The translations under genes were made by a program, and so were the position numbers. The notes below the pieces were generated by a model that was not told the origin of the DNA, made no database searches, and saw nothing but the letters and a program-made list of their open reading frames with translations. DNA of 61,309 bases from Bacteroidota bacterium (GTDB lineage Bacteria > Bacteroidota > Ignavibacteria > UBA10030 > UBA8401): assembly GCA_030679145.1 (NCBI GenBank), contig JAUXTU010000066.1, forward strand, positions 1-61,309, read 5' to 3'. Below are positions 1 to 61,309 of the stretch, piece by piece; position 1 is the first letter of the stretch, and each line of letters starts with the position of its first letter.

Positions 1-1
1 T

Positions 2-199
2 ATTTTAGTCGTCTCAAAGAACATTATCGTCACCATCGCGGACTCGCTCTACATCATCGCGATGCTTATTTTAAATGGTATTTTTATTTTGTACCTGGCA
101 AAAATAGCAACACTAAATGACTATTATGCCCATTCCGAGGAGCAGCGCGACGAGGAATCCCGCTTTTTTTACTCTCTGCGAGCCGTTGGCAAAAAATAA
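2..199 (+). CDS. 3' end of an uncharacterised membrane protein (partial)
   Basis: An open frame enters from the left edge and ends at TAA 197-199, giving 65 residues. The first ~38 residues include a hydrophobic stretch (around YIIAMLILNGIFILYL) that looks like a transmembrane helix. The last ~23 residues read HSEEQRDEESRFF and so on. That is what a dispersed palindromic repeat of the CATTCCGAG..GAGGAATCCCGC type encodes, so the C-terminus may have been rewritten by repeat insertion. The family cannot be recognised from this fragment. Confidence 0.55.
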   Translation: MLVVSKNIIVTIADSLYIIAMLILNGIFILYLAKIATLNDYYAHSEEQRDEESRFFYSLRAVGKK

Positions 200-231
200 A
201 AACGAGATTCTTCACTTCGTTCAGAATGACA
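131..231. repeat. REP-like element of the CATTCYGA..GAATC type
   Basis: The left arm (131-163, CATTCCGAGGAGC..GAGGAATCCCGC) and right arm (204-231, GAGATTCTTCACTTCG..GAATGACA) are imperfect inverted copies of one sequence. A related sequence recurs inside the element at 56428-56585. The left arm lies inside the end of the preceding reading frame and the right arm lies behind its stop codon. Confidence 0.5.
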
Positions 232-271
232 AAAGACAATCATTTTTCAGATGTCTCTAACCATAATTTCT

Positions 272-1330
272 ATGAAAACAAAATACTTCACATTGTTGAT
301 TCTTTGTTGTTGTATTCAAGCTAATGCACAAATCTGGAACCTTGTATGGTCAGACGAATTCGACAGCGGGAGTGTTAACAGCGCAAACTGGAAATTTGAA
401 ATAGGCAATGGTTCAAGCGGCTGGGGAAATAATGAGCTTGAGTATTATACGAATAGAACAGATAACGCAGTAATCAACAACGGCAGCTTGTTGATTATTG
501 CAAAGAAAGAATCCTATAGCGGAAAAAGTTATACTTCTGCGCGATTAAAATCCCAAGATCTGAAAAGTTTTACATACGGAAAAATTGAAGCCCGTATTAA
601 ACTTCCTCTTGGAAAAGGATTATGGCCTGCATTCTGGATGCTTGGAAATTCTATTACAACAGTCGGTTGGCCAAAATGCGGTGAAATTGATATTATGGAA
701 CATATTAACACCGAAGCTAAATCTTACGGTACGATACATTGGTTTAACACTGCATACTCTCAATACGGAGGAAATACTTCTTGCGACGTAACACAATATC
801 ATGTCTATTCCATCCAATGGGACGCCAGCGCTATTAAATGGTATCTTGACGGAGTGAAATATTTTGAGGGAAATATTGCATCTGGCATCAATGGTACCGA
901 AGAATTTCATCTGCCACATTTTATTCTTCTCAATTTTGCAGTCGGCGGCAATTGGCCCGGAAATCCGGACGGCGCCACTCCTTTTCCAGATACAATGTTT
1001 GTTGATTATGTAAGAGTATCTCAGCTTTCCACCACTTCGGTTTCGGATGGCATAGAAAACGCTCCGAAACATTTTGCTCTTTTACAAAATTATCCTAACC
1101 CGTTCAATCCTACAACGACTTTTTCTTTTGATCTTCCAATTGCATCATTTGTTTCGCTTACTGTGTTTGATATGATGGGGAGAGAGGTGGAAACTGTTGT
1201 TTCCGAAAAAATGTCCGCTGGAAGCCATACAAAACAGTGGAATGCAATAAATGTATCCGGTGGCGTATATTTTTATCGCTTACGGGTTGATCGGTTTATG
1301 GAAACCAAAAAGCTTTTGCTGTTGAAGTAA
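272..1330 (+). CDS. Secreted GH16 beta-glucanase (laminarinase-like) with T9SS sorting domain
   Basis: Glycoside hydrolase family 16 enzyme expected to cleave beta-1,3 or mixed-linked glucans outside the cell. From ATG 272 a typical signal peptide (MKTKYFTLLILCCC..ANAQ) is followed by the GH16 jelly-roll domain. Its hallmark EIDIME supplies the nucleophile (first Glu) and the acid/base (last Glu), and WPAFWM lies just before. The last ~85 residues begin with NYPNPFNPTT and end in a short basic tail, the type A sorting domain used by type IX secretion. An in-frame ATG at 251 would put seven extra residues before the signal peptide, so 272 is preferred. No clear ribosome binding site is visible. 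The exact glucan cannot be read from the sequence. Confidence 0.9.
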   Translation: MKTKYFTLLILCCCIQANAQIWNLVWSDEFDSGSVNSANWKFEIGNGSSGWGNNELEYYTNRTDNAVINNGSLLIIAKKESYSGKSYTSARLKSQDLKSFTYGKIEARIKLPLGKGLWPAFWMLGNSITTVGWPKCGEIDIMEHINTEAKSYGTIHWFNTAYSQYGGNTSCDVTQYHVYSIQWDASAIKWYLDGVKYFEGNIASGINGTEEFHLPHFILLNFAVGGNWPGNPDGATPFPDTMFVDYVRVSQLSTTSVSDGIENAPKHFALLQNYPNPFNPTTTFSFDLPIASFVSLTVFDMMGREVETVVSEKMSAGSHTKQWNAINVSGGVYFYRLRVDRFMETKKLLLLK

Positions 1331-1361
1331 TGAATATCTGAAGCTGATAGCACAAAGTATA

Positions 1362-2171
1362 TTATTTCTTCTCTGCCGCTACCAGTAATCCTGTTCCTGT
1401 TGCATTGGTTGAATTGAAATCAATCCACATTAAGATCAATGAGACCCAAAGTGTAAGCAAATAGTAGAATGGTAAAACAATAAAGAATGCTTTGCTTGCA
1501 TTCACCATCAGCAGCGGATATTTTACAACGAGTCTCCACGCAAACGTGCCCACCGGACCATACGAATATTTTGTATAGAGAACATTAAATCCTGCGCCGC
1601 GAAGTTTTGTTGTAATATCCTCAACCGAATATCCGTCCCGTGCATGCTCCTCTACAAAACTTTTATCTCCTTCTTGGTGAACATCCGATCCGCCAAGATT
1701 GGATGGGGTGTGGATCAATAATTTTCCACCGCTTTTCATCGCCGCAAAGAAATTCTTAAAAACTTGAACATCGGCGGCAATATGTTCCATCACATCAACA
1801 GAAAGGATAAAATCGAATCGGTTGCTGTGTGTTGGTACGGTAAGATCTTCAACTCCAAATTGCACATTTGAAATACCAACGTCTGAAAAGAATTGTTTGC
1901 AATCTTGGATATAATCTTCTTTCACATCAATCGCATGGATATTTACTTTGGGAAATGTTTTCGCAATGAAATATGAATATTGTCCGAATCCACTTCCCGC
2001 GTCAAACAGGTTGAATGTTTCCTTTTTGTCGGAAAGCAGTTCGCGCAGTGCACGTTTCACATACCACGTTCGCAGAAACATCACGCCGAGAATCCAATAA
2101 AAGAATTTTCGAAGGATCGGTGCTTTCTTTGCCACATCGCCTATAACATTTTTAATCGGATCGTACTGCAT
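1362..2171 (-). CDS. Class I SAM-dependent methyltransferase with C-terminal membrane segment
   Basis: 269 residues. A Rossmann-type motif I (FDAGSGFGQYSYF, around residues 54-67) binds S-adenosylmethionine. An acidic strand end follows (HAIDVKEDYI), then FDFILSVDVMEH and GGKLLIHTPS, the usual order of a class I methyltransferase. Residues ~220-250 are hydrophobic and probably anchor it to the membrane. It is the last gene of a minus-strand trio behind a GT4 and a GT2 glycosyltransferase, so the substrate is plausibly a lipid-linked sugar or polysaccharide intermediate (inference). Five GAATTAT heptamers lie directly in front of its ATG. Confidence 0.8.
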   Translation of the reverse strand: MQYDPIKNVIGDVAKKAPILRKFFYWILGVMFLRTWYVKRALRELLSDKKETFNLFDAGSGFGQYSYFIAKTFPKVNIHAIDVKEDYIQDCKQFFSDVGISNVQFGVEDLTVPTHSNRFDFILSVDVMEHIAADVQVFKNFFAAMKSGGKLLIHTPSNLGGSDVHQEGDKSFVEEHARDGYSVEDITTKLRGAGFNVLYTKYSYGPVGTFAWRLVVKYPLLMVNASKAFFIVLPFYYLLTLWVSLILMWIDFNSTNATGTGLLVAAEKK

Positions 2172-2176
2172 AGTTT

Positions 2177-2211
2177 GAATTATGAATTATGAATTATGAA
2201 TTATGAATTAT
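2177..2211. repeat. Tandem repeat, five copies of a 7-bp unit GAATTAT
   Basis: Five uninterrupted GAATTAT units run from 2177 to 2211, followed by a partial sixth. They start 6 bp upstream of the methyltransferase ATG (minus strand), where the ribosome binding site or a promoter would be. Slippage would change spacing rather than reading frame. Confidence 0.9.
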
Positions 2212-2251
2212 GAAAATCTTTGAACAGAGTTCATCCTTCATCCCTTATAAT

Positions 2252-3376
2252 TCATCCTTTTAAAGTAAGTTGTTCTATCGCGTCCACCATTGCATCCCAA
2301 GTATATTTTTTCCGTTCTTCCGATGCGCCGGCAGTTAATTTGGCTTCCATCTGTTCGTTGTAAAATCTTAAAATTGCATCTGCTAATTGCTGCGGATTGT
2401 TGGGCGGTACGATCAACCCCGATTTTTCATTGATCACTACTTCCGGAAGTGCACCAACATTTGTCGCAATGATCGGGGATGAAAAGAAGTAAGCGATCTG
2501 TGCAATGGCGCTTTGTGTTGCTGAAATATATGGCTGCACAACAACGTCTGCAGCTGAAAAGAAGATATGTACTTTTTCGTTAGGAATATAATCTGAAAAC
2601 ACCGTTGTGACATCTTCGATGCCCGCTTCTTTTATGTGCCTGCGGTATTTTTCTTCATCTCCATAATATTCTCCGCAAACCAAAAGACGAATATTTATTT
2701 TTTGTTTTACAATTTTCATCGCATCAATCAGAATGTGCAATCCTTTGTACGGACGAATGTATCCAAAGAACATAATCACTTTTTCATCGGTGATAGCAAG
2801 CTGTTTACGTGCTTCTGCTTTTGGAATCCGATTATGGAACAGATCGAACATTGGCAGAGCAACACGTTTATATTTTGCTGACGGAAGAAGGGATAACAGA
2901 TCCTTTTCAACCGATGCTGATTGAGCAATAAAATAATCGGTAAATCTCATAAGCCAGCGGGTAAACAGCATGTCGCCGAGGCGTTTTTCGTGCGGAATTA
3001 AATTGTGAAGAATCGTCAGCGTCTTTGTTTTCTTCGTTCGAAGCAATGCATGAAGTGTTCCCGAACTCGGCGCAAGAAATGGAATCCAGAATGTTGAAAT
3101 AACCAAATCAGCATTTTGCTTCCGTAATTTTATTCCCTGAATAATCCAGTTTAACGGATTGATTGAATCGATAAGCGCTGTGCTTGGAACAGGTGTTCCG
3201 GCATCCCCGCTTTCTTCTTGAGTCTTTCCGGGAAATAAAATCTTTGGATATTGGCGCGTGAACGAAATAATTAAAACATCATGTCCGCGTTTTGTCAGAT
3301 GCGTGTACAGCATTGCAATAAAATGCGCCATGCCTCCGCGAAGAGGGTATGCGGGACCGAAGAGAAGGATTTTCAT
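2252..3376 (-). CDS. Glycosyltransferase family 4 (GT-B fold)
   Basis: 374 residues. The N-terminal half opens with a glycine-rich start (FGPAYPLRGGMAHF), as in GT4 enzymes that act on lipid-linked or polymeric acceptors. The C-terminal half carries FFGYIRPYKGLHILIDAM and VVINEKSGLIVPPNNP..LADAI, the nucleotide-sugar binding region of the family. ATG 3376 is preceded by no strong ribosome binding site. It lies between the GT2 gene and the methyltransferase on the same strand and probably works with them on a surface glycan. Donor and acceptor are not identifiable. Confidence 0.88.
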   Translation of the reverse strand: MKILLFGPAYPLRGGMAHFIAMLYTHLTKRGHDVLIISFTRQYPKILFPGKTQEESGDAGTPVPSTALIDSINPLNWIIQGIKLRKQNADLVISTFWIPFLAPSSGTLHALLRTKKTKTLTILHNLIPHEKRLGDMLFTRWLMRFTDYFIAQSASVEKDLLSLLPSAKYKRVALPMFDLFHNRIPKAEARKQLAITDEKVIMFFGYIRPYKGLHILIDAMKIVKQKINIRLLVCGEYYGDEEKYRRHIKEAGIEDVTTVFSDYIPNEKVHIFFSAADVVVQPYISATQSAIAQIAYFFSSPIIATNVGALPEVVINEKSGLIVPPNNPQQLADAILRFYNEQMEAKLTAGASEERKKYTWDAMVDAIEQLTLKG

Positions 3377-3436
3377 TGCTGATCACACAACATAATTTGC
3401 ATTTATTTCTATCTGTTTTATTTACTTGAAAAAACA

Positions 3437-3479
3437 ATGCCGAACCAGGTCCCGAAGGGATCACTTTGTGATTCGGCAT
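3437..3479. repeat. Intergenic palindromic element between GT2 and GT4
   Basis: ATGCCGAA (3437-3444) pairs with TTCGGCAT (3472-3479). Two small nested hairpins lie inside (CCCGAAGGG and ATCACTTTGTGAT). No T-tract follows on either strand, so it is more like a REP element or mRNA processing hairpin than a terminator. A related core, ATCACTTCGTGAT, occurs inside the repeat at 57.4 kb. Confidence 0.6.
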
Positions 3480-3509
3480 GATGTTACAAAAATATTTTAT
3501 ACCTAATTG

Positions 3510-4745
3510 TTAATTAATCTCTTCGCGAATCGAATATTCTCGCTGCATCTGCTGATTGCGAGTGATAAGCTCACCGAGAAGTCCCATTGAAACGAACTGT
3601 ACGCCGACAATGATCATAATCAACGCAACAATAAAGAGCGGACGATTGCTGAGCGGTTGATCGTTGAAATATTTTTCGTAGACAAGCCACAAACTAATAG
3701 CCAAGCCGATAATTGATGAGAAAATTCCCCATCCGCCAAATAAATGAAGTGGGCGTGATACATAACGAGTGGTGAACACTACGGTCAATAAATCCAAAAA
3801 ACCGCGCGAGTATCTCGTCATACCAAATTTTGTTTTCCCAAATTTCCGTGGACGATGATTGACAACCGTTTCCCCGACTTTGAATCCCAGCCAATGTGCA
3901 AGTGCCGGAATGTAACGATGTAGTTCACCGTAAACATTAACACTTTTTATAACATCATTTCTATATCCTTTAAGACCGCAGTTAAAATCATGGATTTTGA
4001 TTCCGGTAACTTTTGCGGTAACAAAATTAAAAAATTTTGATGGAATGGTTTTGCCAAGAGGATCTTTTCGTTTTTTCTTCCAGCCGGAAACGACATCGAG
4101 TCCGCCTTTAAGCTCGCGAATAATGTTGGGTATTTCCGCCGGATCATCTTGAAGATCGGCATCCATTGTGACCACAAAGTCGCCCTGTGCTTTTTGAAAG
4201 CCGACCGCAAGCGCGGCACTTTTGCCATAATTTCTTCGGAATCGAATTGCCTTTACACGATTATTACGCTGACGAAGATCGCGAAGCACTTTAAAAGAAT
4301 TGTCTGTTGAACCATCGTCAACAAAAATCAGTTCATAATTACCGCCAATACGCGACAATACATTTTTCAGTTGTTCGTGAAGTTCGCGGAGCGATTCTTC
4401 TTCGTTTAACAATGGAATAACAACTGAAACAAGCGGATTGCGTGACGGTGATTGTTGTGGCAGCTGGGGCTGCTTTTGCGGTCTTGGCTGCTGGGGCTGT
4501 CTCGGTTGATGCTTTGGCTGCTGTGGCTGAACCTGCGTCTGTTTTTCTTCAGCAATTTCAGGAAAAATTGATGCAGGTAATTCTTCTACTTTTTCAAGAG
4601 ACGGGAATTCTGATTCCGTTTTTCTTTGCGGGCGTGGATATTTTCCCCGAAAATTCTTTCGGCGAAACGGGTTTTCGCGTTTTGGGTTATTCTTTGGTTG
4701 CTCCGGTGATGATTCCGGAGCTTGATCCGGTGTCTCTTCTGCCAT
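3510..4745 (-). CDS. Membrane-associated GT2 glycosyltransferase (DPM1/ArnC-like) with long P/Q-rich N-terminus
   Basis: 411 residues. Residues ~1-105 are low-complexity (Pro, Gln, Lys, Glu), predicted disordered and unusual for the family. The catalytic domain follows: VSVVIPLLNEEESL, FVDDGSTDNS, MDADLQDDP (the DXD-like metal/UDP site) and FNCGLKGYR. Two hydrophobic helices near the C-terminus (about 333-352 and 370-392) match polyprenyl-phosphate sugar transferases. It is the first gene of the minus-strand GT2-GT4-methyltransferase set. Likely role: transfer of a sugar to a polyprenyl-phosphate carrier at the inner membrane (family knowledge). The exact sugar is unknown. Confidence 0.88.
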   Translation of the reverse strand: MAEETPDQAPESSPEQPKNNPKRENPFRRKNFRGKYPRPQRKTESEFPSLEKVEELPASIFPEIAEEKQTQVQPQQPKHQPRQPQQPRPQKQPQLPQQSPSRNPLVSVVIPLLNEEESLRELHEQLKNVLSRIGGNYELIFVDDGSTDNSFKVLRDLRQRNNRVKAIRFRRNYGKSAALAVGFQKAQGDFVVTMDADLQDDPAEIPNIIRELKGGLDVVSGWKKKRKDPLGKTIPSKFFNFVTAKVTGIKIHDFNCGLKGYRNDVIKSVNVYGELHRYIPALAHWLGFKVGETVVNHRPRKFGKTKFGMTRYSRGFLDLLTVVFTTRYVSRPLHLFGGWGIFSSIIGLAISLWLVYEKYFNDQPLSNRPLFIVALIMIIVGVQFVSMGLLGELITRNQQMQREYSIREEIN

Positions 4746-4813
4746 AATTCTATGCTATTTGATAAAAATGTTGGTTCAAAGTAGCACAAAACAAAGTAAA
4801 ATGCAATGCAGGA

Positions 4814-7552
4814 TTATGCGCGGATCTGATTGATGATCGTATCAAGATATTTTTCCATACGATTAAGGAAGACAATGTATGCATTCATCCAATCGATCGG
4901 GGTTACCGGTTTTTTTCCAATACAGTCATTGAAGATCTTTTGGATGCTCTGTGCAAGACGATGTTTCCCTTCTTCAACCACCATTTCAAGATCGGTATGA
5001 TAGAAAGAATGAATTTGCTGAAGATCGATGGGAACTTTTGAATCCACTCGTGCTTTTTGAAAGAGGGGGTGTTCGCTTTTTCGAACATCGCTGGTTTCAT
5101 AGATAAGCAAATTCCACATATCCATTACGATCTTAAAATCATTTTCGTTTTGACAGTCGAACTCAGGAATTACGGATGCATATTTCTGGGTTTCATGTGT
5201 TGTTTTGTACAGCGGAAGTGCACCGAGATATTGTGTAATAAGATTGATCATCTCCCGATGCGCAAGCACCCGCAAACAAGCGAGTCGAATATCTGATTTT
5301 AATTTTTTATCGGCAGCTGCAATTGAATTGACCGGCGCATTCTTTGATAAATCGAGCGTCGATTGTTTTGACTGTTCAAGTTTCAAAGTATAATCGTGTT
5401 GACTTTTTTCATTTTTATTTCCAAAAATCACCTTTTTGCGAAGTTCCTGCGGAAGGTCGTCAAATCGTTTTACCGCGCTAATAATTGCTGCTTCGTTTTG
5501 ACGAATTGAAATTATCTTCTCAAGCAAATTGGAAATAAACCGACCTTTATATTTAGTTCTGAAATGAGCAACATCTGCAACAATATACATGTCATCCATA
5601 GCGGTGGAAAAGAGTGTATTGAACATGTCGGCAACCTGAACCAAACCGACTTTTTTATCGTCCAGTGCGCGAAGTGTAAAATCAATCCCGGCGGCCGTAA
5701 GATCGAAAATTACGGTGTGTTTTGAACACAATCGAATTGAACCAAGAGCGGTAATTTCAACATCGCCAAATTGATGTGATTTCAAATATTCCCGCAAGAA
5801 CATTGTTTGTCCGCTTGGTGGTGCAACAACAATAATATCGGCAAGTGTTGTCGATCCGTTCAACAAGGAATGTTTTATACAATCCACAACTCGTTTTGCG
5901 TTTACTTCGTTAAATGGGAGGATCTTTTTCTTGCCAATGTACTGCGGAGATACCGCATGTTGATCCTCCGTATTAATGAGAAATATTCTTCCGTTTGCTC
6001 CGGGCTGAATGTCTTTGTTTTCGAGTGCCGCTATCAAGCTGGCCTCAAAAATGGATACGGAAGAATTTGAGGATTGCAGTTCGCTGGCAACATTGTGCGG
6101 AAGCAGGTTAACCATGAATCGGTAATGATCAACATCTTCCTTTTGATAATAAGTAAAATAATTTTTGTGAAGCCATAGTCGGGCGGCATCAAGCTGCGAT
6201 ATCGATTGCGGCGGTTGTTCTGTTGCATCCGCCAAAATGTAACATCGCTCTTTTGCAAATGAAGCAAATAAAAAAAGCTGTGGCAGATTTAATGCGTGAG
6301 CATCGTCGATGCAAACAATATCGAACGATGACAACACCGATTGCGGCATCGCAATGATATTGTGAATGGTTGTTGAAAAACATTGTTTGGACAGAATGCT
6401 CTTTTCAATTATTGCCAGATCTGCCGGAGGAAACTGAGTTGAAGCAAAACGTTCAATAGTTTTTTTATCTTTATGAGATATGGGCAGACGTGTTTCTTCT
6501 TTCAGCAGTTCCTTATTGAGAGTATTTTGATGTTGTTGTAATCGTTCAAGAAGTGCTTCGTTACCCACTAGCTTGGTTTGAAGTTCTTCAACGACTTTTT
6601 TTCCTGTGCGCAATCGTTCAATCATTGAGGCGTTTTGAATGCGGTGCAGTTCCTTTTTTACGCTTTGCAATTCTTCGTCGGCTTCATTGATTTGTCGTTG
6701 TTTTTCATTGAGTTTATCGTGAAGAAGTTGAACATGCGCATATTCAGATTCTGCGGTAATAATGGAAAATAATTTCATTAAACCTGTGCGCGTCTCTTCA
6801 CTTATTGGTTGTAGCTTCGGCAGATAATCAACTGTAACATCCGGACGTGAAAATAATACCTCGCTCAATATTGTAATTGATTCTTCAACAGCAATTGGAT
6901 TAACATCCGCAACTTCTTTCAAACAATCATGGAGACCTCCGGCGGAAGCCGATAGATATAGTACGCGTTTCCCTTCGCGAAGTCCGTTCAGCAATAAAAA
7001 TGCGGCAACGCCCGTTTTACCACGTTTACGTTCACCGATAATGAAAGAAACTTTTCTGTTCAACGATTGTTTTATCGCTTCTTGTTGTGACGGTGAAAAT
7101 GTTGAAGCAAAAATTGAATCTTTTTTGGGAGGGAGCTCGTTGTTCGAAAAGGTTCTTTCAACCAAGTTCTTGACAATATCGGTTGAAGAAAATGTTGACC
7201 ATAATTTACTGAGCTGTTCAATACTTTCAGATGGATTCCATTTACATTCGATCTCCGGAACAAATTCACCCGCATTGCATGGAAACAATAAAAATAAAAA
7301 CTGGCTTTGGATGTCTGCAACAACGGCAAGAAATGAAAATCGAACAACTGTTCCCATCGTACACCGAACGGTTGTTGCCGGAACAAAATGATAGTTCTCG
7401 GGAATTTCAAATCTGTACACTGCCGCATCTTCACGCAGAGCGATCCGTTTGCCGTTACTAAGAATCGATTCCCGAGACATTCGAGAAAGTGCACCGATCT
7501 CTTCGGTAAGCACGGAACGAATTTCATTTAAATATTGAATATTTGATTCCAT
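4814..7552 (-). CDS. Degenerate SF1 (UPF1/Dna2-like) helicase-type ATPase with coiled-coil insertion
   Basis: 912 residues from ATG 7552; a frame opening from TTG 7585 would add only 11. After ~150 N-terminal residues of unknown fold come a Q-like motif (FSPSQQEAIKQ) and Walker A GERKRGKT (about 173-180). SASAGGLHDCL resembles motif Ia. A Glu/Lys/Gln-rich stretch (about 275-355) is predicted coiled coil. STTIHNIIAM..FDIVCIDDAHAL is a motif II with DDAH instead of DEA[ASQ], and ILADATEQPP is an altered motif III. The C-terminal half has ALGSIRL..TVIFDLT, recalling motifs V and VI, but the canonical arginines are not obvious. It may be an NTPase or scaffold rather than an active helicase. No functional partner is evident nearby. 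Confidence 0.6.
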   Translation of the reverse strand: MESNIQYLNEIRSVLTEEIGALSRMSRESILSNGKRIALREDAAVYRFEIPENYHFVPATTVRCTMGTVVRFSFLAVVADIQSQFLFLLFPCNAGEFVPEIECKWNPSESIEQLSKLWSTFSSTDIVKNLVERTFSNNELPPKKDSIFASTFSPSQQEAIKQSLNRKVSFIIGERKRGKTGVAAFLLLNGLREGKRVLYLSASAGGLHDCLKEVADVNPIAVEESITILSEVLFSRPDVTVDYLPKLQPISEETRTGLMKLFSIITAESEYAHVQLLHDKLNEKQRQINEADEELQSVKKELHRIQNASMIERLRTGKKVVEELQTKLVGNEALLERLQQHQNTLNKELLKEETRLPISHKDKKTIERFASTQFPPADLAIIEKSILSKQCFSTTIHNIIAMPQSVLSSFDIVCIDDAHALNLPQLFLFASFAKERCYILADATEQPPQSISQLDAARLWLHKNYFTYYQKEDVDHYRFMVNLLPHNVASELQSSNSSVSIFEASLIAALENKDIQPGANGRIFLINTEDQHAVSPQYIGKKKILPFNEVNAKRVVDCIKHSLLNGSTTLADIIVVAPPSGQTMFLREYLKSHQFGDVEITALGSIRLCSKHTVIFDLTAAGIDFTLRALDDKKVGLVQVADMFNTLFSTAMDDMYIVADVAHFRTKYKGRFISNLLEKIISIRQNEAAIISAVKRFDDLPQELRKKVIFGNKNEKSQHDYTLKLEQSKQSTLDLSKNAPVNSIAAADKKLKSDIRLACLRVLAHREMINLITQYLGALPLYKTTHETQKYASVIPEFDCQNENDFKIVMDMWNLLIYETSDVRKSEHPLFQKARVDSKVPIDLQQIHSFYHTDLEMVVEEGKHRLAQSIQKIFNDCIGKKPVTPIDWMNAYIVFLNRMEKYLDTIINQIRA

Positions 7553-7653
7553 AAAAACACTAAAAATGATACTAAGACCCTTCAAAGAGTAATGAAATGG
7601 ATTTGAAAAGTCAACGGAGGATTTACCACAAAAGATTAAGTGGTCTTATTTAA

Positions 7654-7688
7654 AACAGAACACCCCGCGTTATGCGGGGTGTTCTGTT
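7654..7688 (-). terminator. Rho-independent terminator of the cold-shock gene
   Basis: A perfect 15-bp stem (AACAGAACACCCCGC / GCGGGGTGTTCTGTT) with a 5-nt loop lies about 25 nt behind the cold-shock stop codon. On the minus strand it is followed by TTTTAAAT. Confidence 0.9.
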
Positions 7689-7712
7689 CAAAAAGCAGTT
7701 TTCGCTTGCGTA

Positions 7713-7913
7713 TTAGATAACGCGAACGTTTGCAGCTTGAAATCCTTTCGGACCTTGTTCAACGTCGAATTCGACTTTGTCGCCTTCGTTAAGGTTTTTG
7801 TAACCTTCACCAACAATCGCTTTGAAGTGTACAAACACATCATCGCCATTTGTGCGTGAAATAAAACCGAAACCTTTTGTTCCGTTGAACCATTTGACTG
7901 TTCCTTTTTCCAT
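7713..7913 (-). CDS. Cold-shock domain protein (CspA family)
   Basis: 66 residues, the usual size of a single-domain cold-shock protein. It begins [18 protein letters not shown] and contains the RNP1 KGFGFI and RNP2 DVFVHF motifs that bind single-stranded RNA or DNA. ATG 7913 is chosen because AAAGGA sits 8 nt upstream; an ATG at 7922 would add three residues. Expected role: RNA chaperone that melts mRNA structure. A long non-coding stretch lies upstream, as is common for csp mRNAs with regulatory leaders. The gene ends at a strong terminator. Confidence 0.95.
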
Positions 7914-8237
7914 GGAACACATCCTTTCATTTATGTTGTCCGGCAAGACCACCGGACGGGTGTACTCCGAGAATACCGACTTAGTTACCTTACTCGCTTT
8001 AAATTTCAAAAGCGGTTTCTCGATGATGGTGTGTTCAGAGAAAACAGGTGTAACGATCCATCAAACTGTAAAGACAAGCGGCTCTTACAACGCTACTGAG
8101 CAGAAGACTCCCTAAGGAGTTATTACGGTGTACTGTTAATTGACGTTGTAAAGATATATGAAAGATTTCGTATTTCCTACAACAATTAATATATATTATT
8201 CTAAGAAAAAGTATTTCTCTGAAACCTTTGAATTTCC
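7914..8237. promoter_or_regulatory. Non-coding region between csp and ilvD, probably including a csp mRNA leader
   Basis: About 385 bp separate the divergent csp and ilvD genes. Frames on either strand here have no recognisable product. On the minus strand, roughly 200 nt next to csp are moderately GC-rich, followed by an AT-rich stretch (about 8140-8240), as expected for a promoter region with a long csp leader. The leader assignment follows from family precedent; no start site can be fixed by eye. Confidence 0.35.
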
Positions 8238-8266
8238 TTGAAAAAACGATACCTTCTATATATTAA
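8238..8266 (+). promoter_or_regulatory. Candidate promoter of ilvD
   Basis: TTGAAA at 8238-8243 and TATTAA at 8261-8266 are separated by 17 bp and sit about 35 bp before the ilvD ATG. This is a match to sigma-70-like spacing in an AT-rich region where chance matches are common. No leader peptide or riboswitch is evident. Confidence 0.35.
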
Positions 8267-8299
8267 AACTCACAAAATTAACCAATTTTTAAGATTTTT

Positions 8300-9976
8300 A
8301 TGGATAACGAACGAAGTTCTATTATTACACAGGGAACAAACCGCTCGCCAAATCGAGCAATGCTGCGTGCCGTTGGATTTAATGACGGCGATTTTGCAAA
8401 ACCTATCATTGGAGTTGCAAACGGTTTTTCTACCATTACTCCTTGTAATATGGGGTTGAATGAACTCGCTGTTGTGGCAGAAAAAGGGATTAAAGAGTCT
8501 GGGGGAATGCCACAGTCATTCGGAACAATCACTGCCAGCGATGGTATTGCAATGGGAACAGAGGGAATGAAATTTTCTCTCGTCTCACGCGAAGTGATCG
8601 CAGATTCAATTGAAACTGCATGCAACGCGCAATGTATGGATGGCGTCATCGCGATCGGTGGATGTGACAAGAATATGCCGGGAGCAATGATCGCGTTTTC
8701 ACGAATGAATATTCCTGCAATATTTGTGTATGGCGGAACGATCAAACCTGGGCATCATCCGAAGGATGGAAGGGATCTTAATATTGTCAGTGCATTCGAA
8801 GCTGTCGGACAATTCAGCGCCGGAAAAATTTCAGAGGCAGAACTAAAAGAAGTGGAATGTTTTTCATGCCCCGGTGCGGGTTCATGCGGTGGAATGTACA
8901 CCGCAAACACAATGTCGTCCGCATTTGAGGCGATGGGAATGAGCTTGATGTATTCGTCGACAATGGCTGCAGAAGATCATGAAAAATCCGACAGCGCAAA
9001 CGAATCGGGAAAAATATTGATGAATGCGGTAAAGAATAAGATCCGACCACGCGATATCATCACGCGTAAATCAATTGAGAATGCGATCACCGTCATCAAC
9101 GCGATCGGCGGATCGACGAATGCTGTGCTTCACTTTCTTGCGATCGCACATTCGGCAAATATTCCTCTTACAATCGATGATTTTGAAACGCTCAGAAAAA
9201 AGGTCCCTGTGTTATGCGATTTGAAGCCAAGCGGAAAATATCTCGTGGTAGATTTTCACAAAGCTGGGGGCATTCCGCAGGTGATGAAAATGTTGTTGAA
9301 CCATGGACTTCTTCATGGAGATTGTTTAACGATCACCGGACAAACAATTGCTGAACTTTTAAAAGATGTCCCCAACGAACCATCGGCAAATCAAAGCGTC
9401 ATTCATGCTTTCGATAAACCATTGTATAAAGAAGGACATCTGATAATTTTAAAAGGAAATCTCGCAACCGAAGGTGCTGTGGCAAAAGTTACCGGAGTAA
9501 AAAATCCGATGATCACCGGACCTGCGCGAGTTTTCGACTCTGAAGAATTTGCATTGGCAGCAATCACCGGAAATAAAATTTTAGCGGGGGACATTATTGT
9601 CATTCGCTATGAAGGTCCAAAGGGGGGACCGGGGATGAGAGAAATGCTTGCGCCAACTTCGGCGATTATTGGCAGAGGATTGGGTGATAAGGTTGGTCTT
9701 ATCACTGATGGACGATTTTCCGGGGGAACGTATGGCATGGTTGTTGGACATGTGGCACCCGAAGCTGCTGTCGGCGGAACAATCGCATTGATCAACGAAA
9801 GGGATTCGATCACTATTGATGCAACAAAAAATATTCTTCAACTTAATGTGGATGAAAAAATAATTGCACAACGACGATCCGCTTGGAAGCCAAGAGAAAA
9901 TAAATACACGCGGGGTGTAATGGCAAAATATGCCAAACTCGTTTCGACAAGTTCGCTTGGAGCTGTAACTGATTAA
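8300..9976 (+). CDS. ilvD: Dihydroxy-acid dehydratase
   Basis: 558 residues, the normal family length. IlvD dehydrates 2,3-dihydroxy-isovalerate and 2,3-dihydroxy-methylvalerate to 2-keto acids in valine, isoleucine and leucine synthesis. Visible hallmarks are CDKNMPGAM (an iron-sulfur cysteine), [37 protein letters not shown] and [10 protein letters not shown] near the C-terminus. It is a lone biosynthetic gene here, without ilvBNC neighbours. A terminator follows within 45 bp, so it is probably transcribed alone. Confidence 0.97.
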
Positions 9977-10019
9977 AATTGTTGGAAAATCCAGCGCTGT
10001 ACTGTATTTTTGTAATGGT

Positions 10020-10045
10020 AAAGCACCCTTCTTTGGGTGCTTTTG
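10020..10045 (+). terminator. Rho-independent terminator of ilvD
   Basis: AAGCACCC (10021-10028) pairs with GGGTGCTT (10035-10042) and runs into TTTTGT. It ends about 20 bp before the next gene's ATG. Confidence 0.85.
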
Positions 10046-10066
10046 TATATTAGTCTGTGGAGTGTA

Positions 10067-11176
10067 ATGAATCTTTTTTTTCTTATCGCAACATTCTTGT
10101 GGTCGACCATCCTTGGCGAAGATCCAATTAAACCGAGCGATATAAGCGGTAATATTGAACTTCGTTCAATGGTCGTCGCAACAAGGTTTGACTCATTGTT
10201 CCGTTCGCTTTCCACAAAAGGGGGGTTTAATGGAAACGTGCTTATTGGTATGTCGGGAAATATCGTTTACAAAAATGCCTTCGGATTCTCAAATCTAAAA
10301 ACAAAAGAACCGCTTAATGTCAAATCTGTTTTTCAAATTGCTTCTGTTTCAAAACAATTCACCGCGATCGCGATTATGATGCTGCAAGAACGAGGTCAGC
10401 TTGAATATTCAGATTCTGTACAAAAGTTTCTTCCCGATTTTCCCTATAAGAACATCACCATAAAACAATTATTATCACATCGTTCGGGGCTGCCTAACTA
10501 CATGTATTTTACGGCAAAATATTGGAAGAAGAAAAAAGAATTTCTTACCAATGAACGATTGTTGGAAATCATGGTGTCTAACAAACCTCGCCCAGAATTC
10601 CTTCCGGATCGACGGTACAAATACAGTAATACTGGCTATGCAATGCTTGCACTGATCGTTGAACGTCTTTCGGGAAAACCGTACGATGTGTTTATGGAAG
10701 AGAATGTGTTCCACCCGCTTGGAATGACAAGCACGTTTGTGTATAATCCGCTCAATAAAAAAACGAACGAGTATGAAACAAACGGTTACAATAGAAATCA
10801 CCGAAAGTCTTATGAAGATTTTCTTGATGGTGTTTGTGGTGACAAGGGAATCCATTCAACCGTAGAGGATATGTTCTTGTGGGATCAAGCATTATATTCC
10901 GAGCGATTGGTCAAACAAACGACATTGAACGAAGCGTTTACTCCTGTGAGTTATGATTACAAGCGTGATAATAATTATGGATATGGTTTTCGCATAGACA
11001 CGCTGGCCGATGGAAGCAAAATTGTTTACCATGGCGGATGGTGGCGCGGATATAATTCTCTTTTTGTTCGCCGGCTGGACGATCACTCAACCATTATCAT
11101 CCTGTGTAATAAGGTCAACTGGGGTTTTGGTGATATTGAAGATCTGATGAGCATCATTGATCTATCGAAAATGTAA
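10067..11176 (+). CDS. Exported serine hydrolase, beta-lactamase / D-alanyl-D-alanine carboxypeptidase fold
   Basis: 369 residues. ATG 10067 is chosen over the upstream GTG 10037 because GGAG lies 5 nt before it and a signal-like MNLFFLIATFLW follows directly. The penicillin-binding triad is present: SVSK (SxxK, about residues 93-96), YSN (about 186-188) and HGG in VYHGGWWRGY. This is the class C / esterase branch (Pfam Beta-lactamase). It probably acts on a peptidoglycan peptide or an ester in the periplasm. The genuine substrate is unknown, and resistance to beta-lactams should not be assumed. Confidence 0.85.
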   Translation: MNLFFLIATFLWSTILGEDPIKPSDISGNIELRSMVVATRFDSLFRSLSTKGGFNGNVLIGMSGNIVYKNAFGFSNLKTKEPLNVKSVFQIASVSKQFTAIAIMMLQERGQLEYSDSVQKFLPDFPYKNITIKQLLSHRSGLPNYMYFTAKYWKKKKEFLTNERLLEIMVSNKPRPEFLPDRRYKYSNTGYAMLALIVERLSGKPYDVFMEENVFHPLGMTSTFVYNPLNKKTNEYETNGYNRNHRKSYEDFLDGVCGDKGIHSTVEDMFLWDQALYSERLVKQTTLNEAFTPVSYDYKRDNNYGYGFRIDTLADGSKIVYHGGWWRGYNSLFVRRLDDHSTIIILCNKVNWGFGDIEDLMSIIDLSKM

Positions 11177-11313
11177 AACGTTTCCTTATCCACAACAGAT
11201 GTTTCTTCGATGGTGTTCGGTGAACAATTTCGTTTCTTGACTTTCAAACCAGAATTGCTGAAATTCCCGCAGTTATTTTTTTAATTTAACAATCATTTTT
11301 CAAGGAGTTTTCA

Positions 11314-12108
11314 ATGACGACTGAAGCCACCACATCCAAAGGATCTTTTGATTGGAAATGGCTGATCACCGGTATTGTTGCAGGGACAGCGCTCTGCCTA
11401 TCGTTACATTTAATGATCTCCCAAACATTTCACATCCCGATCATTCCCACATTTATGTCGCTGCTTGGTTTTGTGGTGATGGGTATAATCATCGGTTATA
11501 AATCCGAAGGTTACACGATCAAGGAACCGGCAATTGGAGGATTTATCACGCTTTTGCTCGTTGGAAATATTCTCGCTTTCGGCTTTAACTACAATTTTAC
11601 AACGCTGGAAAAATTTCTTGCTCCCCTTGCAGGCTTGATTTTAGGGTTGATCGGTGGATGGGTTGGAGAACAGATCCAAATCACTCCCGAAGAACTTGTT
11701 CAAGAATTAGAGGCGGATAAAAAAGGCGGATTACAATGGGGCTGGATACTTGCGGGAACGGTGATTGCTTTTATTTTCAATGCCTTCTTTGTGATCGGCG
11801 GATTTGCTATTCTGAAATTTGGAACAGGTGGAATACTTCTTGCGCTAGGTGCCAGTTTTCTTTTTGCAGGGCTGCTTGTCGGATATTTTTCTCCTGGTGT
11901 AACAATTATGGAGGCTGGGGTAGCTGGGGCATTGAGTGTATTTCTTAATGCGATTTTTCTTTACTCGTTCTCTTTGTTGATGATGGAAGAGTCGGTATAC
12001 GTTGTTGAGGGTCTCGCTGCCGGATTTGTCCTTTCGTTGATCGGCGGATGGCTTGGCGAAAAACTACAGGCGTTCATGGAAAATGATTCTGAGCACGAAA
12101 AAGAATAA
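11314..12108 (+). CDS. Multi-pass membrane protein with internally duplicated halves
   Basis: 264 residues with AAGGAG 8 nt before ATG 11314. About seven to eight hydrophobic segments are present. The two halves look like repeats: FDWKWLITGIVAGTAL resembles LQWGWILAGTVIAF, and LIGGWVGEQIQ resembles LIGGWLGEKLQ, each closing its half. Glycine-rich helices recall small-molecule channels or glycine-zipper proteins, but I recognise no family. It stands alone between the serine hydrolase and a terminator shared with yidC. Confidence 0.65.
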   Translation: MTTEATTSKGSFDWKWLITGIVAGTALCLSLHLMISQTFHIPIIPTFMSLLGFVVMGIIIGYKSEGYTIKEPAIGGFITLLLVGNILAFGFNYNFTTLEKFLAPLAGLILGLIGGWVGEQIQITPEELVQELEADKKGGLQWGWILAGTVIAFIFNAFFVIGGFAILKFGTGGILLALGASFLFAGLLVGYFSPGVTIMEAGVAGALSVFLNAIFLYSFSLLMMEESVYVVEGLAAGFVLSLIGGWLGEKLQAFMENDSEHEKE

Positions 12109-12130
12109 TCAATAATATCATCTCTTATTG

Positions 12131-12178
12131 AAAACAAAAATCCCCGAACTCAAAAATGACTTCGGGGATTTTTGTTTC
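12131..12178. terminator. Bidirectional terminator between the membrane protein gene and yidC
   Basis: AAACAAAAATCCCCGAA (from 12132) pairs with TTCGGGGATTTTTGTTT (to 12177), giving a stem with A-rich and T-rich ends. It serves the convergent genes on both sides. Confidence 0.9.
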
Positions 12179-12200
12179 TACTTCATGATTTCTTTAACTA

Positions 12201-14018
12201 TTACTTCCCCGATTGTTTGGGAAGATTTCTCTGCATCCGTTCCATAAATCCTGTCTTGCGTTGATTCTCAGGTATCTTTTGCAGTGGTTCGTTGTTGTGG
12301 CGTTGATTAAAATACCATTGCTGTCCGATTGAAAGCAGGTTGAACACAAAATAATACAAGTTCAAGCCGGATGGAAAATGATTGAACATCACCGTCATCA
12401 TAATCGGCATCATCCATACCAACGCTTTTTGTGTCGGGTCTGTTACTGTCTGTTTTTGTTGTATAAACATTGTAACACCCATTGCAACCGTCAAGCCGCT
12501 GATGAAATTACCAAGTAACGGAAGTGAAAATGGAAGTGAAATCAATACGTCCGGCACCGAAAGATCGGTAACCCACAACATAAAATGTTCTTGTCGCAAT
12601 TCAATTGACGCTGTGAACAATGAGTACAACGCATACAAGATTGGAAGCTGCAACAACATCGGCAGACAGCCACCGGCAGGATTGACACCATAATCTTTAT
12701 ACAGTTTCATCACTTGGATGTTCATTTGCTGAGCATCGCTCTTGTACTTTTCTCGAATCTCCGCCATTAACGGCTGTAATTTTTGCATTTTCCTCATTGA
12801 TGCCATGCTGGATTTTGTCAGCGGATACAATGCAAGTTTGATCAAGATTGAAAATATAATGATCACTATTCCATAGTTGGAAATTACAGAATGCAGCAGC
12901 GCAAACAATGGGATGAAAATATATTCTGTGATCGGGCGGATCCACGACCATCCAAGCGACATGATCTGATCTAAACCGCGGTCATAACTTTTGATCGTTG
13001 AAAATTTAAGGGGTCCAATGTAGGTGGAAATTTTTGCTGTTTCGTTGGCGGTGTTTTTAAAGGGGTATTTCAGTGCAACAGAATATTTCTCGACAACACC
13101 GTTGTCTTGTGTTAAAATATGTTGTCCTTCCAGGTAAGCGCCGGTTGCTTTTTTATCTTGCGACAGAAGCGCTACTGCAAAATATTTATTTCGAAGCGCA
13201 ACCCATTCTGTTTGTCCTGATGGATCTTCTTTAGGATTTTCACCAACGGCTGCTGCATTAACCTCTTTTAGTTCGCCGCCGCCGTACGTGTATGCTGCTG
13301 CTGTGCTGGATTCATCAACACTGTTATATTCTGTATAGCGAACACCATTTTCCCACAGAATCTGATATTCATAATTTGCAACAACGCTCTGCATCCCCTC
13401 AAATGCAATATCAGCATCGAAATCAAATGCTTGGTTCTTAAAGGTAAGTTTCTTTACGATCCGTCCTTCGCTACCATTCAACACAAATTGCACAACGGTT
13501 TCTTCGCTACCCGACAGGATAATTTTTCCACCGATGGGAAGCTGCGTTGTAAAAAAATGATTCTTTGTATTGATCATTTTACCATCGGTCGTGGTGAACA
13601 AAATATTAAAATCACCGTTACTGTCGTTCACCAATTGTACGGGATGGTTGTCCCAAGTTTTATGATTCTTCAACGTCCATTGTTTGATCAATCCACCTTT
13701 GGTGGAAAGCTCAGCTATATAATTTTCAGTTTCGACTGTAAATGTTTGCTCTCGACCAACTTCTGTTCCACTAAAAAATTTTCCGAGGGTGTCGCTTACC
13801 GACTGAGTGGTTTGAGATTGAGTTTGAGAAGGCGTGCTTGGAGCTATTCGTTGTTGTTCAGTTCGAGGCGACGATTCTGTTCGCTTTACCGAATCGTGAA
13901 CGATGCTTTGTGTTGTTTGCGCTGCTTGCTGCGGTTGCCGTTGCGGAGATGTAAAATACATCCACGCCATCAATACTGCCGCGATCAAAACAAATCCGAG
14001 TGTTTCTTGTCTTCCCAT
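12201..14018 (-). CDS. yidC: Membrane protein insertase YidC
   Basis: 605 residues, the length of Gram-negative YidC with a large periplasmic domain. An N-terminal anchor (TLGFVLIAAVLMAWMYF) is followed by a Ser/Gln/Thr-rich linker and the beta-sandwich P1 domain. The conserved insertase core follows, with NYGIVIIIFSILIKLALYPLT, NPAGGCLPMLLQLPIL and FPSGLNLYYFVFNLL. It integrates inner-membrane proteins alone or with SecYEG. It is the last gene of rpmH-rnpA-yidD-yidC, 4 bp behind yidD, the canonical arrangement next to oriC. Confidence 0.97.
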   Translation of the reverse strand: MGRQETLGFVLIAAVLMAWMYFTSPQRQPQQAAQTTQSIVHDSVKRTESSPRTEQQRIAPSTPSQTQSQTTQSVSDTLGKFFSGTEVGREQTFTVETENYIAELSTKGGLIKQWTLKNHKTWDNHPVQLVNDSNGDFNILFTTTDGKMINTKNHFFTTQLPIGGKIILSGSEETVVQFVLNGSEGRIVKKLTFKNQAFDFDADIAFEGMQSVVANYEYQILWENGVRYTEYNSVDESSTAAAYTYGGGELKEVNAAAVGENPKEDPSGQTEWVALRNKYFAVALLSQDKKATGAYLEGQHILTQDNGVVEKYSVALKYPFKNTANETAKISTYIGPLKFSTIKSYDRGLDQIMSLGWSWIRPITEYIFIPLFALLHSVISNYGIVIIIFSILIKLALYPLTKSSMASMRKMQKLQPLMAEIREKYKSDAQQMNIQVMKLYKDYGVNPAGGCLPMLLQLPILYALYSLFTASIELRQEHFMLWVTDLSVPDVLISLPFSLPLLGNFISGLTVAMGVTMFIQQKQTVTDPTQKALVWMMPIMMTVMFNHFPSGLNLYYFVFNLLSIGQQWYFNQRHNNEPLQKIPENQRKTGFMERMQRNLPKQSGK

Positions 14019-14022
14019 AATA

Positions 14023-14262
14023 TTATTTTTTCTTTTTCAGTGAAAATTTTTCCGGCACCGGATCATATCCACCCTCGTGGTATGGATGACACTTGCCGAT
14101 CCGTTTCGCGCCAAGAATTAATCCTTTTACGGCGCCGTGTTTGTGAATTGATTCAATGGTATATGTAGAACAGGTTGGATAAAATCTGCAAGTGTTGACA
14201 GGAAGAAGTGGTGAGATCAGCGTCTGATAAACGCGTATTAAAAAAATCAATATGTGTTTCAT
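14023..14262 (-). CDS. yidD: Membrane protein insertion efficiency factor YidD
   Basis: 79 residues from ATG 14262, which overlaps the rnpA stop codon as ATGA and suggests translational coupling. The frame extends upstream but only through rnpA. Conserved features are [21 protein letters not shown], the cysteine cluster, and [13 protein letters not shown] near the end. A basic tail (KKKK) follows. It helps YidC-dependent insertion at the inner membrane. Confidence 0.95.
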
Positions 14263-14645
14263 AGCGTTTGAAGGATTTGTTCTTGAATCCTGATCCACTC
14301 CGGTTCAATATCCTGTAATTTTAAACGAAGAGTGTTGCCGTGTTTATCCCCTTTAAACATGACGATAATATCTGCTCCGACATTTTTTTTTCGTGCTGCT
14401 ATTTGTGCTTCGTTCAAATTCTTTCTCACCGCTTCACGCATCAACCGTCGAATCCTGTTACGATTAACGGCAAGCGCGATACGTTTTTTGGGAACAGAAA
14501 ATCCGATCGACAAACTCTTTTTTGTCACATCCTTCAAAACAAAAGCAGACAACAGCGTTCCCTTAAACGAAACTCCATTGGTGATTATTGTTGTGAACGA
14601 TTGATACCCGCGTAGAATGTTTGATTTAGGAAGTGTCTGTCGCAC
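14259..14645 (-). CDS. rnpA: Ribonuclease P protein component
   Basis: 128 residues starting at GTG 14645. The RNR signature is clear in [20 protein letters not shown], with the preceding FSVPKK. It is the basic protein subunit that helps the RNase P RNA trim tRNA 5' ends. It follows rpmH by about 60 bp and overlaps yidD by 4 bp. The RNase P RNA gene itself is not in view. Confidence 0.95.
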
Positions 14646-14706
14646 TCACACCACCGCTTCCTGATTTTAGAGAGAGGAGAGAAGTACAGACGAAAGCAAG
14701 GCCACG

Positions 14707-14859
14707 TTAGTTACGCGGCTCGTCGCTTACAGTCAATTTGTGTCGCCCTTTTGCACGGCGGCTTGATAACACTTTGCGTCCGTTTTTGGTCGCCATGCGT
14801 TCACGAAAACCGTGTGTGTTTCTGCGTTTACGTTTATGGGGTTGAAATGTTCGTTTCAT
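14707..14859 (-). CDS. rpmH: 50S ribosomal protein L34
   Basis: 50 residues beginning [20 protein letters not shown], the L34 signature, followed by [19 protein letters not shown] 14859 has GGAG 7 nt upstream; the longer frame above it is not part of the protein. First gene of the leftward operon from the origin region. Confidence 0.97.
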
Positions 14860-15314
14860 TGTTTCTCCGGATGAATAAAAGCGATATAAAAATACGAAAA
14901 CATCGTTGGACAAACAAGATAAATTTGTGTTTTTAGAATATTTAATACATATTTTCAAATAAACCCGCAAATAAAAAAATATTTAATGAAATTTTTCTTG
15001 ACTTCGTTAACTTAAATACGATATAATACACTATGAGCAAGAGATTTTGTGTGTGTGGATTGTTTGTGGATAACTTTTGTTGTTTGCCGGTGATTGTGGA
15101 AACGCTGTGAAAGAGCGGTGAAAAGATATTAACAACACGTGTTGATAAGTTGGTGGCGGTTGTACGGGAGACATTATGTTTCAACGGGTTAGCGGTTCAA
15201 AACTAATGTGTATAATTCTCTTTCTTGTTCTAAGTCTGTTAATTTTAGATTGTGAAATTGTGAATAACATTGTGAATAAAACAATGTTTGATGTTGATAA
15301 CGTTTAGAGGTTTT
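14860..15314. other. Candidate origin, left part (rpmH-dnaA intergenic) with DnaA-box-like sites
   Basis: A 455-bp non-coding, AT-rich stretch separates divergent rpmH and dnaA. Matches to TTATNCACA or its complement are TGTGGATAA 15065-15073, TGTGAATAA 15259-15267 and TGTGAATAA 15271-15279 (all exact). One-mismatch sites are TGTTGATAA at 15140-15148 and 15292-15300, and a weaker TGTGGATTG lies at 15054-15062. The three closest sites just before dnaA also suit DnaA autoregulation. Promoters for rpmH and dnaA must lie here but cannot be pinned down. Confidence 0.65.
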
Positions 15315-16769
15315 ATGATTTCCATTGCAACGTCTTCTGATGCTCCCGTCTCAATTAAAAAGCCTGATGTCTCACAAAACGAGGTTGATGCAGTTTGGGT
15401 AAATATTTTGTCCCATGTTCAACCACAAGTAAATTCTCAAAGTTTTAAAACCTGGTTTGAACCAATAAAGCCGATCAAAATTGAGAATAATGAGGTCTCG
15501 GTTACTGTTCCCAGCCAGTTTTTTTATGAGTGGCTTGAGGAACATTATTATTCCTTGATCTCTGATGCATTGAAAAAAACACTTGGGCCCACGGCAAAGC
15601 TTACATATACCGTGGTTCCCTCCGACGAGCCGATGCAAAGCATCTTGGTTACTTCAAGTGATGCTGCCGGCAAGGCAAATGATTTGATCAACATTAGGGT
15701 TGAACAGGCACAATACATCCAGCCGTTGCCATATGAAAAAACATTTTTAAATAAACGAAACACCTTTAATAGTTTTATTAAAGGGGAAAGTAATCAGCTT
15801 GCTCGCGCTGCGGCTACCGCTGTCGCTAATAACCCTGGCGGCACTTCGTTTAATCCGTTGGTATTATATGGTGGAACGGGGCTTGGTAAAACGCATTTAA
15901 TGCAGGCTGTTGGTAATTATGCTCTTGAAACCGGAAAAGCAAAGCGAGTTATTTACGTTTCCAGTGAAAAATTTACCAATGAGTTTATCGATGCTATCCG
16001 AAATGATGCAACGACCGAGTTTTCAAACTTATACCGAAGCATGGATATTTTGATCGTGGATGATATCCAGTTTTTTACGGGAAAAGAAAAGACGCAGGAT
16101 AGTTTTTTCCACACTTTCAATTCGCTTCATCAACTTGGAAAACAGATCATCCTTTCTTCTGACAGACCTCCAAAGGAATTACAGGGGCTGGATGAGCGGC
16201 TTATTTCTCGTTTTCAATGGGGTTTAACAGCCGATATTCAGCCGCCTGACCTTGAAACCAGATCTGCAATTTTGCGCAATAAATGTGAACGGGACGATGT
16301 TTTTATTCCTGAAATCGTACTGGATTTTATTGCCGCTAACGTTACCTCAAACGTTCGTGAATTGGAGGGTTGCTATACAAAATTATTGTTTAATGCTTCG
16401 TTGCTTGGAAAAGATATCGATCTTGATATGGCTCGTGAGGTGCTAAGTTCTGTTGTAACTGAGGTTCGTTCTCCATTGACAGTAGAAGAAATTCAACGTA
16501 TTGTTTCCGAATATTTCGACATTCCAAATGATCTCTTACGAGCAAAAACACGAAAGCAAGAAATTGTTATCGCTCGCCAGGTTGCTATGTACCTTGCTAA
16601 AGAGTTGACGAATTGTTCTTTGAAAACAATCGGATTGAATTTTGGTGGGCGGGATCATAGCACTGTAATTCATGCTTATCAAACCGTTGAGGAGCAGATC
16701 AAGATTGATCCAAAATTCCGTTCATCAATGGAACAGATAAAAAAGAAAATTGAAATTCATTCTCGCTAA
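15315..16769 (+). CDS. dnaA: Chromosomal replication initiator DnaA
   Basis: 484 residues from ATG 15315, which has AGAGGT just upstream; alternatives at 15288 (TTG) and 15291 (ATG) would overlap a DnaA-like site. Domain I (VWVNILSHVQPQVNSQSF) is followed by a short linker. The AAA+ domain has Walker A GGTGLGKTH (about 186-193) and Walker B DILIVDDIQF, and the sensor-type ISRFQWGL is present. The C-terminal box-binding helix-turn-helix carries GGRDHSTVIHAYQ. DnaA binds oriC boxes and melts the origin. A terminator follows, separating it from dnaN. Confidence 0.98.
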   Translation: MISIATSSDAPVSIKKPDVSQNEVDAVWVNILSHVQPQVNSQSFKTWFEPIKPIKIENNEVSVTVPSQFFYEWLEEHYYSLISDALKKTLGPTAKLTYTVVPSDEPMQSILVTSSDAAGKANDLINIRVEQAQYIQPLPYEKTFLNKRNTFNSFIKGESNQLARAAATAVANNPGGTSFNPLVLYGGTGLGKTHLMQAVGNYALETGKAKRVIYVSSEKFTNEFIDAIRNDATTEFSNLYRSMDILIVDDIQFFTGKEKTQDSFFHTFNSLHQLGKQIILSSDRPPKELQGLDERLISRFQWGLTADIQPPDLETRSAILRNKCERDDVFIPEIVLDFIAANVTSNVRELEGCYTKLLFNASLLGKDIDLDMAREVLSSVVTEVRSPLTVEEIQRIVSEYFDIPNDLLRAKTRKQEIVIARQVAMYLAKELTNCSLKTIGLNFGGRDHSTVIHAYQTVEEQIKIDPKFRSSMEQIKKKIEIHSR

Positions 16770-16791
16770 AAACAAAATTTTTATTCTCAAA

Positions 16792-16828
16792 GAGGGGATC
16801 AAACCTATATGATTCCCTTTTTTCTTTT
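16792..16828 (+). terminator. Rho-independent terminator of dnaA
   Basis: GGGGATCA pairs with TGATTCCC across an 8-nt loop and runs directly into TTTTTTCTTTT, 25 bp after the dnaA stop. dnaN is therefore probably transcribed from its own promoter. Confidence 0.8.
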
Positions 16829-17200
16829 AAATACATGTCCGCATTTTTCTGTGGATGGTTTGTGAAGTGGTGTTAATCAAATGTTGGTACGTCTTCGCTA
16901 AAAAGTGATTCTCATTTAAATGTGAATAGGTGTGAAGAACTTTATACTCTATCATCAAGTTGTCTACACTGATTTTTATGTTTTCATCTGTAAAAGAATC
17001 TTAAACTGTCACTTACCAACATATCCACACTATTATTAGTGTTATTGATTTAAAGATATATATCTATTATAATTATCCCCTAACTCACTGAAAGAATAAA
17101 TACTTACAGGTATTCTTCTTTTGGGAATACCATACATTTTTAGTATATTACAGCATTAAAATTATCTATCTAAGATTACTATTATTTAAGGAGATTGATC
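16829..17200. other. Candidate origin, right part (dnaA-dnaN intergenic), AT-rich
   Basis: About 370 bp without a gene. Near-consensus DnaA boxes are TGTGGATGG 16850-16858, TGTGAATAG 16921-16929 and ATATCCACA 17021-17029, each one or two mismatches from TTATNCACA. They are followed by a very AT-rich run (about 17030-17080, GTTATTGATTTAAAGATATA..ATTATAATTATC), a plausible DNA-unwinding element. Together with the sites left of dnaA this resembles a bipartite origin. AAGGAG at 17189-17194 is the dnaN ribosome binding site. Confidence 0.6.
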
Positions 17201-18316
17201 ATGAAATTTTCCGTACGAAGCGCTGATTTACAGAAAGCATTAGCAAAAACCGTCAGCGTCGTTCCTACCAGATCAACGTTACCAATACTTGAAAACCTTC
17301 ATTTTGACATTCATGCAAACACTTTAAAAATCACTGCCACCGATCTTGAGATATCTGTTTCTGTTTCCTTAGAGGTTCAAGGAAATCAAAACGGAACAAT
17401 TGCAATTCCGGCAAAACGAATATTTGATACCGTTCGAGCACTTTCTGACACCAATATCGTTTTTACAATTGACACTGAAACAAATAAAATTAAAATGAAA
17501 ACCGATAATGGTGAATATACTCTTACCGGAGAGTCAAGTGAAGAATTTCCGGCAATTCCGGAATTTAAAGGTGAAGCAGAAGTAATGTTTGATGTACCTG
17601 TATTACAGCGACTTATTGGTACAACAATGTTTGCAGTTAGCGCAGATGAATTACGCCCGGCAATGATGGGTGTTTTATTTCAGTTCTCAAAAAGCGAAGT
17701 CCGCGCCGTAGCAACAGATGGTCACAGACTTGTTCGGATCAACAACAAGAATCTTGGCAATACAAAATTAACAAAAGACATCATTATCCCTGCAAAAGCA
17801 CTCGGACAATTAGATAAAGTATCAACAGGACAAGAAACAAAAGTATCTATCAGTGCAACACATGTAATGTTCAAATTTGACGGAACATCGTTGATCTCCC
17901 GCTTGATCGAAGAAAAATATCCTAATTATGAGACCGTGATTCCTTTAGACAATGAAAAGAAACTGATTATCAGTAAAAACGAAATGCTACAGTCTGTTCG
18001 ACGGGTTTCATTATATTCAAATTCAACCACTCATCAGATTCGGCTTTCAGTTGCAAAAGATGAACTACGAATTACCGCAGAAGATCAGGATTTCGGCAGT
18101 GAAGCAAAAGAGAGAATCTCCTGTGATTATAACGATGAAGATTTAGAGATTGGTTTTAACTCTGCATACGTCATCGATGTTCTTTCTCATATCGATGCAG
18201 AAGAAGTAGAATTCAAATTAAGTTCTCCAAACCGCGCCGCAATTGTCTCTCCGGTCAACAAAAAAGATGGGGAAGATGTATTAATGCTAATCATGCCGGT
18301 CCGGTTGAATAATTAA
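17201..18316 (+). CDS. dnaN: DNA polymerase III beta subunit (sliding clamp)
   Basis: 371 residues, normal for the family. ATG 17201 is selected because AAGGAG lies 6 nt upstream; a TTG six bases earlier is only an open-frame extension. It shows the three-domain clamp pattern, starting MKFSVRSADLQKALAKTVSVVP, with ATDLEISV, FAVSADELRPAMMGVLF, ATDGHRLV and a C-terminal LMIMPVRL. The dimeric ring tethers polymerase and other partners to DNA. recF follows after 14 bp. Confidence 0.98.
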   Translation: MKFSVRSADLQKALAKTVSVVPTRSTLPILENLHFDIHANTLKITATDLEISVSVSLEVQGNQNGTIAIPAKRIFDTVRALSDTNIVFTIDTETNKIKMKTDNGEYTLTGESSEEFPAIPEFKGEAEVMFDVPVLQRLIGTTMFAVSADELRPAMMGVLFQFSKSEVRAVATDGHRLVRINNKNLGNTKLTKDIIIPAKALGQLDKVSTGQETKVSISATHVMFKFDGTSLISRLIEEKYPNYETVIPLDNEKKLIISKNEMLQSVRRVSLYSNSTTHQIRLSVAKDELRITAEDQDFGSEAKERISCDYNDEDLEIGFNSAYVIDVLSHIDAEEVEFKLSSPNRAAIVSPVNKKDGEDVLMLIMPVRLNN

Positions 18317-18330
18317 TTCAGCGCGCCTCC

Positions 18331-19464
18331 ATGAAAATTTCTAATGCCCACCTGCGCAGTTTTCGCAATCATAACGAAACAACATTTGAGTTTGGTTCAC
18401 AAATCAATGTGCTTCTCGGGGAAAATGGTCAAGGGAAGACCAACGCTCTGGAAGCATTGTCGTTTCTCTGTCTGACAAAAAGTTTTTATGCAAGCGCGGA
18501 TACAACAGTAATGCAGCAACAAAAAAAATTTTTTGAGATAAAAAGTACGCTTGAATCGGATGAAGGAAAAGAATTTCAGGTGCGAGTAACATACGACGAC
18601 ATGAAAAAGGAAAAGAAATTTACAATCAATGGTGCCGAGGTCGAAAAATTCTCAACAGTAATAGGCATGTTTCCGGTTGTAATCCTTTCGCCGGAAAATA
18701 ATTCCATTACGTTTGGTTCACCGGCAGACAGAAGAAAATTTATCGACATGGTTATTTCGCAAAGCAGCAAATCATACGTTGAAGATTCAATAGAATACCG
18801 GCGGATTGTTCGACAGCGAAATGCGATCCTTTCCGTAGCAAAAGGAAAAGATTGTAGTAATGAAATATCTCCATGGAACGAAATGCTTGTAAAATACGGG
18901 TCGAGGATCATATGTAAACGAATAAACTTTCTGACAGAATTCGAACCTTATATTGCTCAAACATATCTTGATATTGTTGCCGAACGAGAAACACCAAAGA
19001 TCGAATACCTGCCGACTGTTTCAGCTCAAAAAAATTCAACGGTAGAAGAGATTGCAGCAGCAATGGAAATAAAATTAATAAAAAAGAAAAATGATGAATT
19101 GCGGTTCCAAACAACACTTGTTGGCCCTCATCGCGACGACATTTTCTTTTCGTTGAACGGGTTGTCGTTAAAACAATTTGCATCGCAAGGACAGCATAAA
19201 ACATTTTTAATCGCTCTTAAGGTTGCAGAGTTTTTTTTCTTAAAAGAGCGATGCAGTGAAACACCGATTTTTTTATTAGACGACGTTTTCAGCGAGCTTG
19301 ACGAACACCGCAGCAAAAAAATATTGCTGTTGGCAGAATCACTTGGTCAAATTTTCATCACAACAACAAGCGAAAAAATATTCGGCGGTGCCGAATGGAA
19401 TTCTGAACGACGAAAATTCTTTATTAAAAACGGCGAAGCAGTGAACGAATTGCTGGCGGCATGA
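18331..19464 (+). CDS. recF: DNA replication/repair protein RecF
   Basis: 377 residues. SMC-like ATPase with Walker A GENGQGKTN, the signature FASQGQHKTF and Walker B FLLDDVFSELD. It helps load RecA at single-strand gaps. It lies 14 bp behind dnaN and its stop overlaps the next gene as ATGA, so dnaN-recF-dciA is probably one transcript. Confidence 0.96.
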   Translation: MKISNAHLRSFRNHNETTFEFGSQINVLLGENGQGKTNALEALSFLCLTKSFYASADTTVMQQQKKFFEIKSTLESDEGKEFQVRVTYDDMKKEKKFTINGAEVEKFSTVIGMFPVVILSPENNSITFGSPADRRKFIDMVISQSSKSYVEDSIEYRRIVRQRNAILSVAKGKDCSNEISPWNEMLVKYGSRIICKRINFLTEFEPYIAQTYLDIVAERETPKIEYLPTVSAQKNSTVEEIAAAMEIKLIKKKNDELRFQTTLVGPHRDDIFFSLNGLSLKQFASQGQHKTFLIALKVAEFFFLKERCSETPIFLLDDVFSELDEHRSKKILLLAESLGQIFITTTSEKIFGGAEWNSERRKFFIKNGEAVNELLAA

Positions 19465-19757
19465 AAAAGAAAAACGACAATGTTCAATCACTTGGAGACG
19501 CACTAAAAATGCTGGTTCAATCCCTTGGAATTGAAAAGCAGGTTGAACAGTATAAAATATTCGATGTGTGGAACGAAGCGGTTGGTCCGCAGGTAGCAAA
19601 AGTTGCGCAGCCTGAGCGGTTAATCAACGGATTGTTAATTGTGAACGTGAACAACGCACCGTGGAGAACAGAGTTGACATTTCGAAAACAGGAAATTTTA
19701 GAAAAGATCCATTCGGTAACAAACTCAAACAGTATTACCGACATAAAATTTAGATAA
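19461..19757 (+). CDS. dciA: DciA-like protein (DUF721)
   Basis: 98 residues. It starts at ATG 19461 within the recF stop (ATGA overlap). The core FDVWNEAVGPQVAKVAQPERLINGLLIVNV..APWRTELTF..ILEKI is the DUF721 pattern. DciA proteins assist the replicative helicase DnaB in bacteria that lack DnaC/DnaI, and the position between recF and gyrB is the usual one. The helicase role is family knowledge rather than anything visible here. Confidence 0.88.
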   Translation: MKKKNDNVQSLGDALKMLVQSLGIEKQVEQYKIFDVWNEAVGPQVAKVAQPERLINGLLIVNVNNAPWRTELTFRKQEILEKIHSVTNSNSITDIKFR

Positions 19758-19797
19758 TCATACAGCTCTGCACTGTTTCAGTATGTGGAGAGTTTGA

Positions 19798-21837
<2,040 letters not shown>

Positions 21838-21841
21838 ATCA

Positions 21842-22855
21842 ATGAAAAAAGTATTTTTAATTTTATTATTGTTGTCCGCGCAATCTTTTTCTCAAGACAA
21901 TCTTTTTTTGATCGAAGAAGGAGAATTGTTTGGATTCATCAATTCAGCAGGAGTTGTTGCAATTCAGCCGACGCTGAACACACGATCTAATTTTGTTGCT
22001 GGATACTCTAAACAGATTGAACATCACTGGTTTGATAATGATGTCAACTTTATCAACACCAAAGGTGAAGTCGTAATTGTAACAACGCATGAAGATGCCG
22101 GAATTTTTTCTGAAGGATTAGCAAGGTTCCGCAAAGCAATCTTTCTTACAAGCGGGAAATGGGGATTTATAGACACGTCGGGAACAGAAAAAATATCCCC
22201 CCAATATTCCGAAGTAGGAAACTTTAACAACGGAAGAGCAATCGTAATTGTTCGCCCATTTTTTTTCCCACAATTTACTCCGGATAAATTTGGGTATATC
22301 AACCGAAGAGGCGAACTTGTTATACCATATCAATTTGATGCCGCGGGGGATTTTTCCGAATACCGCGCGCCGGTGCGAATTGGAAACAAAAAAGGATTTA
22401 TCGATACAACAGGCGCCATTGTTATTCCGATCAAATATGCCGGAGCAAGAAATTTTTCTTGTGGATTGGCGGGCGTAAAAGAAGATTCGCTCTGGGGATT
22501 TATCAATGCCTCCGGCGAGACAGTCCTTCCGTTTCAGTTTGAAGAAGTGAGAAATTTTTCCGAAGATCTTACGCTTGTTAAAAAAGATGGAAAATGGAAG
22601 TTTATTGACAAAAAAGGAAACGAAGTATTCAGCACTCCATTTCAAAACGCGTTAAATTTTTCCGAAGGTGTTACTGCGTTCTTACAGAAAAATTTGTGGG
22701 GATATGTTGATGCAACCGGAGCAATAGTTTTACAACCGCAATTTTTAGACGCAGCACAATATCAAAACGGATTAGCGTACGTGGAAACAACAACAGAAAA
22801 AGGCTACATCGATCACTCGGGTACATTCGTGTGGAAGACGATGAAGGCAAATTAA
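21842..22855 (+). CDS. Exported WG-repeat protein inserted between gyrB and gyrA
   Basis: 337 residues from ATG 21842, 4 bp after the gyrB stop; an overlapping ATG at 21830 would place the signal peptide internally. After MKKVFLILLLLSAQSFSQ come about eight WG-type repeats of ~38 residues. Examples are WGFIDTSGTEKISPQYSEV, FGYINRRGELVIPYQFDAA, KGFIDTTGAIVIPIKYAGA and WGYVDATGAIVLQPQFLDA. WG repeats are thought to mediate protein binding. A cell-surface or periplasmic protein inside a gyrase operon is unexpected. It may simply use the gyrB promoter. Confidence 0.85.
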   Translation: MKKVFLILLLLSAQSFSQDNLFLIEEGELFGFINSAGVVAIQPTLNTRSNFVAGYSKQIEHHWFDNDVNFINTKGEVVIVTTHEDAGIFSEGLARFRKAIFLTSGKWGFIDTSGTEKISPQYSEVGNFNNGRAIVIVRPFFFPQFTPDKFGYINRRGELVIPYQFDAAGDFSEYRAPVRIGNKKGFIDTTGAIVIPIKYAGARNFSCGLAGVKEDSLWGFINASGETVLPFQFEEVRNFSEDLTLVKKDGKWKFIDKKGNEVFSTPFQNALNFSEGVTAFLQKNLWGYVDATGAIVLQPQFLDAAQYQNGLAYVETTTEKGYIDHSGTFVWKTMKAN

Positions 22856-22906
22856 ACTTGAATAAAACAGACCAGACCGCAATACTTAGAAAGAACGATT
22901 GAATCT

Positions 22907-25639
22907 ATGGCAACTTCAAACGAAAAAATTATTCCTGTTGATATTGAAGAAGAGATGAAAGGATCGTACATCGATTATTCGATGTCGGTTATCGTTGCGC
23001 GCGCACTTCCCGATGTTCGCGACGGATTAAAACCGGTTCACCGTCGCGTGTTGTTTGGAATGAATGAGCTTGGACTTGCTCCGAACCGCGCATATAAAAA
23101 AAGCGCCCGTATCGTCGGAGAAGTGCTTGGAAAATATCATCCGCACGGCGATTCATCGGTATATGATACAATCGTGCGTATGGCGCAAGACTTTTCATTA
23201 CGCTATCCGCTTGTTGATGGGCAGGGAAACTTTGGTTCGGTTGACGGCGATTCTCCTGCGGCAATGCGCTATACAGAAGTGCGTCTTACCCGTGTAGCAG
23301 AAGAGCTGTTGAAAGATATTGAGAAGAACACTGTCAATTTTACGTCAAATTTTGACGACACACTTAAAGAGCCTTCGGTTCTTCCGGCAAACGTTCCCAA
23401 TCTTCTTATTAATGGTGCAAGCGGAATTGCTGTAGGTATGACAACCAATATTCCACCGCACAATCTCGGGGAAGTAATAGACGGAGTCGTTGCGATGATT
23501 GCCGACCGCGGCATTGATAATGAAAAATTGATGAAGCATATCAAAGCACCGGATTTTCCAACGGGCGGCATTATTTACGGCTACGATGGAGTGCGTGAAG
23601 CATATAAAACAGGCAGAGGGAAAATAACCCTTCGCGCTAAAGCAACCATTGAAACCGCGAAGAACGACAGACAAAGTATCATCGTTTCGGAGATCCCATA
23701 TCAAGTAAATAAAGCAACACTGATCGAAAAAATTGCAGAGTTAGTACGCGATAAAAAAATGGACGATGTTTCGGGAATCAACGACGAATCCGACCGCGAT
23801 GGAATGAGAATAGTCATTGACCTGAAACGTGATGCAAATGCAAGCGTCGTGTTGAACAATCTTTACAGAATGACACAGATGCAGACAACATTCGGCATTA
23901 TTATGCTGGCGTTGGTCGATGGTCGTCCGCAGGTGTTGCAGTTGAAAGATACGCTCAATCATTTTATCGAACATCGAAACGAAGTTGTTGTTCGCCGCAC
24001 AAAATTTGATCTTGATGCCGCAGAAAAACGAGCGCACATCTTAGAAGGTTATATCATTGCACTCGACAATATTGATGCAATCATTAAATTGATCAAAGCA
24101 TCAAAAGATACCGAGACTGCGAAGCAAGGACTGATGAAGAAATTCAAATTGTCCGAGATACAGGCTCAGGCGATTTTGGATATGCGGCTGCAGCGATTGA
24201 CCGGTTTAGAGCGCAAAAAGATAGAAGATGAATACAAAGAACTTATTAAACTCATCAATCGGTTAAAATCGATTCTCAACAGCAAACAGCTTCAGATGCA
24301 GATCATTAAAGAAGAACTTCTTGCGATCAAAGAAAAATACGGTGATAATCGCCGCACTGAGATCGTGATGAAACAGACCGAGTTCAAGATCGAAGATATG
24401 ATCGCAGAAGAAGAAGTGGTTATCACTATTTCCCATGGCGGATATATCAAACGATTCCCCGTCAGCGGATATCGCCGGCAATCACGAGGAGGAAAAGGAG
24501 TAACCGGTGCGGCGTCACGTGAGGATGATTTTGTCGAACACATGTTCATTGCAAGCACGCATAATTATATTCTCTTCTTTACCGATAAAGGAAAATGTTA
24601 TTGGCTGAAAGTGTTCGAGGTTCCGGAAGGGGGACGCACATCAAAAGGAAAAGCGATCACAAATCTTATTGCTAAGGAAGCGGAAGAAAACATTACCGCA
24701 TTCTTATCCGTCAAAGAATTCAGTGAAAACCAATTTGTCTTTATGGTAACCGAAGAAGGACAAATGAAAAAAACATCGCTGATGGAATTCAGCAATCCGC
24801 GCAAGAACGGTATTGGTGCAATCTCGCTTGACAAACATGATCTCTTACGTGACGTAAAACTGACGGACGGTTCCCATGAGCTGGTGATTGGAACCCATGA
24901 AGGAATCGCCATCCGATTCTCTGAAAGCGAAGTTCGTGCAATGGGACGCTCGGCATCCGGTGTTCGTGCGATCAGACTTGAAGATGGTGATAAAGTGATC
25001 GGAGCAGTTTCCATAAAACGAACGAAGACAACCCTTCTTGTGGTAACAGAAAACGGATTCGGCAAACGATCCGATCTTTCGGAATACCGTGTCAGCCACC
25101 GCGGCGGAAAGGGTATTGCAACACTCCGCGCGAACGAGAAGACCGGAAAGATGATCGCCATTAAAGAAGTGCAGGATATCGACGATATTGTTGTTGTAAC
25201 ATCCAGCGGAATGGTGATTCGCCAGCGCGCAGAAGCGATACGAGTTTCCGGAAGGAATACATCCGGCGTACGATTGATCCGTCTGAATGCTGACGATGCT
25301 GTCACTGCTATCGCAATAGTGACATCAGAGGATGAAGAAGAAAAGCAACTCGAAGCGGCGGATAAGGCGCGTGCGTCGGTTCCCGCTCCCGAAGAAAACG
25401 GCGAAACCATTGAGCAGAACGAACTGTTTGATGATAAAAAAAAAGCTCTGAAGAAACAGAAGAGTGAAACAACAAAGGGTAAAGAAAAATTAATTAGCAA
25501 GAATCAAAAAAAATCCGTACCAAAGAAGGAAGAGAAACCCGTCGCGTTGAAAAAAACAACGGCAAAATCAGACACGGTAAAACAGAAACCAATTTCAAAG
25601 ACACAGAAATCGAATAAAAAGAAAAAAGGAAAGAAGTAA
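22907..25639 (+). CDS. gyrA: DNA gyrase subunit A
   Basis: 910 residues. The N-terminal breakage-reunion domain has [33 protein letters not shown], the catalytic-tyrosine region MRYTEVRLT and the quinolone-region [22 protein letters not shown]. The C-terminal beta-pinwheel includes the GyrA-box-like RQSRGGKG. The last ~85 residues are an extra Lys/Glu-rich tail ([17 protein letters not shown]), probably disordered. It could modulate supercoiling or bind DNA. The gene probably shares a transcript with gyrB. Confidence 0.98.
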
Positions 25640-25829
25640 TTTTTTAAGAAAGGATTAGCTACTCTTTCATCCCTTTGGATGATTTACTTGTGGCAAGTTA
25701 TCGGCTACTTTCGAAAGGCTGGAAACTTCTGAAGTTTGTTTTTATGAGTTAAACGATTCACCCCTGCAGTCTTTGCAGCAGGGTCGACAAAGTGAAAGAA
25801 ATTTATTTACCCATTTAAGGAGAAACACT

Positions 25830-26300
25830 ATGAAAAAAATTCTTATCCTCGTCAGTATTGTTACATCGTTAGCGATGATTGGTTGTTCGTCGTTGCATCT
25901 GCAGCCCGCAGATTTTTCGTGGGCAGCGGAAGAAATCGTTGCAGTCGGTGCCAAGGGAATGGTTGATGCAAAACGATACAGCGTTGCATTCACCGTGACG
26001 CCGCTTCTGGCAAAAGAGTTTGCAGCGGATTCTGCTGCCGCACAAAGTACGAACGAAGTTCGCATTATCCGTGATAAAGCGGGATTCTATTATTTGACCG
26101 GGAAAAAATTCAAGAGCGTATACGTGCTTGCACAAAGCGACGGAGCGCTTGCCGTGAGCAACACGATCGTTATTTCCTCAGAGAAAGCAATGGATGATCC
26201 GAAGTTCGATCAAAAAGATTCCTACATAGAATTATGGAACGGAAAAGAAAAATTTCAATTGACCAAAAGCGGTGTAACACCTGTTGGAGGTAAGAAATGA
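25830..26300 (+). CDS. Small lipoprotein, uncharacterised
   Basis: 156 residues from ATG 25830 with AAGGAG 8 nt upstream; the frame above it is not coding. The signal LVSIVTSLAMIGCSS has a clear lipobox, so the mature protein starts at Cys and is lipid-anchored. The remainder (LHLQPADFSWAAEEIVAV..GKKFKSVYVLAQSDGALAVSN) matches no family I recognise. Its stop overlaps the next ATG (ATGA), so it is coupled to the following coiled-coil gene, probably as part of the same envelope assembly. Confidence 0.75.
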   Translation: MKKILILVSIVTSLAMIGCSSLHLQPADFSWAAEEIVAVGAKGMVDAKRYSVAFTVTPLLAKEFAADSAAAQSTNEVRIIRDKAGFYYLTGKKFKSVYVLAQSDGALAVSNTIVISSEKAMDDPKFDQKDSYIELWNGKEKFQLTKSGVTPVGGKK

Positions 26301-27490
26301 AGAAGAGCATCATTCTTTTAGTTGCGGCAGTTCTATTCTCTGCCGGGCTGAATGCACAGGAGCGCTCGCCTTCCGATGTAAAACGTGATTTTGAAAAACG
26401 TTTTGTTCTTCTTACAAAAAATCTAAACAGCGCGGAAACTGAAGCGTCACTGCAGCAGCTTTTGAACGATGTCTCTGCATTTGAGACTGAGTTCAAGCCG
26501 CATCAGGAATTCCTTAATAAGGCAGTTTTTCCTGATGGATACGACGGATTGATCGAGCGGTTGAAAAAATCCAAAGAGCTTGCGGAAAATAAAATTCGCG
26601 CATCTCAATTAGAAAAGGAGATCAGCTCTCTTACATCGCAGGTGCAATCTCTCAAAGAAGAAAATGCATCCCTTCGAACACAGCTTGCAAAAGCGCAGGG
26701 AGAACTTGCCGCATTGAAAAAAACGATCGCCGTGCTTCAGGATGAGATACAGAAGCGGGACGAAGCGGTATTTGCACTTGTTGACAGTCTGTTTATTAAA
26801 TATGACACCGATCAGCTTTCGGGCAGCGACATGAAGAAGCTTTCAGTGTTGGAAAAGAAGAACGTTGTTGCAAGTTTAAAACGATCGGTCAATGACAATA
26901 TTATGTTCATTTCGTCGGCATCATTCTCGGCACAGCAGATCCCGCAGCTGTTGAACGAACAGCGGAGATTTGAATCGAACTGGAAGGGCGTCGGACAAAA
27001 ATTATCCAAAGCATATGTTCCGTCTTCAATGCAGGCAAAAGAAGTTTCCGAAATCAACGGATTGATCACGAACTGGCATGCACTTGCCGACGCAGTCTTT
27101 TGGAAAGGATTGAACGAAGTATTTGCCGACGAAAATCTTCCCATTGTTCCATTCAACAACGGAGAAGAAATGCAGCGCAACATCATCAAGTTCATTGATG
27201 ATGAAATGGCAAACACGCCGAAGCGGAGCGATCCTGAGAAAAAAATTATCTTTGAATCATTTGCCTATAACACATGGGGAAGCAAATTAAAACCTTCGTG
27301 GATCCCAATCATGATGCGTCATGGTTTGTTCACCGAAGAACAGATGAACGACATTGATGCAAAGACCAAAACATGGTCTGCGGCAATGACGCCGATCGAA
27401 AGCAGAACACTGCCGTATATTTTGATCGGTGCATTAGTAATCGCAATTTTGGCGGGGATCTATCTTGGAACGCGAAAACGTTCCGCATAA
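26297..27490 (+). CDS. Exported coiled-coil protein with C-terminal membrane anchor (paralogue 1)
   Basis: 397 residues. It has a signal peptide (MKKSIILLVAAVLFSAGLNAQ), then RSPSDVKRDFEKRF. A heptad-rich coiled coil spans about 100-155 (LEKEISSLTSQVQSLKEENA). A long helical region follows, containing FALVDSLFIKYD, HQEFLNKAVFPD and ISSASFSAQQIPQL. The C-terminal helix ILIGALVIAILAGIYLGT is followed by RKRSA on the inside. It probably sits in the inner membrane with its bulk in the periplasm. It is clearly paralogous to the next gene, with the same motifs in the same order. No known family is recognised. Confidence 0.75.
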   Translation: MKKSIILLVAAVLFSAGLNAQERSPSDVKRDFEKRFVLLTKNLNSAETEASLQQLLNDVSAFETEFKPHQEFLNKAVFPDGYDGLIERLKKSKELAENKIRASQLEKEISSLTSQVQSLKEENASLRTQLAKAQGELAALKKTIAVLQDEIQKRDEAVFALVDSLFIKYDTDQLSGSDMKKLSVLEKKNVVASLKRSVNDNIMFISSASFSAQQIPQLLNEQRRFESNWKGVGQKLSKAYVPSSMQAKEVSEINGLITNWHALADAVFWKGLNEVFADENLPIVPFNNGEEMQRNIIKFIDDEMANTPKRSDPEKKIIFESFAYNTWGSKLKPSWIPIMMRHGLFTEEQMNDIDAKTKTWSAAMTPIESRTLPYILIGALVIAILAGIYLGTRKRSA

Positions 27491-27519
27491 ATTATCATCG
27501 AATCCTAAAGGAGGACGAA

Positions 27520-28734
27520 ATGAAACACAGCATCATTCTACTGTTGAGCATTTTCTTGTTCACATTCTCAGCAGCGCAGGACCGTTCAAATTCCGATATT
27601 AAACGGGATTTTGAAAAAGATTACAAAGCATTACTCAAAACAATTACCAATGCCGCAACAATGGACGACATTGCGCTGGTTGACTCAACAGTAAAGGCGT
27701 TTGAATCAGAATATAAACTTCATCAGGAATTTTTAAACAAAGCATTGTATCCAGATAATTTTGATGCGAGCATTGAAAAATTGAAAGCATCATTCACCTA
27801 TTCCGAACAGAAAATCAAAGCGATCGGCGAAAGCGCAACACGCATTGCGGAACTGGAACAACAGGTGACCGTCTTAACGGAACAGGTCAACACATTGAAC
27901 GGACAGAATGCATCACTTCTTGCACAGCTAAAGGATGCAAAAGCAGAACGCGATTCATTGCTAAAAGTAGTTGCAACACTTCGCACCAATCTTGCAAAGA
28001 GGGATAAAGCGATCTTCGCACTGGTTGACAGTTTGTTCATGCAATATGATAAGAACATCCAGCCGATGGGGGATGTACAAAAGAGCCAGCAGGCAAAACT
28101 TGAACGAAGTAATGTGCTGACCAACGTGAAACGGGCAGTTGCGGAGAACATTGAATTTCTTTCAACAACACAGCTTTCCGGAAACGATATTGCAAGTTTG
28201 TACGGCGAGAACCGGAAGTTTGAATCCAACTGGAACGGCGTAAAGAAACTTGTCGGCGACGCATATCTCTCCAACAAAGAGAAAGCACGCGAGATACCGG
28301 CGATTGATACGATGATCGGTGAATGGCGAACGAAAGTTGATGAATTATTCTGGAAATCGTTGAACGGAATGTTCTCCGATGCAAAACTGTCGGTTGCTCC
28401 GATTACCAACGGTTCAGAGATCCATCCTGCGCTTGCACGATTCATCGACGATCAGATCACCGGCTCTGCAGAAAAAAGCGACGATTCCTATGCGGTCTAC
28501 CAATCATTCGAAAAGATCTGGACTGAAAGCTTGAAACCGATCTGGGTTCCGGTATGGAAAGAGAACGGAATGATCACCGATGCACAGGTTGCCGATATCG
28601 ACACCAAGGTTCAACTCTGGTACTCAAAAGTTAAACCGTCCAATTGGCTGATCTATACATTGTTCGGTTTGATCATTCTTGCCGTTGCGTATATTCTGTA
28701 CGGCAAAATGAAATCGAAACCGGCAGTTGCGTAA
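27520..28734 (+). CDS. Exported coiled-coil protein with C-terminal membrane anchor (paralogue 2)
   Basis: 404 residues from ATG 27520, with AAAGGAGG about 7 nt upstream; the longer frame overlapping the previous gene is not used. The layout matches paralogue 1: signal MKHSIILLLSIFLFTFSAAQ, RSNSDIKRDFEKDY, HQEFLNKALYPD, coiled coil LEQQVTVLTEQVNTLNGQNA, FALVDSLFMQYD and a C-terminal helix LIYTLFGLIILAVAYILYGK. Tandem duplication is the simplest origin. The two products may form a heteromer. Confidence 0.78.
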   Translation: MKHSIILLLSIFLFTFSAAQDRSNSDIKRDFEKDYKALLKTITNAATMDDIALVDSTVKAFESEYKLHQEFLNKALYPDNFDASIEKLKASFTYSEQKIKAIGESATRIAELEQQVTVLTEQVNTLNGQNASLLAQLKDAKAERDSLLKVVATLRTNLAKRDKAIFALVDSLFMQYDKNIQPMGDVQKSQQAKLERSNVLTNVKRAVAENIEFLSTTQLSGNDIASLYGENRKFESNWNGVKKLVGDAYLSNKEKAREIPAIDTMIGEWRTKVDELFWKSLNGMFSDAKLSVAPITNGSEIHPALARFIDDQITGSAEKSDDSYAVYQSFEKIWTESLKPIWVPVWKENGMITDAQVADIDTKVQLWYSKVKPSNWLIYTLFGLIILAVAYILYGKMKSKPAVA

Positions 28735-28753
28735 GCATTGAATAATAATTCTA

Positions 28754-28841
28754 CGTCATGCCCGAGTGTTTTTATCGGGCATCCATAGAATGCCAGCTCG
28801 ACGCAGGAGGGGATTCCCGCCAAAAGCGTGCGGGAATGACG
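28754..28841. repeat. 88-bp palindromic intergenic repeat
   Basis: The ends CGTCATGCCCG (28754) and CGGGAATGACG (to 28841) are inverted copies. Inside are ATGCCCGA..TCGGGCAT and GATTCCCGCCAAAAGCGTGCGGGAAT hairpins. It is typical of dispersed REP-like elements and lies between paralogue 2 and a small ORF. Confidence 0.7.
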
Positions 28842-28863
28842 ATATACTTAATGAAGAAAAAAA

Positions 28864-29085
28864 ATGCATACTCATACTGTAAAAGATGCTCCGGAAATCG
28901 GAAAAACATATACCTGTGTGTTGAACGATGTTCCGTTGTATGACGCGACCATTGAAAGTGCACATGGATGCTGGGCAAACGTAAAAGTTGTGCAGCCTCA
29001 TCCGGGAAAATATGAGAAGCAGTATAAAGAAGGACAGCAGTTCGAGATCAAAGTGCAGTTCTATGACTTTATCGAAAAGCAGTAA
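28864..29085 (+). CDS. Small conserved-looking protein of unknown function
   Basis: 73 residues, no signal peptide or membrane segment. Beta-rich sequence: IGKTYTCVLNDVPLYDATIESAHGCWANVKVVQPHPG. An A-rich stretch precedes ATG 28864 without a strong ribosome binding site. Codon use looks like its neighbours and a good terminator follows, which supports a real gene. No family is recognised. Confidence 0.65.
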   Translation: MHTHTVKDAPEIGKTYTCVLNDVPLYDATIESAHGCWANVKVVQPHPGKYEKQYKEGQQFEIKVQFYDFIEKQ

Positions 29086-29103
29086 ATGATCTTTTGTAAA
29101 AAT

Positions 29104-29140
29104 AGAATCTCCAAAGTCTGGAATATGGCTTTGGGGATTT
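29104..29140 (+). terminator. Hairpin after the small 73-residue gene
   Basis: AATCTCCAAAG (29107) pairs with CTTTGGGGATT (to 29139) with one mismatch and is followed by TATGTTTT. Probable terminator. Confidence 0.65.
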
Positions 29141-29180
29141 ATGTTTTAAAAGCATTATCTTTGTGAACAAATAACAAAGA

Positions 29181-29217
29181 GTAAAAGCCTCAAAATTTTA
29201 TCATTTTGAAGCTTTTT
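29181..29217. terminator. Second terminator hairpin before the SPFH operon
   Basis: AAAAGCCTCAAAAT pairs with ATTTTGAAGCTTTT and ends in a T run. The stem is A-rich on one side and T-rich on the other, so it could work in both directions and insulate the next promoter. Confidence 0.65.
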
Positions 29218-29235
29218 AATTTTAAATAAAAAAGT

Positions 29236-29296
29236 ACTTGACATTTTGATATTGATATGATATCATTATGATACCAAACAACGAAAGGATATCATA
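29236..29296 (+). promoter_or_regulatory. Promoter with overlapping operator-like palindromes of the SPFH-RHH operon
   Basis: TTGACA (29238-29243) and TATCAT (29261-29266) are 17 bp apart. The -10 region sits in the palindrome ATGATATCAT (29257-29266), with further TGATA-type half-sites at 29247-29256 and TATGATACC at 29267-29275. GATATCAT recurs at 29288-29295 between the ribosome binding site AAGGA and the ATG. Clustered half-sites fit a ribbon-helix-helix repressor, and one is encoded at the end of this operon (inference). Confidence 0.6.
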
Positions 29297-30172
29297 ATGA
29301 AAACAATTGTTGAAAAAAATGCTGTTACCATAAACGGTTATATTGCCTTGATCGTGTTTCTTGCTCTGGTATTATTTAACGGGTATTGGCTGGTATCAAT
29401 GATACGATTAGAATTACCATCGATGCTTTGGGTATCCATTCCATCGCTGATCATCAATTTAATCGCAATGGGTGGATTCTTTGTTGTGCAGCCGAATGAA
29501 TCGCGCGTGCTCATTCTTTTTGGAAATTATATCGGCACCGTCCGCGAATCTGGATTTTGGTATGCAAATCCGTTTGCAACAAAAAAACATGTCTCGCTGC
29601 GTATCCACAATTTTAACAGTGAACGAATTAAAGTGAACGACCTCGATGGCAACCCGATCGAGATCGGCGCCGTTGTTGTGTATCGCGTTGTCGACTCCGC
29701 CCGCGCATTGTTCGATGTGGAGAATTACGAACAGTTTGTTGCGATCCAAAGCGAAACGGCGATCCGCGCTCTTGCATCGGAGTATCCGTATGATTCACAC
29801 GAAGAGAGCAAAGCATCGCTTCGCGGAAATCCAACGGAGATTGCAGAAGCATTGCAGAAACAAGTGCAGACACGCCTGCAGGTTGCCGGTGTCGACATTA
29901 TTGAAGCGCGTATAAGTCATCTGGCATACGCACAAGAAATTGCACAAGCGATGCTGCGTCGTCAGCAGGCGCAGGCGATCATTGCGGCGCGAAAGAAGAT
30001 CGTTGAAGGTGCTGTTGGAATGGTTCAGGATGCTCTGCGAATGTTGTCTGAACAACACATTGTAACATTGGATGAAGATAAAAAAGCGACAATGGTAAAC
30101 AATCTGATGGTTGCGTTGGTCTCGGATAAAGACATGCAGCCGGTGATCAACACCGGAACGCTGTATCAATAA
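29297..30172 (+). CDS. SPFH/Band 7 (stomatin/prohibitin-type) membrane protein
   Basis: 291 residues. Two hydrophobic segments (about 13-33 and 41-63) are followed by the SPFH domain: FFVVQPNESRVLILFGNYIGTVRESGFWYANPF, VNDLDGNPIEIGAVVVYRVVDSARALFDVENYEQFV and QKQVQTRLQVAGVDIIEARI. A helical tail with YAQEIAQAMLRRQQAQAIIAARKKIVEGA completes it. Such proteins form ring-like membrane microdomain scaffolds. It is the first gene of a three-gene unit with an unknown protein and an RHH regulator. AAGGA lies 7 nt before ATG 29297. Confidence 0.9.
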   Translation: MKTIVEKNAVTINGYIALIVFLALVLFNGYWLVSMIRLELPSMLWVSIPSLIINLIAMGGFFVVQPNESRVLILFGNYIGTVRESGFWYANPFATKKHVSLRIHNFNSERIKVNDLDGNPIEIGAVVVYRVVDSARALFDVENYEQFVAIQSETAIRALASEYPYDSHEESKASLRGNPTEIAEALQKQVQTRLQVAGVDIIEARISHLAYAQEIAQAMLRRQQAQAIIAARKKIVEGAVGMVQDALRMLSEQHIVTLDEDKKATMVNNLMVALVSDKDMQPVINTGTLYQ

Positions 30173-30180
30173 TTTTTCTT

Positions 30181-30215
30181 AAGTTGACCGTCATCTTAAA
30201 GGTGACGATCAACTT
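30181..30215. other. Intercistronic hairpin after the SPFH gene
   Basis: AAGTTGACCGTCA pairs with TGACGATCAACTT (one mismatch) around TCTTAAAGG. No T-tract follows on the plus strand, so it may stabilise or process the mRNA, or attenuate the two downstream genes. Confidence 0.5.
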
Positions 30216-30226
30216 CAAAAATAAAT

Positions 30227-30739
30227 ATGAAATCATTTTCACAATACCGAACAGAAAAAGTTCAACTGGTCCAGCCATCTATCTGGAAGCGGATCTATCA
30301 ATTACGCACCGCAGAAACAGTGCTGTTGACTATGACCTATCCAAAGGTATTCAGTTCGCTTGCTATCGTTGAAGGATTCGGAGAGATATGGGAATTTCAA
30401 AAACCGAAATGGTGGAGATCGAATCTTGATATTAAAAAGCAGCACAATCAGCTCCCTTTTGCAAAATTTATTGTTGGGAAATGGGGAAGCGGTGGAATGT
30501 TCGAACTTCCCAACGGCGAAAGGATCGAATATGTTTATGAACTATGGAAGAATAAGAACGAACTTTTTTCTCAGCAAAAAATAAAAATAATCTCACTGAA
30601 ACGGGAATCTCTTTTTAAAACGGCACTGAATGTAACCATTGAACATGAATCGGAATTGATCGATAAAAATCCGTGGATCATTATGATCGTCTATGATCAG
30701 ATACTTTCCCGCCGACAAGCAGCGAATGGTGCAGCGTAA
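30227..30739 (+). CDS. Uncharacterised protein in the SPFH operon
   Basis: 170 residues with no signal peptide or obvious transmembrane helix. Features are YRTEKVQLVQPSIWKRIYQLRTAE, LLTMTYPKVFSSLAIVEGFGEIWEF and WGSGGMFELPNGERIEY, then a basic middle and a C-terminal WIIMIVYDQILSRR. The pattern resembles a soluble beta-barrel or lipid-binding fold with a hydrophobic edge, but no family is recognised. It lies between the SPFH protein and the RHH regulator and is probably co-transcribed with them. Confidence 0.7.
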   Translation: MKSFSQYRTEKVQLVQPSIWKRIYQLRTAETVLLTMTYPKVFSSLAIVEGFGEIWEFQKPKWWRSNLDIKKQHNQLPFAKFIVGKWGSGGMFELPNGERIEYVYELWKNKNELFSQQKIKIISLKRESLFKTALNVTIEHESELIDKNPWIIMIVYDQILSRRQAANGAA

Positions 30740-30754
30740 TACGGTACAATTATT

Positions 30755-30937
30755 ATGAGCGAAAAGAAAAAATTCTTATTGCGTCTTGATAGCGATATCT
30801 ATACTGCTCTTGAAAAATGGGCAGCCGATGATCTGCGCAGTGCTAACGCACAGATCGAATTCCTGCTGACCGATGCGGTTCGCAAAGTGGGACGAATACG
30901 CAAGACAGACAGCGAAGCACCTGCTGAAAACCCATAA
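30755..30937 (+). CDS. Arc/CopG-like ribbon-helix-helix DNA-binding protein
   Basis: 60 residues. The beta-strand KKFLLRLD is followed by helix A (SDIYTALEKWAADD) and helix B (SANAQIEFLLTDAVRKV), the RHH fold in which two chains form the DNA-contacting ribbon. No toxin-like partner lies beside it, so it is more likely the autoregulator of the SPFH operon than an antitoxin. It would bind the TGATATCA-type sites in the promoter (inference). Confidence 0.8.
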   Translation: MSEKKKFLLRLDSDIYTALEKWAADDLRSANAQIEFLLTDAVRKVGRIRKTDSEAPAENP

Positions 30938-31033
30938 AGCTGTCTGCATAGTTATTCAGTTATTGTTACCCCGCTTCCTTGATTTTACCCTCCAGTTTTT
31001 TCATATTGACAGCACTAAACAATCATCAAATGA

Positions 31034-31840
31034 ATGACTGACATAACCCACTCGTCCCTTCTTGTTCGCGCCGCGGAAATATTTGTTCACCCCGGGAAAA
31101 TAATACTATCTTTTTTTGAACATCTTGGCCGTTATCTCAGCACTATTGGATGGATGATCTATAATTTCCGCAACGCCAAGGAGTATTCTGGCAATATTCT
31201 TCAGCAAATGGTGATAATCGGGAATAATTCCATTCCTATTGTCATTTTTGTCTCTATGTTTGTGGGAATGGTAACAGCAGTGCAATCTTCTTATCAACTC
31301 TATGATTGGATTCCACGGACGGTGGTTGGAGCGCTTGTCACCAAATCCGTTCTATTAGAATTAACACCATTACTGACAGCCCTTGTATTGGCGGGAAAAG
31401 TCGGCGCAACAATAACCGCAGAACTTGGAACAATGCGCGTAACAGAACAGATAGATGCATTGGAAGCACTAGCATTCGATCCCATCTCATTTCTAATCAC
31501 TCCGAGAGTACTGGCAGGAGTTTTAATGTTTCCACTGCTGGTTATTTTTGGTGATCTGGTTGCAATTCTCGGCGGAATGTTTGGCGCGTCAGTGATCGCT
31601 GGAATTCCATCAGAAGCCTTCGTTGATGGAATGAAAAGTTCGTTTCAAGCGTGGGATGCTGTCTTCGGAATCATTAAAGCCACGGTGTTTGGTTTTATTA
31701 TCACGTCAGTTTCATGTTATCAAGGATTTCAAGTGCAAGGAGGTTCTGAAGGGGTCGGTAAAGCAACCATGAACACCGTTGTTATCACCTCTCTTTCGGT
31801 TGTGGTGATGGACTTTATCTTAGCGTCGGTGCTATTGTGA
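31034..31840 (+). CDS. mlaE: ABC transporter permease, MlaE family
   Basis: 268 residues with 5-6 transmembrane helices. The family signature is complete: PLLTALVLAGKVGATITAELGTMRVTEQIDALEALAFDPISFLITPRVLAG. This is the inner-membrane permease of the Mla system for phospholipid transport between membranes. mlaF and mlaD follow on the same strand. No MlaB or MlaC is present in the window, as is common outside Proteobacteria. Confidence 0.92.
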   Translation: MTDITHSSLLVRAAEIFVHPGKIILSFFEHLGRYLSTIGWMIYNFRNAKEYSGNILQQMVIIGNNSIPIVIFVSMFVGMVTAVQSSYQLYDWIPRTVVGALVTKSVLLELTPLLTALVLAGKVGATITAELGTMRVTEQIDALEALAFDPISFLITPRVLAGVLMFPLLVIFGDLVAILGGMFGASVIAGIPSEAFVDGMKSSFQAWDAVFGIIKATVFGFIITSVSCYQGFQVQGGSEGVGKATMNTVVITSLSVVVMDFILASVLL

Positions 31841-31843
31841 AAG

Positions 31844-31926
31844 CAGTCATACGATGAGTCTTTATAATAATTGCCAGATATTTACTGGCGATGCGATATT
31901 AAAAAAAACAACTCATCGTATGACTG
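31844..31926. repeat. 16-bp perfect inverted repeat between mlaE and mlaF
   Basis: CAGTCATACGATGAGT (31844-31859) is exactly inverted as ACTCATCGTATGACTG (31911-31926). The 51-nt loop contains a second hairpin, GCCAG..CTGGC (about 31873-31889). The element fills nearly the whole mlaE-mlaF gap. No T-run of terminator type follows the right arm. Confidence 0.9.
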
Positions 31927-31942
31927 AGCAACACGAAAACGT

Positions 31943-32674
31943 ATGATACAATTAATAAATATCTGGAAAAAATTCGGTGAAAAACCAGTTCAGTGCGGGG
32001 TGAATCTTGAAGTGCGCGATAATGAAACCCTGGTCATTATCGGAAAAAGCGGCGGCGGAAAAAGTGTGCTGCTTAAAATGATCATTGGATTGATCAAACC
32101 GGACAGCGGTTCAATTGTTGTTGACGGAAAAGAAGTTCTATCAATGACCTATAAACAATTGCAGCGAATGAGATTTAAATTTGGATTTTTATTTCAAGGG
32201 GCGGCGTTGTTTGATTCGATGACCGTTGGTGAAAATATCGAATTAGCATTACGAAGACACAGCGATTATCATGCCAGGGACATCAGTGAGCGAGTAAAGT
32301 ATGCACTGAGCTTGGTGAAATTAGAAAATGTTGAACATCTTATGCCGTCAAGTATTTCCGGCGGCATGAAAAAACGTGTCGGGCTGGCGCGCGCAATTGC
32401 GCTGACACCGAAATATATGTTGTACGATGAACCAACAACCGGACTTGATGTAGAAACTGCCGACGGGATCAATCTCTTAATCAACGAATTAAAGAAAACG
32501 CTTGGAGTAACATCCATTGTTGTAACACATGACATTCACAGTGCGTTTGTTGTGGGAGACCGATTTGCGATTTTTGAGAACGGAGAGTTTCTCTTAACCG
32601 GAACAAAAGATGATATTAGGAACAGTTCAAATCCGGAAGTTCGAAAGTATATTGAGAGTGATATTAAAACGTAA
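31943..32674 (+). CDS. mlaF: ABC transporter ATP-binding protein, MlaF family
   Basis: 243 residues. Walker A GKSGGGKS, Q-loop FLFQGAALFDSMTVGENI, signature SISGGMKKR and Walker B YMLYDEPTTGLD are all intact, with the H-loop VVTHDIHSA. The extra lysine-rich signature and the GGG in Walker A are typical of MlaF/Mkl. It powers the MlaE permease. Confidence 0.95.
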   Translation: MIQLINIWKKFGEKPVQCGVNLEVRDNETLVIIGKSGGGKSVLLKMIIGLIKPDSGSIVVDGKEVLSMTYKQLQRMRFKFGFLFQGAALFDSMTVGENIELALRRHSDYHARDISERVKYALSLVKLENVEHLMPSSISGGMKKRVGLARAIALTPKYMLYDEPTTGLDVETADGINLLINELKKTLGVTSIVVTHDIHSAFVVGDRFAIFENGEFLLTGTKDDIRNSSNPEVRKYIESDIKT

Positions 32675-32755
32675 GGCAATTTGTCACAGAGAATTATTTA
32701 AAAAACTTACAAAGTTCTCCGTGGTTTCCGTCTCACAAAAAAATAATGGTGATTT

Positions 32756-33667
32756 ATGAATTTATCAAATGAAGCGAGAATCGGCATTGCAGTATTTCTT
32801 GCTGCAATAATCCTGGTTGGCGGGATTATTTTTCTGAAGGGAATTGATTTCCGATCAAAAGAATACCGACTGACGCTATTCTATGGAAATGTCAACGGAT
32901 TAACCGAAGGGAGTCCGATCACCATTGCAGGATTGAACATTGGTAAGGTGCAGGATATGCGTCTTGCGGGAAACGTCATTGCTGTCAGCATAGCAATTGA
33001 TAACAAAGTAAATATCTCTAAAGATTCAAAGGCATTTATCAAATCATCAAGCCTTATGGGGGGAAAACAGATCGCAATGATTCCGGGAGTTTCGCCGGAA
33101 ATATTAAAAGATGGCGATACGCTGACCGGCGCATACGAAGCAGATCTTACGGAATTAACATCAACACTATCGCCGATCTCCTCGAACGTACTGGGAATTT
33201 TGGAGCGGGTGAACACAACATTTGATGATCCGACTCGCAGGAACATCCAAAGCATTCTATTAGAATTGAATCGTGCCGCAAAAGATCTTCAACAAGTGAT
33301 CCTTCAACAAGGGGGACATCTTGATTATGCGGTCGGAAATTTCTCAACATTTTCCGAAGACATGAGCCGTTTTGCAAAACGATTGGATACGATCGCTGTC
33401 GGTCAAAAAGGGAATATTGAAGAGGGCGTAAAAAGCATACGGGCAACTGCAAAAACAATGGAAGAAGCATCCGGTCGATTTAAAGATGCAAGCACATCTA
33501 TTGATAATGTATTCAAAAAATTAGAACGCGGCGATGGAACAATCGGAAAACTGATGAACGATGAGAGACTTTACAATCACCTTGATTCCCTTATTCTTAG
33601 TTTGAATGAACTGGCAAAAGATCTTAAAGCGAATCCAAAACGATACGTCAATGTTAGTGTATTCTAG
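32756..33667 (+). CDS. mlaD: MCE-domain protein, MlaD family
   Basis: 303 residues. One N-terminal membrane helix (IGIAVFLAAIILVGGIIFL) is followed by an MCE domain (RLTLFYGNVNGLTEGSPITIAGLNIGKVQDM..KAFIKSSSLMGGKQIAMIPG). A long helical periplasmic tail carries amphipathic repeats (SIRATAKTMEEASGRFKDASTSIDNVF). MlaD hexamers carry lipid across the periplasmic face of MlaE. Third gene of the set. Confidence 0.93.
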   Translation: MNLSNEARIGIAVFLAAIILVGGIIFLKGIDFRSKEYRLTLFYGNVNGLTEGSPITIAGLNIGKVQDMRLAGNVIAVSIAIDNKVNISKDSKAFIKSSSLMGGKQIAMIPGVSPEILKDGDTLTGAYEADLTELTSTLSPISSNVLGILERVNTTFDDPTRRNIQSILLELNRAAKDLQQVILQQGGHLDYAVGNFSTFSEDMSRFAKRLDTIAVGQKGNIEEGVKSIRATAKTMEEASGRFKDASTSIDNVFKKLERGDGTIGKLMNDERLYNHLDSLILSLNELAKDLKANPKRYVNVSVF

Positions 33668-33794
33668 AATATGTGATGCGCCAACGGAAAAGATAACAAA
33701 AGTATAACATTTATTGTAAGAAGGATTTTTCCACCGCTCTTGTGCGTTATAGATGATGAAAACAATCATTGTAAACTACAAGAAAGATGTCATT

Positions 33795-34292
33795 ATGAAA
33801 AGCGTTATTATTATCGGAATCATTGTTTTGCTCATAGCGGGAGTAATGTTTACGCAAAACAAAGCGTCGCGTGCCGTAAAATCTGTTATGGGAGATACTG
33901 CAAGTCTGCGCCAGCGTGTATTGTGGGAGAAAGCGACCGAAATGCCGTTCAGCGGAGTGTTTGATGAGTTCTTTGAGGATGGTACATATTCCTGTGCGGG
34001 CTGCGGAACAGAATTGTTCAAATCAAATTCAAAATACAATTCAGGCTGCGGCTGGCCAGCATTCTCTTCCGCAATGAACAACGGAATGGTGGAAGAAGAA
34101 GTCGACAACACTCTTGGAATGAGACGCGTAGAAGTTCACTGTAAAAAATGTAAAGGGCATCTGGGGCATGTCTTTGAAGATGGTCCGGCACCGACAGGTT
34201 TGCGATATTGCATCAACTCAATTTCATTGAATTTTACTGCAGATAAATCTCAATCTTCAAAACAATCAAAACTAACAAAAGAAAAAAAATGA
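33795..34292 (+). CDS. msrB: Membrane-anchored or exported methionine-R-sulfoxide reductase B
   Basis: 165 residues from ATG 33795; an ATG at 33753 would add 14 residues before the hydrophobic segment. An N-terminal helix (VIIIGIIVLLIAGVMF) precedes the SelR domain. The zinc pairs CAGC (about 67, 70) and CKKC (about 116, 119) are present. The catalytic Cys is in RYCINSISL (about 139). It repairs oxidised methionine, probably on the periplasmic side. The stop overlaps the DoxX start (ATGA). Confidence 0.93.
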   Translation: MKSVIIIGIIVLLIAGVMFTQNKASRAVKSVMGDTASLRQRVLWEKATEMPFSGVFDEFFEDGTYSCAGCGTELFKSNSKYNSGCGWPAFSSAMNNGMVEEEVDNTLGMRRVEVHCKKCKGHLGHVFEDGPAPTGLRYCINSISLNFTADKSQSSKQSKLTKEKK

Positions 34293-34672
34293 CGATACAA
34301 TCCACAAAAGCAATAACAATGTTGCAAATCATTATCGGTGCGCTTATCATTACCCACGGCGCATTACGGATCTATTCTAACACCGTGTTGGGATTTGGCG
34401 AAGTGCTTACATTAAGCGGCATTCCGCAGGGAACGATCGTTGCATGGTCGCTTACGGCATTTGAAATTCTTGGAGGATTGACATTTCTTCTTGGAAAATT
34501 TGTTAAGCCGATAGGATTGTTGTTGGCAATCTATCTTATTGCAGAGATCTATCTTTTTCAGTTTAAGAACGGATGGTCTGTGAGCGGATTTGGAAAAAGT
34601 GAAATTGAATACAATATATTATTGATTACATCATTCTTTGCTGTTTCGCTTTCGCAGCCAAAGTGGAAATAA
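34289..34672 (+). CDS. DoxX-like small membrane protein
   Basis: 127 residues with about four transmembrane helices (LQIIIGALIITHGALRIY, TFEILGGLTFLLGKFV-type segment and so on). The pattern fits the DoxX/DoxD-like family, often found next to redox genes. It overlaps msrB by 4 bp (ATGA) and is probably translated with it, perhaps as an electron-supply or quinone-interacting partner (inference). Confidence 0.7.
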   Translation: MTIQSTKAITMLQIIIGALIITHGALRIYSNTVLGFGEVLTLSGIPQGTIVAWSLTAFEILGGLTFLLGKFVKPIGLLLAIYLIAEIYLFQFKNGWSVSGFGKSEIEYNILLITSFFAVSLSQPKWK

Positions 34673-34773
34673 CGTCTGTTGGCTGCCGGGCTTTGGTTAT
34701 TCATTCCCCATACTTTCCAATTCTTTCTCAGATGATTCATTGTCAAATTTAAATTGAGCCGACTGTGTAATAT

Positions 34774-35370
34774 TTAAACCCTTAGCGAGCCGCGGAATCC
34801 TCTGGCGGCATAGTAAGATTCTGCACCGTTGTGATAAGTAAAGACATGATCGTAGCGTTGGTCGCAAAAGATGGCACCGCCGAGCTCTCTAATCTCATCA
34901 GGAGTTTGTACCCAGCTTGACGTTTTTGTGTCGAAATTCCCGAGTTTCTGTAATTCCCGATATTGTTCTTCCGTTAACAGCTCAATACCCATGGCGGCGG
35001 CCATATCAACAGCGCTATTTTTTGGTTTATGTTCTTTCCTCGAATCCAGCGCTTCACGGTCGTAACAAAGACTTCTGCGATCTTTAGGACTTTCCTCTGA
35101 ACAATCAAAAAAAATGTATTCACCCCTCTTTTTATCCTGACCAACAACATCCGGTTCACCGCCGGTTCTTTCCATTTCATTGAGCGACCATAGCTTTTCA
35201 GTATTAGCTTCCAGCTTTGCTTGCACGGCAGCCCATTCAAGACCTTTATGGCGGTTCATGTTTTCCTCAAAACGGTCTTTCAACGCTCTGAGCAGTTCTT
35301 CACGCCTGCCTGCCGGCAAGGCAGGTTGTTTTGGTGACAACTTCTTTTTATTGCTATTAGTTTTCTTCAT
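34774..35370 (-). CDS. DUF4256 family protein
   Basis: 198 residues. The conserved blocks of DUF4256 are recognisable: WAAVQAKLEANTEKLWSLNEMERTGGEPDVVG, YIFFDCSEESPKDRRSLCYDREAL and the terminal YYAARGFRGSLRV. Function is unknown. The N-terminal stretch QPALPAGRR is encoded by a 21-bp palindrome (35305-35325), so a repeat has been built into the coding region in frame. It lies next to a DUF1801 gene on the same strand. Confidence 0.82.
   Translation of the reverse strand: MKKTNSNKKKLSPKQPALPAGRREELLRALKDRFEENMNRHKGLEWAAVQAKLEANTEKLWSLNEMERTGGEPDVVGQDKKRGEYIFFDCSEESPKDRRSLCYDREALDSRKEHKPKNSAVDMAAAMGIELLTEEQYRELQKLGNFDTKTSSWVQTPDEIRELGGAIFCDQRYDHVFTYHNGAESYYAARGFRGSLRV
35305..35325. repeat. 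Intragenic palindromic repeat in the DUF4256 gene
   Basis: CCTGCCTGCC is inverted as GGCAAGGCAGG with one extra base. It encodes PALPAGR on the minus strand, a peptide characteristic of palindromic repeats that insert in coding sequence. It lies ahead of the conserved domain, where it would be tolerated. Confidence 0.75.
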
Positions 35371-35396
35371 ACTTTTATATTACCTCTGTTGAATAT

Positions 35397-35825
35397 TCAT
35401 TTATTTCTTTTTAGAGATACTATGATTATTTCTTTTAGAACTTTTAGATCAACATCTTCAAGTTTATTAATGTAGAGGCACCCAACACCGGTCTTATGTT
35501 TACCAAGTTTTTTAAGAACAGCAGCTTGTTTCTTAATATCTACCATAAGGTACAATGATAGATTCATTTTACGAGGAGAGAAACCTATCAGGAGCCAATC
35601 AACCTCTCTGCCGGTAGCGGGGCTTTTGTATCGCTTGTTGCCAAAACCGATAATTGAGCTGCTCCATAGTACCGGATCTTCCCCGGTCGCTTTTTTCATC
35701 ATTTCCAAAAGCACAAAACTGTCTTTACGCTGTTGTTCATCCGTAACAGTATTGATAAAATCCTCAACGCTTGCGGAGGTTGGTTTTGTTTTTATTTCAG
35801 CCAATTTTGATTTTTTCTCAGCCAT
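35397..35825 (-). CDS. DUF1801 family protein
   Basis: 142 residues from ATG 35825; a TTG 39 bp upstream only extends the frame. Core motifs match DUF1801 (YdhG-like): PVLWSSSIIGFGNKRYKS, REVDWLLIGFSPRKMNLSLYLM and GKHKTGVGCLYINKLEDVDLKVLKEII. The biochemical function is unknown; the fold is related to iron chaperone-like proteins. Confidence 0.8.
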   Translation of the reverse strand: MAEKKSKLAEIKTKPTSASVEDFINTVTDEQQRKDSFVLLEMMKKATGEDPVLWSSSIIGFGNKRYKSPATGREVDWLLIGFSPRKMNLSLYLMVDIKKQAAVLKKLGKHKTGVGCLYINKLEDVDLKVLKEIIIVSLKRNK

Positions 35826-35966
35826 GTGAAATTTTTCTTTTGAATGCTGAATTGCTTGATCCAAATAATTAATGATTTTGCCAAGAAATTTTTTACTGTT
35901 CGCAATGTCATGCCTTAGGCAGGCGTATATTAATTTCCGTTGTTTTACTTTATGGAAAAAATATTG

Positions 35967-36449
35967 TTAATGATGATGTCCACCTGCACCATGAACATGA
36001 CCGTGGCTTAATTCATCCGCACTTGCGTCACGAACATCGACGATCTTCACATCAAAATGTAATGTTTTTCCTGCCAAAGGATGATTTCCATCCACCGTAA
36101 CAATTTTATCCCCAACCTTAGTAACCGTAACAACCCGATGTCCTGCAGGACCGGAAGCGGTGAACTGCATTCCAGCTTCTAATTCTTTTACATCCTGAAA
36201 TTGTTCGCGTGGAACTTCTATGATATCACCCGCATTAAATTCGCCATATCCATCAGCGGGAGCAACAGCAACTTTTAGTTTGTCGTTTTTTGCTTTTCCT
36301 TCAAGCTGTAATTCGAGTCCGTGAACAATGTTTCCGTTTCCGTGCAGGTAAGCCAGCGGTTCGCGTCCTTCTGATGAATCGAGAATTTCACCGCTGTCAT
36401 CGCGGAGCGTGTATTCAATTGAAACTACTTTATCTTTTGAAACGATCAT
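35967..36449 (-). CDS. slyD: FKBP-type peptidyl-prolyl isomerase, SlyD-like
   Basis: 160 residues. The split FKBP domain with an insert-in-flap matches SlyD: VSIEYTLRDDSGEILDSSEGREPLAYLHGNGNIVHGLE, then NHPLAGKTLHFDVKIVDVRDAS. The C-terminus is His-rich (HGHVHGAGGHHH), as in SlyD proteins that bind nickel or other metals. It catalyses proline isomerisation and acts as a chaperone. AGGACCAGGCA precedes ATG 36449. It lies 22 bp upstream of the GH97 coordinates, on the same strand. Confidence 0.93.
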   Translation of the reverse strand: MIVSKDKVVSIEYTLRDDSGEILDSSEGREPLAYLHGNGNIVHGLELQLEGKAKNDKLKVAVAPADGYGEFNAGDIIEVPREQFQDVKELEAGMQFTASGPAGHRVVTVTKVGDKIVTVDGNHPLAGKTLHFDVKIVDVRDASADELSHGHVHGAGGHHH

Positions 36450-36470
36450 TGCCTGGTCCTTTGTAAATGA

Positions 36471-38612
36471 TTATTGTTTGTATGATTTAAGTTTTTTGGT
36501 CTCTTCAACGGTTGCAGGTTTAATGCTTACTGCCGAACCGCCGCCCGCTGCCAATTTCAATTTGAGCACAGTCTTTTCGCTGACAAGAAATTGTTCAATC
36601 TTATATGCCATCGGATTCTTTTCCCAATGTGCATCAGAGGCATCACCATAGATCGTTGCTGTATATTTTTGTTTGGGGGTTAAGAAGTTCAACGATGCGG
36701 TAGCCGTGCGCGGATTCTCATCCGTAATTGCGCCAAGATACCATTCATCCATATTCTTTGCTTTGCGTGCGACCGTCAGATAATCACCCGGTTCAGCTTC
36801 TAAAATTTTTGAATCGTCCCAATCAACAGCGACATCTTTGATAAATTGGAATGCATCCGGTTTTGCTTCGTAATTCTCAGGAAGATCGGCAGCCATTTGC
36901 AGCGGACTATAGATGGTTACATACAGCGCTAATTGTTTTGCAAGTGTTGTATGAACTTGTTCCTTTTTGTTTGGATTGTAAAAACTCATCTTTATCTGAA
37001 AGATACCCGGAGTATAATCCATCGGTCCACCCATAAAACGGGTGAATGGGAGAATCGTTTCGTGGTCTGGCGGATTGCCGCTGCTCCAGGCATTGAATTC
37101 ATTTCCGCGCGCCGCTTCGTTTGCAAGCCAGTTCGGATACGTGCGCTGCAATCCGGTAGGTCGAACAGCCTCATGCATATTGATCATAATTTTATACTTC
37201 GCACTTTTTTCAGCTGCGCGAACGTAATGATTCACCATCCACTGTCCATCGTGAAGTTCTCCGCGTGGAATAATTTTTCCAACATATCCGGTCTTTACCG
37301 CATCATATCCAAATTGATTCATAAAACGATACGCATCATCCATTCTTCGTTCATAATTTGTAGCGGAGGCGGACGTTTCATGATGCATAATTAGTTTTAC
37401 ACCTTTTTCCGCCGCATATTTTTGTAATGCTGCAACTTCAAAATCGGGATACGGTGTGACAAAATCGAACACATTCTCTTTCCAATTGCCGAACCAATCT
37501 TCCCATCCAACATTCCAGCCTTCAACCAACACTCCGTCAAAGCCATGTTTGGCGGCAAAATCGATATAAACTTTCGTTCTCTCAGTTGTTGCGCCATGAT
37601 GACCGTTTGGCCGCAGCGCGTTCCAATTTGTTTCGCCGATCTTCACATTGTTTGTATCGGCATAATTCCACGAAGCAATGCCGACATGCATTTCCCACCA
37701 GATACCGACATATTTTACAGGTTTGATCCAGCCGACATCTTCGATCTTTGACGGCTCATTCAAATTCAGTGTCATCTTTGACGCAAGGATATCAACCGCC
37801 TTGTCGCTTACAAAAATTGTTCTCCACGGAGTTTTTGTCGGCGCCTGAAGATATGCTTTGTTTCCAACCGCATCCGGTGCAAGCATGGATGTGAGCACAA
37901 AGTTACTTTTGTTGATATCGAGACACATTGCCGGATAGTTTGAAAGTGCAGCTTCGAAAATATCGATATACAATCCATCAGCCGATTTCATTATCACCGG
38001 TGTTTGAATGGCATTTGGAGCGATAACACTTCGTGTTGCGATGTCGGTAGACGACATTCCTTGCAGAGCGTTTACTTCGCTTAAGGCAGTGTGAAAGTAT
38101 CTATATTCGTTTGTATCAAAGTCTCCAGGGATCCAAAACGCTTTATGATCACCGGTGAGAGCAAATTCTGTGCGTTCATCACTTACGGTAAAATAATTAA
38201 GATTATCTTGTTTGGGAAACTCATACCGGAAGCCAAGACCTTCATCAAACAAGCGGAACACGATCACCATTGCACGATTGTTCTGCGCAGGCTGGTGCAG
38301 CGTAACTTTTAATTCACGATAATTATTGCGAATTGTTTTCACCTCGCCCCAAACCGGATTCCAAGAATCATCAACAAGCGAGGATTCGACCAATGCAACC
38401 GTAAAACCATTGAGAAATGATGGCTGATCTTTTAACGTAATACCAAGCGTGCTAGGATTTATCACTGATTTTTTTTCAAATGATAATCGATATTGTGCAA
38501 CACTATCCGATGTTACAGCAAAATTGAGCGTTAATTTTTTGCTTGGTGATTGTATGGTCTGAGCAGTTATGGCAACGACCATAACAATGAAGAACAGAAT
38601 TATTTTTTTCAT
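36471..38612 (-). CDS. GH97 glycoside hydrolase (alpha-glucosidase/alpha-galactosidase type, SusB-like)
   Basis: 713 residues from ATG 38612, which starts a signal peptide (MKKIILFFIVMVVAITAQ); the frame above it is not coding. The N-terminal beta-sandwich (SPSKKLTLNFAV..YRLSFEKKSVINPSTLGI) is followed by the TIM barrel with WWEMHVGIASWN, FDGVLVEGWNVGWEDWFG, GVKLIMHHETSASATNYERR and ARGNEFNAWSSGNPPDHETILPFTRFMGGPMDYTPG. It is calcium-dependent and probably acts on alpha-glucans at the cell surface or in the periplasm. It might work with the GH13 gene at 49.5 kb, but they are not adjacent. Confidence 0.9.
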   Translation of the reverse strand: MKKIILFFIVMVVAITAQTIQSPSKKLTLNFAVTSDSVAQYRLSFEKKSVINPSTLGITLKDQPSFLNGFTVALVESSLVDDSWNPVWGEVKTIRNNYRELKVTLHQPAQNNRAMVIVFRLFDEGLGFRYEFPKQDNLNYFTVSDERTEFALTGDHKAFWIPGDFDTNEYRYFHTALSEVNALQGMSSTDIATRSVIAPNAIQTPVIMKSADGLYIDIFEAALSNYPAMCLDINKSNFVLTSMLAPDAVGNKAYLQAPTKTPWRTIFVSDKAVDILASKMTLNLNEPSKIEDVGWIKPVKYVGIWWEMHVGIASWNYADTNNVKIGETNWNALRPNGHHGATTERTKVYIDFAAKHGFDGVLVEGWNVGWEDWFGNWKENVFDFVTPYPDFEVAALQKYAAEKGVKLIMHHETSASATNYERRMDDAYRFMNQFGYDAVKTGYVGKIIPRGELHDGQWMVNHYVRAAEKSAKYKIMINMHEAVRPTGLQRTYPNWLANEAARGNEFNAWSSGNPPDHETILPFTRFMGGPMDYTPGIFQIKMSFYNPNKKEQVHTTLAKQLALYVTIYSPLQMAADLPENYEAKPDAFQFIKDVAVDWDDSKILEAEPGDYLTVARKAKNMDEWYLGAITDENPRTATASLNFLTPKQKYTATIYGDASDAHWEKNPMAYKIEQFLVSEKTVLKLKLAAGGGSAVSIKPATVEETKKLKSYKQ

Positions 38613-38700
38613 ATAGAGTCGGGATTCAGCAGTGGATAAATTTTTCAGAAACACTTTCAATTTAGAAAGGAGAGAGGTGATAAACAACGGGAAAAATGTA

Positions 38701-39204
38701 TCACGAAAGCTGCTTCAATACCTTTCTCCCGCGGGATAGGATCCCCGCAGAACCGTACGGCAGTATTTGTTCTATCACAAGTTTTATTTCCTGCTTCAGA
38801 TCGGGTTCTCGTGCGGCAATGTTAGCGAGCACTGTCATTGAAAATGCTTTGACGGCAATAGGCTCTTTCACATTTTGCAAGAAATCAAAACAAAGATTTG
38901 CAACACGACCTTGAAGTGAAGGGGGAATATTGACAAATTGAAGCGTGCGGATAATGTTTCGCTTTACAGAGTCATGGATATCTCTTTTGCCGGCCAGTTT
39001 TACCAGCCTGGATAACCATGGTCGAATGACTGCGGGATGCTCCTCCGCACACAAAGAGATGATCCAAATGCAGCGCAATGCGGTGCGATCATCTGCAGAA
39101 AAAAACATGTTCATCAGCTCGGCAAACCTCTTTTCGTTGTCACCGACCCACCGAACGATCTTCTGTGCATCAGTCCGAACATATGTTATCGGAATATCGA
39201 TCAT
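38701..39204 (-). CDS. HEAT/ARM-repeat-like protein, uncharacterised
   Basis: 167 residues, almost all helical. Paired helices such as ALRCIWIISLCAEEHPAVIRPWLSRLVKLA and SVKRNIIRTLQF..SLQGRVANLCFDFLQNV suggest alpha-solenoid repeats. It has no signal peptide or catalytic motif. It lies 6 bp behind the racemase gene on the same strand and is probably co-transcribed. Function unknown. Confidence 0.65.
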   Translation of the reverse strand: MIDIPITYVRTDAQKIVRWVGDNEKRFAELMNMFFSADDRTALRCIWIISLCAEEHPAVIRPWLSRLVKLAGKRDIHDSVKRNIIRTLQFVNIPPSLQGRVANLCFDFLQNVKEPIAVKAFSMTVLANIAAREPDLKQEIKLVIEQILPYGSAGILSRGRKVLKQLS

Positions 39205-39210
39205 GAATGA

Positions 39211-39906
39211 TTATTCGGAAAGTGCAAAGTCCACTGCCGCTTTGGCGTGGATCAACGTTGTATCAAATACGGGAAGAGCAACATCGCTTTGTTTAATCAA
39301 TAACGGAATTTCTGTACAGCCAAGAATGATTCCTTCTGCCCCTTGCGATGCAAGCGAAGCCATGATATCCTGATACCGTTGTTTGGTCGACTCTTTGAGA
39401 ATATTTTTCCCGAGTTCGTCAAAGATCGAATGATGGATGAATTCTCGCTCGTCGGGACCAGGAATTAGCACTTCGATATTTTCCGCAATAAACTTCTCTT
39501 TGATAAAATCCATTTCCATGGTGTATCGCGTACCGAGCAATCCGATCTTTTTGGTAATACCGCGTTTTTGTACTTCGGCTAAAGTAGCCTCCCCAATATG
39601 AATCAACGGAACGGAAATGCTTCTTCGTACGAGATCAGCAGCAACGTGAGCAGTATTTGCACAAAAAAGAATGCAATCGGCGCCTGCTCTCTCTAATGTT
39701 TTCGCGGCGGATAAGAATTCACGTCCCACCGATTCCCAGTCTCTTCGGTTGATATGATCTGATATATCTTGAAAATTGAACGAGTAAAGCAAACAGCGAG
39801 CGGAATGCGCATGGCCGAGACGTTCGTTCACCATTTCATTCACTGCGCGGTAATAATCAACGGTGGATATCCATGTCGTTCCGCCGATAAGTCCGATAGT
39901 TTTCAT
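39211..39906 (-). CDS. Aspartate/glutamate racemase family protein
   Basis: 231 residues. The two catalytic cysteines are in ILFCANTAHVAADL and GIILGCTEIPLLI, the pair that removes and returns the alpha proton in cofactor-free amino acid racemases (YgeA type). The N-terminus is MKTIGLIGGTTWIS. Its ATG overlaps the stop of the cupin gene (ATGA). Likely substrate is aspartate or another amino acid, but the sequence does not say which. Confidence 0.88.
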   Translation of the reverse strand: MKTIGLIGGTTWISTVDYYRAVNEMVNERLGHAHSARCLLYSFNFQDISDHINRRDWESVGREFLSAAKTLERAGADCILFCANTAHVAADLVRRSISVPLIHIGEATLAEVQKRGITKKIGLLGTRYTMEMDFIKEKFIAENIEVLIPGPDEREFIHHSIFDELGKNILKESTKQRYQDIMASLASQGAEGIILGCTEIPLLIKQSDVALPVFDTTLIHAKAAVDFALSE

Positions 39907-40259
39907 ATTTTATTTTTCCCTAAAAAATCTCCGTCAACAATCAACAAAGTTACACCATTCTTTGAAATCGACCGGTGTGAACTCATTTCATCGGAAACGA
40001 TGTATGTCATTCCTTTTGTCAATGTGAACTGCGTTCCATCCTTCAGTTCGCTGATAAACTCTCCATCCAAACAATGAACGATATGACCTTTGCTGCACCA
40101 ATGGTCAGCGAGATAACCGGGAGCGTATTCGACGATTCTCACCCGCAGTCCGGAAAATTGGAGCGTTTGCCAGAAGGCTGATCCCGTTTCTCCACGATAT
40201 TCAGTTTTCGCAACGGTTGTCCAATCAATTGTTTGGAATGGAATAGCAGAAGGATTCAT
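39903..40259 (-). CDS. DHCW-motif cupin fold protein
   Basis: 118 residues from ATG 40259; a frame extension adds 14 upstream residues. The cupin core is DHWCSKGHIVHCLDGEF and KDGTQFTLTKGMTYIVSD, matching the DHCW-motif cupin family. The His/Cys residues suggest metal binding. Function unknown. It is translationally coupled (ATGA) to the racemase. Confidence 0.8.
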   Translation of the reverse strand: MNPSAIPFQTIDWTTVAKTEYRGETGSAFWQTLQFSGLRVRIVEYAPGYLADHWCSKGHIVHCLDGEFISELKDGTQFTLTKGMTYIVSDEMSSHRSISKNGVTLLIVDGDFLGKNKI

Positions 40260-40404
40260 AGTGTTTGAATGAAAAGTTTTATTTTCAAAGTACAAAACCA
40301 ATAAGACGTAAGCAATTTTGTTTTCACTTCACGCTCATTTTTTGTATTTTATTAACAATAAATCTAACCGCTTTTTTATCAGCAGCAATTAATAGTGATT
40401 ATTT

Positions 40405-41115
40405 ATGGGAAGAATATTCGAAAAACGTAAACATGTAATGTTCGCACGGTTCAAAAAAATGTCTAAAGCGTTCAACCGCATTGGAAAAGATATTGAAATT
40501 GCAGTGAAAGCCGGCGGCGTGGATCCAAAAACAAATTCGCACTTGCGCCTTGCAATTCAGAACGCAAAAAGTGTGAATATGCCGAAAGACCGCATTGATG
40601 CAGCGATCAAACGCGCGTCCAATAAGGATACGTCGGGATATTTTGAAATTATTTATGAAGGATATGCTCCCCACGGCATAGCCGTTGTCGTTGAATGTGC
40701 AACCGACAACCAAACGCGGACAGTTTCCAACGTTCGGTATCATTTTAAGGAGTACGGCGGCGCGATGGGAAATCCCGGATCGATCGCATTCATGTTCGAA
40801 CGGAAAGGACTCTTCAAAATTCCGATTGAAAAGATCCCGGATGTTGATGAGTTTGAATTGGAAATGATCGATCACGGATTGGACGACCTAACGGGTGATG
40901 ACAAGTTCTTATATGTATATACATCATTCCATGGATTTGGATCAATGCAAAAAACTCTCGAAGAAAAAGGGATCGAACCTGCAAGCACCGAACTTCAATA
41001 TCTCCCTACAACAACCAAAGAACTAACTCCGGAACAAGCGAAGGAAGTTACCGATCTGATCGATGCAATGGAAGAAGATGACGACGTGCAGAGCGTGTAC
41101 CACAATATGGGATAA
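40405..41115 (+). CDS. YebC/PmpR family protein
   Basis: 236 residues. The family pattern is MGRIFEKRKHVMFARFKKMSKAFNRIGKDIEIAVKAGG, NMPKDRIDAAIKRAS, YEGYAPHGIAVVVECATDNQTRT and NPGSIAFMFERKG. Members are DNA-binding regulators or ribosome-associated factors that relieve stalling at proline-rich sequences. It is a monocistronic gene between divergent cupin and convergent dinB, ending at a terminator. Confidence 0.95.
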   Translation: MGRIFEKRKHVMFARFKKMSKAFNRIGKDIEIAVKAGGVDPKTNSHLRLAIQNAKSVNMPKDRIDAAIKRASNKDTSGYFEIIYEGYAPHGIAVVVECATDNQTRTVSNVRYHFKEYGGAMGNPGSIAFMFERKGLFKIPIEKIPDVDEFELEMIDHGLDDLTGDDKFLYVYTSFHGFGSMQKTLEEKGIEPASTELQYLPTTTKELTPEQAKEVTDLIDAMEEDDDVQSVYHNMG

Positions 41116-41151
41116 AAATAGTTTTCAGCGATCAGTATTCAGATATCAGAT

Positions 41152-41183
41152 AATAGTCCCGAGTATAATCGGGACTATTTTTG
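41152..41183. terminator. Bidirectional terminator between yebC and dinB
   Basis: AATAGTCCCGA pairs with TCGGGACTATT and is followed by TTTG on the plus strand; the minus strand also has A/T flanks. It serves both convergent genes. Confidence 0.85.
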
Positions 41184-41196
41184 CAATGACCATACA

Positions 41197-42354
41197 TTAT
41201 ACAGTTCCCGTATGAATGGAATCGTCTCCGAATTTTTTCCTGAGTTTATCCACAGCGCTTAATGCTTGATTTCGTTTTTCATCAGCGGGAAACATCGAAA
41301 GCGTTTCTTCACTCGCTTCAGAAAACTGAGTTAGCCCGACCCCAAGAAGACGTACAGCCATTTTGCGTGTGTACGCTTTCAAAAAAATATTTTTCACGGC
41401 ATCAAACACAATCTTATCATCATTGGTTGATTCTTTTAATGTGATATTGCGAGTGATCGTAGAAAAATCAGAATAGCGTAATTTTAATTTGATTGTTTTC
41501 CCTTTCCATCCGTACCGCCGCGTATTGTAACAGACGCTTTCCGTCAGCTCGAACAGATATTTCAACAGTTCATTTTTGTCGGAAATATCTTTGCCAAACG
41601 TATGTTCGTTGCTGATGCTCTTTCGTTTCCACTCGACATCCAGCGTATTCCCGCCGATTCCCATAGAGGTTCGGTAGATATAATTTCCATAATCACCTAA
41701 GATCGTTTCAATTGTGCTCTTTGGCATTTTTTGAATATCGCGAATGAAATTGATGTCGTATTTTCGCAGTTCTAATTCTGTTTTTTTTCCAACGCCGGGA
41801 ATGACATCAATGGGAAGAGGGGAAAGGAAATCTTTTTCCAATCCATGTTCAACATAGATAATTCCCGCGGGTTTTACAGTTCCGGTCGCAATCTTTGACA
41901 CAACTTTGTTGGATGAGAGCGCAATGGTGCATGGGAGAGAAAATTCTTTCTTAACCAATGCTTGTAATGTGCGCATCAGTCCGGGAAGATTGTTGTTGTA
42001 CAATCGTTCGCATCCCGTAAAATCCATATACATCTCATCAATGGATGCCTGCTGAACAATGGGGGCATAATCGCACATAAAACGGTACAATCGTTTAGAG
42101 ATCTTTCCATATTCACCATGGCTTCCTCGTACAACGATCAACTGCGGACAGAGATCGAGCGCCTGCCCTGTTGGCATTGCAGAGCGCACGCCGAATTTCC
42201 GTGCTTCGTACGAAGCGGAGGAAATAACTCCGCGCCTCCCGGTTCCGCCGACAACGACCGGTTTACCGATCAATGACGGATCCTTGATCCGTTCGACGGA
42301 AACGAAGAAACAATCGAGATCGAGATGGGCGATATATTTTTTTTGGTCAGGCAT
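41197..42354 (-). CDS. dinB: DNA polymerase IV (Y family)
   Basis: 385 residues from ATG 42354; the longer frame lacks support. The Y-family signature IAHLDLDCFFVSVERI carries the first catalytic Asp, and QQASIDEMYMDFTGC carries the other carboxylates. SSASYEARKFGVRSAMP and the helix-hairpin-helix IPGVGKKTELELRKY follow. The C-terminal little-finger region is present. It performs error-prone translesion synthesis. No LexA box was recognised upstream. Confidence 0.95.
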   Translation of the reverse strand: MPDQKKYIAHLDLDCFFVSVERIKDPSLIGKPVVVGGTGRRGVISSASYEARKFGVRSAMPTGQALDLCPQLIVVRGSHGEYGKISKRLYRFMCDYAPIVQQASIDEMYMDFTGCERLYNNNLPGLMRTLQALVKKEFSLPCTIALSSNKVVSKIATGTVKPAGIIYVEHGLEKDFLSPLPIDVIPGVGKKTELELRKYDINFIRDIQKMPKSTIETILGDYGNYIYRTSMGIGGNTLDVEWKRKSISNEHTFGKDISDKNELLKYLFELTESVCYNTRRYGWKGKTIKLKLRYSDFSTITRNITLKESTNDDKIVFDAVKNIFLKAYTRKMAVRLLGVGLTQFSEASEETLSMFPADEKRNQALSAVDKLRKKFGDDSIHTGTV

Positions 42355-42492
42355 TTTTATAAGGTACGGAAGATGGAAAGAATATAAAACAATCAAAAAA
42401 CTAGTGGGAAGATTGTGTGGTTCTTAAATCATAATATGAATATATTATTAATGTAATCCATCTCAACACTGATTTATGAAAGCATCTATCCA

Positions 42493-43917
42493 ATGAAAGC
42501 CACCCTGAAACATCGTCTTCTATTTATTTTTTTTGTTACAATATCCTTTTCCTGCGACAAGAGTTTAGAGAACGGACCCGATACCAATGAACCACAAACA
42601 ACATTTGAATTTTGGCTGTCAAATCCAGATAAATCGGCAATGTTTCAACAACAGAATACATCCAAACCGCTTACCGCAACGAATCCTCAACTGATCGAGA
42701 TCAACGAAACACAAACGTTTCAAACGATTGATGGTTTTGGCTGTGCGCTCACCGGCGGAAGCGCACAACTGATCAATCAAATGAGCGCGGATGCAAAAAG
42801 TGCGCTGTTAAAAGAATTATTTGCGTTTGACGGCACCAATATCGGAATGAGTTATTTGCGGATCAGTATCGGCGCATCCGATCTTGACGATCATGTTTTT
42901 TCCTATAACGATCTTCCCGCAGGACAAACCGATACGGCGATGGCCAATTTTACGCTCGATCCGGATCGGACACATTTAATTCCCATTCTCAAACAAATTC
43001 TTGCGATCAATCCGGATATCAAAATTCTTGGCTCACCATGGTCGGCACCATTGTGGATGAAAACAAATAATGGTTCCATTGGCGGAAGTTTGAAACTGCA
43101 ATACTATAGGGCGTATGCAAAATATTTTGTGAAGTACATTCAGGAAATGAAAAACGAAGGAATTAGAATTGATGCGATCACAGTGCAAAACGAACCGCTT
43201 CATGGCGGGAACAATCCGAGCATGGTGATGCAGGCGGCAGATCAAGCATTGTTTATCAAGAATTATTTGGGACCGGTTTTTGCGGCAAATAATATCGATA
43301 CTAAAATAATTATTTATGATCACAACGCGGATAGAACAGATTATCCGATAACAGTTCTCAACGATCCGGATGCGAAAAAATATATTGATGGTTCGGCATT
43401 TCACTTATACGGCGGAACGATTGAAATGCTGTCAACCGTTCATAACGCTCATCCGGATAAACACCTATATTTTACCGAACAATGGATTGGCGCACCGGGA
43501 AATTATCCATCCGACCTTAGCTGGCATATCAAAACTCTTTTTATCGGCGGTACGTTGAACTGGTGCCGGAATGTATTGGAATGGAATCTTGCGGCGGATC
43601 CAAATCAGAACCCGCATACTGACGGCGGATGTTCTGAATGCTTAGGTGTAGTAACGATCAACGGAAATGTCGTAGTACGAAATCCAGCATATTATATCAT
43701 TGCCCATGCATCAAAATTTATTCGTCCTGGCTCCGTTCGCATCGGTTCCACAGGTTCTGCAAATCTGCCGAACGTTGTCTTCAAAACTACAGACGGAAAA
43801 AAAGTAGCACTTATTTTAAATAACGGTCAAACAGCACAAGCATTCAAGATCAAAGACGGCGAAAAAGAGATCGTATCATTTCTTAATGCGGGAGCGGTTG
43901 GAACATATATTTGGTAA
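42493..43917 (+). CDS. GH30 family glycoside hydrolase lipoprotein (glucosylceramidase/beta-1,6-glucanase-like)
   Basis: 474 residues. The lipobox is FISFSC-type (MKATLKHRLLFIFFVTISFSC, Cys21), predicting an outer-membrane or periplasmic lipoprotein. The GH30 barrel has FQTIDGFGCALTGGSAQ, SYLRISIGASD, ILGSPWSAPLWMKTN, VQNEPLHGGN with acid/base Glu234 and FTEQW with nucleophile Glu329. A beta-side domain closes the protein. The likely substrate is a beta-glucan or glucosyl lipid. It might complement the GH16 enzyme. Confidence 0.9.
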   Translation: MKATLKHRLLFIFFVTISFSCDKSLENGPDTNEPQTTFEFWLSNPDKSAMFQQQNTSKPLTATNPQLIEINETQTFQTIDGFGCALTGGSAQLINQMSADAKSALLKELFAFDGTNIGMSYLRISIGASDLDDHVFSYNDLPAGQTDTAMANFTLDPDRTHLIPILKQILAINPDIKILGSPWSAPLWMKTNNGSIGGSLKLQYYRAYAKYFVKYIQEMKNEGIRIDAITVQNEPLHGGNNPSMVMQAADQALFIKNYLGPVFAANNIDTKIIIYDHNADRTDYPITVLNDPDAKKYIDGSAFHLYGGTIEMLSTVHNAHPDKHLYFTEQWIGAPGNYPSDLSWHIKTLFIGGTLNWCRNVLEWNLAADPNQNPHTDGGCSECLGVVTINGNVVVRNPAYYIIAHASKFIRPGSVRIGSTGSANLPNVVFKTTDGKKVALILNNGQTAQAFKIKDGEKEIVSFLNAGAVGTYIW

Positions 43918-43931
43918 AAATGTTCGAGAGT

Positions 43932-43972
43932 AACAATAAAACCATGGATACATAATCTATGGTTTTATTGTT
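43932..43972. terminator. Bidirectional terminator between the GH30 and GNAT genes
   Basis: AACAATAAAACCAT (43932-43945) pairs exactly with ATGGTTTTATTGTT (43959-43972), with A- and T-rich ends. The genes converge on it. Confidence 0.9.
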
Positions 43973-43981
43973 TTAAAGTTT

Positions 43982-44446
43982 TCATCGGTTCAATACAAAA
44001 TCAACTTCGTACATATCGTAATTTGTCAGCGTCATTCCCAGTTTTTCATACACATGGTGGGCGCGTTCATTTTCTTTTTCAACATACAGGCGTAGCCCAC
44101 AAACATTCTGTTGTTCTTTTGCTAACGTGATTGCATGTTCGTACAACGTGCGGAAAATTTTTTGTGCGCGGTATTCCGGAAGAACGTACACGCTTTGGAT
44201 CCACCAGAAAACACCGTTTCTCCAGTCGCTCCACTCGTACGTGATCATCATTTGTCCAACAACAACACCGCTATGTTCTGCAACCAGATAAAATCCTTTG
44301 TCGGAATTATCGAATAATCCTTTCACTCCAAGAAGAAGCCGTGAAATATCAAGCGTGAGATGCTCTGTTTCGAGCGCCATTGCGGCGTTAAATTCGGCGA
44401 TTATCCGTGCGTCGCTCTGAATTCCTTTTCGGATTGTGATCTTCAT
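43982..44446 (-). CDS. GNAT family N-acetyltransferase
   Basis: 154 residues from ATG 44446. GNAT core: FYLVAEHSGVVVGQMMITYEWSDWRNGVFWWIQSVYVLPEYRAQKIFRTLYEHAI, where the motif A acetyl-CoA loop is the R..QKIF region, followed by LRLYVEKENERAHHVYEKLGM. The acceptor is unknown. A palindromic element separates it from the next minus-strand gene upstream. Confidence 0.9.
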   Translation of the reverse strand: MKITIRKGIQSDARIIAEFNAAMALETEHLTLDISRLLLGVKGLFDNSDKGFYLVAEHSGVVVGQMMITYEWSDWRNGVFWWIQSVYVLPEYRAQKIFRTLYEHAITLAKEQQNVCGLRLYVEKENERAHHVYEKLGMTLTNYDMYEVDFVLNR

Positions 44447-44456
44447 AAGATTAAAA

Positions 44457-44514
44457 AACCTTGCGAAGGTTTCCGCCAAAAAGGAAGGCGGACGAGTAGA
44501 ACCTTTGCAAGGTT
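44457..44514 (-). repeat. Triple palindromic element with terminator potential
   Basis: Two 15-bp palindromes (AACCTTGCGAAGGTT 44457-44471 and AACCTTTGCAAGGTT 44500-44514) flank a hairpin, CCGCC..GGCGG (44473-44491). On the minus strand the last palindrome is followed by TTTTTT, which suits termination of the upstream gene at 44522. Confidence 0.75.
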
Positions 44515-44521
44515 GGATACG

Positions 44522-45325
44522 TTAAAAATCAAAAAACATCCCAATAGTGTGATATGTATTTCGCTGATTATAAAATTGTCCCCGTTCTTCAATGCCGGTT
44601 CGATATGTGTACGCAAGTCGTATTGCACTCAGCGATTCGTTCTGGACTTTTATTCCTGTTTGATAACTTTGCGTTGATCCGTAGGCAAGTTCGCTTCGCA
44701 GTTTGATATCAATCGCAGAGTAAAAATTTATTGGTCCGGTGATGGGAATGTTCAAAAATTCGCCGCCTGCTTCCCACAGAAATTCACCATCAATTCTTTT
44801 ATCGATCAGAAACGAATGATTGTAATACGTTCCGCCATACACGAAACCTTTGATGAGCGGAATTTGATGGATGAAAAATAATTGATAATAATCGCGGGCG
44901 TAATTTATCGACTTTGTATATCCAAGCGATTCAAATGCATCATCCGCAAAATGCTGGCTTGTGTGTCCCCAACCAATGCGCGCTGTAGTTGCAGGGGAGA
45001 GTTTGATATCGGCATACATATCCACAAAAAAATCTACGTTCACCACTTGAAATCGTATTCCCGCACTGTTTAAAAATGTGTAGATCGAACTTGCAATTGA
45101 GACTTGGGCATCCAATTCTTTGAATTGAATATTCGCCATCGGAAAAATTCCTCCCATGCTTCCGATAAGCGAATTTCGGTTCATCAATTTATTATATGAG
45201 ATGCGGTGTTCATTTCCGTTTGCGGTGAATGTTGAAATGTATTTTTGTTTTGGCAGAAAGGTGATGAGCGAATCGAAATCTCCGGCGCTGCAGAATAGTG
45301 TCGAAAGCAAAAACAAAAACAACAT
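44522..45325 (-). CDS. Probable outer-membrane beta-barrel protein (DUF1207-like)
   Basis: 267 residues from ATG 45325, where a signal peptide (MLFLFLLSTLFCSAG) begins; a TTG frame opening at 45409 would add 28 residues encoded by repeat DNA. Alternating hydrophobic and aromatic strands, GWGHTSQHFADDAFESLGY and a terminal Phe (FFDF) fit an outer-membrane beta-barrel. The pattern recalls DUF1207, but that assignment is tentative. It follows the DUF2279-like gene on the same strand. Confidence 0.65.
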   Translation of the reverse strand: MLFLFLLSTLFCSAGDFDSLITFLPKQKYISTFTANGNEHRISYNKLMNRNSLIGSMGGIFPMANIQFKELDAQVSIASSIYTFLNSAGIRFQVVNVDFFVDMYADIKLSPATTARIGWGHTSQHFADDAFESLGYTKSINYARDYYQLFFIHQIPLIKGFVYGGTYYNHSFLIDKRIDGEFLWEAGGEFLNIPITGPINFYSAIDIKLRSELAYGSTQSYQTGIKVQNESLSAIRLAYTYRTGIEERGQFYNQRNTYHTIGMFFDF

Positions 45326-45333
45326 CCCCCGTA

Positions 45334-45370
45334 CCCCCTTCGCAAGCACACAATCCTTCACACAAGGGGG
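45334..45370 (-). promoter_or_regulatory. Hairpin that could sequester the ribosome binding site of the barrel gene
   Basis: CCCCCTT (45334-45340) pairs with AAGGGGG (45364-45370). Read on the minus strand, the AAGGGGG just upstream of the ATG is the best ribosome binding site for the gene starting at 45325, and it is the paired strand. It is also a dispersed-repeat-like sequence. Confidence 0.4.
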
Positions 45371-45405
45371 AATAGAAACGTTTGGTATTATATTCTTATT
45401 GTTCT

Positions 45406-46293
45406 TCAATTCAGCAGCAATCCCTTCGCAACAGCTTTTTCACTGGAATAGAATTTTATTCCCGGAGCGGGGAGATGGATCTTATTGATCAGATTCTTGA
45501 AAATGTTCCACGTGTCGCCATCGGGAAGAATTGCGTTGGTGTTCCAATCCAGCGCGACTGCAAATTTATGTTTTTTGATCCCGACATCGCCGAACGAAAC
45601 ATTCTTTGCGCCCAGACCGACTGCAAGATTCAAATATTTTGGCCAATACTTGTTCACAGACTCAGGAAGAATATTATACATATCCATTGCAAGCCAATAG
45701 ATGTGTCCGCTGTAATCGCTTGCGGGTCCCCAGTCGGGATCATTTTTTCCGCCGCCGCCGGATGGATAATAGCTCCACTTGTAGGTGAAATTTCTCAGGT
45801 ACGGATATTTCACCTGAAGCGCACCGTACAAAATTCCTGTTGAATTAAAATACAGATCAGAAACATTGAATGCATATTTCGAAAATCCGTCGCCAAACTC
45901 AATGGCGATTGCATGGGAAGCGGGGACAGCGATCGCTGCCCATAACGCCGTATTATCGTCAATATCAGCCCATTTCATTACATCGTACGTGAGACCGAAG
46001 ATAAGATATGACGCATACATATGACCAAGCTTATCAACGCCGTAACTGCTGTTGTAAAAATAACCGTCACCTTTCATTCTGAACGGATGTTGTTGATAGA
46101 TATAGTCATCGCGCCACCACCATTGAAACTCCATAAAGACCGCGCCGGCAGACCATGCAATGGTTCCGTACGTTGCAACATCGTTACGGCTAAGACCTAA
46201 AAACATTGAATCGCGTTTCGCTTCTTCCGCAGCCGCTGCGGTCTCTGTAACGCAATACGATACAACAAATAGCAAAAATATAATTTTTTTCAT
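45406..46293 (-). CDS. Exported DUF2279-like (YfiM-type) membrane-associated protein
   Basis: 295 residues with signal peptide MKKIIFLLFVVSYCVTETAAA. Hydrophobic segments follow, with YGVDKLGHMYASYLIFGLTYDVMKWA and IAIEFGDGFSKYAFNVSDLYFNSTGILYG. The DKLGHMYASY block and the later D..F..SD..N..G pattern fit DUF2279. The C-terminal part resembles an extra beta domain. It shares a strand with, and ends just before, the outer-membrane barrel gene; the pair may act together at the envelope (inference). Confidence 0.7.
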   Translation of the reverse strand: MKKIIFLLFVVSYCVTETAAAAEEAKRDSMFLGLSRNDVATYGTIAWSAGAVFMEFQWWWRDDYIYQQHPFRMKGDGYFYNSSYGVDKLGHMYASYLIFGLTYDVMKWADIDDNTALWAAIAVPASHAIAIEFGDGFSKYAFNVSDLYFNSTGILYGALQVKYPYLRNFTYKWSYYPSGGGGKNDPDWGPASDYSGHIYWLAMDMYNILPESVNKYWPKYLNLAVGLGAKNVSFGDVGIKKHKFAVALDWNTNAILPDGDTWNIFKNLINKIHLPAPGIKFYSSEKAVAKGLLLN

Positions 46294-46349
46294 TTCGATG
46301 AAAAGGTACGAAAGATTGAGGAGACATCAAATGAAACGGGATGTCTATA

Positions 46350-46380
46350 AAAAATCCAACGTTGTTACGTTGGATTTTTT
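46350..46380 (-). terminator. Terminator of the sensor kinase gene
   Basis: AAAAATCCAACG pairs with CGTTGGATTTTT around TTGTTA, about 25 bp behind the kinase stop. T-rich on the minus-strand exit side. Confidence 0.85.
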
Positions 46381-46405
46381 ATACAAACTTTCTTTAACCA
46401 GGTTT

Positions 46406-47956
46406 CTATATCAAGGGATTACGCGGCACCGTAATAACAAACTCCGTTCCTTTACCGATCTCCGAAGAGAATGAGATCATTCCTTTATGCAGCTCAACGA
46501 TCTTTTTTACAATGGCAAGACCAAGTCCCGTTCCTTTCTTTTTTCCAAAAGTAACGAATGGTTCAAACAGATCTGATCGGATCTCTTCAGGAATTCCTTT
46601 TCCGGTATCTTGAATCACAAAACGAATATCGCCGTTCTTTTCTTCGATCAACACGCTGATCATTCCATTTTCCGGAATTGCATCCTGCGCGTTGTTGATA
46701 ATATTACCGAGAACGCGGTGAAGGCGGTCTTTGTCAACCGACATTGTGCCGCCGCATTGGCATCTGAGTCCAAAACGGATGTTGGAATCCTCAAAGCGGG
46801 GCTCAAAATCTTTTTGCAGTGATTCTGCGAATGCTTCAACGGAGACCTGTTTGCAGTTCAGTTGAAAATTCCCCCTGGAATAATCGAGCAGTTCCTGCAT
46901 CATATCATTTATTGTACGAATGGAATTGTGAAGCTGCTCAAATTTCTTTGTGCGTTGTTCCGGGGCGAGTGTTTCATGTTTCTGCAGGTATTCTGCCGTA
47001 AGGGAAAGGGTTGTCATCGGCGTTCTAAAATCATGAACAATGGAACTTGCCATTTGTCCTACAGCAGAAAGACGCTCGCCTTTTACCAATTCCAGTTGAA
47101 CGCGGTCAAGATTCTTCTGCATCAGCTCGAATGATGATGCTAATTTTCCGATCTCATCATTTGCAAAATCATTGGTCAACGGGTGATCGAATTTCTGTCC
47201 GCTCCCAATGGATTCCGCGGCAGTGATCAGTTTTTTCAATGGATTATTGATGAATTGCCGGAACACAAATCCGTTCAAAACAACCGTCAGCGCCATGAAC
47301 CCAAAGAAGACGTACAGCGAGCGAAGAGCATTCTCTTCCAGATGAAGTGCAGTCGTTTCCATCGGGACCCGCATTACCGCCGCACCGAGCACGGAACCGA
47401 TCTGCACATTATGACAATTCGTACATTTTTTTTCAGCAACGAACGGGATCAGCGCCTCCATCTCTTCACACGAATGAAGCAACGCAGGTTTATCGGCGGA
47501 AAGATTGGTAATCATTTTTGTTACATGGATTTTTTTCTTACACGTTAAGAACCATTGCGGCACTGTAGTGTTGAACACTTCTTTGCCGAAATTCTTGTTC
47601 TTATCCCACACATCAACTTCGCGGCGGATCAACCGCGTTCGTACCTCATCATCTTTAAGGCGTTCTTCATCAAAGTGAAGACTGTCGAGACGAAAAAGAA
47701 TACTGATATCGCGGATATCTCCTGACGAACTGACCTTTTGAAGATATTTGTCATCGATCCGTTCATTGGTGACCATCATATTCACCAGTGCTTCGCGGAT
47801 GGTATTGGCCTGTGCTGTTGCTCCGCTCTGCACCTGCGACATCATTTGTTCCTGCGTTGCGCTGTAATTGAAATAGGAGATCAATGCAACTGCCGCAAAA
47901 AAGAACGGAAAAAAGATGATCGATACTTTAGTGGGGAGAGAAAGATTTTTGAGCAT
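46406..47956 (-). CDS. Sensor histidine kinase with periplasmic heme-c-type (CXXCH) domain
   Basis: 516 residues. Transmembrane helices lie at about 11-29 and 212-232. Between them is a periplasmic domain of DUF3365/Tll0287 type carrying CTNCH (178-182), a heme c attachment motif. A HAMP-like linker follows, then HisKA with the phospho-acceptor His308 in IVHDFRTP. HATPase boxes are NIINNAQDAI (N), DTGKGIP (G1) and KKGTGLGLAIVKKI (G2). It likely senses redox state, NO or a related ligand through heme. No response regulator is adjacent, so it is an orphan here. Confidence 0.9.
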   Translation of the reverse strand: MLKNLSLPTKVSIIFFPFFFAAVALISYFNYSATQEQMMSQVQSGATAQANTIREALVNMMVTNERIDDKYLQKVSSSGDIRDISILFRLDSLHFDEERLKDDEVRTRLIRREVDVWDKNKNFGKEVFNTTVPQWFLTCKKKIHVTKMITNLSADKPALLHSCEEMEALIPFVAEKKCTNCHNVQIGSVLGAAVMRVPMETTALHLEENALRSLYVFFGFMALTVVLNGFVFRQFINNPLKKLITAAESIGSGQKFDHPLTNDFANDEIGKLASSFELMQKNLDRVQLELVKGERLSAVGQMASSIVHDFRTPMTTLSLTAEYLQKHETLAPEQRTKKFEQLHNSIRTINDMMQELLDYSRGNFQLNCKQVSVEAFAESLQKDFEPRFEDSNIRFGLRCQCGGTMSVDKDRLHRVLGNIINNAQDAIPENGMISVLIEEKNGDIRFVIQDTGKGIPEEIRSDLFEPFVTFGKKKGTGLGLAIVKKIVELHKGMISFSSEIGKGTEFVITVPRNPLI

Positions 47957-48240
47957 AAGGATTTTTTGGTGAATGATGTTCTACAAAAAACGAGATCGCC
48001 ACGTCGCTTCCGCCAAACAGATGGCGGACAAGTCGCTCCTCGATGACATTGATTAACTCATGTTACGCAATGTCTTAGTTTTTATAAACAATGCTTCGGC
48101 GCGGCGCGGAAAAGACGTTCATCCTGAGCAAATCCTTCGCTTTTTGAAGGATGCGCCGAAGGATGATTTAAATATTTAAATCTGCGCCTTGCTTAGCATG
48201 AACATTTCCTCTGTTCTGCGTAACAACGTTGATTAAATAC
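47957..48240. other. Non-coding gap with two REP-like hairpins
   Basis: A 284-bp gap upstream of the kinase. A hairpin CCGCC..GGCGG (48010-48026) and a GAAGGATG-rich palindromic repeat (about 48118-48166) are visible. Nothing protein-coding is convincing. The kinase promoter must lie near 47957-48000. Confidence 0.45.
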
Positions 48241-49431
48241 TTACAGACAAATTTTTCCGAGAATCGTTCCATGGCTTGCTCCGGTAACATTCGGAATGTT
48301 TGAATTGTTGCCAGCAACTGTTTCGTTGGCAAGAATAGCAAAACATAACGCCTCTTTTGCGTCGGATGAAACACCAAGCGAATCACTTGTGATGATCTGT
48401 GTCGGCGAAAAATATCGTTGAAGCGTATCCATCAACACGCCGTTCTTTGAACCGCCGCCGCTGACAATGAGTTCATCCAGCATTTCACTTTGTAATCGTT
48501 TACGGAGAAATCGATTGAACTGATCATAGATGGTTATCGCTGTAAATTCAGTTGCTGTTGCAATAATATCTTCGCCGCGAATATTCTTTAATTGTTTTTT
48601 CAGAATCTTTTCTACGAATGCATCGCCGAACATTTCCCGTCCCGTCGATTTTGGAAGCGGCCGCACAAAATATGGATGATGCAATAACGTTTCCAACAAG
48701 CCGGAAAGAATCTTTCCGCGTGAGGCAATGTTCCCATGATGATCGAATGGCTTATTATACATTTTATTCATCAATGCATCAATTACCATGTTTCCGGGAC
48801 CGGTATCAAATGCCGACACATCGGTTACAGAGCAATTTTTTTTCAACAGTGTAATGTTTGCAATTCCGCCGATGTTCAACAACGCTCTATTTTTCTTGGT
48901 CGATCTGAAAGCAATGTAATCAAAATACGGAACAAGCGGTGCCCCTTGTCCGCCGAGAGCCATATCACCCGTGCGAAAATCCCCGACGGTGACGATTCCC
49001 GTTAATTTTGCAATAGTGGATGGATCGCCGATCTGTAATGTTGAATGGACTTTCTTGCCAAACAATGTGCGATATTCAGGCAGATGATGAATCGTTTGTC
49101 CGTGTGAGCCGATAAGATCGATCCCTGTGAGTGGAACCTTTGCTTTTTTAGCGAGCGCTTTCACGGCGTCAACAAAAAAATGTGCAGAGAGAATATTCAA
49201 TGTTGAAAGTGTATCAACGCTTCCTGAACCGGGGAGAGAATTCTGAACAACAAATTTTTTATATCCGTTCGGATATTGGTGAGTATAAAATGCGATCTGT
49301 TTGAAGCGAATTGATGTTCCGCTTCCGCTAATTTCAACCAGCACAGCATCAATGGAATCCACCGATGTGCCGGACATCAGCCCGACAACCAGCTTCTTCT
49401 TTTTTGCTTGAAGGAAAGAGAGTTTGCTCAT
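48241..49431 (-). CDS. anmK: Anhydro-N-acetylmuramic acid kinase
   Basis: 396 residues. Family hallmarks: VGLMSGTSVDSIDAVLVEI (ATP-binding start), LIGSHGQTIHHLPE, TVGDFRTGDMALGGQGAPLVPYFD, RALLNIGGIANITLL, DTGPGNMVIDALM and VSGGGSKNGVLMDTL. It phosphorylates 1,6-anhydroMurNAc recovered from peptidoglycan turnover while opening the anhydro ring. It is divergent from the GH13 gene with a gap of only 47 bp. Confidence 0.96.
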   Translation of the reverse strand: MSKLSFLQAKKKKLVVGLMSGTSVDSIDAVLVEISGSGTSIRFKQIAFYTHQYPNGYKKFVVQNSLPGSGSVDTLSTLNILSAHFFVDAVKALAKKAKVPLTGIDLIGSHGQTIHHLPEYRTLFGKKVHSTLQIGDPSTIAKLTGIVTVGDFRTGDMALGGQGAPLVPYFDYIAFRSTKKNRALLNIGGIANITLLKKNCSVTDVSAFDTGPGNMVIDALMNKMYNKPFDHHGNIASRGKILSGLLETLLHHPYFVRPLPKSTGREMFGDAFVEKILKKQLKNIRGEDIIATATEFTAITIYDQFNRFLRKRLQSEMLDELIVSGGGSKNGVLMDTLQRYFSPTQIITSDSLGVSSDAKEALCFAILANETVAGNNSNIPNVTGASHGTILGKICL

Positions 49432-49478
49432 TGCTCTAAAAATTCTATATTATCAACACCTGTAAATTAGAAAGTTAA

Positions 49479-51374
49479 ATGATTAAAAACGATAGAAATT
49501 ATTTTTCCATCGATTCGAAGAGGTTAATCGTGATCTGCAAACGAACTATTCTGCTGTTATTTTTCACGGTTGTTCAATATTTGTCCGCACAACAGCTGCG
49601 GGTTACCACCGTAGAACCTCCAAACTGGTGGACAGGAATGAAATTGAACACCATTCAATTAATGGTGTATGGTGAGAATTTAAAAAATCTAAAAGCAACA
49701 TCGTCATCATCCGACATCAAAATAGTTCGCATCCATCAACCGGAGAATACATCGTATGCGTTTATTGATGTTGAAATTTCTCCATCCGCAAAACCTGCTG
49801 ATTATAAAATAACTCTTGCATCAAAACAAGGAACAACTTCGCTCAAATTTCCTGTTATCAAACGGAAAAAATCTCAAGACGAGCATCAAGGATTTAATTC
49901 TTCGGATGTTATTTATCTTATCACGCCGGATAGATTCGCAAACGGAGATACAACAAACGACAGAGTCGCGGGAATGCCCGACGCAGTCAATCGTTCGGAA
50001 CGCAGCGGAAGACACGGAGGAGATATTCAAGGAATAATCGATCATCTTGATTATCTTCGCGATCTTGGAATTACCACGATTTGGATCAATCCGTTGGTAG
50101 AAAACAATATGGATAGGGTAACATATCATGGTTATGCAGCAACGGATCTGTATGCAATAGACAGGCGTTTTGGTTCGAATGAATTGTACGCTCAACTTGT
50201 AAGCGAATCACACAAGCGCGGATTGAAAGTGATCATAGATCATGTGAACAACCATATCGGTACCAATCATCGGTGGATACAAAATCTTCCCACGGTAGAT
50301 TGGTTGAACGGAACAACAGTAAACCATCAAAGATCATTTCATTCAAAACCGGAACTGGATGATATTCACAGCGACTCGTTGACAAAACAGAAAGCAACAA
50401 ATGGATGGTTCAGCAATCACATGGCAGATTTGAATCAGAAAAATCCTTTTGTTGCCAACTATCTTACACAAAATATGATCTGGTGGATCGAGTTCAGCGG
50501 TATAGACGGTATCCGCGAAGATACATATCCATATATCGATCCGCAGTTCCGCGAAACATGGTGTAAAACTATTATGAATGAATATCCACGGTTCAATATT
50601 GTCGGCGAAGTATGGGTTCAGGACCCGGCATTTATCGCACCGTATCAACGAGGAAGTTATATTCCGCGAACAATTAAACCTGAGCTTCCGGCAGTTACCG
50701 ATTTCGGATTATATGATGCGTTTCTAAAAACGTTTGTAGATTCAACAGGGAGTATTTGGAATGTATTCAATACTCTTGCAAAAGATTTCCTTTATCCGGA
50801 GCCGAACAATCTTGTAACATTTCTCGATAATCATGATATCACGCGGGTAATGTATAGTTTGAAAGGGGACAGCAAGAAATTAAAACTTGCATTGACAACA
50901 CTATTAACAACGCGGGGAATACCTCAGTTATTATATGCCACCGAGATTGGGATGAAAGGAGGAAAAGATGACGGTACTCTCCGCTCAGATTTTCCCGGCG
51001 GATTTCCGAACGATCAGCGCAATGCATTTACAGAAAGCGGAAGAACAGCGGAAGAAAATGATATTTTTAATTTTACCAGGCAGCTTTTAAAGATCCGTTC
51101 CACATATAAAAGTCTTCAAACTGGAACATTCATTCACTTTAAACCGGTGAATGAAGTATATGCCTATTTCAGAACAGCACAATCCGAACGTGTTATGGTG
51201 ATAATTAATCATAACGCCGAAAAACAAACGATCGATCTTTCGCCGTTTACTCATCAATTACAAGGAAGTATGTTATTGCGTAACGCAATGACGGGAAATG
51301 AAATAATTCTCTCCGGTAACAACAATGTTGAATTAGACGGAATGACCGGCGGAATTTTTGAAATCGTCCGGTAA
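49479..51374 (+). CDS. Secreted GH13 alpha-amylase-family enzyme (cyclomaltodextrinase/neopullulanase-like)
   Basis: 631 residues. A signal-like region (TILLLFFTVVQYLSAQ) precedes an N-terminal beta domain (about 41-130). The barrel has VIYLITPDRFANGD, region I VIIDHVNNH, region II GIREDTYPY (nucleophile Asp348), region III IVGEVWV (Glu377) and region IV FLDNHD (Asp453). A C-terminal beta domain follows. The family hydrolyses cyclodextrins, pullulan or starch oligomers. ATG 49479 leaves a long n-region; GTG 49529 is an alternative start. It probably feeds maltodextrin use. Confidence 0.93.
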   Translation: MIKNDRNYFSIDSKRLIVICKRTILLLFFTVVQYLSAQQLRVTTVEPPNWWTGMKLNTIQLMVYGENLKNLKATSSSSDIKIVRIHQPENTSYAFIDVEISPSAKPADYKITLASKQGTTSLKFPVIKRKKSQDEHQGFNSSDVIYLITPDRFANGDTTNDRVAGMPDAVNRSERSGRHGGDIQGIIDHLDYLRDLGITTIWINPLVENNMDRVTYHGYAATDLYAIDRRFGSNELYAQLVSESHKRGLKVIIDHVNNHIGTNHRWIQNLPTVDWLNGTTVNHQRSFHSKPELDDIHSDSLTKQKATNGWFSNHMADLNQKNPFVANYLTQNMIWWIEFSGIDGIREDTYPYIDPQFRETWCKTIMNEYPRFNIVGEVWVQDPAFIAPYQRGSYIPRTIKPELPAVTDFGLYDAFLKTFVDSTGSIWNVFNTLAKDFLYPEPNNLVTFLDNHDITRVMYSLKGDSKKLKLALTTLLTTRGIPQLLYATEIGMKGGKDDGTLRSDFPGGFPNDQRNAFTESGRTAEENDIFNFTRQLLKIRSTYKSLQTGTFIHFKPVNEVYAYFRTAQSERVMVIINHNAEKQTIDLSPFTHQLQGSMLLRNAMTGNEIILSGNNNVELDGMTGGIFEIVR

Positions 51375-51426
51375 TAAAACAACGAACAACATCAGAACGA
51401 AAACCATTTCTGAACAGAATGTAACG

Positions 51427-52293
51427 ATGAAGAATACCGATGCAGCAGTACTTCTTGGCGCACACATGTCCATTGCGGGAGGCGTTCACAACGCCGTTGA
51501 CCGCGCAACATCCATCGGATGCACTGCGCTGCAAGTGTTTACCAAGAACAACAATCAATGGAATGGAAAACCATTCACCGAAATTGATATTGTTCAGTAT
51601 AAACAGAAAATCTCCGCTGCGGGAATTGCGCCGGTCGTTTCTCACGATTCATATTTGATTAATCTCTGCGCTACGAATCCCGACATTCTTAAAAAGTCGC
51701 ACGCTGCATTCATTGATGAACTGGAGCGATGCGAACAATTGGGGATTCAATTATTGAATTTCCATCCCGGCTCGCATCTTGGAGTAGGAGATGATGAAGG
51801 GATAAAAGGGATCTGTGAAAGTCTGAATATTGCTCACAATGCAACAAAAAATTTCAAAATAAAAAGTGTGCTGGAAGCAACAGCGGGACAGGGAACAAAT
51901 GTTGGCTACAAGTTTGAACATCTCCGCGCAATCATCGACGGAGTTGAGCATCCTGAACGAATGGCAGTCTGCATCGATACGTGCCACATCTTTGCCGCAG
52001 GTTATGATATTGCAACCGAAAAAGGATATGAAGAAACATTCAAACAGTTCGATGAGATCGTCGGATTGGACAGGCTTGTTGCATTTCACATCAATGATTC
52101 AAAAAAAGGACTCGGTTCGCATGTTGATCGACACGAACACATTGGCAAAGGAACGATTGGACTAACTGGATTTCGTTTGCTTATAAATGATGAACGCTTT
52201 GCGCACATTCCAAAAATTTTGGAAACACCAAAAAGCGACGATCTGCATGAAGATGTAGAAAATATGAATGTGTTGAAGAGCCTGACACATTAA
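51427..52293 (+). CDS. nfo: Endonuclease IV (AP endonuclease)
   Basis: 288 residues from ATG 51427; the longer frame overlaps the previous gene. Metal-binding residues of the TIM barrel are in LGAHMSIAGG, NFHPGSHLG, VLEATAGQGTNVG, CIDTCHIFAAGYD, FHINDSKKGLGSHVDRHEHIGKG and ETPK. It cuts 5' to abasic sites in base excision repair using zinc ions. It converges on the GNAT gene with a 4-bp overlap. Confidence 0.96.
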   Translation: MKNTDAAVLLGAHMSIAGGVHNAVDRATSIGCTALQVFTKNNNQWNGKPFTEIDIVQYKQKISAAGIAPVVSHDSYLINLCATNPDILKKSHAAFIDELERCEQLGIQLLNFHPGSHLGVGDDEGIKGICESLNIAHNATKNFKIKSVLEATAGQGTNVGYKFEHLRAIIDGVEHPERMAVCIDTCHIFAAGYDIATEKGYEETFKQFDEIVGLDRLVAFHINDSKKGLGSHVDRHEHIGKGTIGLTGFRLLINDERFAHIPKILETPKSDDLHEDVENMNVLKSLTH

Positions 52294-52775
52294 GATAAAT
52301 CTTTCAGCATCCATACATTGCATGCAAAATGTCCGGAGTTTCCCAATGCGTTTGGAAGATATGTGAATCCCGATCGGATGTACATGCTCACCGCTTTATT
52401 CAACTCAGGAAATGATTCAAGATATAATTGTTTATAACCGAATTCTTTCGCAGACTCAATGCTTTTCTGCATCAACGCATTACCGATCCCTTTTCCTCTG
52501 CTGTCGGATGAAACGTAGAATTTCACCAGTTCAGCGCATCCATCCGGAAGTCCTTTTGTCGGAAAAATTCCGCAGCCGCCGAGAATGATTCCGTTCTCTT
52601 CTGCCATCCAATAGACGCTCCCTTCTTGACGAAATAATGTAAAGAGATCGTCAGTTGTCGGATCGGTGTAGACGGTTCCCGGTTTATCGATCTTGAATTC
52701 ACGGAATACTGTTCGGATCAATTCAGCAATTTCCTGATTATCGTTCTGCGTAATTGGTCGTAGTATAAGACTCAT
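52290..52775 (-). CDS. GNAT family N-acetyltransferase
   Basis: 161 residues. Core motifs: VYWMAEENGIILGGCGIFPTKGLPDGCAELVKFYVSSDSRGKGIGNALMQKSIE, with the acetyl-CoA loop SRGKGIG, and YLESFPELNKAVSMYIRSGF. This type is common in Bacteroidota; the acceptor is unknown. Its stop overlaps the nfo stop region on the opposite strand. Confidence 0.93.
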   Translation of the reverse strand: MSLILRPITQNDNQEIAELIRTVFREFKIDKPGTVYTDPTTDDLFTLFRQEGSVYWMAEENGIILGGCGIFPTKGLPDGCAELVKFYVSSDSRGKGIGNALMQKSIESAKEFGYKQLYLESFPELNKAVSMYIRSGFTYLPNALGNSGHFACNVWMLKDLS

Positions 52776-52826
52776 GATAGATTATTCTACCAAATCATTC
52801 TGCAAAAGACAAGCGGATGATGGGAT

Positions 52827-52967
52827 GATGTCTGACGTTGTTTTTCACCTGTCCGCCATGTTTTTTGGCGGAACGTCTGACATCTAGCGTTGGCTCCCGC
52901 AAAACATCAGACATTGAAAATTATGTCAGATGTTGTCCATCGTCTGACATATAGCATTGGGCAGAGC
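52827..52967. repeat. Composite intergenic repeat, copy 1
   Basis: It contains GATGTCTGAC, a GTCCGCC..GGCGGAAC hairpin (about 52851-52874), GTCTGACATCTAGCG, AAAACATCAGACATTGAAAA, TATGTCAGATGTTG and CGTCTGACATATAGCATTGG, ending in GCAGAGC. The same blocks in the same order occur at 57353-57660, and part of them at 58712-58902. It lies directly behind the minus-strand gene ending at 52979 and lacks the CATTCCCAATC hairpin. Confidence 0.85.
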
Positions 52968-52978
52968 AAAATATAAAA

Positions 52979-53371
52979 TTACTGAATCACCGGAGTGATC
53001 TGTGCCTGCACACACTTCCACGCGCCGTTCTCTTTAAGGTATGTGTCTGTGTAGATCGTGTGTCCGGTGCTAACGACGCCATTGACTTTTTTACCATGCG
53101 TTGTTTTCGATCTGACTAACGCAATGTTTCCAAAGAGACGAATATGTTCGTCGCTGGCGGTGAACGACGTTAGCACCTCCGGATTATATCCATGCCGCCA
53201 TTCCTCGATATATCGTTTCCGATCAACGATCTCACCCGAATTTTCGATGCAGACAAAATCGTGATGGATGATCTTGTCATGCGCATCGGCGTCGTTGGTA
53301 ACAAAATTTCGGATGAATTGTTTATTCAAGGCACTTAACATCTCTCTGTCTTTTTGTTCTTCGGCGGTCAC
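52979..53371 (-). CDS. SnoaL/NTF2-like small protein (DUF4440 type)
   Basis: 130 residues from GTG 53371, with AAAGGA 8 nt upstream. The cone fold is suggested by LNKQFIRNFVTNDADAHDKIIHHDFVCIENSGEIVDRKRYIEEW and GNIALVRSKTTHGKKVNG..GHTIYTDTYLKENGAWKCVQAQITPV. Members act as ligand-binding or small hydrolase/cyclase proteins. Gene-specific function is unknown. Confidence 0.85.
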   Translation of the reverse strand: MTAEEQKDREMLSALNKQFIRNFVTNDADAHDKIIHHDFVCIENSGEIVDRKRYIEEWRHGYNPEVLTSFTASDEHIRLFGNIALVRSKTTHGKKVNGVVSTGHTIYTDTYLKENGAWKCVQAQITPVIQ

Positions 53372-53485
53372 GACGGTATTCCTTTCGATGGTGATTTTTA
53401 ACTGCAGAACAAAATACTCAATAGCGGTTTGTGTGTCAATGAATCAGAATATTCGCGCTAACAAATAGTTTTACTATTGTAACGG

Positions 53486-54715
53486 CTATCGTAGTGAGTC
53501 AATCTTCCGTTGAATGATCTTCTTGTCGTTCTCAGTTTTTGCCAAGGATAGCGCTTTGGTAAAATGCTCCATCGCTTTTTTGTTGTCAATTCCGCCGTAC
53601 AATTCCCCGAGAAGTGTATAATAGAAATGATTCCCAGTCAGATTCAGTTTTTCTGCTTCAACGATTGCTTTCTGTTTTCCATGGACTTTCGAAAATGCAT
53701 ACGTTCTGTTGAGCGCAGCAATAGGGGAATATTCCAACTGCAGTAAATGATTATAGAGCTGCAACACCGTTTCCCATTTTTCCACCGTGTCCGATTGTTG
53801 TGTGCCCCAGTATGCAATGGAGGCTTGCAGATGGTACGATGAAAGTCTGTTTCCGGTCGATGCGTTGTGCAAAAAATATCCTCCTTTGCTGATCAATTCT
53901 GCATTCCACAAGATTGTATCCTGATCGTGATATAAAATGATCTCGCCATTCTGATCGATCCGCGCATCGAACCGCGATGCATGAAAACACATCAGCGCAA
54001 GCAGTGCATTTGTTTGTGGTGTGTCGGTCTGTTTGTGTTCAACAAGCATTGTGCAGAGGCGCATTGCTTCAAAGCAAAGATCTTTTCGAAGCGTTGCATT
54101 TGAACTTGTAGAATAATATCCTTCACTGAACAACAGATAGATTGTTTTTAAAACGCTCTCTAATCGTTGATCGATTTCTGAAGGAGAAGGAAATTCGATT
54201 GCGATCTTTTCTTCACGGAGTTTTTCTTTGGCTCGTGCGAGACGTTTATTGATCGTCTCCTTGTTTGTGAGGAATGCATCGGCAATTTCTTCAATGCCGA
54301 ATCCGCACAGAATGCGGAGAGATAATCCAATTTGCGCTTCGGGAGAAAGGGAAGGATGGGAGAGCGCAAACATCATTTGCAGCTGACTGTCGTTGATGTT
54401 GTCCGGAGAGAGATCGATGTATATTTCGTGAACGCCGGAAGAATCGTTGAGCAATTCGGGGGCAATGGTATTTTTAAAAAGCAGATCGCGCTGCAGATGA
54501 TTCTTTGCTTTGTTCTTTGCCACCGTGTAGAGCCACGCAACAGGATTATCCGGAACTCCTTTGTATCCCCACGTCTGCGCCGCGGTCAGGAATGTATCGC
54601 TCGCAAGATCTTCGGCAGTTTCAATGTGATCAAATCCGAAATGACGGCAGAGGACGGATACGATCTTTCTGTATTCTGTTCTAAAGAGATGCGGTAAAAG
54701 CTTGTCGTTTGCCAT
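53486..54715 (-). CDS. RNA polymerase sigma factor, ECF42-like with C-terminal DUF6596/TPR-like extension
   Basis: 409 residues, twice the size of an ordinary ECF factor. Sigma2 region: YRKIVSVLCRHFGFDHIETAEDLASDTFLTAAQTW..NPVAWLYTVAKNKAKNHLQR. Sigma4 HTH: ILCGFGIEEIADAFLTNKETINKRLARAKEKLR. The C-terminal ~220 residues are helical (YLLFSEGYYSTSS, RLCTMLVEHKQTDTPQTNALLALMCFHASR, AALNRTYAF), the extension typical of ECF42. Such factors are usually coupled to DGPF/YCII proteins rather than anti-sigma factors, and one lies at 56583 on the same strand. Confidence 0.9.
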   Translation of the reverse strand: MANDKLLPHLFRTEYRKIVSVLCRHFGFDHIETAEDLASDTFLTAAQTWGYKGVPDNPVAWLYTVAKNKAKNHLQRDLLFKNTIAPELLNDSSGVHEIYIDLSPDNINDSQLQMMFALSHPSLSPEAQIGLSLRILCGFGIEEIADAFLTNKETINKRLARAKEKLREEKIAIEFPSPSEIDQRLESVLKTIYLLFSEGYYSTSSNATLRKDLCFEAMRLCTMLVEHKQTDTPQTNALLALMCFHASRFDARIDQNGEIILYHDQDTILWNAELISKGGYFLHNASTGNRLSSYHLQASIAYWGTQQSDTVEKWETVLQLYNHLLQLEYSPIAALNRTYAFSKVHGKQKAIVEAEKLNLTGNHFYYTLLGELYGGIDNKKAMEHFTKALSLAKTENDKKIIQRKIDSLR

Positions 54716-54737
54716 ACGTGATTGAAGGTACGCAAAA

Positions 54738-55772
54738 TTATTTATGGTCGGTGTCGGATAGACGCCATAATTTTACCGTCCTGTCCGAACTTCCACTGGC
54801 GATCCATTTGCCGTCCGGTGAGAATGCAACATCATTCACATCATTTGTATGCTCAGAAAAAGTCTGCAGAAGTTTGCCAGTTGAAACATCCCAGAGCCAC
54901 ATTGATACTCCTTTATTGGTTTCAGAGTCACCAAAAAAATTTTGCAGGAATTCTCCAAAGGTTGTTTGATCCCTTCCTCCGGTGATCAATCGTTTGCCGT
55001 CGGGACTAAAATCTGCCGCCTGAACGTGACGGGAAACCTCAAACGTGTTCATCAATGACCAGTTTCCGGTGTTCCATAGTTTTATGGTTTTATCATCGCT
55101 CGTACTCGCCAATATTTTTCCGTTAGGACTGAATGCCAATGCAACAATTGCCTCGGAATGATCGCGCAAATCATGAGTCTGTTTTCCATCGACTACATTC
55201 CAGATCTTCACGGTGTTATCAAAACTCCCGCTGGCAATCGTCGTTCCATCCGGACTGAACTTCACATCCCACACATTCCGTGTGTGACCAGACATGGTTT
55301 TTATCAACCGACCGCTCTGAACATCCCATAATTTTATCGTTGCATCTTCACCGCAGCTCGCAATTTTTTTTCCATCGGGGGAAAAATCCAAAGACCAGAC
55401 CGTTCCGTTATGTCCTGTAAACTCCCGCACCAATACCGCTTCCGAAATTTTCGATAGCCGTACAATCCCGTCATACGCCGCAGTGGCTATGTATTTTCCA
55501 TCGGGGCTGACCGCGATATAGGTGATTCCGGCAGGCTGTTTCAGCGTACGTTCCAATGTTTCGGTCTCTGTATTCCATATCTTTACCGTACTATCGACAC
55601 TTCCGCTGAAAAGATATTTTCCATTCGGACTAAAACGCACTGACCACACATGCGACGTGTGCGAAGAGAATGTTCTTGTCAATCTGTAAAGATCACTCTC
55701 AACAATTTCTGATTCGGATCCCCCAAAAAATATGACGAAGGCAATAATAAAAAGACAAACATGAGCGGTCAC
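54738..55772 (-). CDS. Exported WD40-repeat beta-propeller protein
   Basis: 344 residues from GTG 55772, with GGAG upstream. A signal peptide (VCLFIIAFVIFFGGSES) is followed by seven WD40 repeats, easily seen as FSPNGKYLFSGSVDSTVKIWN, FSPDGKKIASCGEDATIKLWD, FSPDGTTIASGSFDNTVKIWN and FSPDGKWIASGSSDRTVKLWR. It is probably a protein-binding scaffold in the periplasm or on the cell surface. It is 22 bp from the sigma factor on the same strand; whether they share a transcript is not visible. Confidence 0.92.
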   Translation of the reverse strand: MTAHVCLFIIAFVIFFGGSESEIVESDLYRLTRTFSSHTSHVWSVRFSPNGKYLFSGSVDSTVKIWNTETETLERTLKQPAGITYIAVSPDGKYIATAAYDGIVRLSKISEAVLVREFTGHNGTVWSLDFSPDGKKIASCGEDATIKLWDVQSGRLIKTMSGHTRNVWDVKFSPDGTTIASGSFDNTVKIWNVVDGKQTHDLRDHSEAIVALAFSPNGKILASTSDDKTIKLWNTGNWSLMNTFEVSRHVQAADFSPDGKRLITGGRDQTTFGEFLQNFFGDSETNKGVSMWLWDVSTGKLLQTFSEHTNDVNDVAFSPDGKWIASGSSDRTVKLWRLSDTDHK

Positions 55773-55886
55773 AGCACACTCCAGAAATTAATGGTTGAAT
55801 TCCTACGGACATCAATATCAAACGCCGTTGTTCTATATTAGTTGCAACCACTTATTACAAACTTGAAGGGAGCTTTGGTACATAAA

Positions 55887-55915
55887 AACGCCTCTGTAAA
55901 ATTACAGAGGTGTGT
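55887..55915 (-). terminator. Terminator of the DUF1761 gene
   Basis: CGCCTCTGTAA pairs with TTACAGAGGTG around a 2-nt loop. On the minus strand it ends in GGCGTTTTTATG, about 70 bp behind the DUF1761 stop. Confidence 0.8.
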
Positions 55916-55982
55916 CTCATTATTTATGTATGCCGTCTCCTTTTCTTCGTGCCTTCGCATCTTTTTGATTTGGCGTGAGTTG

Positions 55983-56411
55983 TCAGCCATCCTGCACCGG
56001 TTTTTTATTGTGCCATATGCTTAGAACAACCGCCATGAACACCATTTTCATCAGCCAGTCTCCTGCATGAACTGCACCAAGCTGCCACGCCATATTATCC
56101 CACAGTATTGCCCCTGCCATCCCGACGGCATGAAATGCAAGCCACAACAGAAGGATCAGTTTGACGGCGCTTTTCCACTGAAGAAGATGAAGCCGGGTAA
56201 TTAACAGCGCCAGTACATACGAAACAATAAGTTCACGAAGCGGCGCGAACATCATTGTCCATTTCGGAAATGTTGAAACATCTGCGCTTCGATAGTTCAT
56301 CCAAATTGATCCGAAGAGCATCGGACTGTACCATAATCCGCTGAGTGCAAAAGCGATAAACCCTGTAACGATTACCGCCGTATAATTTATTGGTAGAGGT
56401 TTAGTATTCAT
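55983..56411 (-). CDS. DUF1761 membrane protein
   Basis: 142 residues with four transmembrane helices (YTAVIVTGFIAFALSGLWYSPMLFG, LIVSYVLALLITRLH, AVKLILLLWLAFHAVGMAGAILWD, WLMKMVFMAVVLSIWH). The YSPMLFG.W motif and length match DUF1761, function unknown. It lies between WD40 and the YCII gene on the same strand. Confidence 0.82.
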   Translation of the reverse strand: MNTKPLPINYTAVIVTGFIAFALSGLWYSPMLFGSIWMNYRSADVSTFPKWTMMFAPLRELIVSYVLALLITRLHLLQWKSAVKLILLLWLAFHAVGMAGAILWDNMAWQLGAVHAGDWLMKMVFMAVVLSIWHNKKPVQDG

Positions 56412-56427
56412 AATTTTTTTTCGTTTC

Positions 56428-56585
56428 TAGAAGCGGTCTCAAAATGAATTTTATTTGTCATTCCGACACTGAACGAAGTGAAGTGGAGGAATCTCGATTT
56501 TATTATTGAAGTTAAAAACAAGATTTCTCTCCCGCTAAAGCGGGATCGAAATGACAATGATTAGGTATTTTTGAAACCGCTTCTA
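56428..56585. mobile_element. TA-flanked MITE-like element (158 bp)
   Basis: The terminal inverted repeats TAGAAGCGGTCTCAAAA (from 56428) and TTTTGAAACCGCTTCTA (to 56585) match over ~17 bp with one mismatch, bounded by TA as in Tc1/mariner (IS630) insertions. A second nested inverted pair is TTGTCATTCCGA..CGAAATGACAA. There is no coding capacity, so it would be non-autonomous. Its right end supplies the TAG stop of the YCII gene. Confidence 0.7.
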
Positions 56586-56945
56586 ATGAATCCCGTCTCC
56601 CTTGGCAATTCTCCGCACTTCAACGCTGTTTCCTTCGCCCTGCAAAACGGGAGAGCCTTTTGCAAATTCCACCGCTTCATCAATGGATGATGCTTTCACT
56701 ACAATATATCCGCCGAGAGTCTCTTTGATCTCGCCGAACGGTCCGTTCGTGACGACTGGTTTGGAATTTTTTGTCCGCACAACGCGCGCATCGGCAAACG
56801 GCAGACCGTTCCCCGCAACGAATTTATTCTGCGCCGCGATCCCGCCGATCCAGTCCATTGTCTGTTTCATCCAGATCTGGATCTGTTCCGGCGATGCCAC
56901 CGCATTGCCGTCCTGGTGTCTGAATATCAACATGTATTCTTCCAT
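56583..56945 (-). CDS. YCII-related (DGPF-type) protein, probable ECF42 partner
   Basis: 120 residues. The YCII/DGPF domain is complete: MEEYMLIFRHQDGNAVASPEQ, VVTNGPFGEIKETLGGYIVVKASSIDEAVEFAKGSP and VEVRRIA. NGPF replaces the usual DGPF. These proteins sit in operons with ECF42 sigma factors and are thought to sense or process a small molecule. The stop TAG lies exactly in the right end of the MITE-like element, so insertion may have set or truncated the C-terminus. Confidence 0.9.
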   Translation of the reverse strand: MEEYMLIFRHQDGNAVASPEQIQIWMKQTMDWIGGIAAQNKFVAGNGLPFADARVVRTKNSKPVVTNGPFGEIKETLGGYIVVKASSIDEAVEFAKGSPVLQGEGNSVEVRRIAKGDGIH

Positions 56946-57040
56946 AGCTGTACCCTTTTTGTTAATGATATTGAATGATTGAATTACATGCTAATAACAA
57001 ATGAGATCGGAGGAATGGGACAAGGTAAGAAATTTTCTCT

Positions 57041-57119
57041 CGCTCCCAAACTCTGTTTGGGAGCGAACGTCAAGCAGAGCTTGTAAAAACAAACGTTCCC
57101 AATCGGGAGATTGGGAACG
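57041..57119 (-). terminator. Pair of terminator-like hairpins, one of the CATTCCCAATC family
   Basis: CGTTCCCAATC (57094) pairs with GATTGGGAACG (to 57119) with loop GGGA; on the minus strand TTTGTTTTTAC follows. A second, CGCTCCCAAAC/GTTTGGGAGCG (57041-57065), lies further on. Together they sit just behind the small gene ending at 57123. The same hairpin type ends the genes at 57684 and 58913. Confidence 0.75.
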
Positions 57120-57122
57120 AGA

Positions 57123-57317
57123 TTACTTCTTACCGGAATTCCTTACGTTGTACGTTTTCCAAAATCCGGTCTTAACGTTATTAGTGAACGCGGTGCTGCC
57201 GTTTGGTTTTGTTATGTTCGGATGATTGTGTTTCCACCAGTCGGATTGTTTACCGGGTGTGGCGGCACCGGAGAGAAAAGAGCCGCTCTTGCGTGGTTGT
57301 TCATTGTGGGTTTTCAT
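57123..57317 (-). CDS. Small basic protein, possible gene
   Basis: 64 residues (MKTHNEQPRKSGSFLSGAATPGK start). It is basic, polar and Gly/Asn/Lys-rich, with WWKHNHPNITKPNG in the middle and no hydrophobic core. Support: AAGGTGA 6 nt before ATG 57317, and a terminator hairpin directly after the stop. No family is recognised. It could be an RNA-binding or envelope peptide, or spurious. Confidence 0.45.
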   Translation of the reverse strand: MKTHNEQPRKSGSFLSGAATPGKQSDWWKHNHPNITKPNGSTAFTNNVKTGFWKTYNVRNSGKK

Positions 57318-57352
57318 ACGGTCACCTTATAATTGTTGACGATGGTGAACAT

Positions 57353-57660
57353 GAAAAAGTACAGACATTTCGTTTGGGAATCAAGAGCCGAAAGACGATG
57401 TCTGACGGCTTGCCCGCCTTCTTTTGCCTAAGGCATCACTTCGTGATTGGTGGGCGTTTTTCACCTGTCCGCCATGTTTTTTGGCGGAACGTCTGACATC
57501 TGGCGTAGACCAGCGTAAAACACTAAAGGAAAACTTGACCCCGCAAAACATCAGACATTGAAAACCATGTCAGATGTTATCCACCGTCCGACACTCAGCA
57601 TTGGCTTGGTGAAAGCAGAGCGTTTAAAATAAACATTCCCAATCAAAGATTGGGAATGAG
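57353..57660. repeat. Composite intergenic repeat, copy 2 (longest)
   Basis: Blocks in order: GAAAAAGTACAGACATTTCG, TCAAGAGCCG, GTCTGACGGCTTGCCCGCC, a GGTGGGCG hairpin, TTTTTCACCTGTCCGCCATG..GGCGGAACGTCTGACATC, then AAAACATCAGACATTGAAAA and CAGCATTGGCTTGG, and a final CATTCCCAATC/GATTGGGAATG hairpin (57634-57658). On the minus strand this hairpin is followed by TTTATTTTAAA and acts as terminator for the gene ending at 57684. A 36-bp stretch (57503-57538) is absent from copy 1. Confidence 0.85.
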
Positions 57661-57683
57661 ATGAAAACAGTGTTGAAACGGGG

Positions 57684-57956
57684 TCACTCTTTTTTACTTG
57701 CGAACAAAAATTCCCGCGAAACTTTTCCCGCACGCTGAACACCTGCTTTGAATCGTTCATCCTTGAACCAACCCATTGCTTTATCCATATTCTCAACGTT
57801 CAGATGGACAAGAACAGTGTTCGGGTCTGTTTCATCCCGATAGACAGGACCGTCTGTCATTCCGTAATCTAACCTGGCAACGCGACATTCGTCATGTGCC
57901 GTTCTCCATTGAGAAAAATTCTCAGGAGTTACCCGTATCAAGATGGATTGCTGCAT
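57684..57956 (-). CDS. Small dimeric alpha-beta barrel-like protein (Dabb/ABM-like), uncharacterised
   Basis: 90 residues. The pattern LIRVTPENFSQWRTAHDECRVARLDYGMTDGPVYRDETDPNTVLVHLNVENMDKAMGWFKDERF..GV is that of small ferredoxin-like monooxygenase or stress proteins with two alpha/beta repeats. The exact family is not certain. A terminator of the CATTCCCAATC type follows 24 bp behind the stop. Confidence 0.75.
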   Translation of the reverse strand: MQQSILIRVTPENFSQWRTAHDECRVARLDYGMTDGPVYRDETDPNTVLVHLNVENMDKAMGWFKDERFKAGVQRAGKVSREFLFASKKE

Positions 57957-58060
57957 ACTGTGTTCCTTTCTAAATCAGACAGAATTGTCGTGAATTCACA
58001 ACAAAGATATGGTGCGGATGGAAAAAAACTATTAACCCGGGTTAAGAAATGAAAAACTGT

Positions 58061-58663
58061 TCACGATTTCTTGCTAAGCCGTTTTCTCATTCGGCTGAGG
58101 GATGGCGGTTCGATGTTCAGATACGCAGCGATATACTGCAGCGGAACACGTTGAAAGAGGTTTGGTTGCTTTTTCAGGAGCTTCAGGTATCGTTCTTCCG
58201 GAGTTAATGTTTTTATCTCTTCTATTCGTTTTAACGATGCGGCGGCAGTGCGCCCCATCTTGAAAGCATACCATTGTTTCAGTTTTGGAATACGTTCTTC
58301 AAGTTTTAAAAAATCTTCCTTCGTGATCACCAGCAGTTCGCAATCTTCCAACGCCTGCACGTAATTCGTCCCGGGATTTCCCGAATAGAAACTTTCGAAA
58401 TCCCCGATCCACCAATCTTCTAACGCGAAAAATAATATCCGCTCGTGTCCGTGCTCGTCCACCACAAAACTCCGAGTGCATCCCTTGTTAAGATATGACC
58501 GAACGCGGGTGATATCACCTGCCCGAAGATAGAATTCCTTTTTACGGATATGCTTGATGTGAAAACAGGACAATAGATCGGAGAACTCTTCGTCGGTGAA
58601 TCCGAACGTTCCCTTGAAGAGATTAATGAAACCGGGGAAAATAGAGACTTCGCTGCCGTTCAT
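58061..58663 (-). CDS. Crp/Fnr-type transcription regulator
   Basis: 200 residues. An N-terminal cNMP-binding-like domain (IRKKEFYLRAGDITRVRSYLNKGCTRSFVVDEHGHERILFFALEDWWIGD) lacks the classical RAA.T phosphate cassette, so its effector is uncertain. The C-terminal HTH is VPLQYIAAYLNIEPPSLSRMRKRL. This subfamily is common in Bacteroidota. It follows the third repeat copy and may regulate nearby genes. Confidence 0.9.
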   Translation of the reverse strand: MNGSEVSIFPGFINLFKGTFGFTDEEFSDLLSCFHIKHIRKKEFYLRAGDITRVRSYLNKGCTRSFVVDEHGHERILFFALEDWWIGDFESFYSGNPGTNYVQALEDCELLVITKEDFLKLEERIPKLKQWYAFKMGRTAAASLKRIEEIKTLTPEERYLKLLKKQPNLFQRVPLQYIAAYLNIEPPSLSRMRKRLSKKS

Positions 58664-58711
58664 TGTTTCTCACAATATAAATATATTTCCGTTAGATGCC
58701 GCAGAGTGGAC

Positions 58712-58902
58712 GAAAAAGTACAGACATTTCGTTTAGGAGTCAAGAGCCGGAACGAAGTCTGACGGCTTGCCCGCCATCTTTTTTGGTGGGTGTTTTTCAC
58801 CTGTCCGCCATGCTTTTTGACGGAATGTCTGACATCTAGCGATGGTTCGGCGAGAGCAGAGCCTTTAAAACAAACATTCCCAATCAGGAGATTGGGAATG
58901 AG
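58712..58902. repeat. Composite intergenic repeat, copy 3
   Basis: Blocks: GAAAAAGTACAGACATTTCG, TCAAGAGCCGG, GTCTGACGGCTTGCCCGCC, GGTGGGTG, CACCTGTCCGCCATG..GACGGAATGTCTGACATC, then GCAGAGCC and hairpin CATTCCCAATC/GATTGGGAATG (58875-58900), behind the RelA/SpoT gene on the minus strand. The hairpin is followed by TTTGTTTTAAAG. The AAAACATCAGACATTG block is missing. Confidence 0.85.
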
Positions 58903-58912
58903 AGAAATATTA

Positions 58913-59956
58913 TTAATCTTTTAATTTAGGTAGTCGATTTTTAATTAAATCAATCTTATCAATGAATTCTCGTGTATCCAAAAAATAATTGGGATAAGCT
59001 TTTTTTAGAGACTTTATTGAATCTATAGAAACAAGAACTGCCTGTAATTTAGCTCCTGAAGTAATTTGTCTTTCAACCTCTGTGTATGCTTGGTTTGCAG
59101 CTGCCAAATTTGTTTTACTGAATGGTATTAGATTTACAACATTTTTTTCCAAGTTAAGTATTATAAGATGATATTTACTATTAATAGCTTCTTTTTTAGA
59201 AACATGTTCTGCTGCGACAGTAAACCCTCTTAATTTTTCACCAATTCCTAAACTAATGAATTGGCTTATAACTTGCGTAAAAGTCTCATTTTTTGTTAAA
59301 ATTTTATATTGGGGGATTGGCTCGCAGTTTTCTAAATGTGCAAAAGCAGAACCAGTTAATGCAAAAAATTCTAGAATCTTTTCTGGCCCTTCACTTGATT
59401 TCAAAGAATAATCAATAAAAGTTCCCATAGTTTCAACTGCGGTTGCCCAAGTATGTTGCAGTTTTGTTCTTATTTGAATTTCAATTTTTAATCCATTTGA
59501 TTCTTCGATTTTTGGGTTTACATATTTATATATTAGATGAACACTTCGATAGCCACTTTTTTTAGGATAATTTATATAATCATCTTCATAAATAAATTCA
59601 TGTTTAATTTTACTTTCTAACAAACTTTGCTTAATTGTAAAGACATCATTTAAATTTTTAAGCACAATCCTCAAACCAGCAATATCTTGCATTGTTGATA
59701 ATTTCATGTTCTTATTTCTAAGAAGTTTTGTAATTATTGATGGAGATCGTTTTAATCTTTGTGCTACAAATCCATCTTTTTCGAGTTGAATTAACTTTAA
59801 TCTAATATTTGCTTGAAAAGTATTTATTGGGGCATCATGAATAGTTCTCCAATAAGTTAAAATATCTTCGGCCCTTCTTATTTCGTCAGGACCATGGTTT
59901 ATTTTATCCTTTAGTATTATTCCAGCTTTGTTTATTTCATTTTTTGAATAATTCAT
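58913..59956 (-). CDS. RelA/SpoT-domain alarmone synthetase-like protein (single synthetase domain), AT-rich
   Basis: 347 residues from ATG 59956; a TTG 33 bp upstream gives an extension. Synthetase motifs are intact: KRSPSIITKL, DIAGLRIVL, SGYRSVHLIYKY and EIQIRTKLQHTWATAVE. There is no N-terminal HD hydrolase, TGS or ACT domain. A C-terminal domain of ~170 residues (FTVAAEHVSKKE..YHLIILNLEKNV..YFLDTREFIDKID) is unassigned. Family: small alarmone synthetase, or the toxSAS branch used in toxin-antitoxin or phage defence. Visibly lower GC than its neighbours points to recent acquisition. No antitoxin gene is evident. Confidence 0.9.
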   Translation of the reverse strand: MNYSKNEINKAGIILKDKINHGPDEIRRAEDILTYWRTIHDAPINTFQANIRLKLIQLEKDGFVAQRLKRSPSIITKLLRNKNMKLSTMQDIAGLRIVLKNLNDVFTIKQSLLESKIKHEFIYEDDYINYPKKSGYRSVHLIYKYVNPKIEESNGLKIEIQIRTKLQHTWATAVETMGTFIDYSLKSSEGPEKILEFFALTGSAFAHLENCEPIPQYKILTKNETFTQVISQFISLGIGEKLRGFTVAAEHVSKKEAINSKYHLIILNLEKNVVNLIPFSKTNLAAANQAYTEVERQITSGAKLQAVLVSIDSIKSLKKAYPNYFLDTREFIDKIDLIKNRLPKLKD

Positions 59957-60014
59957 TTTTAAAAATACCCAGTTATAAGTTATTAACAAAAATATAAAAA
60001 AATTCGTTATTATT

Positions 60015-61085
60015 TTAATTCTTAAACGGCTTCGCTCTCACATATTGCACCGCCCACTCAATCTCATCACCCAACTGCTGCACCGCTTGTAATGGAAAAT
60101 AAGGGTTACGCAAAATCTCCCGCGCAAAAAAGACAACATCTGCTTTTCCTTCGGCAACAATAGCCTCTGCCTGTTCTGCGGTAGTGATCAATCCAACTGC
60201 GCCGGTCAATATGCCGCTCTTGCGCACTGCTTCTGCAAATGGAACCTGATATCCGGGAGCAAGTGGAATAATCACTTTCGCAACATTCCCGCCTGAAGAA
60301 CAATCAATTAGATCAACCCCGAGTGATTTTAAAATTGAAGCAAGCGCAACAGAATCTTCAATTGTCCATCCGCCATTAGTCCACTCAGAAGAGGAGATGC
60401 GCACAAAAAGAGGATTTTCTGCCAACCACACAGACCGTATTGCTGTTACCACTTCGCGAAGCAGACGCGTTCTATTCTCAAACGATCCACCGTAAGTATC
60501 CGTGCGGTGATTACTCAGCGGTGATAAAAATTCGTGGATCAAATATCCATGCGCCGCATGAATCTCAATCACTTTAAATCCGGCAATTAACGCGCGTTGT
60601 GCCGCTGCTTTAAAATTAGTGAGCACTTTTTGTATTCCTGCACTGTCAAGTTCTGCGGGAGGAATGATGTCCGAAGTAAAACCGATTGCGCTCGGGGCAA
60701 CGGTTTGCCATCCGCCGTTCACTGCAGTAATTTGTTTTCCCCCTTTCCAAGGAGAAGCAGTTGACGCTTTTCTTCCGGCATGCGCAAGTTGAATTCCTGC
60801 AATACTTCCATGCTGATGGATAAAATCGGTGATTCGTTCCAGTCCGGGAGTATGTTCGTCCTTCCAAATACCGAGGTCGTCAGGAGAGATTCTTCCTTCA
60901 GGAGAAACGGAAGTTGCTTCGGTAAAGATCAATCCCGCTCCGCCGACTGCTCTGCTTCCGAGATGGACAAGATGCCAGTCATTTGCAAATCCATCAACGG
61001 ATGAATATTGGCACATTGGCGAAACAACAATGCGGTTTTTGAGTGTAACGTTTTTGATCGTAAGGGGAGAAAATAATTTTGACAT
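60015..61085 (-). CDS. Old Yellow Enzyme-type NADH:flavin oxidoreductase (NamA/YqjM-like)
   Basis: 356 residues, normal for YqjM-type enzymes. FMN and active-site features: LKNRIVVSPMCQYSSVDGFANDWHLVHLGSRAVGGAGLIFTEAT, IQLAHAGRKAS, GFKVIEIHAAHGYLIHEFLSPLSNHRTDTYGGSFENRTR and VDLIDCSSGG. Cys in SPMCQY matches the redox-tuning Cys of the YqjM class. It reduces electron-poor alkenes with NAD(P)H. ATG 61085 fits the family start. Confidence 0.95.
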   Translation of the reverse strand: MSKLFSPLTIKNVTLKNRIVVSPMCQYSSVDGFANDWHLVHLGSRAVGGAGLIFTEATSVSPEGRISPDDLGIWKDEHTPGLERITDFIHQHGSIAGIQLAHAGRKASTASPWKGGKQITAVNGGWQTVAPSAIGFTSDIIPPAELDSAGIQKVLTNFKAAAQRALIAGFKVIEIHAAHGYLIHEFLSPLSNHRTDTYGGSFENRTRLLREVVTAIRSVWLAENPLFVRISSSEWTNGGWTIEDSVALASILKSLGVDLIDCSSGGNVAKVIIPLAPGYQVPFAEAVRKSGILTGAVGLITTAEQAEAIVAEGKADVVFFAREILRNPYFPLQAVQQLGDEIEWAVQYVRAKPFKN

Positions 61086-61309
61086 AATTTATTAAGCTGG
61101 CTACTATCCTGAGCAAGTGACGGGAATAATAAATAGAGGCATCTGAAAAATCTCGCATCAATGTCATTGCGGGCATAATAGTCAAAAAGTGTTGCTAAAA
61201 TCACTGTAAGTTGTTCTTTGAAATAGCGTTATTGGTAGAAAACTCCAACAAGGTGTAGAATCGTGACGAAAAAAACATTGTGCTCGATGTAGTTCATCAG
61301 ATGTCAAAC
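61086..61309. other. Non-coding right edge
   Basis: 224 bp upstream of the oxidoreductase gene up to the window end. I see no convincing gene; only short frames overlap. The promoter of the Old Yellow Enzyme gene probably lies here, and a CCTGAGCAAGTGACGGGAATA fragment recalls the REP-like repeats elsewhere. Confidence 0.35.

Follow-up and report, generated by a model that had tools for sequence, protein, structure and literature searches.

MITEs derived from insertion sequences of the IS5 family have been described in Porphyromonas gingivalis, where, according to the part of the paper available, they are short, occur in several copies and carry terminal repeats that match or nearly match those of full-length IS5-family elements; that text contains 0 occurrences of 'stop codon' (PMC4596501). 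In Coxiella burnetii, QMITE1 and QMITE2 are located at the 3' ends of genes, and some of them provide nothing but a stop codon, as in ubiB and CBU_2020; in addition, the palindrome of QMITE2 is described in the accessible sections as the target of an insertion sequence, IS1111 (PMC5896051). The third system is RUP of Streptococcus pneumoniae, an element of 107 bp with a TA target for which mobilisation in trans by IS630-Spn1, an insertion sequence with matching ends, has been proposed (PMC2229807, available in part).

The element described here shares features with each of these systems: shortness, several copies and IS5-type terminal repeats with the P. gingivalis MITEs, the position at 3' ends and the supply of a stop codon with QMITE1 and QMITE2, a hairpin targeted by an insertion sequence with QMITE2, and the TA target and an insertion sequence with matching ends as proposed mobiliser with RUP. 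As far as the available parts of those papers go, it also differs from all of them. The P. gingivalis MITEs have another terminal sequence and their matching insertion sequences reside in genomes of the same species, and the BrickBuilt elements found there show irregular duplications (PMC4596501). QMITE1 and QMITE2 are flanked by direct repeats of variable sequence (2–3 nt and 7–11 nt, respectively), C-terminal extensions are described for them (PMC5896051), and the insertion sequence that targets the hairpins is IS1249/IS256-like in our case. RUP is associated with IS630 (PMC2229807), whereas the ends found here accompany IS5-family transposases. No paper on this particular element was found among those listed in searches of the open-licence literature. 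It is, in relation to these systems, an IS5-family MITE of a kind already known, with a neat insertion rule, and MITEs that supply stop codons are known as well.

In the window, i.e. the whole analysed stretch of 61,309 nucleotides, the element is located between two minus-strand genes, for a YCII-domain and a DUF1761 protein (Table 1), and reads TAGAAGCGGTCTCAAAATG...TATTTTTGAAACCGCTTCTA. Its terminal arms, TAGAAGCGGTCTCAAAA (56428-56444) and TTTTGAAACCGCTTCTA (56569-56585, direct reading), are 17 bp long, differ from each other by one mismatch and are bounded by TA, in agreement with the initial annotation, which had also described the middle as non-coding with a nested inverted repeat. Indeed, 56428-56585 contains no reading frame that reaches 50 aa, and two inner hairpins in opposite orientation were found there. 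When the 16-mer AGAAGCGGTYTCAAAA was searched in the window with up to three mismatches, three matches were obtained compared to 2.08 expected by chance, and the matches without any mismatch are the two arms of the element. Folded as single-stranded RNA, the 158 bases reach -56.2 kcal/mol compared to a mean of -30.1 for shuffled sequences (z = -7.57), and none of 200 shuffles folded equally well. Scans of the window gave 0 matches to Rfam and 0 tRNA or tmRNA genes.

Table 1. Features of the window around the element, and insertion sequences from other genomes that carry the same ends together with a transposase.
Feature	Position or locus	Strand	Length	Remark
YCII-domain gene (Pfam PF03795)	56583..56945	-	120 aa	same C-terminal end as two homologues that lack the element
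YCII stop codon TAG	56583..56585	-		TA plus first G of the element; read as 56585-56583
DUF1761 gene (PF08570)	55983..56411	-		downstream of YCII; ATG 15 bases past the YCII stop once the element is removed
Sigma factor with DUF6596	53486-54715			'ECF42' is the label of the initial annotation
Complete MITE copy	56428..56585	.	158 bp	TA of each side included
Left end	56428..56446	+		TA and terminal inverted repeat; 2 mismatches to TAGAAGNNNTCTCAAAAAT
Right end	56567..56585	-		TA and terminal inverted repeat; 1 mismatch to TAGAAGNNNTCTCAAAAAT
Inner hairpin 1	about 56457..56496	+		GTC-ATTCC...GGAAT-CTCG
Inner hairpin 2	about 56519..56555	-		GTC-ATTTC...GAAAT-CTTG, exchangeable tip CCCGCTTTAGCGGG
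Transposase-bearing IS	L290		861 bp	the G017 element, one locus
Transposase-bearing IS	L295		832 bp	Pyrinomonadaceae; left end has lost TA
Transposase-bearing IS	L230		842 bp	Deltaproteobacteria
Transposase-bearing IS	L256		878 bp	Cyclobacteriaceae
Transposase-bearing IS	L210		875 bp	Sediminibacterium
Transposase-bearing IS	L214		898 bp	Bacteroidota

The genome shows that the element is a multicopy one. In the 3.83-Mb draft, the 158-mer gave at least 44 BLAST matches at E <= 0.001 (40 of the 97 first-look candidates were scored), the end pattern TAGAAGNNNTCTCAAAAAT with up to two mismatches was found 57 times compared to 16 times for the reversed control pattern, and 21 copies of 131–225 bp have two recognisable ends; the lack of further copies, which would have spoken against a mobile element, was therefore not observed. 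Fifteen copies with a common interior could be aligned with a mean column identity of 67%. A consensus of the element had matches in 33 of 60 related genomes, a list that includes the genome of the window, and many of these matches cover a hairpin core of 26–29 bases only. Being multicopy and short, with terminal inverted repeats and without a transposase, the element has the properties by which MITEs are defined.

Its parentage is indicated by complete insertion sequences with the same ends. G017, which belongs to the same family, contains an element of 861 bp (G017:C205:6474-7334) that matches the 16 fixed positions of TAGAAGNNNTCTCAAAAAT with 0 mismatches at both ends and encodes its transposase in two frames. 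Both halves of this transposase pass the NCBIfam model NF033580 (transpos_IS5_3) with 115.9 and 110.4 bits at a cut-off of 110, and its Pfam domains are DUF4096 and DDE_Tnp_1. As the last codons and the stop, TAT TTT TGA, extend into the right end, this end is integral to the insertion sequence rather than to a surrounding MITE. When the genome_contigs collection was scanned with TAGAAGNCATCTCAAAAAT, at least 115 stretches with an exact match were obtained, some single matches among which may be due to chance, and their record titles name Bacteroidetes, Deltaproteobacteria, Desulfobacterales, Chloroflexi, Acidobacteria, Spirochaetes, Betaproteobacteria and others. Among the matches listed for these 115 stretches, 60 have a short end pair (<=400 bp) and 12 an end pair of more than 400 bp, six of which contain a transposase (Table 1).

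Two further candidates were discarded. The 1217-bp end pair L154 in G010, considered as an insertion sequence, consists of two separate MITEs, 217 and 143 bp long, on either side of a regulator-like frame (by eye), and the 401-bp pair L229, which has both transposase tails and was considered as a half-way form, is uninformative because of the stretch of N between them.

Loci found by protein similarity instead of the pattern were also scanned for the ends. An end with up to three mismatches was present in five of the eight loci with at least 41% identity (L178, L179, L180, L296 and L298) and in none of the ten below this value, a line which was drawn after the data had been seen. L296, obtained by the protein search without the pattern, is a complete element of 846 bp with both ends, and a scan of L177 (57%), L297 (54%) and L299 (41%) revealed no recognisable end. 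Outside these two sets, L349 (60%) has a left end with two mismatches and L344 (30%) one with eight; L306 and L311 were left out of the scoring as they gave no BLAST match. We conclude from these comparisons that the ends are those of a single clade within the IS5-family transposases. In seven of the nine distinct loci with a measurable gap, the two transposase frames are separated by 32 nt, which fits a -1 shift; the gaps of the other two, both distant relatives, are 42 and 84 nt. We take the parent subgroup to be IS427-like, and both the frameshift and the TA duplication known from IS427 are presumably those of the parent group. The MITE agrees with the IS5 family as defined by NF033580 in its ends and its YTAR-like target, the two-frame transposase being that of the presumed parent, and differs from it in lacking a transposase and in its length of 131–225 bp in this genome. 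Apart from the last few bases, the interior of the MITE and the insertion sequences have no coding remnant in common.

In the window's own draft genome (G000, 123 contigs) 0 matches to the transposase or to NF033580 and no match to the IS630 domain DDE_3 (PF13358) were obtained. The MITE copies of this genome therefore appear to be orphaned, and a collapsed autonomous copy may be missing from a draft in 123 contigs. A MITE need not have an autonomous partner in the same genome. As no autonomous copy was found in the window's genome, we infer mobilisation in this lineage rather than observe it: a transposase of the IS5_3-type group, once resident or supplied from elsewhere, would have acted on the ends of the copies and inserted them at AYTART with duplication of the TA.

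This consensus, AYTART, was derived from the flanks of 85 of 109 elements, the 24 without TA at both sides having been dropped. Outside the TA, position -1 is C (0.45) or T (0.38) and position -2 is A (0.63). A YTAR-like site is the target of the IS5 group. For the identification of empty sites, the joined flanks of 21 own copies and of four copies from G017 and G009 were searched in nine relatives, and six own copies (C57, C49, C9, C15, C71 and C103) gave a match spanning the junction. For C57 and C49, both MITEs, G001 has a clean empty site with a single TA, with no such case for an insertion sequence. The junction of C9 could be aligned in G001, where the TA lacks one base, that of C15 is conserved in G003 on the gene side only, and those of C71 and C103 align poorly, the flanks of C71 in G001 being parted by unrelated sequence. 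The joined flanks of the other 15 own copies, the window copy included, gave no junction-spanning match in the nine relatives.

These results bear directly on the origin proposed in the initial annotation, a MITE of the Tc1/mariner-IS630 group with the TA as its classic target duplication. This proposal would agree with the TA at both sides of 15 of the 21 two-ended own copies and with the single TA of the two clean empty sites. However, the target consensus reaches beyond the TA, no PF13358 match was found in the genome, and the same ends flank IS5-family (NF033580) transposases in six distinct insertion sequences found by the pattern as well as in loci found by the protein alone. We regard an IS630 origin as extremely improbable. 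An IS5-family insertion sequence as the source, with the element as its non-autonomous miniature derivative (MITE), is, on the other hand, highly probable.

At the locus itself, the initial annotation had correctly recognised that the right-hand TA together with the following G is the stop codon of the YCII gene. The sigma factor is not adjacent to the element or to the YCII gene, as the DUF1761 gene and a frame of 344 aa with WD40-like repeats (by eye) are located in between. It had further been suggested that the insertion shortened YCII or set its end, a view to which the stop codon made by the end of the element lends some weight. Against this, the two closest homologues, from G010 (78% identity) and G008 (77%), terminate at the same last residue without any element, with DGVH or DGIH directly before the stop (TGA and TAA, respectively), and joining the flanks without the element yields ATT CAT TAG, i.e. 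again a TAG. The C-terminus is therefore not unusually short, homologues with the same C-terminus and without inverted-repeat ends do exist, and shortening is very improbable. As judged from these alignments, the YCII protein is most probably not shortened; the element would have fallen into its stop codon, with a new stop arising in the same place. The comparison shows that the YCII stop is restored by the element and that a hairpin-rich spacer has been placed between tandem genes which are otherwise 15 bases apart. A search for DUF1761 in the relatives gave, besides the window's own gene, only matches of 17–50% identity, and for this reason no orthologous YCII-DUF1761 site was available among the loci.

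The same arrangement recurs in other copies. In a well-preserved element each end consists of TA followed by G, so that a gene entering in phase 0 stops at TAG, and insertion at the TA of either a TAA or a TAG stop codon yields a TAG whichever end faces the gene. For the counts, 102 distinct short elements were used (67 from exact-end-pattern loci, 19 from this genome and 16 from relatives; C15 was left out because one end has four mismatches). Upstream frames were counted if they began at a start codon or extended past the edge of the locus. They meet the element in phase 0, 1 and 2 in 23, 3 and 1 cases at a minimum of 100 codons and in 17, 0 and 0 cases at a minimum of 150 codons; 23 of 27 in phase 0 compared to one third corresponds to a binomial p of 4e-8. 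When the element is removed, these 23 codons read TAG (8), TAA (5), TAC (3), TAT (1) or other (6), the last being cases whose far end has lost the TA. As TAC and TAT encode tyrosine, the insertion may have truncated the gene in at least four of the 23 cases.

Outside genes, 10 of 62 copies are located at a stop codon, compared to 8.3% of intergenic YTAR sites (p = 0.03) and to 4.6% of all TA sites (p = 0.0005); for this comparison 23 of the 102 elements were dropped and the 17 inside called frames set aside, and the crude gene caller used missed the YCII copy. The excess over intergenic YTAR sites is modest, and much of the effect can therefore come from target choice and the loss of harmful insertions. 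Insertion is not always harmless: 17 of the 102 elements are located inside called frames, and C49, which splits an apparent signal-peptide start (by eye) that is intact in G001, is a counter-example. Two other copies illustrate the reconstructed stop. At C15, DNA polymerase I (PF00476) ends with GKDWLEAH both here, with the TAG of the element, and in G003, with TAA. C25 (L054) provides a TAG for each of two convergent genes, a PEMT/ICMT-like and a PD-(D/E)XK one, which are left with TAG and TAA upon its removal.

Landing in a TAA or TAG stop would leave the protein unchanged, the YCII copy being one such case, and this is why copies would be tolerated at stop codons. We therefore propose, tentatively and at somewhat less than even odds, that IS5-like elements and MITEs bearing such ends follow an insertion rule by which stop codons are safe landing places: YTAA and YTAG stops satisfy AYTART, and ends starting with G rebuild TAG in either orientation, even for two convergent genes.

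The hairpins allow for two other views of the element. One is that only the inner palindrome pair is the unit that moves, similar to a REPIN mobilised by a REP-associated Y1 transposase, with the TA-bounded outer repeats as a secondary shell. Hairpins of the GTCATTCCGA type without recognisable outer ends do occur in this genome (L020, L022, L025 and L029), many relatives have the 26–29-base hairpin matches, and the full copy C6 is without hairpin 1. The outer ends, however, are the part common to complete insertion sequences and to elements of differing interior, and 21 copies are delimited by TA and the terminal repeats, which makes the palindrome pair an unlikely mobile unit. The other view is that the element is kept for its hairpins, as a two-way terminator or a stabiliser of 3'-end RNA, or for a promoter part that it contributes to the next gene. 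This would account for the very stable fold, the T-rich stretch after each hairpin on its own strand, the coincidence of element ends with gene ends, the replacement of tips by other palindromes with the tip pairs kept in most copies, and a promoter-like match (TTGAGA, 18, AAAAAT; 9/12) at 56442-56413 on the minus strand, from the left end towards DUF1761. A scan for intrinsic terminators, defined by a G+C-rich stem with a T run at once after it, found no such site inside 56428-56585, however, and six promoter-like hits compared to 2.9 in shuffled sequences are weak evidence. The tip pairs, moreover, change together as whole palindromes and hence count as few events, not as many independent compensations. 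We consider retention for such effects on expression rather doubtful, though less so than the palindrome pair as mobile unit; the reading as an IS5-derived MITE defined by its outer ends is the one we prefer.

The exchange of hairpin tips between copies deserves mention in its own right. Whole palindromes, e.g. CCCGCTAAAGCGGG, GATGCTTCGCATC and GTCCCAAAGGGAC, replace each other, as seen in columns 129-152 of alignment A1 (L001, L004, L005, L010 and L014), seemingly independent of the end variant. In addition, the left and right ends co-vary at end positions 7 and 9 in the 102-element set, whose end-conservation figures are inflated by its bias towards pattern-found loci: the two ends of one element are alike in 78 of 102 elements at position 7 (shuffled mean 59.5, maximum 68) and in 86 of 102 at position 9 (shuffled mean 78.0, maximum 84).

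A second insertion sequence was encountered at the borders of the contig. It is 1061 bp long with the ends GGGCATAATAGTCA (L138:1-1061), and its transposase is IS1249/IS256-like, with scores below the curated cut-offs. It caps both ends of the window contig (1-131 and 61171-61309) and at least 15 other contig ends of this genome, some of them as variants of 86–88%. As it follows MITE ends at contig edges, it was first taken for the autonomous partner of the MITE. This was rejected: its own ends are located inside the GTCATT hairpins of MITE copies, which together with the IS1249/IS256-like transposase marks it as a parasite of the MITE and not its parent. In nine of the 11 distinct ends seen it lies directly after GTCAT and three further bases, and thus targets the MITE hairpins. 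Positions 132-259 and 61134-61170 of the window are pieces of a second MITE subfamily with TAGAGRCATCTGAAAAAT ends, cut by this insertion sequence, and similar ends were also found in L138, L146 and L147. Upstream of YCII, another repeat, CGTTCCCAATC...GATTGGGAACGAGAT, is present in two copies about 540 bp apart (57072-57123 and 57613-57662), the first of which carries a terminator-like hit.

Taken for the family, the parentage of a widespread repeat is corrected by this analysis and would now be tied to one transposase group, and the hairpins of the MITE also serve as target for a second insertion sequence. If the proposed rule for stop codons is true, such elements could spread through gene ends in many phyla while leaving the proteins unchanged and carrying RNA hairpins to the 3' ends, which would provide a simple and testable reason why they collect at stop codons.
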